From Astropecten irregularis (Eukaryota; Echinodermata; Asteroidea; Paxillosida; Astropectinidae), in contig OZ020247.1 of the NCBI GenBank assembly GCA_963971285.1, positions 12,296,614 to 12,360,613 on the forward strand: 64,000 nt of DNA, in the 5' to 3' direction. A program made the position numbers and the translations under genes. The notes beneath the pieces were generated by a model. The model was given only the letters and a program-made list of their open reading frames with translations. It had not been told where the DNA came from and made no database searches. Below are positions 1 to 64,000 of the stretch, one piece after another. Every line of letters begins with the position of its first letter. Positions within the stretch are counted from its first letter, which is position 1.

Positions 1-350
1 TTAAAACCCTAAATCTCAGTGTCTGTTGCTCATGAAATGTGATGTCAATCCAAATCGAAGATGACATCATTATGACTTCATCAATAATTGATCCAAGCAA
101 GAGACCTCACGCCCCGCCCCCATGCACACACCCACACATTTCAATATAGTAGGAATCATTTTGTAGAATAAAAGTTTCATTCAACATCACTGTTGACTCT
201 ATGAAAGTTTCCAAAGACAATTAGTTTGATTTGAAGACCCCAGCTTGTAATAGCTTGCCATGGTTTCATTGGAGAGTTCATTTTAATTGTTTAGGCCAAA
301 TTTTATCAATTTTCTTTTTCCCATCTAAATATTTTTTTAATTATTGATGC
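1..350. other. AT-rich flank with no recognised gene
   Basis: No coding region, RNA gene or clear repeat is visible here. A short C-rich stretch lies near 108-125. The sequence reads as ordinary intergenic or intronic DNA to the left of the inverted-repeat element that starts at 351. Confidence 0.5.
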
Positions 351-852
351 AAAGGTAGTATCATACTTTGGTAGCATATACTGAAACAGAAATCTGCAAG
401 GTTTACTTATAACTTGCAGGGTGTAAAGATGGTGTTTGTAGAAACGTAGTTGTCTGCCTGAAATGCTGTATTTATCCAGAAAAGAGTAAAACCAGTGATC
501 AAAATGATTTTTGATCTTTAGAAGATCAAAATTAAAGGTAATATCATACTTTGGTTTTTATCAAAGAAGTGCAGATGGGCCAAAATATCAAGGGAGACAC
601 ATTCCCAGTCATCTGCGAAAATTTCAGTTCCATACGGTGCCCGTTTTTAGCGAAAATCGTGAAAAACGGCCACAGTATTTCACAGTATTTTTTATCTTTA
701 AAAGATCAAAAAGATTTTCGGTCGTTGTTCTACTGATTTCTTGATAAATACACCATTTCAAGCTACCAGCACCATCTTCATCCCCTGAAAGTTATACGTA
801 AATATGTGAACATTTCTGTTTTGGTTGCTAACCAAAGTATGATACTACCTTT
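351..852. mobile_element. MITE-like inverted-repeat element (family A)
   Basis: The outermost 21 bases, AAAGGTAGTATCATACTTTGG after an initial A (351-371), recur exactly in inverted orientation at 832-852. The similarity then continues inward through roughly 351-490 and 722-852, including a GAAATGCTGTATTTATCCAG-like block. A second copy of the terminal motif in direct orientation sits at about 534-556, so the interior is itself rearranged. There is no transposase, so this is a non-autonomous element or a fossil. No convincing target-site duplication could be defined. Two partial relatives lie nearby (1677-1790 and 2428-2593), which supports a dispersed family. Confidence 0.7.
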
Positions 853-927
853 AAAATCGCGCCCTTAGCTAATTCCAACTTCAATGACCAATGACAAAAG
901 AAAATCAGAAAATTTGAAATGGATTTG

Positions 928-942
928 TTTCTTTCTTTCTTT
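928..942. repeat. (CTTT)n microsatellite, short
   Basis: About four CTTT units are visible. A similar run occurs at 1661-1677 inside the inverted repeat at 1454-2115. Confidence 0.7.
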
Positions 943-1121
943 GTTCAATTTGTATAATTATTGATGCCTTCGTTTGTTTATTTTGGTGTGATTTATTTGT
1001 TTTATAAGTTGAACTGGCAGCATATTAGAAATAATTGGCACTGTTGATTTTACGTTGGTATAATTATATTCTCTAATTATATTCTTTAAGTAGTATAAAC
1101 GACCTGGCTCAAGTCGCTCAA

Positions 1122-1151
1122 CCAAAGATCCCGCCTAAATAGGATCTTTGG
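1122..1151. other. Perfect 10-bp hairpin
   Basis: CCAAAGATCC (1122-1131) is followed by a 10-base spacer and then GGATCTTTGG (1142-1151). It resembles a small palindromic element or a cruciform-prone site. No terminator or other function can be inferred in this eukaryotic context. Confidence 0.6.
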
Positions 1152-1285
1152 CTCAACTTTGTAATAATTACAACAAAAAAACTGATAGCGAACATCCGAC
1201 CCATGAGGGCGCTATTGTTGTAAACACACACTCATTCATGAAAGACCATGTGTACATCATCAGATGCTGCATTGAATGATTTCAG

Positions 1286-1339
1286 GAGATTTTTGTCTGC
1301 TTTCCTGCCCGAGTCATAAGCAGAAGAGGCATTTTCCAG
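1286..1339 (+). CDS. Candidate exon 1 of an unrecognised split gene
   Basis: What is seen: TTTCAG precedes an open 54-base block followed by GTGAGT, so both splice signals are good although the upstream pyrimidine tract is weak. It translates in one frame to EIFVCFPARVISRRGIFQ, exactly 18 codons, phase 0 at both ends. The next candidate exon (3459) also starts in phase 0 and is open in the matching frame. Inference: this is an internal exon of a gene read on the + strand, with earlier exons to the left of the window. The intron to exon 2 is about 2.1 kb and holds inverted-repeat elements and a minisatellite. I do not recognise the protein family. A 54-base open block could arise by chance, so the case rests on phase agreement across all four exons. 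Confidence 0.45.
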
Positions 1340-1660
1340 GTGAGTCTTGGTCTGAGGTTTACTAGAGATTATCTTAGATACATTTTTAGCTCAAAACGAA
1401 GTATTTTTGTGGCTTTTTTTGCAGCAAACTTTAAATGCCACTTCAACTTGTACAAGAATTGCACTGACGACCATCATTTGTGCACGACTCTATGGAACCA
1501 GCAGAGGGCGTTTTGAGATAAATTGCTGCTGCTGCATTCAAAGAGTCATTGTAGGTTAAAAAAAATCCCGTAAAACTCACTGTTTAGATATGCTATCCCA
1601 GTGTTACACAGCTGAGATTGAAGTTCATCATAACTTGTATTCAGTAAGGTAACTGGAATT

Positions 1661-1677
1661 CTTTCTTTCTTTCTTTC
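1661..1677. repeat. (CTTT)n microsatellite, short
   Basis: About four CTTT units are visible at the inner edge of the left arm of inverted repeat B. Confidence 0.7.
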
Positions 1678-1790
1678 CTATGTTTCTACCATCACCATCT
1701 TTATACCCTGTAAGTTATAGCTATAGGTAAATCTTTGAAGATTTCTGTTTTGGTATGCTACCACAAGTACCAGTAACAAAGTTACTTATA
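1677..1790 (-). repeat. Partial copy of inverted-repeat family A
   Basis: Read in reverse complement, this segment carries the same order of blocks as the left arm of the 351-852 element: a GTGGTAGCAT-like end, AAACAGAAAT, ATAACTTACAGGGT and AAAGATGGTG. It is truncated and diverged, and it is nested in the loop of inverted repeat B. Confidence 0.6.
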
Positions 1791-2124
1791 CATGTGTGTA
1801 CAGGTATGTAGGCCTGCAACCTTTAAGAAAAAAGGGTTATCCTCTAACTTCCAAGAGTAATCTTGAGGGAAAGAATTCCACTAATGACCATTACGGAAAA
1901 AGGATTATATCCTCCAAGAGTAACTTATTGGATACAAATTATGATGAACGTGTGAAAAACCTGGGTAGCATATCTGAAAAGTGAGTTTTACATTGTTTTT
2001 TTTTTACCTACAAATTGTACACTTCCAATACAGCGGCAGCCAATTTGCTCAAAACACCCTCGATCTGTTGGTTCCATAGAGTTGTGTACAAATTATGGTC
2101 ATCAGTGGAATTCTTTATGAAACG

Positions 2125-2398
2125 AATACACCGATCCGACGGAGCGACCATGGAGGTAGAAAACACCCGCCATTACTGCATGCAATGTCTCCACCCGTAT
2201 TTTGTCCAGCAACAAAATAATTTAAGTCTGCCACAATATACTGCGGGGTGTACATCCCCTAATCAGACATACACCCTGCAATTATAGGGTGTGGCGGACG
2301 TAAATTCTTTGGTTGGGGGACAAAATATGTCCGGGGACACACCAGTAATGGCGGATGCTTTCTACCTCCATGGTCTCGCCGTCAGATCAGTGTATACC
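2125..2398. mobile_element. Inverted-repeat element C (MITE-like)
   Basis: The left arm at about 2125-2254 and right arm at about 2267-2398 are imperfect reverse complements. Matching blocks include ACCATGGAGGTAGAAA near the ends, CCGCCATTACTG, ATTTTGTCC and the ACACCC(T/C)GCA region next to a spacer of about 12 bases. Nearly the whole element is stem, which is the geometry of a foldback or MITE. It directly follows the right arm of element B with about 10 bases between them. No coding capacity or target-site duplication was found. Confidence 0.72.
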
Positions 2399-2427
2399 GC
2401 TACTGTTAGATACACATATCGTAAAAA

Positions 2428-2593
2428 ATGTTCTGCTTGAAATGCTGTACTTATCCAGAAAAGAGTTTACATCAATTTTTTAAAGATACAAATTTAAAGT
2501 GAATTAAGATTTTAGAAATACTGTGGGTGTTTTGTTTTTTATTGTTTTCTCAAAAATTGGGGACCGTCTGGGACCAAATTTTTTACAGATGAC
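2428..2593 (-). repeat. Partial copy of inverted-repeat family A next to minisatellite
   Basis: The order of blocks GAAATGCTGTACTTATCCAG, TTTTAAAGATA, GAAATACTGTG and CAGATGACTG matches the reverse complement of about 600-780 within the first family-A element. The 16-bp minisatellite begins within a few bases of its end, so the minisatellite may have grown at the element edge. Confidence 0.6.
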
Positions 2594-2594
2594 T

Positions 2595-3369
2595 GTTGTT
2601 GGGTCTGAGTTGGCTTGGGTCAGATATTGTTGGCTTGGGTCTGGGTTGGCTTGGGTCAGATATTAATGGCTTGGGTTTGAGTTGGCTTGGGTTTGAGTTG
2701 GCTTGGTTTGAGTTGGTTTGGTTGGCTTGGTTTGATGAGTTGGCTTGGCTTGAGTTGGCTTGGGTTGAGTTGGCTTGGCTTGGGTTGAGTTGGCTTGGGT
2801 TGAGTTGGCATGGGTCTGAGTTGGCATGGGTCTGAGTTGGCATGGATCTGAGTTGGCTTGGGTTGAGTTGGCTTGGGTCTGAGTTGGCTTTGATCTGAGT
2901 TGGCTTGGGTCTGAGTTGGCTTGGGTCTGAGTTGGCTTGGGCCCGAGTTGGCTTGGGTCCGAGTTGGCTTGGGTCAGAGTTGGCTTGGGTAGACCTGAGT
3001 TGGATTGGGTCCGAGTTGGCTTGGGTCTGAGTTGGCTTGGGTTAAGTTGGTTTGAGTATGAGTTGGCTTGGGTCTGAGTTGGCTTGGGTCTAAGATTTGG
3101 TTTGGGTCTAAGATTTGGCTTGCGTCCGAGTTGGTGTGAGTATGAGTTGGCATGAGTTTGAGTTGGCTTGGGTAAAGTTGGTTTTGGTCTGATTTGGCTT
3201 GGGTCCAAGTTGCCTTTGGTCCGAATTGGTTTGGTCTGAATTGAATATGGGTCTGAGTGGGATTTGGTTGGCTTTGGTTGCATTGGTTTGGGCTGAATTG
3301 GCTTGGGTCCGAGTTGGCTTTGTTTGGCTTTGGGTCTGAGTTGGCTTTGGTCTGAGTTTGGTTGGGTCA
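2595..3369. repeat. 16-bp G-rich minisatellite, array 1
   Basis: The unit is close to TTGGGTCTGAGTTGGC, repeated about 45-50 times with substitutions and occasional shortened units. The + strand is G/T-rich with GG and GGG tracts every few bases, so G-quadruplex or slippage-prone structure is possible. Because 16 is not a multiple of three, long open frames appear on both strands (for example 2663-3370 on the minus strand, rich in P, Q, T, N and S). I regard these as by-products of the repeat. The array sits in the candidate intron between exons 1 and 2. Confidence 0.92.
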
Positions 3370-3458
3370 TCGTTTTGCGATGAAGTCATACCGAATTTGA
3401 ATAGATGAATATTTTAATAATTTCATGAATTATTTTGTATTTGTGTATTTCTTTGTAG

Positions 3459-3590
3459 GGACAGATTCTGCAGACCATCCTTTCACCACTGTATCTGACT
3501 CCAGATGAGGTTGAATTACTTGCAATCCCCTTCCCTGGCTCATTCTGACTTGTGCTGACAAATTGAAGGAACTCCTTGCGGTACAAATGA
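3459..3590 (+). pseudogene. Candidate exon 2 of split gene, frame-disrupted
   Basis: What is seen: TTCTTTGTAG precedes the block and GTAAGTGA follows it, both good splice signals. The first 29 codons (3459-3545) are open in phase 0, which is the phase left by exon 1, and include SPLYLTPDEVELLAIPF. They end at TGA 3546-3548. A second frame starting at 3545 is open to the exon end (LTCADKLKELLAVQM) and leaves one base over, exactly what exon 3 needs. A single-base loss near 3545 would reconcile the two halves. Inference: this is a real exon carrying a frameshift, which may be a pseudogene mutation, an allele or a sequence error. The residues look like an ordinary soluble, partly helical protein, but I cannot name the family. 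Confidence 0.45.
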
Positions 3591-3683
3591 GTAAGTGACA
3601 TCTACAATTAATATTCTACATTATTGTTTGCACACTGGAAAAAAATTAACCCTAACCCCCTGGGGACATTTTACTGTGTACCA

Positions 3684-3870
3684 TCCTGAATCCTCCACAG
3701 TCCTCCAGTGATTTCACTTATACTCAAAATGAGAGGTACCTGAAGCCTTCAGAATCCTTCAGTGGCCCTACCTAAAAAAATGCGTTTATCCTGAATCCTT
3801 GCCACTCCTCAAGTGGTCCTCACTTGAAAATGACATTATATCCTGAATCCTCCGAAATCCTCCAAAACTA
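3684..3870. repeat. Degenerate ~52-bp tandem repeat, about four copies
   Basis: Blocks starting TCCTGAATCCT or close variants occur at about 3684, 3738, 3789 and 3841, spaced 51-54 bases. Each is followed by a CTCC/CTTC-rich segment and, in most copies, an AGTGG-like segment. The copies are diverged, implying an old array. It lies in the candidate intron between exons 2 and 3. The flanking intervals 3591-3683 and 3871-4130 show nothing recognisable. Confidence 0.6.
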
Positions 3871-4130
3871 CCAGAGTATGTTGTATTGTGCAAATGTATT
3901 TCGCAGGAGTTGGCCGGACTACAACCGTCATGAATAGAATGAACAACACAACAGTGGAAAGACCAGCCAAGTTGCTTTTATGTCACCGGAAAACGCTTTG
4001 AACAAAATATTGATTTTATCAATTTATGGTGCCATCCACAGAATAAATGAGCTAATAATCAAAACAATTTTAATCACCGTGTGATTGTTAAAACCATACA
4101 CAATTGTAAGCCTATAAATTTCCTTATTGC

Positions 4131-4505
4131 ATGGGTCTGAATTTGTTTCTTATTGATTGGGTCCGGGTTGGGTATGCTTGGGTCCTAGTTGGTAATGCTT
4201 GTGTCAGAGTTGGTTACCAGTTCTTAGTTGGCATGAGTCTGAGTTGGCTTGGCTTGAGTTGGCTTGGATTGAGTTGGCCTGGGTCCGATTTGGCATGGGA
4301 CTGAGTTGGCTTGGGTCTGAGTTGGCTTGCGTTCAGGTTGGCTTGGGTCCGAGTTTGCTTGGGTTCAGGTTGGCTTGGGTCTGAGTTGGCTTTGGTCTGA
4401 GATGGCTCATGTCTGAATTGGCTTGGGCTGAGTTTGTTTGGGTTCGAGTTGGCTTAGGTCTGAGTTGGTGTGGGTCCGAGTTGGCTTGTGTCCGAGTTGA
4501 CTTGA
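4131..4505. repeat. 16-bp G-rich minisatellite, array 2
   Basis: The unit and strand orientation match the array at 2595-3369 (GAGTTGGCTTGGGTCT phase), with about 20-23 more diverged copies. Its left end decays gradually through GGGTCCGGGTTGG-like units. It lies in the next candidate intron, so the same minisatellite occupies two successive introns on the same strand. The interval 4506-4640 has nothing recognisable beyond the splice acceptor region of exon 3. Confidence 0.88.
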
Positions 4506-4640
4506 AACCGTTGCGGTTCACAGTTTCTTACACGTCTATAGTTGCATGACATTGTTAAACATTTCCCCATTGACCACCTTCCACATAACTTTTCTTGCTT
4601 TTCATCTTTGTTTCTTATTACCTGTATATTGTCGCTCCAG

Positions 4641-4727
4641 GTTGGTATAGCCTTGGACAAAGAATCCTTGCTCTTTTGAAGACAGTGATCAAGTCCAGGA
4701 ACTGCCTCATAACAAAGATTGGATCTG
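4641..4727 (+). CDS. Candidate exon 3 of split gene
   Basis: What is seen: GTCGCTCCAG precedes the exon and GTGAGTAG follows it. The first two bases complete a codon started by the single base left over from exon 2, then 28 codons are open (WYSLGQRILALLKTVIKS, then a basic stretch ending KIGS), leaving one base. That base joins exon 4 as a glycine codon. The segment LGQRILALLKTVIKS would form an amphipathic helix. Both boundaries agree in phase with their neighbours, the strongest support for a real gene. The product is not recognised. Confidence 0.5.
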
Positions 4728-5269
4728 GTGAGTAGAACCCTATGTTACTCCATAACCATTTTGACATGGTCGGTCATATAGGCCAAGGGCTCCAAAATTG
4801 TTAACTGAAATAACCACCTGAAATGACAGTAACTTCATGATGTTGCATAATGACTCAGCCTGGTGTTCCCTGGTGTCATGTAGGATGACTGACATAAATG
4901 AGCAATTTTGAGCCCAAATTCCATACGTACATCCAATTTCAAATTTCCAAGATTAACTATCTGGCATGCTTTGAGAGATCTGTAGTAGTACATGTAGTAA
5001 ATACTGTAAGCTCTAGAGCAGATTCCCTAGATCTTCAGAAGTCATGTAGCTTCATGTGCAACACACATCTCGCAGAATAAGGAAAAAGTGAACTGTTTGT
5101 ACAACTTGCATAGCAGACAAACTCAGGCACTCCCATTGATTCCCTGCAGCATTTCCCTTGAGGTTTTGGATTTGTTCAGAATTTCATGAAACTTGACAAC
5201 AAGATGTAGATAAGTACCTCTTTCCAACCTGCTTCAGGCAAAAACAAAAATATTCCTCGCTGACGGCCC
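4728..5269. other. Candidate intron 3, no further features
   Basis: No repeat array, transposon or convincing exon was found between exon 3 and the duplicated block that precedes exon 4. Short open frames here (such as 4898-5080) lack splice context or recognisable protein character. Confidence 0.45.
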
Positions 5270-5340
5270 CCTCATCATTGAAACTTAGCAAATTTCCTTT
5301 TGTCCCCCAAAGCAGTTTTTTCACTTTTGGCCCAAAACTA
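5270..5340 (+). repeat. Intron block, copy 1 (before exon 4)
   Basis: This block contains GCAAATTTCCTTTTGTCCCC, AGCAGTTTTTTC and GCCCAAAACT in that order. The same order recurs at 5467-5540 about 198 bases downstream. Copy 1 leads straight into the acceptor of exon 4. Copy 2 leads straight into the first satellite monomer. Confidence 0.7.
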
Positions 5341-5376
5341 ACTTTTTTTCAGAAATGTACTCTATCTTCCTCATAG

Positions 5377-5447
5377 GTATCTATGACTACCAGGAACCAT
5401 TTCGACCAAGAAAAATGCCAATCAACTTGTCTTGGAAGGAATTTGGG
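5377..5447 (+). CDS. Candidate exon 4 of split gene, last before the satellite
   Basis: What is seen: ATCTTCCTCATAG precedes the exon and GTAAGTTG follows it, a strong donor. With the base left from exon 3 it forms 24 open codons, GIYDYQEPFRPRKMPINL followed by a short Trp-containing end, finishing in phase 0. An alternative acceptor at 5352 (TTTTTTTCAG) is also in an open frame. The DYQEPFRPRK stretch is charged and proline-containing and looks like real protein. Roughly 93 bases after the donor the 217-bp satellite begins and runs to the end of the window. Either the next exon lies beyond more than 58 kb of satellite, or the gene is cut off here. Not recognised. Confidence 0.5.
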
Positions 5448-5466
5448 GTAAGTTGAGACCATTTTA

Positions 5467-5540
5467 TTCATCAGTGAAATTTCACAAATTTGCTTTGGTC
5501 CCCCAGAGCAGTTTTTTTCAATTGTTGCCCAAAACTGACC
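5467..5540 (+). repeat. Intron block, copy 2 (at satellite edge)
   Basis: This is an imperfect direct duplicate of 5270-5340, with GCAAATTT/ACAAATTT, GGTCCCCCAGAGCAG and GCCCAAAACTGAC in the same order. It ends where satellite sequence starts (CATACCATCCTCTAGG), so it marks the left boundary of the array. Confidence 0.7.
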
Positions 5541-7940
5541 GGTCATACCATCCTCTAGGAGTCTAGGGTACATCTGGGGCTAAATTTCGTGCAAGTTTCA
5601 GCTTGATAGCTTCAGTATTAGCGTAAAAAAGTGTCCCATAGTCTAAGTGCAGTCTTAATGGACCGTTCCGGATTTGTGTGTTTTACATACAGCTGTGACC
5701 GAGTTTGACCGAGGCTTTCATGGTCACCTGATTAAAAGACGTCCTCCAATTGGTCAATGCGCACAGTTTGATTGACAGGCCGGAAGGGTCCAATGCGCCT
5801 GATTCACTGTTTTCTCGCATAGCGTGTGGTGTTATACTTGGATTTTCGGCCATGAACATTACTTTGGATTTTAGCTCTGCCAATACCATCCTGTAGGGTA
5901 TATCTGGGGCTACATTTCGTGAAAGTTTCAGCTCGATAGCTTTAGTATTGTTGGAGAAATTTCAAACTTTAGCGTAAAAAAGTGTCTCATAGTCTAAGTG
6001 CAGTCTTAATTGCGCCTGCTTCGCTGTTTTCTCGTAAAGCGTGTGGTGATATACTTGGATTTTCGGCCATGAACATGACTTTGGATTTTGGCAAAGCCCA
6101 TACCATCCTGTAGGGTACATCTGGGGCTACATTTCGTGCAAGTGTCAGCTCGATAGCTTCAGTATTGGGGGAGAAATTTTAAAATCTAGCGTAAAAAAGG
6201 TGTCTCATAGCTAAAGTGCAGTCTTAATTGCGCCTCCTTCGCTGTTTTCTCGCATAGCGTGTGGTGTTATACTTGGATTTTCGGCCATGAACATGACTTT
6301 GGATTTTGGCTCTGCCCATACCATCCTGTAGGATACATCTGGGCTTACATTTCGTGCTGGTTTCAGCTCGATAGCTTCAGTATTGGGGGAGAAATTTCAA
6401 ACTCTAGTGTAAAAAAAAGTGTCTCATAGTCTAAGTGCAGTCTTAATTGCGCCTGCTTCGCTGTTTTCTCGCATAGCGTGTGGTGTTATACTTGGATTTT
6501 GGGCCATCAACATTACTTTGGATTTCGGCACCGGCCATTCAATTTTGTAGGGTACATCTGGGGCTACATTTCGTGCAAGTTTCAGCTCGATAGCTTCAGT
6601 GTCGGGGGAGACATTTCAAACTCTAGCGTAAAAAAAGTGTCTCATAGTCTAAGTGCAGTATTAATTGCGCCTGCTTCGCTGTTTTCTCTCATAGCGTGTG
6701 GTGATATACTTGGATTTTCGGCCATGAACATGACTTTGGATTTCGGCTCAGCCCATACCATCCTGTAGGGTACATCTGGGGCTACATTTCGTGCAGGTTT
6801 CAGCTCGATATCTTCAGTATTTGGGGAGAAATTTTTAACTCTAGCTTAAAAAGTGTCTCATAGTGTAAGTGCTGTCTTAATTGCGCCTGCTTCACTGTTT
6901 TCTCGCATAGAGTGTGGTGATATACTTGAATTTTTGGCCATGAACATGACTTTGGATTTTGGCAGCGGCCATACCATCCTGTAGGGGACATCTGGGGCTA
7001 CATTTCGGGCAAATGTCATCTCGATAGCCTCAGTATTGGGGTAGAAATTTCAAACTCTAGCGTAAAAAAGTGTCTCATAGTCTAAGTACAGTCTTAATTG
7101 CGCCTGCCTCGCTGATTTCTCGCATAGCGTGTGGTGTTATACTTGGATTTTCGGCCATGAACATGACTTTGGATTTCCACTCAGCCCATATCATCCTGTA
7201 GGGGACATCTGGGGCTACATTTCGGGCAAATGTCAGCTCGATAGTTTCAGTATTGGGGGAGAAATTTCTAACTCTAGCGTAAAAAAGTGTCTCATAGTCT
7301 AAGTGCAGTCTTAATTGCGCCTGCTTCTCTGTTTTCTCGCATAGCGTGTGGTGTTATACTTGGATTTTCGGCCATGAACATGACTTTGGATTTTGGCACA
7401 GCCCACATTATCCTGTAGGGTACATCTGGGGCTACATTTCATGCAAGTTTCAGCTCGATAGCTTCAGTATTGGGAGTGAAATTTCAAACTCTAGCGTAAA
7501 AAAGTGTATCATAGTCTTAAGTGCTGTCTTAATTGCGCCTGCTTTGCTGTTTTCTCGCATAGCGTGTGGTGCTATACTTGGATTTTCGGCCATCAACATT
7601 ACTTTGGATTTCGGCACCGGCCATTCAATTTTGTAGGGTACATCTGGGGCTACATTTCGTGCAAGTTTCAGATCGATAGCCTCAGTATTTGGGGAGAAAT
7701 TTCAAACTCTAGCGTAAAAACGTGTGTCATAGTCTAAGTGCAGTCTTAATTGCGCCTGCTTCACTGTTTTCTCGCATAGCGTGTGGTTCTATACTTGGAA
7801 TTTCGGCCATGAACATGACTTTGGATTTTGGCACAGGCCATACCATCCTGTAGGGTACATCTGGGGCTACATTTCGTGCAAGTTGTAGCTCGATAGCCTA
7901 AGTATTGAGGGAGAAATTCCAAACTCTAACGTAAAAAAAG
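5541..7940 (+). repeat. 217-bp satellite, divergent left-edge block
   Basis: Head-to-tail monomers of about 217 bp. A typical monomer runs from TGTCTCATAGTCTAAGTGCA through ATAGCGTGTGGTG, GGCCATGAACATGACTTTGG, CCATCCTGTAGGGTACATCT and AGCTCGATAGCTTCAGTATT to GTAAAAAAG. The first partial monomer lacks the GGGGGAGAAATTTCAAACT segment and is interrupted by a MITE at 5660. Copies here differ from each other more than those further right, as expected at an array edge where homogenisation is weak. A monomer at 6800-6991 is already close to the marker monomer of the later higher-order repeats. Confidence 0.93.
5660..5791. mobile_element. 132-bp MITE inserted in the first satellite monomers
   Basis: The terminal inverted repeats are GGACCGTTCCGG (5660-5671) and CCGGAAGGGTCC (5780-5791), 11 of 12 bases matching. 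AAT flanks both ends (5657-5659 and 5792-5794) as a likely 3-bp target-site duplication. The satellite motif CAGTCTTAAT/TGCGCCTG is split by it, so the empty site can be read from neighbouring monomers. No coding capacity. A 3-bp duplication is compatible with Harbinger-like or other cut-and-paste superfamilies, so I leave the superfamily open. Confidence 0.72.
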
Positions 7941-8473
7941 CTGTTTCTAAGAGAATAGGTGTCCTGAATAGACTAAAAAATATTTTACCTGTGTCTACCC
8001 TTAACTTTCTCGTCAAAAGCCTTATCTTTCCCCAATTTGATTATTGTGATCTTGTTTGGAGTAATGCTTCAAAATCACTAACGCAACGGCTTGATGTAGT
8101 TTTGAATAGAGCTGGACGGACAATTCTTAAGGCTCAAACTAGAACATCAGCTTCTGTTATCAGGAATAGATTAGGATGGAAGACTCTGCAGGCAAGACGA
8201 GATATCCATATAAATACCATGGTTTTTAAATGTCTAACTGGTAAAGCTCCTATGTATCTTAATGTTTTTACTCCAGTCAGTGAATCACATAAATATCAAA
8301 CAAGGAATAGCACTGTTGGTAATGTTGTCCTCCCACATCCCAGAACTGAAAGTGGAAGAAGAACATTTAGTTTCAGGGGTGCTCAAGCATGGAATATTTT
8401 ACCAATTAACACAAAAACATGTCAAACTGTAAGCCTAAATACCTTTGTCAACCAACTCAAACAGCTCAATTAA
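7941..8473 (+). pseudogene. LINE ORF2 C-terminal fragment (post-RT region)
   Basis: One frame is open from the insertion junction to TAA at 8471-8473, about 177 codons. It lacks the endonuclease and the catalytic reverse transcriptase core, including the YADD-type motif. What remains is the conserved region after the RT palm: SKRIGVLNRLKNILPV, then FPQFDYCDLVWSNAS, NRAGRTILKAQTR, ARRDIHINTMVFKCL and FRGAQAWNILPIN. This pattern is typical of CR1/L2/Jockey-type elements. No internal stop or frameshift is present, suggesting a fairly young insertion. There is no genuine start codon, since the frame enters from satellite sequence, so no product is expected. Confidence 0.88.
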
Positions 8474-8593
8474 TTGTGTCTTCATTGTTGTTGTTTTAGT
8501 TCTGTGGTTTGTGTAATTTTTAATGTATGCTTTTTCTTACCTGTATTTTTGTATTGGTATTTTTTTATCACATTTTGTAGTTTTGTAAGCTTG

Positions 8594-8638
8594 GATCCAT
8601 GGGAGATCAGTAACTTTTTCCTTGTAACTGAATGGATC
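8594..8638 (+). other. Possible stem-loop in LINE 3' UTR
   Basis: GATCCAT (8594-8600) can pair with ATGGATC (8632-8638), upstream of the AAAT tail. Some LINEs use a 3' UTR hairpin for recognition by their reverse transcriptase. A role here is inference only, since a 7-bp stem with a 31-base loop could be chance. Confidence 0.35.
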
Positions 8639-8672
8639 ACCCAGGGTAAAATAAGAAATAAATAAATAAAAA

Positions 8673-8730
8673 AAGTGTCTCATGTTTTTAGTGCAGTCTT
8701 TTAAGACTGCACTAAAAACATGAGACACTT
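8673..8730. repeat. 28-bp-arm palindrome in satellite, copy 1
   Basis: The left arm at 8673-8700 is the satellite segment AAGTGTCTCATG...AGTGCAGTCTT. The right arm at 8703-8730 is its exact reverse complement, with TT between them. It then jumps to CGCATAGCG, so the normal AATTGCGCCTGCTTCGCTG segment of the monomer has been replaced by the inverted copy. The LINE tail abuts its left side. Confidence 0.92.
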
Positions 8731-11700
8731 CGCATAGCGTGTGGTGTTATACTTGGATTTTCGGCCATGAACATGACTTTGGATTTTGGCACAGCCCATA
8801 CTTTCCTGTAGGGTACATCTGGGGCTACATTTCGTGCAAGTTTCAGCTCGATAGCATCAGTATTGGGGGAGAAATTTCAAACTCTAGCGTAAAAAAGTGT
8901 CTCATAGTCTAAGTGCAGTCTTAATTGCGCCTGCTTCGCTGATTTATCGCATAGCGTTTGGTGATATACTTGGATTTTCGGCCGTGAACATGACTTTGGA
9001 TTTCCACTCAGCCCTTACCATCCTGTAGGGTACATCTAGGGCTACATTTCGGGCAAATGTCAGCTCGATAGTTTCAGTATTGGGGGAGAAATTTCAAACT
9101 GTAGCGTAAAAAAGTGTCTCATAGTCTAAGTGCAGTCTTAATTGCGCCTGCTTCAATGTTTTCTCGCATAGCATGTTGTGATATATTTGGATTTTCGGCC
9201 ATGAACATGACTTTGGATTTTGGCACAGGCCATACCATCCTCTAGGGGACATCTGGGGCTATATTTCGTGCAAGTTTCAGCTCGATAGCATCAGTATTGG
9301 GGGAGAAATTTCAAACTCTAGCATAAAAAAGTGTCTCATAGTCTAAGTGCAGTCTTAATTGCGCCTGCCTCGCTGATTTCTCGCATAGCGTTTGGTGATA
9401 TACTTGGATTTTCGGCCATGAACATGACTTTGGATTTCCACTCAGCCCATACCATCCTGTAGGGTACATCTGGGGCTACATTTCGGGCAAATGTCAGCTC
9501 GATAGTTTCAGTATTGGGGGAGAAATTTCTAACTCTAGCGTAAAAAAGTGTCTCATAGTCTAAGTGTAGTCTTAATTGCGCCTGCTTCACTGTTTTCTCG
9601 CAAAGCATGTGGTGATATATTTGGATTTTTGGCCATAAACACGACTTTGTATTTCGGCACAGACCATACCATCCTGTAGGATATATCCGGGGCTATATTT
9701 CGTGCAAGTTTCAGCTCGATAGCTTCAGTATTGGGGGAGAAATTTCAAACTCGAGAGGAAAAAAGTATCTCATAGTCTAAGTGCAGTCCTAATTGCGCCT
9801 GCTTCTCTGTTTTCTCGCATAGCGTGTGGTGTTATACTTGGATTTACGGCCATGAACATGACTTTGGATTTTGGCACAGCACCATACCATCCAGTAGGGT
9901 ACATCTAAGGCTACATTTCGTGCAAGTTTCAGCTCGATAGCATCAGTATTGGGGGAGAAATTTCAAACTCTAGCGTAAAAAAGTGTCTCATAGTCTAAGT
10001 GCAGTCTTAATTGCGCCTGCCTCGCTGATTTCTCGCATAGCGTGTGGTGTTATACTTGGATTTTCGGCCATGAACATGACTTTGGATTTCAACTCAGCCC
10101 ATATCATCCTGTAGGGGACATCTGGGGCTACATTTCGGGCAAATGTCAGCTCGATAGTTTCAGTATTGGGAGTGAAATTTCAAACTCTAGCGTAAAAAAG
10201 TGTATCATAGTCTTAAGTGCTGTCTTAATTGCGTCTGCTTTGCTGTTTTCTCGCATAGCGTGTGGTGCTATACTTGGATTTTCGGCCATCAACGTTACTT
10301 TGGATTTCGGCACCGGCCATTCAATTTTGTAGGGTACATCTGGGGCTACATTTCGTGCAAGTTTCAGATCGATAGCCCCAGTATTTGGGGAGAAATTTCA
10401 AACTCTAGCGTAAAAAAGTGTGTCATAGTCTAAGTGCAGTCTTAATTGCGCCTGCTTCACTGTTTTCTCTCATAGCGTGTGGTGCTATACTTGGAATTTC
10501 GGCCATGAACATGACTTTGGATTTTGGCACAGGCCATACCATCCTGTAGGGTACATCTGGGGCTACATTTCGTGCAAGTTGTAGCTCGATAGCCTAAGTA
10601 TTGAGGGAGAAATTCCAAACTCTAACGTAAAAAAAGTGTCTCATGTTTTTAGTGCAGTCTTTTAAGACTGCACTAAAAACACGAGACACTTCGCATAGCG
10701 TGTGGTGTCATACTTGGATTTTCGGCCATGAACATGACTTTGGATTTTGGCACAGCCCATACCATCCTGTAGGATACATATGAGGCTACATTTCGTGCAA
10801 GTTTCAGCTCAAAAGCCTCGGTATTGAGGGAGAAATTTCAAACTCAAGCGTAAAAAAAGTGTCTCATAGTTTTAGTGCACGTCTTAATTGCGCCTGCTCG
10901 GCTGTTTTTTCGGATAGCGTGTGGTGCTATACTTGGATTTTCGGCCGTGAAAATGACTTTAAATGTTATTTAAGCCCATACCATCCTGTAGGTTACATCT
11001 GGGGCTACATTTCGTGCAAGTTTTAGCTCGATTGCCTCAGTATTTGGGGAGAAATTTTAAACTCTTCCGTAAAAAAGTTTGTCATAGTCTAAGGGCAGTC
11101 TTAATCGCGCCTTCTTCGCTGTTTTCTCGTATAGCGTGTGGTGTTATACTTGGAATTTCGGCCATGAACATGACTTTGGATTTTAGCACAGACCATACCA
11201 TCCTGTAGGGTACATCTGGGGCTACATTTCGTGCAAGTTTCAGATCGATAGCCTCAGTATTTGGAGAGAAATTTCAAACTCTAGCGTAAAAACTTGTGTC
11301 ATAGTCTAAGTGCAGTCTTAATTGCGCCTGCTTCACTGTTTTCTCGCATAGCATGTGGTGATATATTTGGATTTTTGGCCATAAACACGACTTTGTATTT
11401 CGGCACAGACCATACCATCCTGTAGGATATATCTGGGGCTATATTTCGTGCAAATGTCAGCTCGATAGCCTCAGTATTGGGGGAGAAATTTCAAACTCGA
11501 GCGTAATAAAGTGTCTCATAGTCTAAGTGCAGTCTTAATTGCGCCTGCTTCTCTGTTTTCTCGCATAGCGTGTGGTGTTATACTTGGATTTACGGCCATG
11601 AACATGACTTTGGATTTTGGCACAGCACCATACCATCCAGTAGGGTACATCTGGGGCTACATTTCGTGCAAGTTTCAGCTCGATAGCATCAGTATTGGGG

Positions 11701-14700
11701 GAGAAATTTCAAACTCTAGCGTAAAAAAGTGTCTCATAGTCTAAGTGCAGTCTTAATTGCGCCTGCTTCGCTGATTTATCGCATAGCGTTTGGTGATATA
11801 CTTGGATTTCGGCCGTGAACATGACTTTGGATTTCCACTCAGCCCATACCATCCTGTAGGGTACATCTGGGGCTACATTTCGGGCAAATGTCAGCTCGAT
11901 AGTTTCAGTATTGGGGGAGAAATTTCTAACTCTAGCGTAAAAAAGTGTCTCATAGTCTAAGTGCAGTCTTAATTGCGCCTGCTTCACTGTTTTCTCGCAA
12001 AGCATGTGGTGATATATTTGGATTTTTGGGCATAAACACGACTTTGTATTTCGGCACAGACCATACCATCCTGTAGGATATATCTGGGGCTATATTTCGT
12101 GCAAGTTTCAGCTCGATAGCTTCAGTATTGGGGGAGACATTTCAAACTCGAGCGTAAAAAAGTGTCTCATAGTCTAAGTGCAGTCCTAATTGCGCCTGCT
12201 TCTCTGTTTTCTCGCATAGCGTGTGGTGTTATACTTGGATTTACGGCCATGAACATGACTTTGGATTTTGGCACAGCACCATACCTTCCAGTAGGGTACA
12301 TCTAAGGCTACATTTCGTGCAAGTTTCAGCTCTATAGCATCAGTATTGGGGGAGAAATTTCAAACTCTAGCGTAAAAAAGTGTCTCATAGTCTAAGTGCA
12401 GTCTTAATTGCGCCTGCCTCGCTGATTTCTCACATAGCGTGTGGTGCTATACTTGGATTTTCGGCCATGAACATGACTTTGGATTTTGGCACAGCCCCTA
12501 CCATCCTGTAGGGTACATCTGGGGCTACATTTCGTGCAAGTTTTAGCTCGATTGCCTCAGTATTTGGGGAGAAATTTCAAACTCTTCCGTAAAAAAGTGT
12601 CTCATAGTCTAAGTGCAGTCTTAATTGCGCCTGCTTCACTGTTTTCTCGCATAGCATGTTGTGATATATTTGTATTTTCGGCCATGAACATGACTTTGGA
12701 TTTTGGCACAGGCCATACTTTCCTCTAGGGGACATCTGGGGCTATATTTCGTGCAAGTTTCAGCTCGATAGCATCAGTATTGGGGGAGAAATTTCAAACT
12801 CTAACGTAAAAAAGTGTCTCATAGTCTAAGTGCAGTCTTAATTGCGCCTGCCTCGCTGATTTCTCGCATAGCGTTTGGTGATATACTTGGATTTTCGGCC
12901 ATGAACATGACTTTGGATTTCCACTCTGCCCATACCATCCTGTAGGGTACATCTGGGGCTACATTTCGGTCAAATGTCAGCTCGATAGTTTCAGTATTGG
13001 GGGAGAAATTTCTAACTCTAGCGTAAAAAAGTGTCTCTTAGTCTAAGTGCAGTCTTAATTGCGCCTGCTTCTCTGTTTTCTCGCATAGCGTGTGGTGTTA
13101 TACTTGGATTTACGGCCATGAACATGACTTTGGATTTTGGCACAGCACCATACCATCCAGTAGGGTACATCTAAGGCTACATTTCGTGCAAGTTTCAGCT
13201 CGATAGCATCAGTATTGGGGGAGAAATTTCAAACTCTAGCGTAAAAAAGTGTCTCATAGTCTAAGTGCAGTCTTAATTGCGCCTGCCTCGCTGATTTCTC
13301 GCATAGCGTGTGGTGTTATACTTGGATTTTCGGCCATGAACATGACTTTGGATTTCAACTCAGCCCATATCATCCTGTAGGGGACATCTGGGGCTACATT
13401 TCATGCAAGTTTCAGCTCGATAGCTTCAGTATTGGGAGTGAAATTTCAAACTCTAGCGTAAAAAAGTGTATCATAGTCTTAAGTGCTTTCTTAATTGCGC
13501 CTGCTTTGCTGTTTTCTCGCATAGCGTGTGGTGCTATACTTTGATTTTCGGCCATCAACATTACTTTGGATTTCGGCACCGGCCATTCAATTTTGTAGGG
13601 TACATCTGGGGCTACATTTCGTGCAAGTTTCAGCTCGATAGCTTCAGTGTCGGGGGAGAAATTTCAAACTCTAGCGTAATAAAAGTGTCTCATAGTCTAA
13701 GTGCAGTCTTAATTGCGCCTGCGTCTCTGTTTTCTCGCATAGCGTGTGGTGCTATACTTGGATTTTCGGCCATGAACATGACTTTGGATTTTGGCACAGA
13801 CCATATCATCCTGTAGGGTACATATGAGGCTACATTTCGTGCAAGTTGTAGCTCGATAGCCTAAGTATTGAGGGAGAAATTTTAAACTCTAGCTTTAAAA
13901 AAGTGTATTATAGTCTAAGGGCAGTCTTAAATGCGCCTGCTTCGCTGTTTTCTCGCATAGCGTGTGGTGCTATACTTGGATTTTTGGCCATGAACATGAC
14001 TTTGGATTTTGGCTCAGCCCCAACCATCCTGTAGAGAACATCTGGGGCTACATTTCGGGCAAATATCAGCTCGATAGCTTCAGTATTGGGGGAGAAATTT
14101 CAAACTCTAGCTTAAAAAAGTGTCTCATAGTCTAAGTGCAGTCTTAATTGCGCCTGCTTCGCTGTTTTCTCACATAGCGTGTGGTGTTATACTTGGATTT
14201 TCGGCCATGAACATGACTTTGGATTTTGGCACAGCCCCTACCATCCTGTAGGGTAAATGGGGCTACATTTCGTGCAGGTTTCAGCTCGATAGCTTCAATA
14301 TTGGGGGAGAAATTTCAAACTCTAGCGTAAAAAAGTGTCTCATAGTCTAAGTGCAGTATTAATTGCGCCTGCTTCGCTGTTTTCTCTCATAGCGTGTGGT
14401 GATATACTTGGATTTTCGGCCATGAACATGTCTTTAAATGTTATTTAAGCCCATACCATCCTGTAGGTTACATCTGGGGCTACATTTCGTGCAAGTTTTA
14501 GCTCGATTGCCTCAGTATTTGGGGAGAAATTTCAAACTCTTCCGTAAAAAAGTTTGTCATAGTCTAAGGGCAGTCTTAATTGCGCCTGCTTCGCTGTTTT
14601 TTCGGATAGCGTGTGGTGCTATACTTGGATTTTCGGCCATGAACATGACTTTGGATTTTGGCACCGGCCATACCATCCTGTAGGAGACATCTGGGGCTAC

Positions 14701-14879
14701 ATTTCGGGCAAATGTCAGCTCGATAGCCTCAGTATTGGGGGAGAAATTTCAAACTCTAGCGTAAAAAAGGGTCTCATAGTCTAAGTGCAGTCTTAATTGC
14801 GCCTGCTTCACTGTTTTCTCGCAAAGCATGTGGTGATATATTTGGATTTTCGGCCATGAACATGACTTTGGATTTTGGC
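8676..14879 (+). repeat. 217-bp satellite, divergent block right of LINE
   Basis: Continues the same monomer and orientation. Monomers are mutually divergent with several subtypes: GCATGTGGTGATATATTTGG with CATAAACACGACTTTGTATT, CACTCAGCCCATACC, and GGTAAATGGGGCTAC near 14255. Some short segments are locally duplicated, for example the surroundings of 9336-9608 and 11709-12005. No ordered higher-order period is evident before about 14.9 kb. The palindromes at 8673-8730 and 10634-10691 lie within it. Confidence 0.92.
10634..10691. repeat. 28-bp-arm palindrome in satellite, copy 2
   Basis: This has the same architecture and junction as 8673-8730 (arms 10634-10661 and 10664-10691), with one mismatch in the right arm (ACGAGAC for ATGAGAC). 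The upstream monomer also matches that before the LINE, at a constant offset of 2,696 bases, so the two palindromes are copies of one event. This copy lacks the LINE and shows the pre-insertion sequence. Confidence 0.92.
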
Positions 14880-17800
14880 ACAGCCCCTTCCATCCTGTAG
14901 GGTAAATGGGGCTACATTTCGTGCAGGTTTCAGCTCGATATCTTCAGTATTGGGGGAGAAATTTTAAACTCTAGCTTAAAAAGTGTCTCATAGTGTAAGT
15001 GCTGTCTTAATTGTGCCTGCTTCACTGTTTTCTCGCATAGCGTGTGGTGATATACTTGGATTTTTGGCCATGAACATGACTTTGGATTTTGGCACCGGCC
15101 ATACCATCCTGTAGGGGACATCTGGGGCTACATTGCGGGCAAATGTCAGCTCGATAGCCTCAGTATTGGGGGAGAAATTTCAAACTCTAGCGTAAAAAAG
15201 TGTCTCATAGTCTAAGTGCAGTCTTAATTGCGCCTGCTTCACTGTTTTCTCGCAAAGCATGTGGTGATATATTTGGATTTTTGGCCATAAACACGACTTT
15301 GTATTTCGGCACAGACCATACCATCCTGTAGGATATATCTGGGGCTATATTTCGTGCAAGTTTCAGCTCGATAGCATCAGTATTGGGGGAGAAATTTCAA
15401 ACTGTAGCGTAAAAAAGTGTCTCATAGTCTAAGTGCAGTCTTAATTGCGCCTGCTTCACTGTTTTCTCGCAGAGCATGTGGTGATATATTTGTATTTTCG
15501 GCCATGAACATGACTCTGGATTTTGGCACAGGCCATACCATCCTCTAGGGGACATCTGGGGCTATATTTCGTGCAAGTTTAAGCTTGATAGCATCAGTAT
15601 TGGGGGAGAAATTTCAAACTCTAGCGTAAAAAAGTGTCTCATAGTCTAAGTGCAGTCTTAATTGCGCCTGCCTCGCTGATTTCTCGCATAGCGTTTGGTG
15701 ATATACTTGGATTTTCGGCCATGAACATGACTTTGGATTTCCACTCAGCCCATACCATCCTGTAGGGTACATCTGGGGCTACATTTCGGGCAAATGTCAG
15801 CTCGATAGTTTCAGTATTGGGGGAGAAATTTCTAACTCTAGCGTAAAAAAGTGTCTCATAGTCTAAGTGCAGTCTTAATTGCGCCTGCTTCTCTGTTTTC
15901 TCGCATAGCGTGTGGTGTTATACTTGGATTTTCGGCCATGAACATGACTTTGGATTTTGGCACAGCCCACACCATCCTGTAGGGTACATCTGGGGCTACA
16001 TTTCGGGCAAATGTCAGCTCGATAGCTTCAGTATTGGGAGTGAAATTTCAAACTCTAGCGTAAAAAAGTGTATCATAGTCTTAAGTGCTGTCTTAATTGC
16101 GCCTGCTTTGCTGTTTTCTCGCATAGCGTGTGGTGCTATACTTGGAATTTCGGCCATGAACATGACTTTGGATTTTGGCACAGACCATATCATCCTGTAG
16201 CGTACATCTTGGGCTACATTTCGTGCAAGTTTCAGATCGATAGCCTCAGTATTTGGGGAGAAATTTTAAACTCTAGCGTAAAAACGTGTGTCATAGTCTA
16301 AGTGCAGTCTTAATTGCGCCTGCTTCACTGTTTTCTCGCATAGCGTGTGGTGCTATACTTGGAATTTCGGCCATGAACATGACTTTGGATTTTGGCACAG
16401 GCCATACCATCCTGTAGGGTACATCTGGGGCTACATTTCGTGCAAGTTGTAGCTCGATAGCCTAAGTATTGAGGGAGAAATTACAAACTCTAGCTTTAAA
16501 AAAGTGTATTATAGTCTAAGTGCAGTCTTAATTGCGCCTGCGTCTCTGTTTTCTCGCATAGCGTGTGGTGCTATACTTGGATTTTCGGCCATGAACATGA
16601 CTTTGGATTTTGGCACAGACCATATCATCCTGTAGGGTACATCTGGGGCTACATTTCGTGCAAGTTTCAGATCGATAGCCTCAGTATTTGGGGAGAAATT
16701 TTAAACTCTAGCGTAAAAACGTGTGTCATAGTCTAAGTGCAGTCTTAATTGCGCCTGCTTCACTGTTTTCTCGCATAGCGTGTGGTGCTATACTTGGAAT
16801 TTCGGCCATGAACATGACTTTGGATTTTGGCACAGGCCATACCATCCTGTAGGGTACATCTGGGGCTACATTTCGTGCAAGTTGTAGCTAGATAGCCTAA
16901 GTATTGAGGGAGAAATTACAAACTCTAGCTTTAAAAAAGTGTATTATAGTCTAAGGGCAGTCTTAAATGCGCCTGCTTCGCTGTTTTCTCGCATAGCGTG
17001 TGGTGCTATACTTGGATTTTTGGCCATGAACATGACTTTGGATTTTGGCTCAGCCCCAACCATCCTGTAGAGAACATCTGGGGCTACATTTCGGGCAAAT
17101 ATCAGCTCGATAGCTTCAGTATTGGGGGAGAAATTTTAAACTCTAGCTTAAAAAAGTGTCTCATAGTCTAAGTGCAGTCTTAATTGCGCCTGCTTCGCTG
17201 TTTTCTCACATAGCGTGTGGTGTTATACTTGGATTTTCGGCCATGAACATGACTTTGGATTTTGGCACAGCCCCTTCCATCCTGTAGGGTAAATGGGGCT
17301 ACATTTCGTGCAGGTTTCAGCTCGATATCTTCAGTATTGGGGGAGAAATTTTAAACTCTAGCTTAAAAAGTGTCTCATAGTGTAAGTGCTGTCTTAATTG
17401 TGCCTGCTTCACTGTTTTCTCGCATAGCGTGTGGTGATATACTTGGATTTTTGGCCATGAACATGACTTTGGATTTTGGCACCGGCCATACCATCCTGTA
17501 GGGGACATCTGGGGCTACATTTCGGGCAAATGTTAGCTCGATAGCCTCAGTATTGGGGGAGAAATTTCCAACTCTAGCGTAAAAAAGTGTCTCATAGTCT
17601 AAGTGCAGTCTTAATTGCGCCTGCTTCACTGTTTTCTCGCAAAGCATGTGGTGATATATTTGGATTTTTGGCCATAAACACGACTTTGTATTTCGGCACA
17701 GACCATACCATCCTGTAGGATATATCTGGGGCTATATTTCGTGCAAGTTTCAGCTCGATAGCATCAGTATTTGGGGAGAAATTTTAAACTCTAGCGTAAA

Positions 17801-18454
17801 AAAGTGTCTCATAGTCTAAGTGCAGTCTTAATTGCGCCTGCCTCGCTGATTTATCGCATAGCGTTTGGTGATATACTTGGATTTTCGGCCATGAACATGA
17901 CTTTGGATTTCCACTCAGCCCATACCATCCTGTAGGGTACATCTGGGGCTACATTTCGGGCAAATGTCAGCTCGATAGTTTCAGTATTGGGGGAGAAATT
18001 TCAAACTGTAGCGTAAAAAAGTGTCTCATAGTCTAAGTGCAGTCTTAATTGCGCATGCTTCACTGTTTTCTCGCATAGCATGTGGTGATATATTTGGATT
18101 TTCGGCCATGAACATGACTTTGGATTTTGGCACAGGCCATACCATCCTCTAGGGGACATCTGGGGCTATATTTCGGGCAAATGTCAGCTCGATAGTTTCA
18201 GTATTTGGGGAAAAATTTTAAACTCTAGCGTAAAAACGTGTGTCATAGTCTAAGTGCAGTCTTAATTGCGCCTGCTTCTCTGTTTTCTCGCATAGCGTGT
18301 GGTGTTATACTTGGATTTTCGGCCATGAACATGACTTTGGATTTTGGCACAGCCCACACCATCCTGTAGGGTACATCTGGGGCTACATTTCGGGCAAATA
18401 TCAGCTCGATAGCTTCAGTATTGGGGGAGAAATTTCAAACTCTAGCGTAAAAAA

Positions 18455-18890
18455 GTGTATCATAGTCTTAAGTGCTGTCTTAATTGCGCCTGCTTTGCTG
18501 TTTTCTCGCATAGCGTGTGGTGCTATACTTTGATTTTCGGCCATCAACATTACTTTGGATTTCGGCACCGGCCATTCAATTTTGTAGGGTACATCTGGGG
18601 CTACATTTCATGCAAGTTTCAGCTCGATAGCTTCAGTATTGGGAGTGAAATTTCAAACTCTAGCGTAAAAAAGTGTATCATAGTCTTAAGTGCTGTCTTA
18701 ATTGCGCCTGCTTTGCTGTTTTCTCGCATAGCGTGTGGTGCTATACTTTGATTTTCGGCCATCAACATTATTTTGGATTTCGGCACCGGCCATTCAATTT
18801 TGTAGGGTACATCTGGGGCTACATTTCGTGCAAGTTTCAGCTCGATAGCTTCAGTGTCGGGGGAGAAATTTCAAACTCTAGCGTAATAAA
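18455..18890 (+). repeat. Duplicated 218-bp submonomer (2 copies)
   Basis: The subtype with GTGTATCATAGTCTTAAG and CACCGGCCATTCAATTTTG is present twice in tandem, where other units have one (24095, 26267), two (29525, 36895, 40586, 43189) or three (33854) copies. The copies differ by only a few bases, so this is a recent local expansion. Confidence 0.85.
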
Positions 18891-21800
18891 AGTGTCTCAT
18901 AGTCTAAGTGCAGTCTTAATTGCGCCTGCGTCTCTGTTTTCTCGCATAGCGTGTGGTGCTATACTTGGATTTTCGGCCATGAACATGACTTTGGATTTTG
19001 GCACAGACCATATCATCCTGTAGGGTACATCTGGGGCTACATTTCGTGCAAGTTTCAGATCGATAGCCTCAGTATTTGGGGAGAAATTTTAAACTCTAGC
19101 GTAAAAACGTGTGTCATAGTCTAAGTGCAGTCTTAATTGCGCCTGCTTCACTGTTTTCTCGCATAGCGTGTGGTGCTATACTTGGAATTTCGGCCATGAA
19201 CATGACTTTGGATTTTGGCACAGGCCATACCATCCTGTAGGGTACATCTGGGGCTACATTTCGTGCAAGTTGTAGCTAGATAGCCTAAGTATTGAGGGAG
19301 AAATTACAAACTCTAGCTTTAAAAAAGTGTATTATAGTCTAAGGGCAGTCTTAAATGCGCCTGCTTCGCTGTTTTCTCGCATAGCGTGTGGTGCTATACT
19401 TGGATTTTTGGCCATGAACATGACTTTGGATTTTGGCTCAGCCCCAACCATCCTGTAGAGAACATCTGGGGCTACATTTCGGGCAAATATCAGCTCGATA
19501 GCTTCAGTATTGGGGGAGAAATTTTAAACTCTAGCTTAAAAAAGTGTCTCATAGTCTAAGTGCAGTCTTAATTGCGCCTTCTTCGCTGTTTTCTCACATA
19601 GCGTGTGGTGTTATACTTGGATTTTCGGCCATGAACATGACTTTGGATTTTGGCACAGCCCCTTCCATCCTGTAGGGTAAATGGGGCTACATTTCGTGCA
19701 GGTTTCAGCTCGATATCTTCAGTATTGGGGGAGAAATTTTAAACTCTAGCTTAAAAAGTGTCTCATAGTGTAAGTGCTGTCTTAATTGTGCCTGCTTCAC
19801 TGTTTTCTCGCATAGCGTGTGGTGATATACTTGGATTTTTGGCCATGAACATGACTTTGGATTTTGGCACCGGCCATACCATCCTGTAGGGGACATCTGG
19901 GGCTACATTTCGGGCAAATGTTAGCTCGATAGCCTCAGTATTGGGGGAGAAATTTCAAACTCTAGCGTAAAAAAGTGTCTCATAGTCTAAGTGCAGTCTT
20001 AATTGCGCCTGCTTCACTGTTTTCTCGCAAAGCATGTGGTGATATATTTGGATTTTTGGCCATAAACACGACTTTGTATTTCGGCACAGACCATACCATC
20101 CTGTAGGATATATCTGGGGCTATATTTCGTGCAAGTTTCAGCTCGATAGCATCAGTATTTGGGGAGAAATTTTAAACTCTAGCGTAAAAAAGTGTCTCAT
20201 AGTCTAAGTGCAGTCTTAATTGCGCCTGCCTCGCTGATTTATCGCATAGCGTTTGGTGATATACTTGGATTTTCGGCCATGAACATGACTTTGGATTTCC
20301 ACTCAGCCCATACCATCCTGTAGGGTACATCTGGGGCTACATTTCGGGCAAATGTCAGCTCGATAGTTTCAGTATTGGGGGAGAAATTTCAAACTGTAGC
20401 GTAAAAAAGTGTCTCATAGTCTAAGTGCAGTCTTAATTGCGCCTGCTTCACTGTTTTCTCGCATAGCATGTGGTGATATAATTGGATTTTCGGCCATGAA
20501 CATGACTTTGGATTTTGGCACAGGCCATACCATCCTCTAGGGGACATCTGGGGCTACATTTCGTGCAAGTTTCAGATCGATAGCCTCAGTATTTGGGGAG
20601 AAATTTTAAACTCTAGCGTAAAAACGTGTGTCATAGTCTAAGTGCAGTCTTAATTGCGCCTGCTTCACTGTTTTCTCGCATAGCGTGTGGTGCTATACTT
20701 GGAATTTCGGCCATGAACATGACTTTGGATTTTGGCACAGGCCATACCATCCTGTAGGGTACATCTGGGGCTACATTTCGTGCAAGTTGTAGCTAGATAG
20801 CCTAAGTATTGAGGGAGAAATTACAAACTCTAGCTTTAAAAAAGTGTATTATAGTCTAAGGGCAGTCTTAAATGCGCCTGCTTCGCTGTTTTCTCGCATA
20901 GCGTGTGGTGCTATACTTGGATTTTTGGCCATGAACATGACTTTGGATTTTGGCTCAGCCCCAACCATCCTGTAGAGAACATCTGGGGCTACATTTCGGG
21001 CAAATATCAGCTCGATAGCTGCAGTATTGGGGGAGAAATTTTAAACTCTAGCTTAAAAAAGTGTCTCATAGTCTAAGTGCAGTCTTAATTGCGCCTTCTT
21101 CGCTGTTTTCTCACATAGCGTGTGGTGTTATACTTGGATTTTCGGCCATGAACATGACTTTGGATTTTGGCACAGCCCCTTCCATCCTGTAGGGTAAATG
21201 GGGCTACATTTCGTGCAGGTTTCAGCTCGATATCTTCAGTATTGGGGGAGAAATTTTAAACTCTAGCTTAAAAAGTGTCTCATAGTGTAAGTGCTGTCTT
21301 AATTGTGCCTGCTTCACTGTTTTCTCGCATAGCGTGTGGTGATATACTTGGATTTTTGGCCATGAACATGACTTTGGATTTTGGCACCGGCCATACCATC
21401 CTGTAGGGGACATCGGGGCTACATTTCGGGCAAATGTTAGCTCGATAGCCTCAGTATTGGGGGAGAAATTTCAAACTCTAGCGTAAAAAAGTGTCTCATA
21501 GTCTAAGTGCAGTCTTAATTGCGCCTGCTTCACTGTTTTCTCGCAAAGCATGTGGTGATATATTTGGATTTTTGGCCATAAACACGACTTTGTATTTCGG
21601 CACAGACCATACCATCCTGTAGGATATATCTGGGGCTATATTTCGTGCAAGTTTCAGCTCGATAGCATCAGTATTTGGGGAGAAATTTTAAACTCTAGCG
21701 TAAAAAAGTGTCTCATAGTCTAAGTGCAGTCTTAATTGCGCCTGCCTCGCTGATTTATCGCATAGCGTTTGGTGATATACTTGGATTTTCGGCCATGAAC

Positions 21801-24800
21801 ATGACTTTGGATTTCCACTCAGCCCATACCATCCTGTAGGGTACATCTGGGGCTACATTTCGGGCAAATGTCAGCTCGATAGTTTCAGTATTTGGGGAAA
21901 AATTTTAAACTCTAGCGTAAAAACGTGTGTCATAGTCTAAGTGCAGTCTTAATTGCGCCTGCTTCACTGTTTTCTCGCAAAGCATGTGGTGATATATTTG
22001 GATTTTTGGCCATAAACACGACTTTGTATTTCGGCACCGGCCATTCAATTTTGTAGGGTACATCTGGGGCTACATTTCGTGCAAGTTTCAGCTCGATAGC
22101 TTCAGTGTCGGGGGAGAAATTTCAAACTCTAGCGTAATAAAAGTGTCTCATAGTCTAAGTGCAGTCTTAATTGCGCCTGCGTCTCTGTTTTCTCGCATAG
22201 CGTGTGGTGCTATACTTGGATTTTCGGCCATGAACATGACTTTGGATTTTGGCACAGACCATATCATCCTGTAGGGTACATCTGGGGCTACATTTCGTGC
22301 AAGTTTCAGATCGATAGCCTCAGTATTTGGGGAGAAATTTTAAACTCTAGCGTAAAAACGTGTGTCATAGTCTAAGTGCAGTCTTAATTGCGCCTGCTTC
22401 ACTGTTTTCTCGCATAGCGTGTGGTGCTATACTTGGAATTTCGGCCATGAACATGACTTTGGATTTTGGCACAGGCCATACCATCCTGTAGGGTACATCT
22501 GGGGCTACATTTCGTGCAAGTTGTAGCTCGATAGCCTAAGTATTGAGGGAGAAATTACAAACTCTAGCTTTAAAAAAGTGTATTATAGTCTAAGTGCTGT
22601 CTTAATTGCGCCTGCGTCTCTGTTTTCTCGCATAGCGTGTGGTGCTATACTTGGATTTTCGGCCATGAACATGACTTTGGATTTTGGCACAGACCATATC
22701 ATCCTGTAGGGTACATCTGGGGCTACATTTCGTGCAAGTTTCAGATCGATAGCCTCAGTATTTGGGGAGAAATTTTAAACTCTAGCGTAAAAACGTGTGT
22801 CATAGTCTAAGTGCAGTCTTAATTGCGCCTGCTTCACTGTTTTCTCGCATAGCGTGTGGTGCTATACTTGGAATTTCGGCCATGAACATGACTTTGGATT
22901 TTGGCACAGGCCATACCATCCTGTAGGGTACATCTGGGGCTACATTTCGTGCAAGTTGTAGCTAGATAGCCTAAGTATTGAGGGAGAAATTACAAACTCT
23001 AGCTTTAAAAAAGTGTATTATAGTCTAAGGGCAGTCTTAAATGCGCCTGCTTCGCTGTTTTCTCGCATAGCGTGTGGTGCTATACTTGGATTTTTGGCCA
23101 TGAACATGACTTTGGATTTTGGCTCAGCCCCAACCATCCTGTAGAGAACATCTGGGGCTACATTTCGGGCAAATATCAGCTCGATAGCTTCAGTATTAAG
23201 GGAAGAAATTTCAAACTCTAGCTTAAAAAAGTGTCTCATAGTCTAAGTGCAGTCTTAATTGCGCCTGCTTCGCTGTTTTCTCACATAGCGTGTGGTGTTA
23301 TACTTGGATTTTCGGCCATGAACATGACTTTGGATTTTGGCACAGCCCCTTCCATCCTGTAGGGTAAATAGGGCTACATTTCGTGCAGGTTTCAGCTCGA
23401 TATCTTCAGTATTGGGGGAGAAATTTTAAACTCTAGCTTAAAAAGTGTCTCATAGTGTAAGTGCTGTCTTAATTGTGCCTGCTTCACTGTTTTCTCGCAT
23501 AGCGTGTGGTGATATACTTGGATTTTTGGCCATGAACATGACTTTGGATTTTGGCACCGGCCATACCATCCTGTAGGGGACATCTGGGGCTACATTTCGG
23601 GCAAATGTTAGCTCGATAGCCTCAGTATTGGGGGAGAAATTTCAAACTCTAGCGTAAAAAAGTGTCTCATAGTCTAAGTGCAGTCTTAATTGCGCCTGCT
23701 TCACTGTTTCTCGCATAGCATGTGGTGATATATTTGGATTTTCGGCCATGAACATTACTTTGGATTTCGGCACCGGCCATTCAATTTTGTAGGGTACATC
23801 TGGGGCTACATTTCATGCAAGTTTCAGCTCGATAGCTTCAGTATTGGGAGTGAAATTTCAAACTCTAGCGTAAAAACGTGTGTCATAGTCTAAGTGCAGT
23901 CTTAATTGCGCCTGCTTCTCTGTTTTCTCGCATAGCGTGTGGTGTTATACTTGGATTTTCGGCCATGAACATGACTTTGGATTTTGGCACAGCCCACACC
24001 ATCCTGTAGGGTACATCTGGGGCTACATTTCGGGCAAATATCAGCTCGATAGCTTCAGTATTGGGGGAGAAATTTCAAACTCTAGCGTAAAAAAGTGTAT
24101 CATAGTCTTAAGTGCTGTCTTAATTGCGCCTGCTTTGCTGTTTTCTCGCATAGCGTGTGGTGCTATACTTTGATTTTCGGCCATCAACATTATTTTGGAT
24201 TTCGGCACCGGCCATTCAATTTTGTAGGGTACATCTGGGGCTACATTTCGTGCAAGTTTCAGCTCGATAGCTTCAGTGTCGGGGGAGAAATTTCAAACTC
24301 TAGCGTAATAAAAGTGTCTCATAGTCTAAGTGCAGTCTTAATTGCGCCTGCGTCTCTGTTTTCTCGCATAGCGTGTGGTGCTATACTTGGATTTTCGGCC
24401 ATGAACATGACTTTGGATTTTGGCACAGACCATATCATCCTGTAGGGTACATCTGGGGCTACATTTCGTGCAAGTTTCAGATCGATAGCCTCAGTATTTG
24501 GGGAGAAATTTTAAACTCTAGCGTAAAAACGTGTGTCATAGTCTAAGTGCAGTCTTAATTGCGCCTGCTTCACTGTTTTCTCGCATAGCGTGTGGTGCTA
24601 TACTTGGAATTTCGGCCATGAACATGACTTTGGATTTTGGCACAGGCCATACCATCCTGTAGGGTACATCTGGGGCTACATTTCGTGCAAGTTGTAGCTC
24701 GATAGCCTAAGTATTGAGGGAGAAATTACAAACTCTAGCTTTAAAAAAGTGTATTATAGTCTAAGTGCTGTCTTAATTGCGCCTGCGTCTCTGTTTTCTC

Positions 24801-27800
24801 GCATAGCGTGTGGTGCTATACTTGGATTTTCGGCCATGAACATGACTTTGGATTTTGGCACAGACCATATCATCCTGTAGGGTACATCTGGGGCTACATT
24901 TCGTGCAAGTTTCAGATCGATAGCCTCAGTATTTGGGGAGAAATTTTAAACTCTAGCGTAAAAACGTGTGTCATAGTCTAAGTGCAGTCTTAATTGCGCC
25001 TGCTTCACTGTTTTCTCGCATAGCGTGTGGTGCTATACTTGGAATTTCGGCCATGAACATGACTTTGGATTTTGGCACAGGCCATACCATCCTGTAGGGT
25101 ACATCTGGGGCTACATTTCGTGCAAGTTGTAGCTAGATAGCCTAAGTATTGAGGGAGAAATTACAAACTCTAGCTTTAAAAAAGTGTATTATAGTCTAAG
25201 GGCAGTCTTAAATGCGCCTGCTTCGCTGTTTTCTCGCATAGCGTGTGGTGCTATACTTGGATTTTTGGCCATGAACATGACTTTGGATTTTGGCTCAGCC
25301 CCAACCATCCTGTAGAGAACATCTGGGGCTACATTTCGGGCAAATATCAGCTCGATAGCTTCAGTATTAAGGGAAGAAATTTCAAACTCTAGCTTAAAAA
25401 AGTGTCTCATAGTCTAAGTGCAGTCTTAATTGCGCCTGCTTCGCTGTTTTCTCACATAGCGTGTGGTGTTATACTTGGATTTTCGGCCATGAACATGACT
25501 TTGGATTTTGGCACAGCCCCTTCCATCCTGTAGGGTAAATAGGGCTACATTTCGTGCAGGTTTCAGCTCGATATCTTCAGTATTGGGGGAGAAATTTTAA
25601 ACTCTAGCTTAAAAAGTGTCTCATAGTGTAAGTGCTGTCTTAATTGTGCCTGCTTCACTGTTTTCTCGCATAGCGTGTGGTGATATACTTGGATTTTTGG
25701 CCATGAACATGACTTTGGATTTTGGCACCGGCCATACCATCCTGTAGGGGACATCTGGGGCTACATTTCGGGCAAATGTTAGCTCGATAGCCTCAGTATT
25801 GGGGGAGAAATTTCAAACTCTAGCGTAAAAAAGTGTCTCATAGTCTAAGTGCAGTCTTAATTGCGCCTGCTTCACTGTTTTCTCGCATAGCATGTGGTGA
25901 TATATTTGGATTTTCGGCCATGAACATTACTTTGGATTTCGGCACCGGCCATTCAATTTTGTAGGGTACATCTGGGGCTACATTTCATGCAAGTTTCAGC
26001 TCGATAGCTTCAGTATTGGGAGTGAAATTTCAAACTCTAGCGTAAAAACGTGTGTCATAGTCTAAGTGCAGTCTTAATTGCGCCTGCTTCTCTGTTTTCT
26101 CGCATAGCGTGTGGTGTTATACTTGGATTTTCGGCCATGAACATGACTTTGGATTTTGGCACAGCCCACACCATCCTGTAGGGTACATCTGGGGCTACAT
26201 TTCGGGCAAATATCAGCTCGATAGCTTCAGTATTGGGGGAGAAATTTCAAACTCTAGCGTAAAAAAGTGTATCATAGTCTTAAGTGCTGTCTTAATTGCG
26301 CCTGCTTTGCTGTTTTCTCGCATAGCGTGTGGTGCTATACTTTGATTTTCGGCCATCAACATTATTTTGGATTTCGGCACCGGCCATTCAATTTTGTAGG
26401 GTACATCTGGGGCTACATTTCGTGCAAGTTTCAGCTCGATAGCTTCAGTGTCGGGGGAGAAATTTCAAACTCTAGCGTAATAAAAGTGTCTCATAGTCTA
26501 AGTGCAGTCTTAATTGCGCCTGCTTCACTGTTTTCTCGCAGAGCATGTGGTGATATATTTGTATTTTCGGCCATGAACATGACTCTGGATTTTGGCACAG
26601 GCCATACCATCCTCTAGGGGACATCTGGGGCTATATTTCGTGCAAGTTTAAGCTTGATAGCATCAGTATTGGGGGAGAAATTTCAAACTCTAGCGTAAAA
26701 AAGTGTCTCATAGTCTAAGTGCAGTCTTAATTGCGCCTGCCTCGCTGATTTCTCGCATAGCGTTTGGTGATATACTTGGATTTTCGGCCATGAACATGAC
26801 TTTGGATTTCCACTCAGCCCATACCATCCTGTAGGGTACATCTGGGGCTACATTTCGGGCAAATGTCAGCTCGATAGTTTCAGTATTGGGGGAGAAATTT
26901 CTAACTCTAGCGTAAAAAAGTGTCTCATAGTCTAAGTGCAGTCTTAATTGCGCCTGCTTCTCTGTTTTCTCGCATAGCGTGTGGTGTTATACTTGGATTT
27001 TCGGCCATGAACATGACTTTGGATTTTGGCACAGCCCACACCATCCTGTAGGGTACATCTGGGGCTACATTTCGGGCAAATGTCAGCTCGATAGCTTCAG
27101 TATTGGGAGTGAAATTTCAAACTCTAGCGTAAAAAAGTGTATCATAGTCTTAAGTGCTGTCTTAATTGCGCCTGCTTTGCTGTTTTCTCGCATAGCGTGT
27201 GGTGCTATACTTGGAATTTCGGCCATGAACATGACTTTGGATTTTGGCACAGACCATATCATCCTGTAGCGTACATCTTGGGCTACATTTCGTGCAAGTT
27301 TCAGATCGATAGCCTCAGTATTTGGGGAGAAATTTTAAACTCTAGCGTAAAAACGTGTGTCATAGTCTAAGTGCAGTCTTAATTGCGCCTGCTTCACTGT
27401 TTTCTCGCATAGCGTGTGGTGCTATACTTGGAATTTCGGCCATGAACATGACTTTGGATTTTGGCACAGGCCATACCATCCTGTAGGGTACATCTGGGGC
27501 TACATTTCGTGCAAGTTGTAGCTCGATAGCCTAAGTATTGAGGGAGAAATTACAAACTCTAGCTTTAAAAAAGTGTATTATAGTCTAAGTGCAGTCTTAA
27601 TTGCGCCTGCGTCTCTGTTTTCTCGCATAGCGTGTGGTGCTATACTTGGATTTTCGGCCATGAACATGACTTTGGATTTTGGCACAGACCATATCATCCT
27701 GTAGGGTACATCTGGGGCTACATTTCGTGCAAGTTTCAGATCGATAGCCTCAGTATTTGGGGAGAAATTTTAAACTCTAGCGTAAAAACGTGTGTCATAG

Positions 27801-30800
27801 TCTAAGTGCAGTCTTAATTGCGCCTGCTTCACTGTTTTCTCGCATAGCGTGTGGTGCTATACTTGGAATTTCGGCCATGAACATGACTTTGGATTTTGGC
27901 ACAGGCCATACCATCCTGTAGGGTACATCTGGGGCTACATTTCGTGCAAGTTGTAGCTCGATAGCCTAAGTATTGAGGGAGAAATTACAAACTCTAGCTT
28001 TAAAAAAGTGTATTATAGTCTAAGTGCTGTCTTAATTGCGCCTGCGTCTCTGTTTTCTCGCATAGCGTGTGGTGCTATACTTGGATTTTCGGCCATGAAC
28101 ATGACTTTGGATTTTGGCACAGACCATATCATCCTGTAGGGTACATCTGGGGCTACATTTCGTGCAAGTTTCAGATCGATAGCCTCAGTATTTGGGGAGA
28201 AATTTTAAACTCTAGCGTAAAAACGTGTGTCATAGTCTAAGTGCAGTCTTAATTGCGCCTGCTTCACTGTTTTCTCGCATAGCGTGTGGTGCTATACTTG
28301 GAATTTCGGCCATGAACATGACTTTGGATTTTGGCACAGGCCATACCATCCTGTAGGGTACATCTGGGGCTACATTTCGTGCAAGTTGTAGCTAGATAGC
28401 CTAAGTATTGAGGGAGAAATTACAAACTCTAGCTTTAAAAAAGTGTATTATAGTCTAAGGGCAGTCTTAAATGCGCCTGCTTCGCTGTTTTCTCGCATAG
28501 CGTGTGGTGCTATACTTGGATTTTTGGCCATGAACATGACTTTGGATTTTGGCTCAGCCCCAACCATCCTGTAGAGAACATCTGGGGCTACATTTCGGGC
28601 AAATATCAGCTCGATAGCTTCAGTATTAAGGGAAGAAATTTCAAACTCTAGCTTAAAAAAGTGTCTCATAGTCTAAGTGCAGTCTTAATTGCGCCTGCTT
28701 CGCTGTTTTCTCACATAGCGTGTGGTGTTATACTTGGATTTTCGGCCATGAACATGACTTTGGATTTTGGCACAGCCCCTTCCATCCTGTAGGGTAAATA
28801 GGGCTACATTTCGTGCAGGTTTCAGCTCGATATCTTCAGTATTGGGGGAGAAATTTTAAACTCTAGCTTAAAAAGTGTCTCATAGTGTAAGTGCTGTCTT
28901 AATTGTGCCTGCTTCACTGTTTTCTCGCATAGCGTGTGGTGATATACTTGGATTTTTGGCCATGAACATGACTTTGGATTTTGGCACCGGCCATACCATC
29001 CTGTAGGGGACATCTGGGGCTACATTTCGGGCAAATGTTAGCTCGATAGCCTCAGTATTGGGGGAGAAATTTCAAACTCTAGCGTAAAAAAGTGTCTCAT
29101 AGTCTAAGTGCAGTCTTAATTGCGCCTGCTTCACTGTTTTCTCGCATAGCATGTGGTGATATATTTGGATTTTCGGCCATGAACATGACTTTGGATTTTG
29201 GCACAGGCCATACCATCCTCTAGGGGACATCTGGGGCTATATTTCGGGCAAATGTCAGCTCGATAGTTTCAGTATTTGGGGAAAAATTTTAAACTCTAGC
29301 TTAAAATCTTTGTCATAGTCTAAGTGCAGTCTTAATTGCGCCTGCTTCTCTGTTTTCTCGCATAGCGTGTGGTGTTATACTTGGATTTTCGGCCATGAAC
29401 ATGACTTTGGATTTTGGCACAGCCCACACCATCCTGTAGGGTACATCTGGGGCTACATTTCGGGCAAATATCAGCTCGATAGCTTCAGTATTGGGGGAGA
29501 AATTTCAAACTCTAGCGTAAAAAAGTGTATCATAGTCTTAAGTGCTGTCTTAATTGCGCCTGCTTTGCTGTTTTCTCGCATAGCGTGTGGTGCTATACTT
29601 TGATTTTCGGCCATCAACATTACTTTGGATTTCGGCACCGGCCATTCAATTTTGTAGGGTACATCTGGGGCTACATTTCATGCAAGTTTCAGCTCGATAG
29701 CTTCAGTATTGGGAGTGAAATTTCAAACTCTAGCGTAAAAAAGTGTATCATAGTCTTAATTGCGCCTGCTTTGCTGTTTTCTCGCATAGCGTGTGGTGCT
29801 ATACTTTGATTTTCGGCCATCAACATTACTTTGGATTTCGGCACCGGCCATTCAATTTTGTAGGGTACATCTGGGGCTACATTTCGTGCAAGTTTCAGCT
29901 CGATAGCTTCAGTGTCGGGGGAGAAATTTCAAACTCTAGCGTAATAAAAGTGTCTCATAGTCTAAGTGCAGTCTTAATTGCGCCTGCGTCTCTGTTTTCT
30001 CGCATAGCGTGTGGTGCTATACTTGGATTTTCGGCCATGAACATGACTTTGGATTTTGGCACAGACCATATCATCCTGTAGGGTACATCTGGGGCTACAT
30101 TTCGTGCAAGTTTCAGATCGATAGCTTCAGTATTTGGGGAGAAATTTTAAACTCTAGCGTAAAAACGTGTGTCATAGTCTAAGTGCAGTCTTAATTGCGC
30201 CTGCTTCACTGTTTTCTCGCATAGCGTGTGGTGCTATACTTGGAATTTCGGCCATGAACATGACTTTGGATTTTGGCACAGGCCATACCATCCTGTAGGG
30301 TACATCTGGGGCTACATTTCGTGCAAGTTGTAGCTCGATAGCCTAAGTATTGAGGGAGAAATTACAAACTCTAGCTTTAAAAAAGTGTATTATAGTCTAA
30401 GTGCTGTCTTAATTGCGCTTGCGTCTCTGTTTTCTCGCATAGCGTGTGGTGCTATACTTGGATTTTCGGCCATGAACATGACTTTGGATTTTGGCACAGA
30501 CCATATCATCCTGTAGGGTACATCTGGGGCTACATTTCGTGCAAGTTTCAGATCGATAGCCTCAGTATTTGGGGAGAAATTTTAAACTCTAGCGTAAAAA
30601 CGTGTGTCATAGTCTAAGTGCAGTCTTAATTGCGCCTGCTTCACTGTTTTCTCGCATAGCGTGTGGTGCTATACTTGGAATTTCGGCCATGAACATGACT
30701 TTGGATTTTGGCACAGGCCATACCATCCTGTAGGGTACATCTGGGGCTACATTTCGTGCAAGTTGTAGCTAGATAGCCTAAGTATTGAGGGAGAAATTAC

Positions 30801-33800
30801 AAACTCTAGCTTTAAAAAAGTGTATTATAGTCTAAGGGCAGTCTTAAATGCGCCTGCTTCGCTGTTTTCTCGCATAGCGTGTGGTGCTATACTTGGATTT
30901 TTGGCCATGAACATGACTTTGGATTTTGGCTCAGCCCCAACCATCCTGTAGAAAACATCTGGGGCTACATTTCGGGCAAATATCAGCTCGATAGCTTCAG
31001 TATTGGGGGAGAAATTTCAAACTCTAGCTTAAAAAAGTGTCTCATAGTCTAAGTGCAGTCTTAATTGCGCCTGCTTCGCTGTTTTCTCACATAGCGTGTG
31101 GTGTTATACTTGGATTTTCGGCCATGAACATGCCTTTGGATTTTGGCACAGCCCCTTCCATCCTGTAGGGTAAATAGGGCTACATTTCGTGCAGGTTTCA
31201 GCTCGATATCTTCAGTATTGGGGGAGAAATTTTAAACTCTAGCTTAAAAAGTGTCTCATAGTGTAAGTGCTGTCTTAATTGTGCCTGCTTCACTGTTTTC
31301 TCGCATAGCGTGTGGTGATATACTTGGATTTTTGGCCATGAACATGACTTTGGATTTTGGCACCGGCCATACCATCCTGTAGGGGACATCTGGGGCTACA
31401 TTTCGGGCAAATGTTAGCTCGATAGCCTCAGTATTGGGGGAGAAATTTCAAACTCTAGCGTAAAAAAGTGTCTCATAGTCTAAGTGCAGTCTTAATTGCG
31501 CCTGCTTCACTGTTTTCTCGCAAAGCATGTGGTGATATATTTGGATTTTTGGCCATAAACACGACTTTGTATTTCGGCACAGACCATACCATCCTGTAGG
31601 ATATATCTGGGGCTATATTTCCTGCAAGTTTCAGCTCGATAGCATCAGTATTTGGGGAGAAATTTTAAACTCTAGCGTAAAAAAGTGTCTCATAGTCTAA
31701 GTGCAGTCTTAATTGCGCCTGCCTCGCTGATTTATCGCATAGCGTTTGGTGATATACTTGGATTTTCGGCCATGAACATGACTTTGGATTTCCACTCAGC
31801 CCATACCATCCTGTAGGGTACATCTGGGGCTACATTTCGGGCAAATGTCAGCTCGATAGTTTCAGTATTGGGGGAGAAATTTCAAACTCTAGCGTAAAAA
31901 AGTGTCTCATAGTCTAAGTGCAGTCTTAATTGCGCCTGCTTCACTGTTTTCTCGCAAAGCATGTGGTGATATATTTGGATTTTTGGCCATAAACACGACT
32001 TTGTATTTCGGCACAGACCATACCATCCTGTAGGATATATCTGGGGCTATATTTCCTGCAAGTTTCAGCTCGATAGCATCAGTATTTGGGGAGAAATTTT
32101 AAACTCTAGCGTAAAAAAGTGTCTCATAGTCTAAGTGCAGTCTTAATTGCGCCTGCCTCGCTGATTTATCGCATAGCGTGTGGTGCTATACTTGGATTTT
32201 CGGCCATGAACATGACTTTGGATTTTGGCACAGGCCATACCATCCTGTAGGGTACATCTGGGGCTACATTTCGTGCAAGTTGTAGCTCGATAGCCTAAGT
32301 ATTGAGGGAGAAATTACAAACTCTAGCTTTAAAAAAGTGTATTATAGTCTAAGTGCTGTCTTAATTGCGCCTGCGTCTCTGTTTTCTCGCATAGCGTGTG
32401 GTGCTATACTTGGATTTTCGGCCATGAACATGACTTTGGATTTTGGCACAGACCATATCATCCTGTAGGGTACATCTGGGGCTACATTTCGTGCAAGTTG
32501 TAGCTAGATAGCCTAAGTATTGAGGGAGAAATTACAAACTCTAGCTTTAAAAAAGTGTATTATAGTCTAAGGGCAGTCTTAAATGCGCCTGCTTCGCTGT
32601 TTTCTCGCATAGCGTGTGGTGCTATACTTGGATTTTTGGCCATGAACATGACTTTGGATTTTGGCTCAGCCCCAACCATCCTGTAGAGAACATCTGGGGC
32701 TACATTTCGGGCAAATATCAGCTCGATAGCTTCAGTATTGGGGGAGAAATTTCAAACTCTAGCTTAAAAAAGTGTCTCATAGTCTAAGTGCAGTCTTAAT
32801 TGCGCCTGCTTCGCTGTTTTCTCACATAGCGTGTGGTGTTATACTTGGATTTTCGGCCATGAACATGACTTTGGATTTTGGCACAGCCCCTTCCATCCTG
32901 TAGGGTAAATAGGGCTACATTTCGTGCAGGTTTCAGCTCGATATCTTCAGTATTGGGGGAGAAATTTTAAACTCTAGCTTAAAAAGTGTCTCATAGTGTA
33001 AGTGCTGTCTTAATTGTGCCTGCTTCACTGTTTTCTCGCATAGCGTGTGGTGATATACTTGGATTTTTGGCCATGAACATGACTTTGGATTTTGGCACCG
33101 GCCATACCATCCTGTAGGGGACATCTGGGGCTACATTTCGGGCAAATGTTAGCTCGATAGCCTCAGTATTGGGGGAGAAATTTCAAACTCTAGCGTAAAA
33201 AAGTGTCTCATAGTCTAAGTGCAGTCTTAATTGCGCCTGCTTCACTGTTTTCTCGCAAAGCATGTGGTGATATATTTGGATTTTTGGCCATAAACACGAC
33301 TTTGTATTTCGGCACAGACCATACCATCCTGTAGGATATATCTGGGGCTATATTTCCTGCAAGTTTCAGCTCGATAGCATCAGTATTTGGGGAGAAATTT
33401 TAAACTCTAGCGTAAAAAAGTGTCTCATAGTCTAAGTGCAGTCTTAATTGCGCCTGCCTCGCTGATTTATCGCATAGCGTTTGGTGATATACTTGGATTT
33501 TCGGCCATGAACATGACTTTGGATTTCCACTCAGCCCATACCATCCTGTAGGGTACATCTGGGGCTATATTTCGGGCAAATGTCAGCTCGATAGTTTCAG
33601 TATTTGGGGAAAAATTTTAAACTCTAGCGTAAAAACGTGTGTCATAGTCTAAGTGCAGTCTTAATTGCGCCTGCTTCTCTGTTTTCTCGCATAGCGTGTG
33701 GTGTTATACTTGGATTTTCGGCCATGAACATGACTTTGGATTTTGGCACAGCCCACACCATCCTGTAGGGTACATCTGGGGCTACATTTCGGGCAAATAT

Positions 33801-33853
33801 CAGCTCGATAGCTTCAGTATTGGGGGAGAAATTTCAAACTCTAGCGTAAAAAA

Positions 33854-34507
33854 GTGTATCATAGTCTTAAGTGCTGTCTTAATTGCGCCTGCTTTGCTGT
33901 TTTCTCGCATAGCGTGTGGTGCTATACTTTGATTTTCGGCCATCAACATTACTTTGGATTTCGGCACCGGCCATTCAATTTTGTAGGGTACATCTGGGGC
34001 TACATTTCATGCAAGTTTCAGCTCGATAGCTTCAGTATTGGGAGTGAAATTTCAAACTCTACCGTAAAAAAGTGTATCATAGTCTTAAGTGCTGTCTTAA
34101 TTGCGCCTGCTTTGCTGTTTTCTCGCATAGCGTGTGGTGCTATACTTTGATTTTCGGCCATCAACATTACTTTGGATTTCGGCACCGGCCATTCAATTTT
34201 GTAGGGTACATCTGGGGCTACATTTCATGCAAGTTTCAGCTCGATAGCTTCAGTATTGGGAGTGAAATTTCAAACTCTAGCGTAAAAAAGTGTATCACAG
34301 TCTTAAGTGCTGTCTTAATTGCGCCTGCTTTGCTGTTTTCTCGCATAGCGTGTGGTGCTATACTTTGATTTTCGGCCATCAACATTATTTTGGATTTCGG
34401 CACCGGCCATTCAATTTTGTAGGGTACATCTGGGGCTACATTTCGTGCAAGTTTCAGCTCGATAGCTTCAGTGTCGGGGGAGAAATTTCAAACTCTAGCG
34501 TAATAAA
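33854..34507 (+). repeat. Triplicated 218-bp submonomer
   Basis: Starts at 33854, 34072 and 34290 are exactly 218 bases apart. It is the same subtype as at 18455, expanded to three copies. The first two copies share the GGGAGTGAAATTTC variant at their right ends. Single-base differences (ACCGTAAAAAAG before the second copy, TCACAGTC in the third) let the copies be told apart. Confidence 0.88.
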
Positions 34508-37500
34508 AGTGTCTCATAGTCTAAGTGCAGTCTTAATTGCGCCTGCGTCTCTGTTTTCTCGCATAGCGTGTGGTGCTATACTTGGATTTTCGGCCATGAA
34601 CATGACTTTGGATTTTGGCACAGACCATATCATCCTGTAGGGTACATCTGGGGCTACATTTCGTGCAAGTTTCAGATCGATAGCCTCAGTATTTGGGGAG
34701 AAATTTTAAACTCTAGCGTAAAAACGTGTCTCATAGTCTAAGTGCAGTCTTAATTGCGCCTGCTTCACTGTTTTCTCGCATAGCGTGTGGTGCTATACTT
34801 GGAATTTCGGCCATGAACATGACTTTGGATTTTGGCACAGGCCATACCATCCTGTAGGGTACATCTGGGGCTACATTTCGTGCAAGTTGTAGCTCGATAG
34901 CCTAAGTATTGAGGGAGAAATTACAAACTCTAGCTTTAAAAAAGTGTATTATAGTCTAAGTGCTGTCTTAATTGCGCCTGCGTCTCTGTTTTCTCGCATA
35001 GCGTGTGGTGCTATACTTGGATTTTCGGCCATGAACATGACTTTGGATTTTGGCACAGACCATATCATCCTGTAGGGTACATCTGGGGCTACATTTCGTG
35101 CAAGTTTCAGATCGATAGCCTCAGTATTTGGGGAGAAATTTTAAACTCTAGCGTAAAAACGTGTGTCATAGTCTAAGTGCAGTCTTAATTGCGCCTGCTT
35201 CACTGTTTTCTCGCATAGCGTGTGGTGCTATACTTGGAATTTCGGCCATGAACATGACTTTGGATTTTGGCACAGGCCATACCATCCTGTAGGGTACATC
35301 TGGGGCTACATTTCGTGCAAGTTGTAGCTAGATAGCCTAAGTATTGAGGGAGAAATTACAAACTCTAGCTTTAAAAAAGTGTATTATAGTCTAAGGGCAG
35401 TCTTAAATGCGCCTGCTTCGCTGTTTTCTCGCATAGCGTGTGGTGCTATACTTGGATTTTTGGCCATGAACATGACTTTGGATTTTGGCTCAGCCCCAAC
35501 CATCCTGTAGAGAACATCTGGGGCTACATTTCGGGCAAATATCAGCTCGATAGCTTCAGTATTGGGGGAGAAATTTCAAACTCTAGCTTAAAAAAGTGTC
35601 TCATAGTCTAAGTGCAGTCTTAATTGCGCCTGCTTCGCTGTTTTCTCACATAGCGTGTGGTGTTATACTTGGATTTTCGGCCATGAACATGACTTTGGAT
35701 TTTGGCACAGCCCCTTCCATCCTGTAGGGTAAATGGGGCTACATTTCGTGCAGGTTTCAGCTCAATATCTTCAGTATTGGGGGAGAAATTTTAAACTCTA
35801 GCTTAAAAAGTGTCTCATAGTGTAAGTGCTGTCTTAATTGTGCCTGCTTCACTGTTTTCTCGCATAGCGTGTGGTGATATACTTGGATTTTTGGCCATGA
35901 ACATGACTTTGGATTTTGGCACCGGCTATACCATCCTGTAGGGGACATCTGGGGCTACATTTCGGGCAAATGTTAGCTCGATAGCCTCAGTATTGGGGGA
36001 GAAATTTCAAACTCTAGCGTAAAAAAGTGTCTCATAGTCTAAGTGCAGTCTTAATTGCGCCTGCTTCACTGTTTTCTCGCAAAGCATGTGGTGATATATT
36101 TGGATTTTTGGCCATAAACACGACTTTGTATTTCGGCACAGACCATACCATCCTGTAGGATATATCTGGGGCTATATTTCCTGCAAGTTTCAGCTCGATA
36201 GCATCAGTATTTGGGGAGAAATTTTAAACTCTAGCGTAAAAAAGTGTCTCATAGTCTAAGTGCAGTCTTAATTGCGCCTGCCTCGCTGATTTATCGCATA
36301 GCGTTTGGTGATATACTTGGATTTTCGGCCATGAACATGACTTTGGATTTCCACTCAGCCCATACCATCCTGTAGGGTACATCTGGGGCTACATTTCGGG
36401 CAAATGTCAGCTCGATAGTTTCAGTATTGGGGGAGAAATTTCAAACTGTAGCGTAAAAAAGTGTCTCATAGTCTAAGTGCAGTCTTAATTGCGCATGCTT
36501 CACTGTTTTCTCGCATAGCATGTGGTGATATATTTTGATTTTCGGCCATGAACATGACTTTGGATTTTGGCACAGGCCATACCATCCTCTAGGGGACATC
36601 TGGGGCTATATTTCGGGCAAATGTCAGCTCGATAGTTTCAGTATTTGGGGAAAAATTTTAAACTCTAGCGTAAAAACGTGTGTCATAGTCTAAGTGCAGT
36701 CTTAATTGCGCCTGCTTCTCTGTTTTCTCGCATAGCGTGTGGTGTTATACTTGGATTTTCGGCCATGAACATGACTTTGGATTTTGGCACAGCCCACACC
36801 ATCCTGTAGGGTACATCTGGGGCTACATTTCGGGCAAATATCAGCTCGATAGCTTCAGTATTGGGGGAGAAATTTCAAACTCTAGCGTAAAAAAGTGTAT
36901 CATAGTCTTAAGTGCTGTCTTAATTGCGCCTGCTTTGCTGTTTTCTCGCATAGCGTGTGGTGCTATACTTTGATTTTCGGCCATCAACATTACTTTGGAT
37001 TTCGGCACCGGCCATTCAATTTTGTAGGGTACATCTGGGGCTACATTTCATGCAAGTTTCAGCTCGATAGCTTCAGTATTGGGAGTGAAATTTCAAACTC
37101 TAGCGTAAAAAAGTGTATCATAGTCTTAAGTGCTGTCTTAATTGCGCCTGCTTTGCTGTTTTCTCGCATAGCGTGTGGTGCTATACTTTGATTTTCGGCC
37201 ATCAACATTATTTTGGATTTCGGCACCGGCCATTCAATTTTGTAGGGTACATCTGGGGCTACATTTCGTGCAAGTTTCAGCTCGATAGCTTCAGTGTCGG
37301 GGGAGAAATTTCAAACTCTAGCGTAATAAAAGTGTCTCATAGTCTAAGTGCAGTCTTAATTGCGCCTGCGTCTCTGTTTTCTCCAATAGCGTGTGGTGCT
37401 ATACTTGGATTTTCGGCCATGAACATGACTTTGGATTTTGGCACAGACCATATCATCCTGTAGGGTACATCTGGGGCTACATTTCGTGCAAGTTTCAGAT

Positions 37501-38559
37501 CGATAGCCTCAGTATTTGGGGAGAAATTTTAAACTCTAGCGTAAAAACGTGTCTCATAGTCTAAGTGCAGTCTTAATTGCGCCTGCTTCACTGTTTTCTC
37601 GCATAGCGTGTGGTGCTATACTTGGAATTTCGGCCATGAACATGACTTTGGATTTTGGCACAGGCCATACCATCCTGTAGGGTACATCTGGGGCTACATT
37701 TCGTGCAAGTTGTAGCTCGATAGCCTAAGTATTGAGGGAGAAATTACAAACTCTAGCTTTAAAAAAGTGTATTATAGTCTAAGTGCTGTCTTAATTGCGC
37801 CTGCGTCTCTGTTTTCTCGCATAGCGTGTGGTGCTATACTTGGATTTTCGGCCATGAACATGACTTTGGATTTTGGCACAGACCATATCATCCTGTAGGG
37901 TACATCTGGGGCTACATTTCGTGCAAGTTTCAGATCGATAGCCTCAGTATTTGGGGAGAAATTTTAAACTCTAGCGTAAAAACGTGTGTCATAGTCTAAG
38001 TGCAGTCTTAATTGCGCCTGCTTCACTGTTTTCTCGCATAGCGTGTGGTGCTATACTTGGAATTTCGGCCATGAACATGACTTTGGATTTTGGCACAGGC
38101 CATACCATCCTGTAGGGTACATCTGGGGCTACATTTCGTGCAAGTTGTAGCTAGATAGCCTAAGTATTGAGGGAGAAATTACAAACTCTAGCTTTAAAAA
38201 AGTGTATTATAGTCTAAGGGCAGTCTTAAATGCGCCTGCTTCGCTGTTTTCTCGCATAGCGTGTGGTGCTATAATTGGATTTTTGGCCATGAACATGACT
38301 TTGGATTTTGGCTCAGCCCCAACCATCCTGTAGAGAACATCTGGGGCTACATTTCGGGCAAATATCAGCTCGATAGCTTCAGTATTGGGGGAGAAATTTC
38401 AAACTCTAGCTTAAAAAAGTGTCTCATAGTCTAAGTGCAGTCTTAATTGCGCCTGCTTCGCTGTTTTCTCACATAGCGTGTGGTGTTATACTTGGATTTT
38501 CGGCCATGAACATGACTTTGGATTTTGGCACAGCCCCTTCCATCCTGTAGGGTAAATGG

Positions 38560-38600
38560 GGCTACATTTCGTGCAAGTTGTAGCTCGATAGCCTGAGTAT
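38560..38600 (+). repeat. Chimeric monomer junction inside a 17-mer unit
   Basis: The left part is the marker monomer (GGTAAATGGGGCTACATTTC). The right part switches to GTGCAAGTTGTAGCTCGATA, a different subtype normally preceded by GGGTACATCT. The switch is in register, so it is a product of crossover between misaligned monomers, and it explains the unusually long 3,691-base marker spacing from 35757 to 39448. Confidence 0.75.
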
Positions 38601-41600
38601 TGAGGGAGAAATTACAAACTCTAGCTTTAAAAAAGTGTATTATAGTCTAAGTGCTGTCTTAATTGCGCCTGCGTCTCTGTTTTCTCGCATAGCGTGTGGT
38701 GCTATACTTGGATTTTCGGCCATGAACATGACTTTGGATTTTGGCACAGACCATATCATCCTGTAGGGTACATCTGGGGCTACATTTCGTGCAAGTTTCA
38801 GATCGATAGCCTCAGTATTTGGGGAGAAATTTTAAACTCTAGCGTAAAAACGTGTGTCATAGTCTAAGTGCAGTCTTAATTACGCCTGCTTCACTGTTTT
38901 CTCGCATAGCGTGTGGTGCTATACTTGGAATTTCGGCCATGAACATGACTTTGGATTTTGGCACAGGCCATACCATCCTGTAGGGTACATCTGGGGCTAC
39001 ATTTCGTGCAAGTTGTAGCTAGATAGCCTAAGTATTGAGGGAGAAATTACAAACTCTAGCTTTAAAAAAGTGTATTATAGTCTAAGGGCAGTCTTAAATG
39101 CGTCTGCTTCGCTGTTTTCTCGCATAGCGTGTGGTGCTATACTTGGATTTTTGGCCATGAACATGACTTTGGATTTTGGCTCAGCCCCAACCATCCTGTA
39201 GAGAACATCTGGGGCTACATTTCGGGCAAATATCAGCTCGATAGCTTCAGTATTGGGGGAGAAATTTCAAACTCTAGCTTAAAAAAGTGTCTCATAGTCT
39301 AAGTGCAGTCTTAATTGCGCCTGCTTCGCTGTTTTCTCACATAGCGTGTGGTGTTATACTTGGATTTTCGGCCATGAACATGACTTTGGATTTTGGCACA
39401 GCCCCTTCCATCCTGTAGGGTAAATGGGGCTACATTTCGTGCAGGTTTCAGCTCAATATCTTCAGTATTGGGGGAGAAATTTTAAACTCTAGCTTAAAAA
39501 GTGTCTCATAGTGTAAGTGCTGTCTTAATTGTGCCTGCTTCACTGTTTTCTCGCATAGCGTGTGGTGATATACTTGGATTTTTGGCCATGAACATGACTT
39601 TGGATTTTGGCACCGGCCATACCATCCTGTAGGGGACATCTGGGGCTACATTTCGGGCAAATGTTAGCTCGATAGCCTCAGTATTGGGGGAGAAATTTCA
39701 AACTCTAGCGTAAAAAAGTGTCTCATAGTCTAAGTGCAGTCTTAATTGCGCCTGCTTCACTGTTTTCTCGCAAAGCATGTGGTGATATATTTGGATTTTT
39801 GGCCATAAACACGACTTTGTATTTCGGCACAGACCATACCATCCTGTAGGATATATCTGGGGCTATATTTCCTGCAAGTTTCAGCTCGATAGCATCAGTA
39901 TTTGGGGAGAAATTTTAAACTCTAGCGTAAAAAAGTGTCTCATAGTCTAAGTGCAGTCTTAATTGCGCCTGCCTCGCTGATTTATCGCATAGCGTTTGGT
40001 GATATACTTGGATTTTCGGCCATGAACATGACTTTGGATTTCCACTCAGCCCATACCATCCTGTAGGGTACATCTGGGGCTACATTTCGGGCAAATGTCA
40101 GCTCGATAGTTTCAGTATTGGGGGAGAAATTTCAAACTGTAGCGTAAAAAAGTGTCTCATAGTCTAAGTGCAGTCTTAATTGCGCCTGCTTCACTGTTTT
40201 CTCGCATAGCATGTGGTGATATATTTGGATTTTCGGCCATGAACATGACTTTGGATTTTGGCACAGGCCATACCATCCTCTAGGGGACATCTGGGGCTAT
40301 ATTTCGGGCAAATGTCAGCTCGATAGTTTCAGTATTTGGGGAAAAATTTTAAACTCTAGCGTAAAAACGTGTGTCATAGTCTAAGTGCAGTCTTAATTGC
40401 GCCTGCTTCTCTGTTTTCTCGCATAGCGTGTGGTGTTATACTTGGATTTTCGGCCATGAACATGACTTTGGATTTTGGCACAGCCCACACCATCCTGTAG
40501 GGTACATCTGGGGCTACATTTCGGGCAAATATCAGCTCGATAGCTTCAGTATTGGGGGAGAAATTTCAAACTCTAGCGTAAAAAAGTGTATCATAGTCTT
40601 AAGTGCTGTCTTAATTGCGCCTGCTTTGCTGTTTTCTCGCATAGCGTGTGGTGCTATACTTTGATTTTCGGCCATCAACATTACTTTGGATTTCGGCACC
40701 GGCCATTCAATTTTGTAGGGTACATCTGGGGCTACATTTCATGCAAGTTTCAGCTCGATAGCTTCAGTATTGGGAGTGAAATTTCAAACTCTAGCGTAAA
40801 AAAGTGTATCATAGTCTTAAGTGCTGTCTTAATTGCGCCTGCTTTGCTGTTTTCTCGCATAGCGTGTGGTGCTATACTTTGATTTTCGGCCATCAACATT
40901 ATTTTGGATTTCGGCACCGGCCATTCAATTTTGTAGGGTACATCTGGGGCTACATTTCGTGCAAGTTTCAGCTCGATAGCTTCAGTGTCGGGGGAGAAAT
41001 TTCAAACTCTAGCGTAATAAAAGTGTCTCATAGTCTAAGTGCAGTCTTAATTGCGCCTGCGTCTCTGTTTTCTCGCATAGCGTGTGGTGCTATACTTGGA
41101 TTTTCGGCCATGAACATGACTTTGGATTTTGGCACAGACCATATCATCCTGTAGGGTACATCTGGGGCTACATTTCGTGCAAGTTTCAGATCGATAGCCT
41201 CAGTATTTGGGGAGAAATTTTAAACTCTAGCGTAAAAACGTGTGTCATAGTCTAAGTGCAGTCTTAATTGCGCCTGCTTCACTGTTTTCTCGCATAGCGT
41301 GTGGTGCTATACTTGGAATTTCGGCCATGAACATGACTTTGGATTTTGGCACAGGCCATACCATCCTGTAGGGTACATCTGGGGCTACATTTCGTGCAAG
41401 TTGTAGCTAGATAGCCTAAGTATTGAGGGAGAAATTACAAACTCTAGCTTTAAAAAAGTGTATTATAGTCTAAGGGCAGTCTTAAATGCGCCTGCTTCGC
41501 TGTTTTCTCGCATAGCGTGTGGTGCTATAATTGGATTTTTGGCCATGAACATGACTTTGGATTTTGGCTCAGCCCCAACCATCCTGTAGAGAACATCTGG

Positions 41601-44600
41601 GGCTACATTTCGGGCAAATATCAGCTCGATAGCTTCAGTATTGGGGGAGAAATTTCAAACTCTAGCTTAAAAAAGTGTCTCATAGTCTAAGTGCAGTCTT
41701 AATTGCGCCTGCTTCGCTGTTTTCTCACATAGCGTGTGGTGTTATACTTGGATTTGCGGCCATGAACATGACTTTGGATTTTGGCACAGCCCCTTCCATC
41801 CTGTAGGGTAAATGGGGCTACATTTCGTGCAGGTTTCAGCTCGATATCTTCAGTATTGGGGGAGAAATTTTAAACTCTAGCTTAAAAAGTGTCTCATAGT
41901 GTAAGTGCTGTCTTAATTGTGCCTGCTTCACTGTTTTCTCGCATAGCGTGTGGTGATATACTTGGATTTTTGGCCATGAACATGACTTTGGATTTTGGCA
42001 CAGACCATATCATCCTCTAGGGGACATCTGGGGCTACATTTCGTGCAAGTTTCAGATCGATAGCCTCAGTATTTGGGGAGAAATTTTAAACTCTAGCGTA
42101 AAAACGTGTGTCATAGTCTAAGTGCAGTCTTAATTGCGCCTGCTTCACTGTTTTCTCGCATAGCGTGTGGTGCTATACTTGGAATTTCGGCCATGAACAT
42201 GACTTTGGATTTTGGCACAGGCCATACCATCCTGTAGGGTACATCTGGGGCTACATTTCGTGCAAGTTGTAGCTAGATAGCCTAAGTATTGAGGGAGAAA
42301 TTACAAACTCTAGCTTTAAAAAAGTGTATTATAGTCTAAGGGCAGTCTTAAATGCGCCTGCTTCGCTGTTTTCTCGCATAGCGTGTGGTGCTATAATTGG
42401 ATTTTTGGCCATGAACATGACTTTGGATTTTGGCTCAGCCCCAACCATCCTGTAGAGAACATCTGGGGCTACATTTCGGGCAAATATCAGCTCGATAGCT
42501 TCAGTATTGGGGGAGAAATTTCAAACTCTAGCTTAAAAAAGTGTCTCATAGTCTAAGTGCAGTCTTAATTGCGCCTGCTTCGCTGTTTTCTCACATAGCG
42601 TGTGGTGTTATACTTGGATTTGCGGCCATGAACATGACTTTGGATTTTGGCACAGCCCCTTCCATCCTGTAGGGTAAATGGGGCTACATTTCGTGCAGGT
42701 TTCAGCTCGATATCTTCAGTATTGGGGGAGAAATTTTAAACTCTAGCTTAAAAAGTGTCTCATAGTGTAAGTGCTGTCTTAATTGTGCCTGCTTCACTGT
42801 TTTCTCGCATAGCGTGTGGTGATATACTTGGATTTTTGGCCATGAACATGACTTTGGATTTTGGCACAGGCCATACCATCCTCTAGGGGACATCTGGGGC
42901 TATATTTCGGGCAAATGTCAGCTCGATAGTTTCAGTATTTGGGGAAAAATTTTAAACTCTAGCGTAAAAACGTGTGTCATAGTCTAAGTGCAGTCTTAAT
43001 TGCGCCTGCTTCGCTGTTTTCTCGCATAGCGTGTGGTGTTATACTTGGATTTTCGGCCATGAACATGACTTTGGATTTTGGCACAGCCCACACCATCCTG
43101 TAGGGTACATCTGGGGCTACATTTCGGGCAAATATCAGCTCGATAGCTTCAGTATTGGGGGAGAAATTTCAAACTCTAGCGTAAAAAAGTGTATCATAGT
43201 CTTAAGTGCTGTCTTAATTGCGCCTGCTTTGCTGTTTTCTCGCATAGCGTGTGGTGCTATACTTTGATTTTCGGCCATCAACATTACTTTGGATTTCGGC
43301 ACCGGCCATTCAATTTTGTAGGGTACATCTGGGGCTACATTTCATGCAAGTTTCAGCTCGATAGCTTCAGTATTGGGAGTGAAATTTCAAACTCTAGCGT
43401 AAAAAAGTGTATCATAGTCTTAAGTGCTGTCTTAATTGCGCCTGCTTTGCTGTTTTCTCGCATAGCGTGTGGTGCTATACTTTGATTTTCGGCCATCAAC
43501 ATTATTTTGGATTTCGGCACCGGCCATTCAATTTTGTAGGGTACATCTGGGGCTACATTTCGTGCAAGTTTCAGCTCGATAGCTTCAGTGTCGGGGGAGA
43601 AATTTCAAACTCTAGCGTAATAAAAGTGTCTCATAGTCTAAGTGCAGTCTTAATTGCGCCTGCGTCTCTGTTTTCTCGCATAGCGTGTGGTGCTATACTT
43701 GGATTTTCGGCCATGAACATGACTTTGGATTTTGGCACAGACCATATCATCCTGTAGGGTACATCTGGGGCTACATTTCGTGCAAGTTTCAGATCGATAG
43801 CCTCAGTATTTGGGGAGAAATTTTAAACTCTAGCGTAAAAACGTGTGTCATAGTCTAAGTGCAGTCTTAATTGCGCCTGCTTCACTGTTTTCTCGCATAG
43901 CGTGTGGTGCTATACTTGGAATTTCGGCCATGAACATGACTTTGGATTTTGGCACAGGCCATACCATCCTGTAGGGTACATCTGGGGCTACATTTCGTGC
44001 AAGTTGTAGCTAGATAGCCTAAGTATTGAGGGAGAAATTACAAACTCTAGCTTTAAAAAAGTGTATTATAGTCTAAGGGCAGTCTTAAATGCGCCTGCTT
44101 CGCTGTTTTCTCGCATAGCGTGTGGTGCTATAATTGGATTTTTGGCCATGAACATGACTTTGGATTTTGGCTCAGCCCCAACCATCCTGTAGAGAACATC
44201 TGGGGCTACATTTCGGGCAAATATCAGCTCGATAGCTTCAGTATTGGGGGAGAAATTTCAAACTCTAGCTTAAAAAAGTGTCTCATAGTCTAAGTGCAGT
44301 CTTAATTGCGCCTGCTTCGCTGTTTTCTCACATAGCGTGTGGTGTTATACTTGGATTTTCGGCCATGAACATGACTTTGGATTTTGGCACAGCCCCTTCC
44401 ATCCTGTAGGGTAAATGGGGCTACATTTCGTGCAGGTTTCAGCTCGATATCTTCAGTATTGGGGGAGAAATTTTAAACTCTAGCTTAAAAAGTGTCTCAT
44501 AGTGTAAGTGCTGTCTTAATTGTGCCTGCTTCACTGTTTTCTCGCATAGCGTGTGGTGCTATACTTGGAATTTCGGCCATGAACATGACTTTGGATTTTG

Positions 44601-47600
44601 GCACAGGCCATACCATCCTGTAGGGTACATCTGGGGCTACATTTCGTGCAAGTTGTAGCTCGATAGCCTAAGTATTGAGGTAGAAATTTCAAACTCTAGC
44701 TTTAAAAAAGTGTATTATAGTCTAAGGGCAGTCTTAAATGCGCCTGCTTCGCTGTTTTCTCGCATAGCGTGTGGTGCTATACTTGGATTTTTGGCCATGA
44801 ACATGACTTTGGATTTTGGCTCAGCCCCAACCATCCTGTAGAGAACATCTGGGGCTACATTTCGGGCAAATATCAGCTCGATAGCTTCAGTATTGGGGGA
44901 GAAATTTCAAACTCTAGCTTAAAAAAGTGTCTCATAGTCTAAGTGCAGTCTTAATTGCGCCTGCTTCGCTGTTTTCTTGCATAGCGTGTGGTGATATACT
45001 TGGATTTTCGGCCATGAACATGACTTTGGATTTTGGCACAGACCATATCATCCTGTAGGGTACATCTGGGGCTACATTTCGTGCAAGTTTCAGATCGATA
45101 GCCTCAGTATTTGGGGAGAAATTTTAAACTCTAGCGTAAAAACGTGTGTCATAGTCTAAGTGCAGTCTTAATTCCGCCTGCTTCACTGTTTTCTCGCATA
45201 GCGTGTGGTGCTATACTTGGAATTTCGGCAATGAACATGACTTTGGATTTTGGCACAGGCCATACCATCCTGTAGGGTACATCTGGGGCTACATTTCGTG
45301 CAAGTTGTAGCTCGATAGCCTAAGTATTGAGGGAGAAATTACAAACTCTAGCTTTAAAAAAGTGTATTATAGTCTAAGTGCAGTCTTAATTGCGCCTGCG
45401 TCTCTGTTTTCTCGCATAACGTGTGGTGCTATACTTGGATTTTCGGCCATGAACATAACTTTGGATTTTGGCACAGGCCATACCATCCTGTAGGGTACAT
45501 CTGGGGCTACATTTCATGCAAGTTTCAGATCAATAGCCTCAGTATTGGGGGAGAAATTTCAAACTCTAGCGTAAAAACGTGTGTCATAGTCTAAGTGCAG
45601 TCTTAGTTGCGCCTGCTTCGCTGTTTTCTCGCATAGCGTGTGGTGATATACTTGGATTTTCGTCCAAGAACATGACTTTGGATTTCACCACAGCCCATAC
45701 CGTCCTGTAGGGTACATCTGGGACTACATTTCGTGCAAGTTTTAGCTCGATTGCCTCAGTATTTGGGGAGAAATTTCATACTCTTCCGTAAAAAGGTTTG
45801 TCATAGTCTAAGGGCATTCTTAATCGCGCCTTCTTCGCTGTTTTCTCGTATAGCGTGTGGTGCTATACTTGGATTTTCGGCCATGAAAATGACTTTGGAT
45901 TTTGGCACAGACCATACCATCCTGTAGGGTACATCTGGGGCTACATTTCGTGCAAGTTTCAGATCGATAGCCTCAGTATTTGGGGAGAAATTTCAAACTA
46001 TAGTGTAAAAAAAAGTGTCTCATAGTCTTAGTGCAGTCTTAATTGCGCCTGCTCGGCTGTTTTCTCGCATAGCGTGTGGGGCTATACTTGGATTTTCGGC
46101 CAAGAACATGACTTTGGATTTCACCACAGCCCACACCATCCTGTAGGGTCCATCTGGGGCTACATTTTTTGCAAGTTTCAGATTGATAGCCTCAGTATTT
46201 GGGGAGAAATTTCAAACTCTAGCGTAAAAAAGTGTCTCATAGTCTTAGTGTATAGTCTTAATTGCGCCTGCTCGGCTGTTTTCTCGCATAGCGTGTGGTG
46301 CTATACTTGGATTTTCGGCCAAGAACATGACTTTGGATTTCACCACAGCCCACACCATCCTGTAGAGTATATCTGGGGCTACATTTCGTGCAAGTTTCAG
46401 ATTGATAGCCTCAGTATTTGGGGAGAAATTTCAAACTCTATCGTAAAAAATTGTGTCATAGTCTATAAGTGCAGTCTTAATTCCGCCTGCTTTTCTGTTT
46501 TCTCGCATACCGTGTGGTGCTATACTTGGATTTTCGGCCATGAACATGACTTTTGATTTTAGTACAGGCCATACCATCCTGTAGGGTACATCTGGGGCTA
46601 CATTTCGTGCAAGTTTTAGATCAATAGCCTCAGTATTTGGGGAGAAATTTCAAACTCTAGCGTAAAAAAGTGTGTCATAGTCTTAGTATATAGTCTTAAT
46701 TGCGCCTGCATCGCTTTTTTCTCGCATAACGTGTGGTGCTATACTTGGATTTTCGGCCATGAACATGACTTTGGATTTTGGCACACGCCATACCATCCTG
46801 TAGGGTACATCTGGGGCTACATTTCGTGCAGGTTTCAGATTGATAGCCTCAGTATTTGGGGAGAAATTTCAAACTCTAGCGTAAAAACGTGTGTCATAGT
46901 CTAAGTGCAGTCTTAGTTGCGCCTGCTTCGCTGTTTTCTCGCATAGCGTGTGGTGCTATACTTGGATTTTCGTCCAAGAACATGACTTTGGATTTCACCA
47001 CAGCCCATACCGTCCTGTAGGGTACATCTGGGACTACATTTCGTGCAAGTTTTAGCTCGATTGCCTCAGTATTTGGGGAGAAATTTCAAACTCTTCCGTA
47101 AAAAGGTTTGTCATAGTCTAAGGGCAGTCTTAATCGCGCCTTCTTCGCTGTTTTCTCGTATAGCGTGTGGTGCTATACTTGGATTTTCGGGCATGAAAAT
47201 GACTTTGGATTTTGGCACAGACCATACCATCCTGTAGGGTACATCTGGGGCTACATTTCGTGCAAGTTTCAGATCGATAGCCTCAGTATTTGGGGAGAAA
47301 TTTCAAACTATAGTGTAAAAAAAAGTGTCTCATAGTCTTAGTGCAGTCTTAATTGCGCCTGCTCGGCTGTTTTCTCGCATAGCGTGTGGGGCTATACTTG
47401 GATTTTCGGCCAAGAACATGACTTTGGATTTCACCACAGCCCACACCATCCTGTAGGGTCCATCTGGGGCTACATTTTGTGCAAGTTTCAGATTGATAGC
47501 CTCAGTATTTGGGGAGAAATTTCAAACTCTAGCGTAAAAAAGTGTCTCATAGTCTTAGTGTATAGTCTTAATTGCGCCTGCTCGGCTGTTTTCTCGCATA

Positions 47601-50086
47601 GCGTGTGGTGCTATACTTGGATTTTCGGCCAAGAACATGACTTTGGATTTCACCACAGCCCATACCACCCTGTAGGGTACATCTGGGGCTACATTTCGTG
47701 CAAGTTTCAGATTGATAGCCTCAGTATTTGGGGAGAAATTTCAAACTCTAGCGTAAAAACGTGTGTCATAGTCTATAAGTGCAGTCTTAATTGCGCCTGC
47801 TTTTCTGTTTTCTCGCATACCGTGTGGTGCTATACTTGGATTATCGGCCATGAACATGACTTTGGATTTTAGCACAGGCCATACCATCCTGTAGGGTACA
47901 TCTGGGGCTACATTTCGTGCAAGATTCAGCTCGATAGCATCAGTATTGGGGGAGAAATTTCAAACTCTAGCATAAAAAAGTGTCTCATAGTCTAAGTGCA
48001 GTCTTAATTGCGCCTGCCTCGCTGATTTCTCGCATAGCGTTTGGTGCTATACTTGGAATTTCGGCCATGAACATGACTTTGGATTTTGGCACAGACCATA
48101 TCATCCTGTAGGGTACATCTGGGGCTACATTTCGTGCAAGTTTCAGATCGATAGCCTCAGTATTTGGGGAGAAATTTTAAACTCTAGCGTAAAAACGTGT
48201 GTCATAGTCTAAGTGCAGTCTTAATTGCGCCTGCTTCACTGTTTTCTCGCATAGCGTGTGGTGCTATACTTGGAATTTCGGCCATGAACATGACTTTGGA
48301 TTTTGGCACAGGCCATACCATCCTGTAGGGTACATCTGGGGCTACATTTCGTGCAAGTTGTAGCTCGATAGCCTAAGTATTGAGGGAGAAATTACAAACT
48401 CTAGCTTTACAAAAGTGTATTATAGTCTAAGGGCAGTCTTAAATGCGCCTGCTTCGCTGTTTTCTCGCATAGCGTGTGGTGCTATACTTGGATTTTTGGC
48501 CATGAACATGACTTTGGAATTTGGCTCAGCCCCAACCATCCTGTAGAGAACATCTGGGGCTACATTTCGGGCAAATATCAGCTCGATAGCTTCAGTATTG
48601 GGGGAGAAATTTCAAACTCTAGTTAAAAAAAGTGTCTCATAGTCTAAGTGCAGTCTTAATTGCGCCTGCTTCGCTGTTTTCTCACATAGCATGTGGTGTT
48701 ATACTTGGATTTTCGGCCATGAACATGACTTTGGATTTTGGCACAGCCCCTTCCATCCTGTAGGGTAAATGGGGCTACATTTCGTGCAGGTTTCAGCTCG
48801 TTAGCTTCAATATTGGGGGAGAAATTTCAAACTCTAGCGTAAAAAAGTGTCTCATAGTCTAAGTGCAGTATTATTTGCGCCTGCTTCGCTGTTTTCTTGC
48901 ATAGCGTGTGGTGATATACTTGGATTTTCGGCCATGAACATGACTTTGGATTTTGGCACAGACCATATCATCCTGTAGGGTACATCTGGGGCTACATTTC
49001 GTGCAAGTTTCAGATCGATAGCCTCAGTATTTGGGGAGAAATTTTAAACTCTAGCGTAAAAACGTGTGTCATAGTCTAAGTGCAGTCTTAATTCCGCCTG
49101 CTTCACTGTTTTCTCGCATAGCGTGTGGTGCTATGCTTGGAATTTCGGCCATGAACATGACTTTGGATTTTGGCACAGGCCATACCATCCTGTAGGGTAC
49201 ATCTGGGGCTACATTTCGTGCAAGTTGTAGCTCGATAGCCTAAGTATTGAGGGAGAAATTACAAACTCTAGCTTTAAAAAAGTGTATTATAGTCTAAGTG
49301 CAGTCTTAATTGCGCCTGCGTCTCTGTTTTCTCGCATAACGTGTGGTGCTATACTTGGATTTTCGGCCATGAACATGACTTTGGATTTTGGCACAGGCCA
49401 TACCATCCTGTAGGGTACATCTGGGGCTACATTTCATGCAAGTTTCAGATCAATAGCCTCAGTATTGGGGGAGAAATTTCAAACTCTAGCGTAAAAACGT
49501 GTGTCATAGTCTAAGTGCAGTCTTAGTTGCGCCTGCTTCGCTGTTTTCTCGCATAGCGTGTGGTGATATACTTGGATTTTCGTCCAAGAAAATGACTTTG
49601 GATTTCACCACAGCCCATACCGTCCTGTAGGGTACATCTGGGACTACATTTCGTGCAAGTTTTAGCTCGATTGCCTCAGTATTTGGGGAGAAATTTCATA
49701 CTCTTCCGTAAAAAGGTTTGTCATAGTCTAAGGGCATTCTTAATCGCGCCTTCTTCGCTGTTTTCTCGTATAGCGTGTGGTGCTATACTTGGATTTTCGG
49801 CCATGAAAATGACTTTGGATTTTGGCACAGACCATACCATCCTGTAGGGTACATCTGGGGCTACATTTCGTGCAAGTTTCAGATCGATAGCCTCAGTATT
49901 TGGGGAGAAATTTTAAACTCTAGCGTAAAAACGTGTGTCATAGTCTAAGTGCAGTCTTAGTTGCGCCTGCTTCGCTGTTTTCTCGCATAGCGTGTGGTGA
50001 TATACTTGGATTTTTGTCCAAGAACATGACTTTGGATTTCACCACAGCCCATACCGTCCTGTAGGGTACATCTGGGACTACATTTC

Positions 50087-51573
50087 GTGCAAGTTTTAGC
50101 TCGATTGCCTCAGTATTTGGGGAGAAATTTCATACTCTTCCGTAAAAAGGTTTGTCATAGTCTAAGGGCATTCTTAATCGCGCCTTCTTCGCTGTTTTCT
50201 CGTATAGCGTGTGGTGCTATACTTGGATTTTCGGCCATGAAAATGACTTTGGATTTTGGCACAGACCATACCATCCTGTAGGGTACATCTGGGGCTACAT
50301 TTCGTGCAAGATTCAGCTCGATAGCATCAGTATTGGGGGAGAAATTTCAAACTCTAGCGTAAAAAAGTGTCTCATAGTCTAAGTGCAGTCTTAATTGCGC
50401 CTGCCTCGCTGATTTCTCGCATAGCGTTTGGTGCTATACTTGGAATTTCGGCCATGAACATGACTTTGGATTTTGGCACAGACCATATCATCCTGTAGGG
50501 TACATCTGGGGCTACATTTCGTGCAAGTTTCAGATCGATAGCCTCAGTATTTGGGGAGAAATTTTAAACTCTAGCGTAAAAACGTGTGTCATAGTCTAAG
50601 TGCAGTCTTAATTGCGCCTGCTTCACTGTTTTCTCGCATAGCGTGTGGTGCTATACTTGGAATTTCGGCCATGAACATGACTTTGGATTTTGGCACAGAC
50701 CATATCATCCTGTAGGGTACATCTGGGGCTACATTTCGTGCAAGTTTCAGATCGATAGCCTCAGTATTTGGGGAGAAATTTTAAACTCTAGCGTAAAAAC
50801 GTGTGTCATAGTCTAAGTGCAGTCTTAGTTGCGCCTGCTTCGCTGTTTTCTCGCATAGCGTGTGGTGATATACTTGGATTTTCGTCCAAGAACATGACTT
50901 TGGATTTCACCACAGCCCATACCGTCCTGTAGGGTACATCTGGGACTACATTTCGTGCAAGTTTTAGCTCGATTGCCTCAGTATTTGGGGAGAAATTTCA
51001 TACTCTTCCGTAAAAAGGTTTGTCATAGTCTAAGGGCATTCTTAATCGCGCCTTCTTCGCTGTTTTCTCGTATAGCGTGTGGTGCTATACTTGGATTTTC
51101 GGCCATGAAAATGACTTTGGATTTTGGCACAGACCATACCATCCTGTAGGGTACATCTGGGGCTACATTTCGTGCAAGTTTCAGATCGATAGCCTCAGTA
51201 TTTGGGGAGAAATTTCAAACTATAGTGTAAAAAAAAGTGTCTCATAGTCTTAGTGCAGTCTTAATTGCGCCTGCTCGGCTGTTTTCTCGCATAGCGTGTG
51301 GGGCTATACTTGGATTTTCGGCCAAGAACATGACTTTGGATTTCACCACAGCCCACACCATCCTGTAGGGTCCATCTGGGGCTACATTTTGTGCAAGTTT
51401 CAGATTGATAGCCTCAGTATTTGGGGAGAAATTTCAAACTCTAGCGTAAAAAGTGTCTCATAGTCTTAGTGTATAGTCTTAATTGCGCCTGCTCGGCTGT
51501 TTTCTCGCATAGCGTGTGGTGCTATACTTGGATTTTCGGCCAAGAACATGACTTTGGATTTCACCACAGCCCA
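50087..51573 (+). repeat. 1.49-kb duplicated segment, copy 1
   Basis: Matches 52221-53707 at a constant offset of 2,134 bases, including GCAAGATTCAGCTCGATAGC and AACTATAGTGTAAAAAAAAG. Only scattered single-base differences were seen by eye. It ends abruptly at the junction CAGCCCACA|ACTCTAGC, where copy 2 continues normally. Confidence 0.85.
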
Positions 51574-51876
51574 CAACTCTAGCTTTACAAAAGTGTATTA
51601 TAGTCTAAGGGCAGTCTTAAATGCGCCTGCTTCGCTGTTTTCTCGCATAGCGTGTGGTGCTATACTTTGATTTTTGGCCATGAACATGACTTTGGAATTT
51701 GGCTCAGCCCCAACCATCCTGTAGAGAACATCTGGGGCTACATTTCGGGCAAATATCAGCTCGATAGCTTCAGTATTGGGGGAGAAATTTCAAACTCTAG
51801 TTAAAAAAAGTGTCTCATAGTCTAAGTGCAGTCTTAATTGCGCCTGCTTCGCTGTTTTCTCACATAGCATGTGGTA
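51574..51876 (+). repeat. Out-of-register satellite fragment between two junctions
   Basis: At about 51574 the monomer jumps from CACCACAGCCCACA to ACTCTAGCTTTACAAAAG. At about 51876 it jumps from CATAGCATGTGGT to AATTGCGCCTGCGTCTC. Both break the 217-bp register, unlike almost all other exchanges in the array, so they are probably non-allelic or microhomology-mediated joins, or assembly joins. Confidence 0.8.
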
Positions 51877-52220
51877 ATTGCGCCTGCGTCTCTGTTTTCT
51901 CGCATAACGTGTGGTGCTATACTTGGATTTTCGGCCATGAACATGACTTTGGATTTTGGCACAGGCCATACCATCCTGTAGGGTACATCTGGGGCTACAT
52001 TTCATGCAAGTTTCAGATCAATAGCCTCAGTATTGGGGGAGAAATTTCAAACTCTAGCGTAAAAACGTGTGTCATAGTCTAAGTGCAGTCTTAGTTGCGC
52101 CTGCTTCGCTGTTTTCTCGCATAGCGTGTGGTGATATACTTGGATTTTCGTCCAAGAACATGACTTTGGATTTCACCACAGCCCATACCGTCCTGTAGGG
52201 TACATCTGGGACTACATTTC

Positions 52221-53707
52221 GTGCAAGTTTTAGCTCGATTGCCTCAGTATTTGGGGAGAAATTTCATACTCTTCCGTAAAAAGGTTTGTCATAGTCTAAG
52301 GGCATTCTTAATCGCGCCTTCTTCGCTGTTTTCTCGTATAGCGTGTGGTGCTATACTTGGATTTTCGGCCATGAAAATGACTTTGGATTTTGGCACAGAC
52401 CATACCATCCTGTAGGGTACATCTGGGGCTACATTTCGTGCAAGATTCAGCTCGATAGCATCAGTATTGGGGGAGAAATTTCAAACTCTAGCGTAAAAAA
52501 GTGTCTCATAGTCTAAGTGCAGTCTTAATTGCGCCTGCCTCGCTGATTTCTCGCATAGCGTTTGGTGCTATACTTGGAATTTCGGCCATGAACATGACTT
52601 TGGATTTTGGCACAGACCATATCATCCTGTAGGGTACATCTGGGGCTACATTTCGTGCAAGTTTCAGATCGATAGCCTCAGTATTTGGGGAGAAATTTTA
52701 AACTCTAGCGTAAAAACGTGTGTCATAGTCTAAGTGCAGTCTTAATTGCGCCTGCTTCACTGTTTTCTCGCATAGCGTGTGGTGCTATACTTGGAATTTC
52801 GGCCATGAACATGACTTTGGATTTTGGCACAGACCATATCATCCTGTAGGGTACATCTGGGGCTACATTTCGTGCAAGTTTCAGATCGATAGCCTCAGTA
52901 TTTGGGGAGAAATTTTAAACTCTAGCGTAAAAACGTGTGTCATAGTCTAAGTGCAGTCTTAGTTGCGCCTGCTTCGCTGTTTTCTCGCATAGCGTGTGGT
53001 GATATACTTGGATTTTCGTCCAAGAACATGACTTTGGATTTCACCACAGCCCATACCGTCCTGTAGGGTACATCTGGGACTACATTTCGTGCAAGTTTTA
53101 GCTCGATTGCCTCAGTATTTGGGGAGAAATTTCATACTCTTCCGTAAAAAGGTTTGTCATAGTCTAAGGGCATTCTTAATCGCGCCTTCTTCGCTGTTTT
53201 CTCGTATAGCGTGTGGTGCTATACTTGGATTTTCGGCCATGAAAATGACTTTGGATTTTGGCACAGACCATACCATCCTGTAGGGTACATCTGGGGCTAC
53301 ATTTCGTGCAAGTTTCAGATCGATAGCCTCAGTATTTGGGGAGACATTTCAAACTATAGTGTAAAAAAAAGTGTCTCATAGTCTTAGTGCAGTCTTAATT
53401 GCGCCTGCTCGGCTGTTTTCTCGCATAGCGTGTGGGGCTATACTTGGATTTTCGGCCAAGAACATGACTTTGGATTTCACCACAGCCCACACCATCCTGT
53501 AGGGTCTATCTGGGGCTACATTTTGTGCAAGTTTCAGATTGATAGCCTCAGTATTTGGGGAGAAATTTCAAACTCTAGCGTAAAAAGTGTCTCATAGTCT
53601 TAGTGTATAGTCTTAATTGCGCCTGCTCGGCTGTTTTCTCGCATAGCGTGTGGTGCTATACTTGGATTTTCGGCCAAGAACATGACTTTGGATTTCACCA
53701 CAGCCCA
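52221..53707 (+). repeat. 1.49-kb duplicated segment, copy 2
   Basis: The partner of 50087-51573. One visible difference is GAGACATTTC at 53341 against GAGAAATTTC in copy 1, another is GGGTCTATCT against GGGTCCATCT. Confidence 0.85.
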
Positions 53708-54239
53708 CACCATCCTGTAGAGTATATCTGGGGCTACATTTCGTGCAAGTTCCAGATTGATAGCCTCAGTATTTGGGGAGAAATTTCAAACTCTAGCGTA
53801 AAAAATTGTGTCATAGTCTATAAGTGCAGTCTTAATTGCGCCTGCTTTTCTGTTTTCTCGCATACCGTGTGGTGCTATACTTGGATTTTCGGCCATGAAC
53901 ATGACTTTGGATTTTAGTACAGGCCATACCATCCTGTAGGGTACATCTGGGGCTACATTTCGTGCAAGTTTTAGATCAATAGCCTCAGTATTTGGGGAGA
54001 AATTTCAAACTCTAGCGTAAAAAAGTGTGTCATAGTCTTAGTATATAGTCTTAATTGCGCCTGCATCGCTGTTTTCTCGCATAACGTGTGGTGCTATACT
54101 TGGATTTTCGGCCATGAACATGACTTTGGATTTTGGCACAGGCCATACCATCCTGTAGGGTACATCTGGGGCTACATTTCGTGCAGGTTTCAGATTGATA
54201 GCCTCAGTATTTGGGGAGAAATTTCAAACTCTAGCGTAA

Positions 54240-57200
54240 AAAATTGTGTCATAGTCTATAAGTGCAGTCTTAATTCCGCCTGCTTTTCTGTTTTCTCGCA
54301 TACCGTGTGGTGCTATACTTGGATTTTCGGCCATGAACATGACTTTGGATTTTAGTACAGGCCATACCATCCTGTAGGGTACATCTGGGGCTACATTTCG
54401 TGCAAGTTTTAGATCAATAGCCTCAGTATTTGGGGAGAAATTTCAAACTCTAGCGTAAAAAAGTGTGTCATAGTCTTAGTATATAGTCTTAATTGCGCCT
54501 GCATCGCTGTTTTCTCGCATAACGTGTGGTGCTATACTTGGATTTTCGGCCATGAACATGACTTTGGATTTTGGCACAGGCCATACCATCCTGTAGGGTA
54601 CATCTGGGGCTACATTTCATGCAAGTTTCAGATCAATAGCCTCAGTATTGGGGGAGAAATTTCAAACTCTAGCGTAAAAACGTGTGTCATAGTCTAAGTG
54701 CAGTCTTAGTTGCGCCTGCTTCGCTGTTTTCTCGCATAGCGTGTGGTGCTATACTTGGATTTTCGTCCAAGAACATGACTTTGGATTTCACCACAGCCCA
54801 TACCGTCCTGTAGGGTACATCTGGGACTACATTTCGTGCAAGTTTTAGCTCGATTGCCTCAGTATTTGGGGAGAAATGTCAAACTCTTCCGTAAAAAGGT
54901 TTGTCATAGTCTAAGGGCAGTCTTAATCGCGCCTTCTTCGCTGTTTTCTCGTATAGCGTGTGGTGCTATACTTGGATTTTCGGGCATGAAAATGACTTTG
55001 GATTTTGGCACAGACCATACCATCCTGTAGGGTACATCTGGGGCTACATTTCGTGCAAGTTTCAGATCGATAGCCTCAGTATTTGGGGAGAAATTTCAAA
55101 CTATAGTGTAAAAAAAAGTGTCTCATAGTCTTAGTGCAGTCTTAATTGCGCCTGCTCGGCTGTTTTCTCGCATAGCGTGTGGGGCTATACTTGGATTTTC
55201 CGCCAAGAACATGACTTTGGATTTCACCACAGCCCACACCATCCTGTAGGGTCCATCTGGGGCTACATTTTGTGCAAGTTTCAGATTGATAGCCTCAGTA
55301 TTTGGGGAGAAATTTCAAACTCTAGCGTAACAAAAGTGTCTCATAGTCTTAGTGTATAGTCTTAATTGCGCCTGCTCGGCTGTTTTCTCGCATAGCGTGT
55401 GGTGCTATACTTGGATTTTCGGCCAAGAACATGACTTTGGATTTCACCACAGCCCATACCACCCTGTAGGGTACATCTGGGGCTACATTTCGTGCAAGTT
55501 TCAGATTGATAGCCTCAGTATTTGGGGAGAAATTTCAAACTCTAGCGTAAAAACGTGTGTCATAGTCTATAAGTGCAGTCTTAATTGCGCCTGCTTTTCT
55601 GTTTTCTCGCATACCGTGTGGTGCTATACTTGGATTATCGGCCATGAACATGACTTTGGATTTTAGCACAGGCCATACCATCCTGTAGGGTACATCTGGG
55701 GCTACATTTCGTGCAAGATTCAGCTCGATAGCATCAGTATTGGGGGAGAAATTTCAAACTCTAGCGTAAAAAAGTGTCTCATAGTCTAAGTGCAGTCTTA
55801 ATTGCGCCTGCCTCGCTGATTTCTCGCATAGCGTTTGGTGCTATACTTGGAATTTCGGCCATGAACATGACTTTGGATTTTGGCACAGACCATATCATCC
55901 TGTAGGGTACATCTGGGGCTACATTTCGTGCAAGTTTCAGATCGATAGCCTCAGTATTTGGGGAGAAATTTTAAACTCTAGCGTAAAAACGTGTGTCATA
56001 GTCTAAGTGCAGTCTTAATTGCGCCTGCTTCACTGTTTTCTCGCATATTGTGTGGTGCTATACTTGGAATTTCGGCCATGAACATGACTTTGGATTTTGG
56101 CACAGGCCATACCATCCTGTAGGGTACATCTGGGGCTACATTTCGTGCAAGTTGTAGCTCGATAGCCTAAGTATTGAGGGAGAAATTACAAACTCTAGCT
56201 TTAAAAAAGTGTATTATAGTCTAAGGGCAGTCTTAAATGCGCCTGCTTCGCTGTTTTCTCGCATAGCGTGTGGTGCTATACTTGGATTTTTGGCCATGAA
56301 CATGACTTTGGAATTTGGCTCAGCCCCAACCATCCTGTAGAGAACATCTGGGGCTACATTTCGGGCAAATATCAGCTCGATAGCTTCAGTATTGGGGGAG
56401 AAATTTCAAACTCTAGTTAAAAAAAGTGTCTCATAGTCTAAGTGCAGTCTTAATTGCGCCTGCTTCGCTGTTTTCTCACATAGCGTGTGGTGTTATACTT
56501 GGATTTTCGGCCATGAACATGACTTTGGATTTTGGCACAGCCCCTTCCATCCTGTAGGGTAAATGGGGCTACATTTCGTGCAGGTTTCAGCTCGATAGCT
56601 TCAATATTGGGGTAGAAATTTCAAACTCTAGCGTAAAAAAGTGTCTCATAGTCTAAGTGCAGTATTATTTGCGCCTGCTTCGCTGTTTTCTTGCATAGCG
56701 TGTGGTGATATACTTGGATTTTCGGCCATGAACATGACTTTGGATTTTGGCACAGACCATATCATCCTGTAGGGTACATCTGGGGCTACATTTCGTGCAA
56801 GTTTCAGATCGATAGCCTCAGTATTTGGGGAGAAATTTTAAACTCTAGCGTAAAAACGTGTGTCATAGTCTAAGTGCAGTCTTAATTCCGCCTGCTTCAC
56901 TGTTTTCTCGCATAGCGTGTGGTGCTATACTTGGAATTTCGGCCATGAACATGACTTTTGATTTTGGCACAGGCCATACCATCCTGTAGGGTACATCTGG
57001 GGCTACATTTCGTGCAAGTTGTAGCTCGATAGCCTAAGTATTGAGGGAGAAATTACAAACTCTAGCTTTAAAAAAGTGTATTATAGTCTAAGTGCAGTCT
57101 TAATTGCGCCTGCGTCTCTGTTTTCTCGCATAACGTGTGGTGCTATACTTGGATTTTCGGCCATGAACATGACTTTGGATTTTGGCACAGGCCATACCAT

Positions 57201-57350
57201 CCTGTAGGGTACATCTGGGGCTACATTTCATGCAAGTTTCAGATCAATAGCCTCAGTATTGGGGGAGAAATTTCAAACTCTAGCGTAAAAACGTGTGTCA
57301 TAGTCTAAGTGCAGTCTTAGTTGCGCCTGCTTCGCTGTTTTCTCGCATAG
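54240..57350 (+). repeat. 3.1-kb duplicated segment, copy 1
   Basis: Matches about 59690-62800 at a constant offset of 5,449 bases. Shared private variants include GAGAAATGTCAAACTCTTCC (about 54872), GCGTAACAAAAGTG (about 55327) and CATATTGTGTGG (about 56045). The same region near 47043-49653 lacks the first two, so these two copies are the closest relatives. Confidence 0.85.
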
Positions 57351-59689
57351 CGTGTGGTGATATACTTGGATTTTCGTCCAAGAACATGACTTTGGATTTC
57401 ACCACAGCCCATACCGTCCTGTAGGGTACATCTGGGACTACATTTCGTGCAAGTTTTAGCTCGATTGCCTCAGTATTTGGGGAGAAATTTCATACTCTTC
57501 CGTAAAAAGGTTTGTCATAGTCTAAGGGCATTCTTAATCGCGCCTTCTTCGCTGTTTTCTCGTATAGCGTGTGGTGCTATACTTGGATTTTCGGCCATGA
57601 AAATGACTTTGGATTTTGGCACAGACCATACCATCCTGTAGGGTACATCTGGGGCTACATTTCGTGCAAGTTTCAGATCGATAGCCTCAGTATTTGGGGA
57701 GAAATTTCAAACTATAGTGTAAAAAAAAGTGTCTCATAGTCTTAGTGCAGTCTTAATTGCGCCTGCTCGGCTGTTTTCTCGCATAGCGTGTGGGGCTATA
57801 CTTGGATTTTCGGCCAAGAACATGACTTTGGATTTCACCACAGCCCACACCATCCTGTAGGGTCCATCTGGGGCTACATTTTGTGCAAGTTTCAGATTGA
57901 TAGCCTCAGTATTTGGGGAGAAATTTCAAACTCTAGCGTAAGAAAGTGTCTCATAGTCTTAGTGTATAGTCTTAATTGCGCCTGCTCGGCTGTTTTCTCG
58001 CATAGCGTGTGGTGCTATACTTGGATTTTCGGCCAAGAACATGACTTTGGATTTCACCACAGCCCACACCATCCTGTAGAGTATATCTGGGGCTACATTT
58101 CGTGCAAGTTTCAGATTGATAGCCTCAGTATTTGGGGAGAAATTTCAAACTCTAGCGTAAAAAATTGTGTCATAGTCTATAAGTGCAGTCTTAATTGCGC
58201 CTGCTTTTCTGTTTTCTCGCATACCGTGTGGTGCTATACTTGGATTTTCGGCCATGAACATGACTTTGGATTTTAGTACAGGCCATACCATCCTGTAGGG
58301 TACATCTGGGGCTACATTTCGTGCAAGTTTTAGATCAATAGCCTCAGTATTTGGGGAGAAATTTCAAACTCTAGCGTAAAAAAGTGTGTCATAGTCTTAG
58401 TATATAGTCTTAATTGCGCCTGCATCGCTGTTTTCTCGCATATTGTGTGGTGCTATACTTGGAATTTCGGCCATGAACATGACTTTGGATTTTGGCACAG
58501 GCCATACCATCCTGTAGGGTACATCTGGGGCTACATTTCGTGCAAGTTGTAGCTCGATAGCCTAAGTATTGAGGGAGAAATTACAAACTCTAGCTTTAAA
58601 AAAGTGTATTATAGTCTAAGGGCAGTCTTAATTGCGCCTGCTTCGCTGTTTTCTCGCATAGCGTGTGGTGCTATACTTGGATTTTTGGCCATGAACATGA
58701 CTTTGGAATTTGGCTCAGCCCCAACCATCCTGTAGAGAACATCTGGGGCTACATTTCGGGCAAATATCAGCTCGATAGCTTCAGTATTGGGGGAGAAATT
58801 TCAAACTCTAGCGTAAAAAAGTGTCTCATAGTCTAAGTGCAGTCTTAATTGCGCCTGCCTCGCTGATTTCTCGCATAGCGTTTGGTGCTATACTTGGAAT
58901 TTCGTCCAAGAACATGACTTTGGATTTCACCACAGCCCATACCGTCCTGTAGGGTACATCTGGGACTACATTTCGTGCAAGTTTTAGCTCGATTGCCTCA
59001 GTATTTGGGGAGAAATTTCATACTCTTCCGTAAAAAGGTTTGTCATAGTCTAAGGGCATTCTTAATCGCGCCTTCTTCGCTGTTTTCTCGTATAGCGTGT
59101 GGTGCTATACTTGGATTTTCGGCCATGAAAATGACTTTGGATTTTGGCACAGACCATACCATCCTGTAGGGTACATCTGGGGCTACATTTCGTGCAAGTT
59201 TCAGATCGATAGCCTCAGTATTTGGGGAGAAATTTCAAACTATAGTGTAAAAAAAAGTGTCTCATAGTCTTAGTGCAGTCTTAATTGCGCCTGCTCGGCT
59301 GTTTTCTCGCATAGCGTGTGGGGCTATACTTGGATTTTCGGCCAAGAACATGACTTTGGATTTCACCACAGCCCACACCATCCTGTAGGGTCCATCTGGG
59401 GCTACATTTTGTGCAAGTTTCAGATTGATAGCCTCAGTATTTGGGGAGAAATTTCAAACTCTAGCGTAAAAAAGTGTCTCATAGTCTTAGTGTATAGTCT
59501 TAATTGCGCCTGCTCGGCTGTTTTCTCGCATAGCGTGTGGTGCTATACTTGGATTTTCGGCCAAGAACATGACTTTGGATTTCACCACAGCCCACACCAT
59601 CCTGTAGAGTATATCTGGGGCTACATTTCGTGCAAGTTTCAGATTGATAGCCTCAGTATTTGGGGAGAAATTTCAAACTCTAGCGTAAA

Positions 59690-62600
59690 AAATTGTGTCA
59701 TAGTCTATAAGTGCAGTCTTAATTGCGCCTGCTTTTCTGTTTTCTCGCATACCGTGTGGTGCTATACTTGGATTTTCGGCCATGAACATGACTTTGGATT
59801 TTAGTACAGGCCATACCATCCTGTAGGGTACATCTGGGGCTACATTTCGTGCAAGTTTTAGATCAATAGCCTCAGTATTTGGGGAGAAATTTCAAACTCT
59901 AGCGTAAAAAAGTGTGTCATAGTCTTAGTATATAGTCTTAATTGCGCCTGCATCGCTGTTTTCTCGCATAACGTGTGGTGCTATACTTGGATTTTCGGCC
60001 ATGAACATGACTTTGGATTTTGGCACAGGCCATACCATCCTGTAGGGTACATCTGGGGCTACATTTCATGCAAGTTTCAGATCAATAGCCTCAGTATTGG
60101 GGGAGAAATTTCAAACTCTAGCGTAAAAACGTGTGTCATAGTCTAAGTGCAGTCTTAGTTGCGCCTGCTTCGCTGTTTTCTCGCATAGCGTGTGGTGCTA
60201 TACTTGGATTTTCGTCCAAGAACATGACTTTGGATTTCACCACGGCCCATACCGTCCTGTAGGGTACATCTGGGACTACATTTCGTGCAAGTTTTAGCTC
60301 GATTGCCTCAGTATTTGGGGAGAAATGTCAAACTCTTCCGTAAAAAGGTTTGTCATAGTCTAAGGGCAGTCTTAATCGCGCCTTCTTCGCTGTTTTCTCG
60401 TATAGCGTGTGGTGCTATACTTGGATTTTCGGGCATGAAAATGACTTTGGATTTTGGCACAGACCATACCATCCTGTAGGGTACATCTGGGGCTACATTT
60501 CGTGCAAGTTTCAGATCGATAGCCTCAGTATTTGGGGAGAAATTTCAAACTATAGTGTAAAAAAAAGTGTCTCATAGTCTTAGTGCAGTCTTAATTGCGC
60601 CTGCTCGGCTGTTTTCTCGCATAGCGTGTGGGGCTATACTTGGATTTTCGGCCAAGAACATGACTTTGGATTTCACCACAGCCCACACCATCCTGTAGGG
60701 TCCATTTGGGGCTACATTTTGTGCAAGTTTCAGATTGATAGCCTCAGTATTTGGGGAGAAATTTCAAACTCTAGCGTAACAAAAGTGTCTCATAGTCTTA
60801 GTGTATAGTCTTAATTGCGCCTGCTCGGCTGTTTTCTCGCATAGCGTGTGGTGCTATACTTGGATTTTCGGCCAAGAACATGACTTTGGATTTCACCACA
60901 GCCCATACCACCCTGTAGGGTACATCTGGGGCTACATTTCGTGCAAGTTTCAGATTGATAGCCTCAGTATTTGGGGAGAAATTTCAAACTCTAGCGTAAA
61001 AACGTGTGTCATAGTCTATAAGTGCAGTCTTAATTGCGCCTGCTTTTCTGTTTTCTCGCATACCGTGTGGTGCTATACTTGGATTATCGGCCATGAACAT
61101 GACTTTGGATTTTAGCACAGGCCATACCATCCTGTAGGGTACATCTGGGGCTACATTTCGTGCAAGATTCAGCTCGATAGCATCAGTATTGGGGGAGAAA
61201 TTTCAAACTCTAGCGTAAAAAAGTGTCTCATAGTCTAAGTGCAGTCTTAATTGCGCCTGCCTCGCTGATTTCTCGCATAGCGTTTGGTGCTATACTTGGA
61301 ATTTCGGCCATGAACATGACTTTGGATTTTGGCACAGACCATATCATCCTGTAGGGTACATCTGGGGCTACATTTCGTGCAAGTTTCAGATCGATAGCCT
61401 CAGTATTTGGGGAGAAATTTTAAACTCTAGCGTAAAAACGTGTGTCATAGTCTAAGTGCAGTCTTAATTGCGCCTGCTTCACTGTTTTCTCGCATATTGT
61501 GTGGTGCTATACTTGGAATTTCGGCCATGAACATGACTTTGGATTTTGGCACAGGCCATACCATCCTGTAGGGTACATCTGGGGCTACATTTCGTGCAAG
61601 TTGTAGCTCGATAGCCTAAGTATTGAGGGAGAAATTACAAACTCTAGCTTTAAAAAAGTGTATTATAGTCTAAGGGCTGTCTTAAATGCGCCTGCTTCGC
61701 TGTTTTCTCGCATAGCGTGTGGTGCTATACTTGGATTTTTGGCCATGAACATGACTTTGGAATTTGGCTCAGCACCAACCATCCTGTAGAGAACATCTGG
61801 GGCTACATTTCGGGCAAATATCAGCTCGATAGCTTCAGTATTGGGGGAGAAATTTCAAACTCTAGTTAAAAAAAGTGTCTCATAGTGTAAGTGCAGTCTT
61901 AATTGCGCCTGCTTCGCTGTTTTCTCACATAGCGTGTGGTGTTATACTTGGATTTTCGGCCATGAACATGACTTTGGATTTTGGCACAGCCCCTTCCATC
62001 CTGTAGGGTAAATGGGGCTACATTTCGTGCAGGTTTCAGCTCGATAGCTTCAATATTGGGGGAGAAATTTCAAACTCTAGCGTAAAAAAGTGTCTCATAG
62101 TCTAAGTGCAGTATTATTTGCGCCTGCTTCGCTGTTTTCTTGCATAGCGTGTGGTGATATACTTGGATTTTCGGCCATGAACATGACTTTGGATTTTGGC
62201 ACAGACCATATCATCCTGTAGGGTACATCTGGGGCTACATTTCGTGCAAGTTTCAGATCGATAGCCTCAGTATTTGGGGAGAAATTTTAAACTCTAGCGT
62301 AAAAACGTGTGTCATAGTCTAAGTGCAGTCTTAATTCCGCCTGCTTCACTGTTTTCTCGCATAGCGTGTGGTGCTATACTTGGAATTTCGGCCATGAACA
62401 TGACTTTTGATTTTGGCACAGGCCATACCATCCTGTAGGGTACATCTGGGGCTACATTTCGTGCAAGTTGTAGCTCGATAGCCTAAGTATTGAGGGAGAA
62501 ATTACAAACTCTAGCTTTAAAAAAGTGTATTATAGTCTAAGTGCAGTCTGAATTGCGCCTGCGTCTCTGTTTTCTCGCATAACGTGTGGTGCTATACTTG

Positions 62601-62800
62601 GATTTTCGGCCATGAACATGACTTTGGATTTTGGCACAGGCCATACCATCCTGTAGGGTACATCTGGGGCTACATTTCATGCAAGTTTCAGATCAATAGC
62701 CTCAGTATTGGGGGAGAAATTTCAAACTCTAGCGTAAAAACGTGTGTCATAGTCTAAGTGCAGTCTTAGTTGCGCCTGCTTCGCTGTTTTCTCGCATAGC
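59690..62800 (+). repeat. 3.1-kb duplicated segment, copy 2
   Basis: The partner of 54240-57350. It carries the same private variants plus a few of its own, such as AGGGCTGTCTTAAATGCG at 61673 and CACGGCCCATACC near 60241. The low number of differences implies a recent duplication relative to the divergence among monomers. Confidence 0.85.
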
Positions 62801-63450
62801 GTGTGGTGCTATACTTGGATTTTCGTCCAAGAACATGACTTTGGATTTCACCACAGCCCATACCGTCCTGTAGGGTACATCTGGGACTACATTTCGTGCA
62901 AGTTTTAGCTCGATTGCCTCAGTATTTGGGGAGAAATTTCAAACTCTTCCGTAAAAAGGTTTGTCATAGTCTAAGGGCAGTCTTAATCGCGCCTTCTTCG
63001 CTGTTTTCTCGTATAGCGTGTGGTGCTATACTTGGATTTTCGGGCATGAAAATGACTTTGGATTTTGGCACAGACCATACCATCCTGTAGGGTACATCTG
63101 GGGCTACATTTCGTGCAAGTTTCAGATCGATAGCCTCAGTATTTGGGGAGAAATTTCAAACTATAGTGTAAAAAAAAGTGTCTCATAGTCTTAGTGCAGT
63201 CTTAATTGCGCCTGCTCGGCTGTTTTCTCGCATAGCGTGTGGGGCTATACTTGGATTTTCGGCCAAGAACATGACTTTGGATTTCACCACAGCCCGGACC
63301 ATCCTGTAGGGTCCATCTGGGGCTACATTTTGTGCAAGTTTCAGATTGATAGCCTCAGTATTTGGGGAGAAATTTCAAACTCTAGCGTAAAAACGTGTGT
63401 CATAGTCTATAAGTGCAGTCTTAATTGCGCCTGCTTTTCTGTTTTCTCGC

Positions 63451-64000
63451 ATAGCGTGTGGTGTTATACTTGGAATTTCGGCCATGAACATGACTTTGGA
63501 TTTCGGCTCAGCCCATACCATCCTGTAGGGTATATTTGGGGCTACATTTCGTGCAGGTTTCAGCTCGATATCTTCAGTATTGGGGGAGAAATTTTAAACT
63601 CTAGCTTAAAAATTGTCTCATAGTGTAAGTGCTGTCTTAATTGCGCCTGCTTCATTGTTTTCTCGCATAGCATGTGGTGATATATTTGGATTTTTGGCCA
63701 TAAACATGACTTTGTATTTCGTCACAGACCATACCATCCTGTAGGATATATCTGGGGCTACATTTCGTGCAAGTTTCAGCTCGATAGCTTCAGTATTGGG
63801 GGAGAAATTTCAAACTCGAACGTAAAAAAGTGTCTCATAGTCTAAGTGCAGTCTTAATTGCGCCTGCTTCTCCTTTTTCTCGCGTAGCGTGTGGTGTTAT
63901 ACTTGGATTTTCGGCCATGAACATGACTTTGGATTTTGGCACAGACCATAACATCCTGTAGGGTACATCTGGGGCTACATTTCGTGCAAGTTTCAGCTCG
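63451..64000 (+). repeat. 217-bp satellite, edge-like monomers, runs off window
   Basis: The block-R subtype ends and monomers resembling the left edge return: TTCGGCTCAGCCCATACC (as at about 6742), TCGATATCTTCAGTATTGGG and CATAAACATGACTTTGTATT. The last monomer is cut by the window end, so the array continues to the right. Confidence 0.85.

Follow-up and report, generated by a model that had tools for sequence, protein, structure and literature searches.

Duplicated gene fragments that lie in pericentromeric DNA and give rise to chimeric transcripts are known from human genomics. Processed copies (retrocopies) are made by the machinery of LINE elements, and satellite DNA can arise from other sequence. 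Here we describe a repeated, exon-bearing unit in the genome of Astropecten irregularis, which is probably a decayed piece of a chimeric gene that has been duplicated and multiplied together with the satellite DNA accompanying it, probably in pericentromeric position. The unit was studied in a stretch of 64,000 nucleotides (C10:12296614-12360613, hereafter the window), and its copies were searched in 475.7 Mb of genome sequence on 168 contigs. A narrow selection of literature on satellites, centromeres and pericentromeric exons held no description of the unit, which is not to be taken as evidence of novelty.

Organization of the window

The head of the window (1-5.8 kb) lies outside the 217-bp satellite, which forms a long head-to-tail array, as satellite DNA does, over the remainder. 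All four blocks that the first-pass annotation had proposed to be the exons of one hidden protein gene are in this head. The features, all on the plus strand, are as follows.

1286-1339, plus strand: block 1, exon-like candidate exon with donor GTGAGT, present in many copies (copy alignment)
2599-3368, plus strand: 16-bp minisatellite, (TTGGGTCTGAGTTGGC)n, 5′ of exon 2 (repeat analysis)
3465-3590, plus strand: exon 2, 126 nt, a true exon (matched by the processed copy L015, whose flanks are unrelated)
3546-3548, plus strand: in-frame TGA that closes the exon 2 frame
4222-4504, plus strand: second array of the 16-bp minisatellite, 5′ of exon 3 (repeat analysis)
4641-4727, plus strand: candidate exon 3, with AG and GTGAGT kept in copies (5 aligned rows, 4 loci)
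5272-5540, plus strand: 195-bp satellite, about 1.4 monomers (self-match 196 bp apart)
5377-5447, plus strand: block 4, the proposed exon 4, within the 195-bp monomer (383 near-full copies of 412 matches in the fetched loci)
5794-64000, plus strand: 217-bp satellite, head-to-tail, also as 435-bp dimers (271/271 matches on the same strand)

Elsewhere in the genome the 195-bp satellite is arranged in tandem, repeating every 195 bp or so in L023-L025 and every 197 bp in L028-L029; L023, L024, L028, L029, L030 and L032 have 45-51 copies each, and the satellite was found on C15, C12, C19 and C22. Comparison of the 217-bp and 195-bp monomers gave no significant match. The 16-bp minisatellite also adjoins the exon 2 copy in L001.

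Splice signals and reading frame of the four blocks

The four blocks, originally delimited as 1286-1339, 3459-3590, 4641-4727 and 5377-5447, are indeed preceded by AG and followed by GTGAGT, GTAAGT, GTGAGT and GTAAGT, respectively, and the peptides quoted for them (LTPDEVELL and others) are correct translations. The blocks are in order and their phases match as described, but exon 2 is not open in any single frame: frame 0 (LTPDEVELL) stops at the TGA at 3546-3548, and the frame required for exon 3 has early stops. What had been taken for an internal slip in exon 2 is this TGA, which was present in 37/37 exon 2 rows, 10 of them also having an earlier TAA. The rows derive from 38 matches in the fetched loci; genome-wide there are at least 117 copies of exon 2. 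With exon 2 closed, no open reading frame runs across the joined exons.

The first-pass annotation considered such a set of blocks unlikely to occur by chance. Bases 1-5800 contain 7 GTRAGT donors, compared with a mean of 3.4 in shuffled sequences; the reverse strand of the same bases has 1 donor and 0 blocks. The longest strictly open, phase-matched chain comprised 3 blocks, and 17 of 300 dinucleotide shuffles yielded chains of at least 3, one of them a chain of 4. The rules applied were stricter than the original claim, as they dropped block 1 for its weak pyrimidine tract and exon 2 for its stop. Judged on sequence alone, the set of four is not clearly beyond chance, and what supports exon 2 is the processed copy L015, not block statistics of this kind.

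Exon 2 is a genuine spliced exon

In L015 (C10:17.575 Mb) the homology around exon 2 starts and stops at the exon edges. L015 reads GGCAAG/ATT, where genomic DNA has GGCAAG/GTAA at the upstream exon and GGGACAG/ATT at exon 2; exon 2 therefore starts at 3465, and the acceptor originally assigned (exon start 3459) was 6 nt too early. The acceptor GGGACAG/ATT was kept in 36/36 rows read there. The TAG proposed as acceptor (3457-3458) occurs in 7/36 rows, a count that fits the seven C10 loci among the rows, and the non-C10 rows shown lack it. The proposed donor at 3590 was correct: TGA/GTAAGTG was found in all 36 rows read, and L015 departs from the exon at that TGA. The exact join in the processed copy, compared with the GT and AG edges in L014, L016 and the window, identifies at least this block as a true spliced exon that open reading frame scanning would overlook.

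Blocks 1, 3 and 4

With block 1 plus 27 nt of exon 2 as the query, there were 155 candidates; the best 40 were scored, and 40/40 matched positions 1-54 and ended there. The block 1 donor is kept in L011 and L025, whose acceptor is TTTGAG, not TTTCAG. Joined copies were found neither for exons 1-2 (40 of 155 candidates scored), nor for exons 1-2-3 (40 of 267), nor for exons 2-3-4 (40 of 68), and within the fetched loci there was no joined copy of blocks 1-2, 2-3 or 3-4. L015, the sole processed copy found, has exon 2 joined to other sequence, not to block 1 or block 3.

The splice sites of exon 3 are intact in 5/5 aligned rows (4 loci). Identity of the five rows to the window (83/87, 83/87, 80/82, 80/82 and 78/87) is about the same as that of the adjoining introns, and the differences, summed over the rows, fall on codon positions 1/2/3 as 4/8/8 (in L026, 3 of 4 at position 3). 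In the frame originally proposed, L026 and L037 contain a TGA. Exon 3 alone had 60 matches (60/60 candidates scored), many with 50-67% identity and E values of 0.1 or worse; among the best 40 of 68 candidates no exon 3 copy extended into exon 2 or 4. A second, more distant family of exon 3, 80% in the DNA comparison, is interleaved on C10. Its members L038, L040 and L041 have a TGA, L039 and other C10 members are stop-free in the proposed frame, and conservation is higher in its core (90-92% over 65-77 bp) than in the flanks. The five aligned rows give no clear sign of coding constraint on exon 3.

Block 4 is part of a satellite monomer. Among the 383 near-full copies AG is present in 368 and GT in 378. 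Of the donor types listed, GTAAGT accounts for only 65 rows, and the two commonest, GTAATT and GTATTT, for 287. Deletions of 1-2 nt occur in 184/383 copies. Differences from the window are distributed over codon positions 1/2/3 as 624/457/1023, and the proposed frame is stop-free in 341/383 copies; exon 4 may have been coding in the past, although satellite copies are not independent. The exon 3+4 peptide gave 4986 first-look candidates, of which the best 150 were scored; the bulk must come from exon 4, since exon 3 alone gave only 60. Near-contiguous exon 3-4 matches on C15 and C12 (69-74%) were rejected as probable chance extensions of exon 4 monomers.

These data bear on the strongest alternative, namely that exon 2 is the only exon, the other three blocks being AG...GT pairs that occur by chance in non-coding repeats. 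The shuffled sequences, the lack of joins of these blocks among the candidates scored, the similarity of exon 3 to its introns in identity and the many exon 4 monomers with a non-consensus GTAATT or GTATTT donor all agree with it. Against it stand the GTGAGT donors of blocks 1 and 3, intact in the aligned copies, and the distant-family core of exon 3. We regard this explanation as the less likely one, though deserving serious attention.

Copy number and dispersal of the unit

The exon 2 peptide had 117 matches on 16 contigs (117/117 candidates scored). On C10, 12 copies of the unit head, including that of the window, occupy the plus strand from 10.83 to 12.45 Mb at spacings of 79-281 kb; the 13th exon 2 match on C10 is L015, on the opposite strand. 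In the stretches compared outside the minisatellites, identity to the window is 97.9-100% for the C10 loci L003-L007. On C18, C8 and C39 exon 2 copies recur every ~0.8-1.06 kb. Among the matches listed, those on several large contigs cluster in interior blocks, and the unit is therefore probably pericentromeric.

The presence of copies on 16 contigs would also be expected if a non-autonomous mobile element (e.g. Helitron-like) had captured the exons and spread before the adjoining satellites grew. Pieces of the unit are shared along with minisatellites, and in L011 homology breaks sharply upstream of block 1, as such an element might leave it. The 217-bp satellite, however, is present in 6/8 exon 2 loci examined, and the exon 2 copies share one strand per contig, the exceptions being C10 (L015) and C11; duplication would give both patterns. 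We consider a mobile element unlikely, and spread by duplication of the unit together with its satellite the probable route.

The processed copy probably joins exons from different loci

Directly upstream of exon 2, L015 contains a 150-bp exon A. In genomic DNA exon A precedes exon 2 by 4.6 kb in L014 and by 1.9 kb in L016; L015 has lost this intron of 1.9-4.6 kb, as a processed retrocopy would, and since introns were lost the copy must have been reverse-transcribed. Downstream of exon 2 (from 3590) follow two pieces from a different locus, B (query positions 1-145) and C (query positions 162-229). B and C are 2.7 kb apart on C11 (e.g. at 7060422 and 7063221) and 16 nt apart in L015; these 16 nt of the query (146-161) match neither piece, so the junction is not exact to the base. 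Relatives of B and C are also found at C19:17.77 Mb, and relatives of exon A form a tandem cluster at C11:12.57-12.71 Mb. At neither place was there an exon 2 match (117/117 candidates scored), nor did exon A match C10 at 10.8-12.5 Mb at E 1e-4 (32/32 candidates scored). Because the places of exon A and B/C lack an exon 2 match, the transcript behind L015 was probably chimeric, made up of exons of separate loci. The L015 exons are followed by a LINE-like frame that encodes an endonuclease domain (PF03372).

Exon 2 of L015 is identical over 129 bases to that of L013 and L016, which points to a recent event. Since the processed copy was inherited, we infer germ-line transcription of a sister unit; this applies to the sister form, not to the unit of the window. 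Recent transcription of a sister unit would also suit the idea that transcription of the units continues and yields a spliced non-coding RNA that plays a part in heterochromatin, but L015 carries another exon combination than the window's unit, and we hold this to be quite improbable.

Homology of the peptides

Pfam searches with the exon 2, exon 3+4 and exon A peptides found no family, and the exon 2-4 peptide of the window had no solved structure in the PDB. Exons 2 and 3+4 thus had no homologue in either database. The 28 PDB rows returned, all of one bacterial neurotoxin, had E values of 0.49 or more, which is chance level, and four further Pfam rows were all under their cut-offs.

A functional four-exon protein gene, as originally proposed, has in its favour the ordered, phase-matched AG/GT blocks and the splice motifs intact in copies, but it is highly improbable given the TGA in all 37 exon 2 rows read, the lack of joined copies among the 40/267, 40/68 and 40/155 candidates scored, the lack of a domain in exons 2 and 3+4, the unclear constraint on exon 3, the satellite nature of exon 4 and the repetition of the whole unit. 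In summary, the observation of the first-pass annotation was partly confirmed, and its interpretation was partly supported: it holds for exon 2 as a spliced exon, whereas one hidden protein gene formed by all four blocks is not supported.

Origin of the unit

We favour the explanation that the unit is a decayed, duplicated piece of a chimeric gene. The piece would have come to rest in satellite-rich, probably pericentromeric DNA and would then have been amplified together with the satellite. In sister units, in which exon 2 sits downstream of exon A, a transcript would have been spliced as exon A - exon 2 - exon B - exon C; relatives of these exons in different neighbourhoods suggest that it was chimeric. 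Reverse transcription of the spliced product would have produced the copy that now lies upstream of a LINE. In the window's unit, with its frame closed by the TGA and exon 4 belonging to a second satellite, presumably no protein is made.

Several observations count against this explanation: the exon 3 splice sites kept in 5/5 rows and the distant-family exon 3 core that is better kept than its flanks, as well as the third-position excess and the 341/383 stop-free copies of exon 4 and the stop-free exon 3 of the second family on C10.

Next to satellite DNA, a neat series of splice sites can lead gene finding astray. In the present case a processed copy serves as witness that an exon amplified with a satellite was spliced into a probable chimera. 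One may speculate, tentatively, that exon-bearing satellite units act as a living exon-shuffling pool, in which exons, splice sites included, would be multiplied to high numbers, expressed in the germ line, combined by splicing into chimeras and returned to the genome by LINE machinery; we find this doubtful. Should transcription of the units continue today, exon shuffling within satellite-rich DNA could be tested directly.

Comparison with known systems

Like the duplicated gene fragments of human pericentromeric regions, the exons described here have relatives at different loci, were spliced together and reside in satellite-rich DNA. In contrast to the human fragments, single exons here also occur in ~1-kb tandem arrays and in a 195-bp monomer, and the pericentromeric position is a probable one. 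L015 resembles LINE-made retrocopies in its lack of introns, its exact exon 2 edges and its location upstream of a LINE-like frame (PF03372); it differs from them in its probable chimeric make-up, with exons of more than one locus. The head-to-tail 195- and 217-bp arrays are like satellites derived from other sequence, whereas the 195-bp monomer is unlike them in holding a block edged by AG (368 of 383 copies) and GT (378 of 383 copies).

Repeats and open frames in the window

The head of the window, the non-satellite part that precedes the 217-bp satellite, contains inverted repeats of 76-80% identity at 2126-2395 and at 1454-1610 with 1951-2115, and pieces related to them were seen at other loci. 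Inserted in the satellite is an open frame of 160 aa (window 7991-8473, forward strand), for which a Pfam search returned no match and which we read as the final part of a reverse transcriptase from a LINE.

Related loci on C10 and C11

In L015, a processed copy on C10 (the contig of the window), the stretch that separates exon 2 from the LINE holds a frame of 307 aa on the reverse strand, at C10:17.574-17.575 Mb, which contains internal repeats (LIDFEGGDLNLEFPSLDEVDIPLPFIDES). Searches with this frame gave no row above the cut-off in Pfam and no match in the PDB.

Eleven copies at C10:10927448-12519019, among them the fetched locus L039, form a diverged second exon-3 family with 80% DNA identity; they lie on the same strand as the first-family copies and are interleaved with them.

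Relatives of exon A, the 150-bp exon found upstream of exon 2 in sister units, occur on contig C11 at 12.57-12.71 Mb (n = 18). In one of the fetched loci (L042, C11:12668600-12670100) the exon-A relative has the donor GGCAAG|GTAATC, and is followed by a putative signal-peptide exon, judged by eye, and then by another frame.
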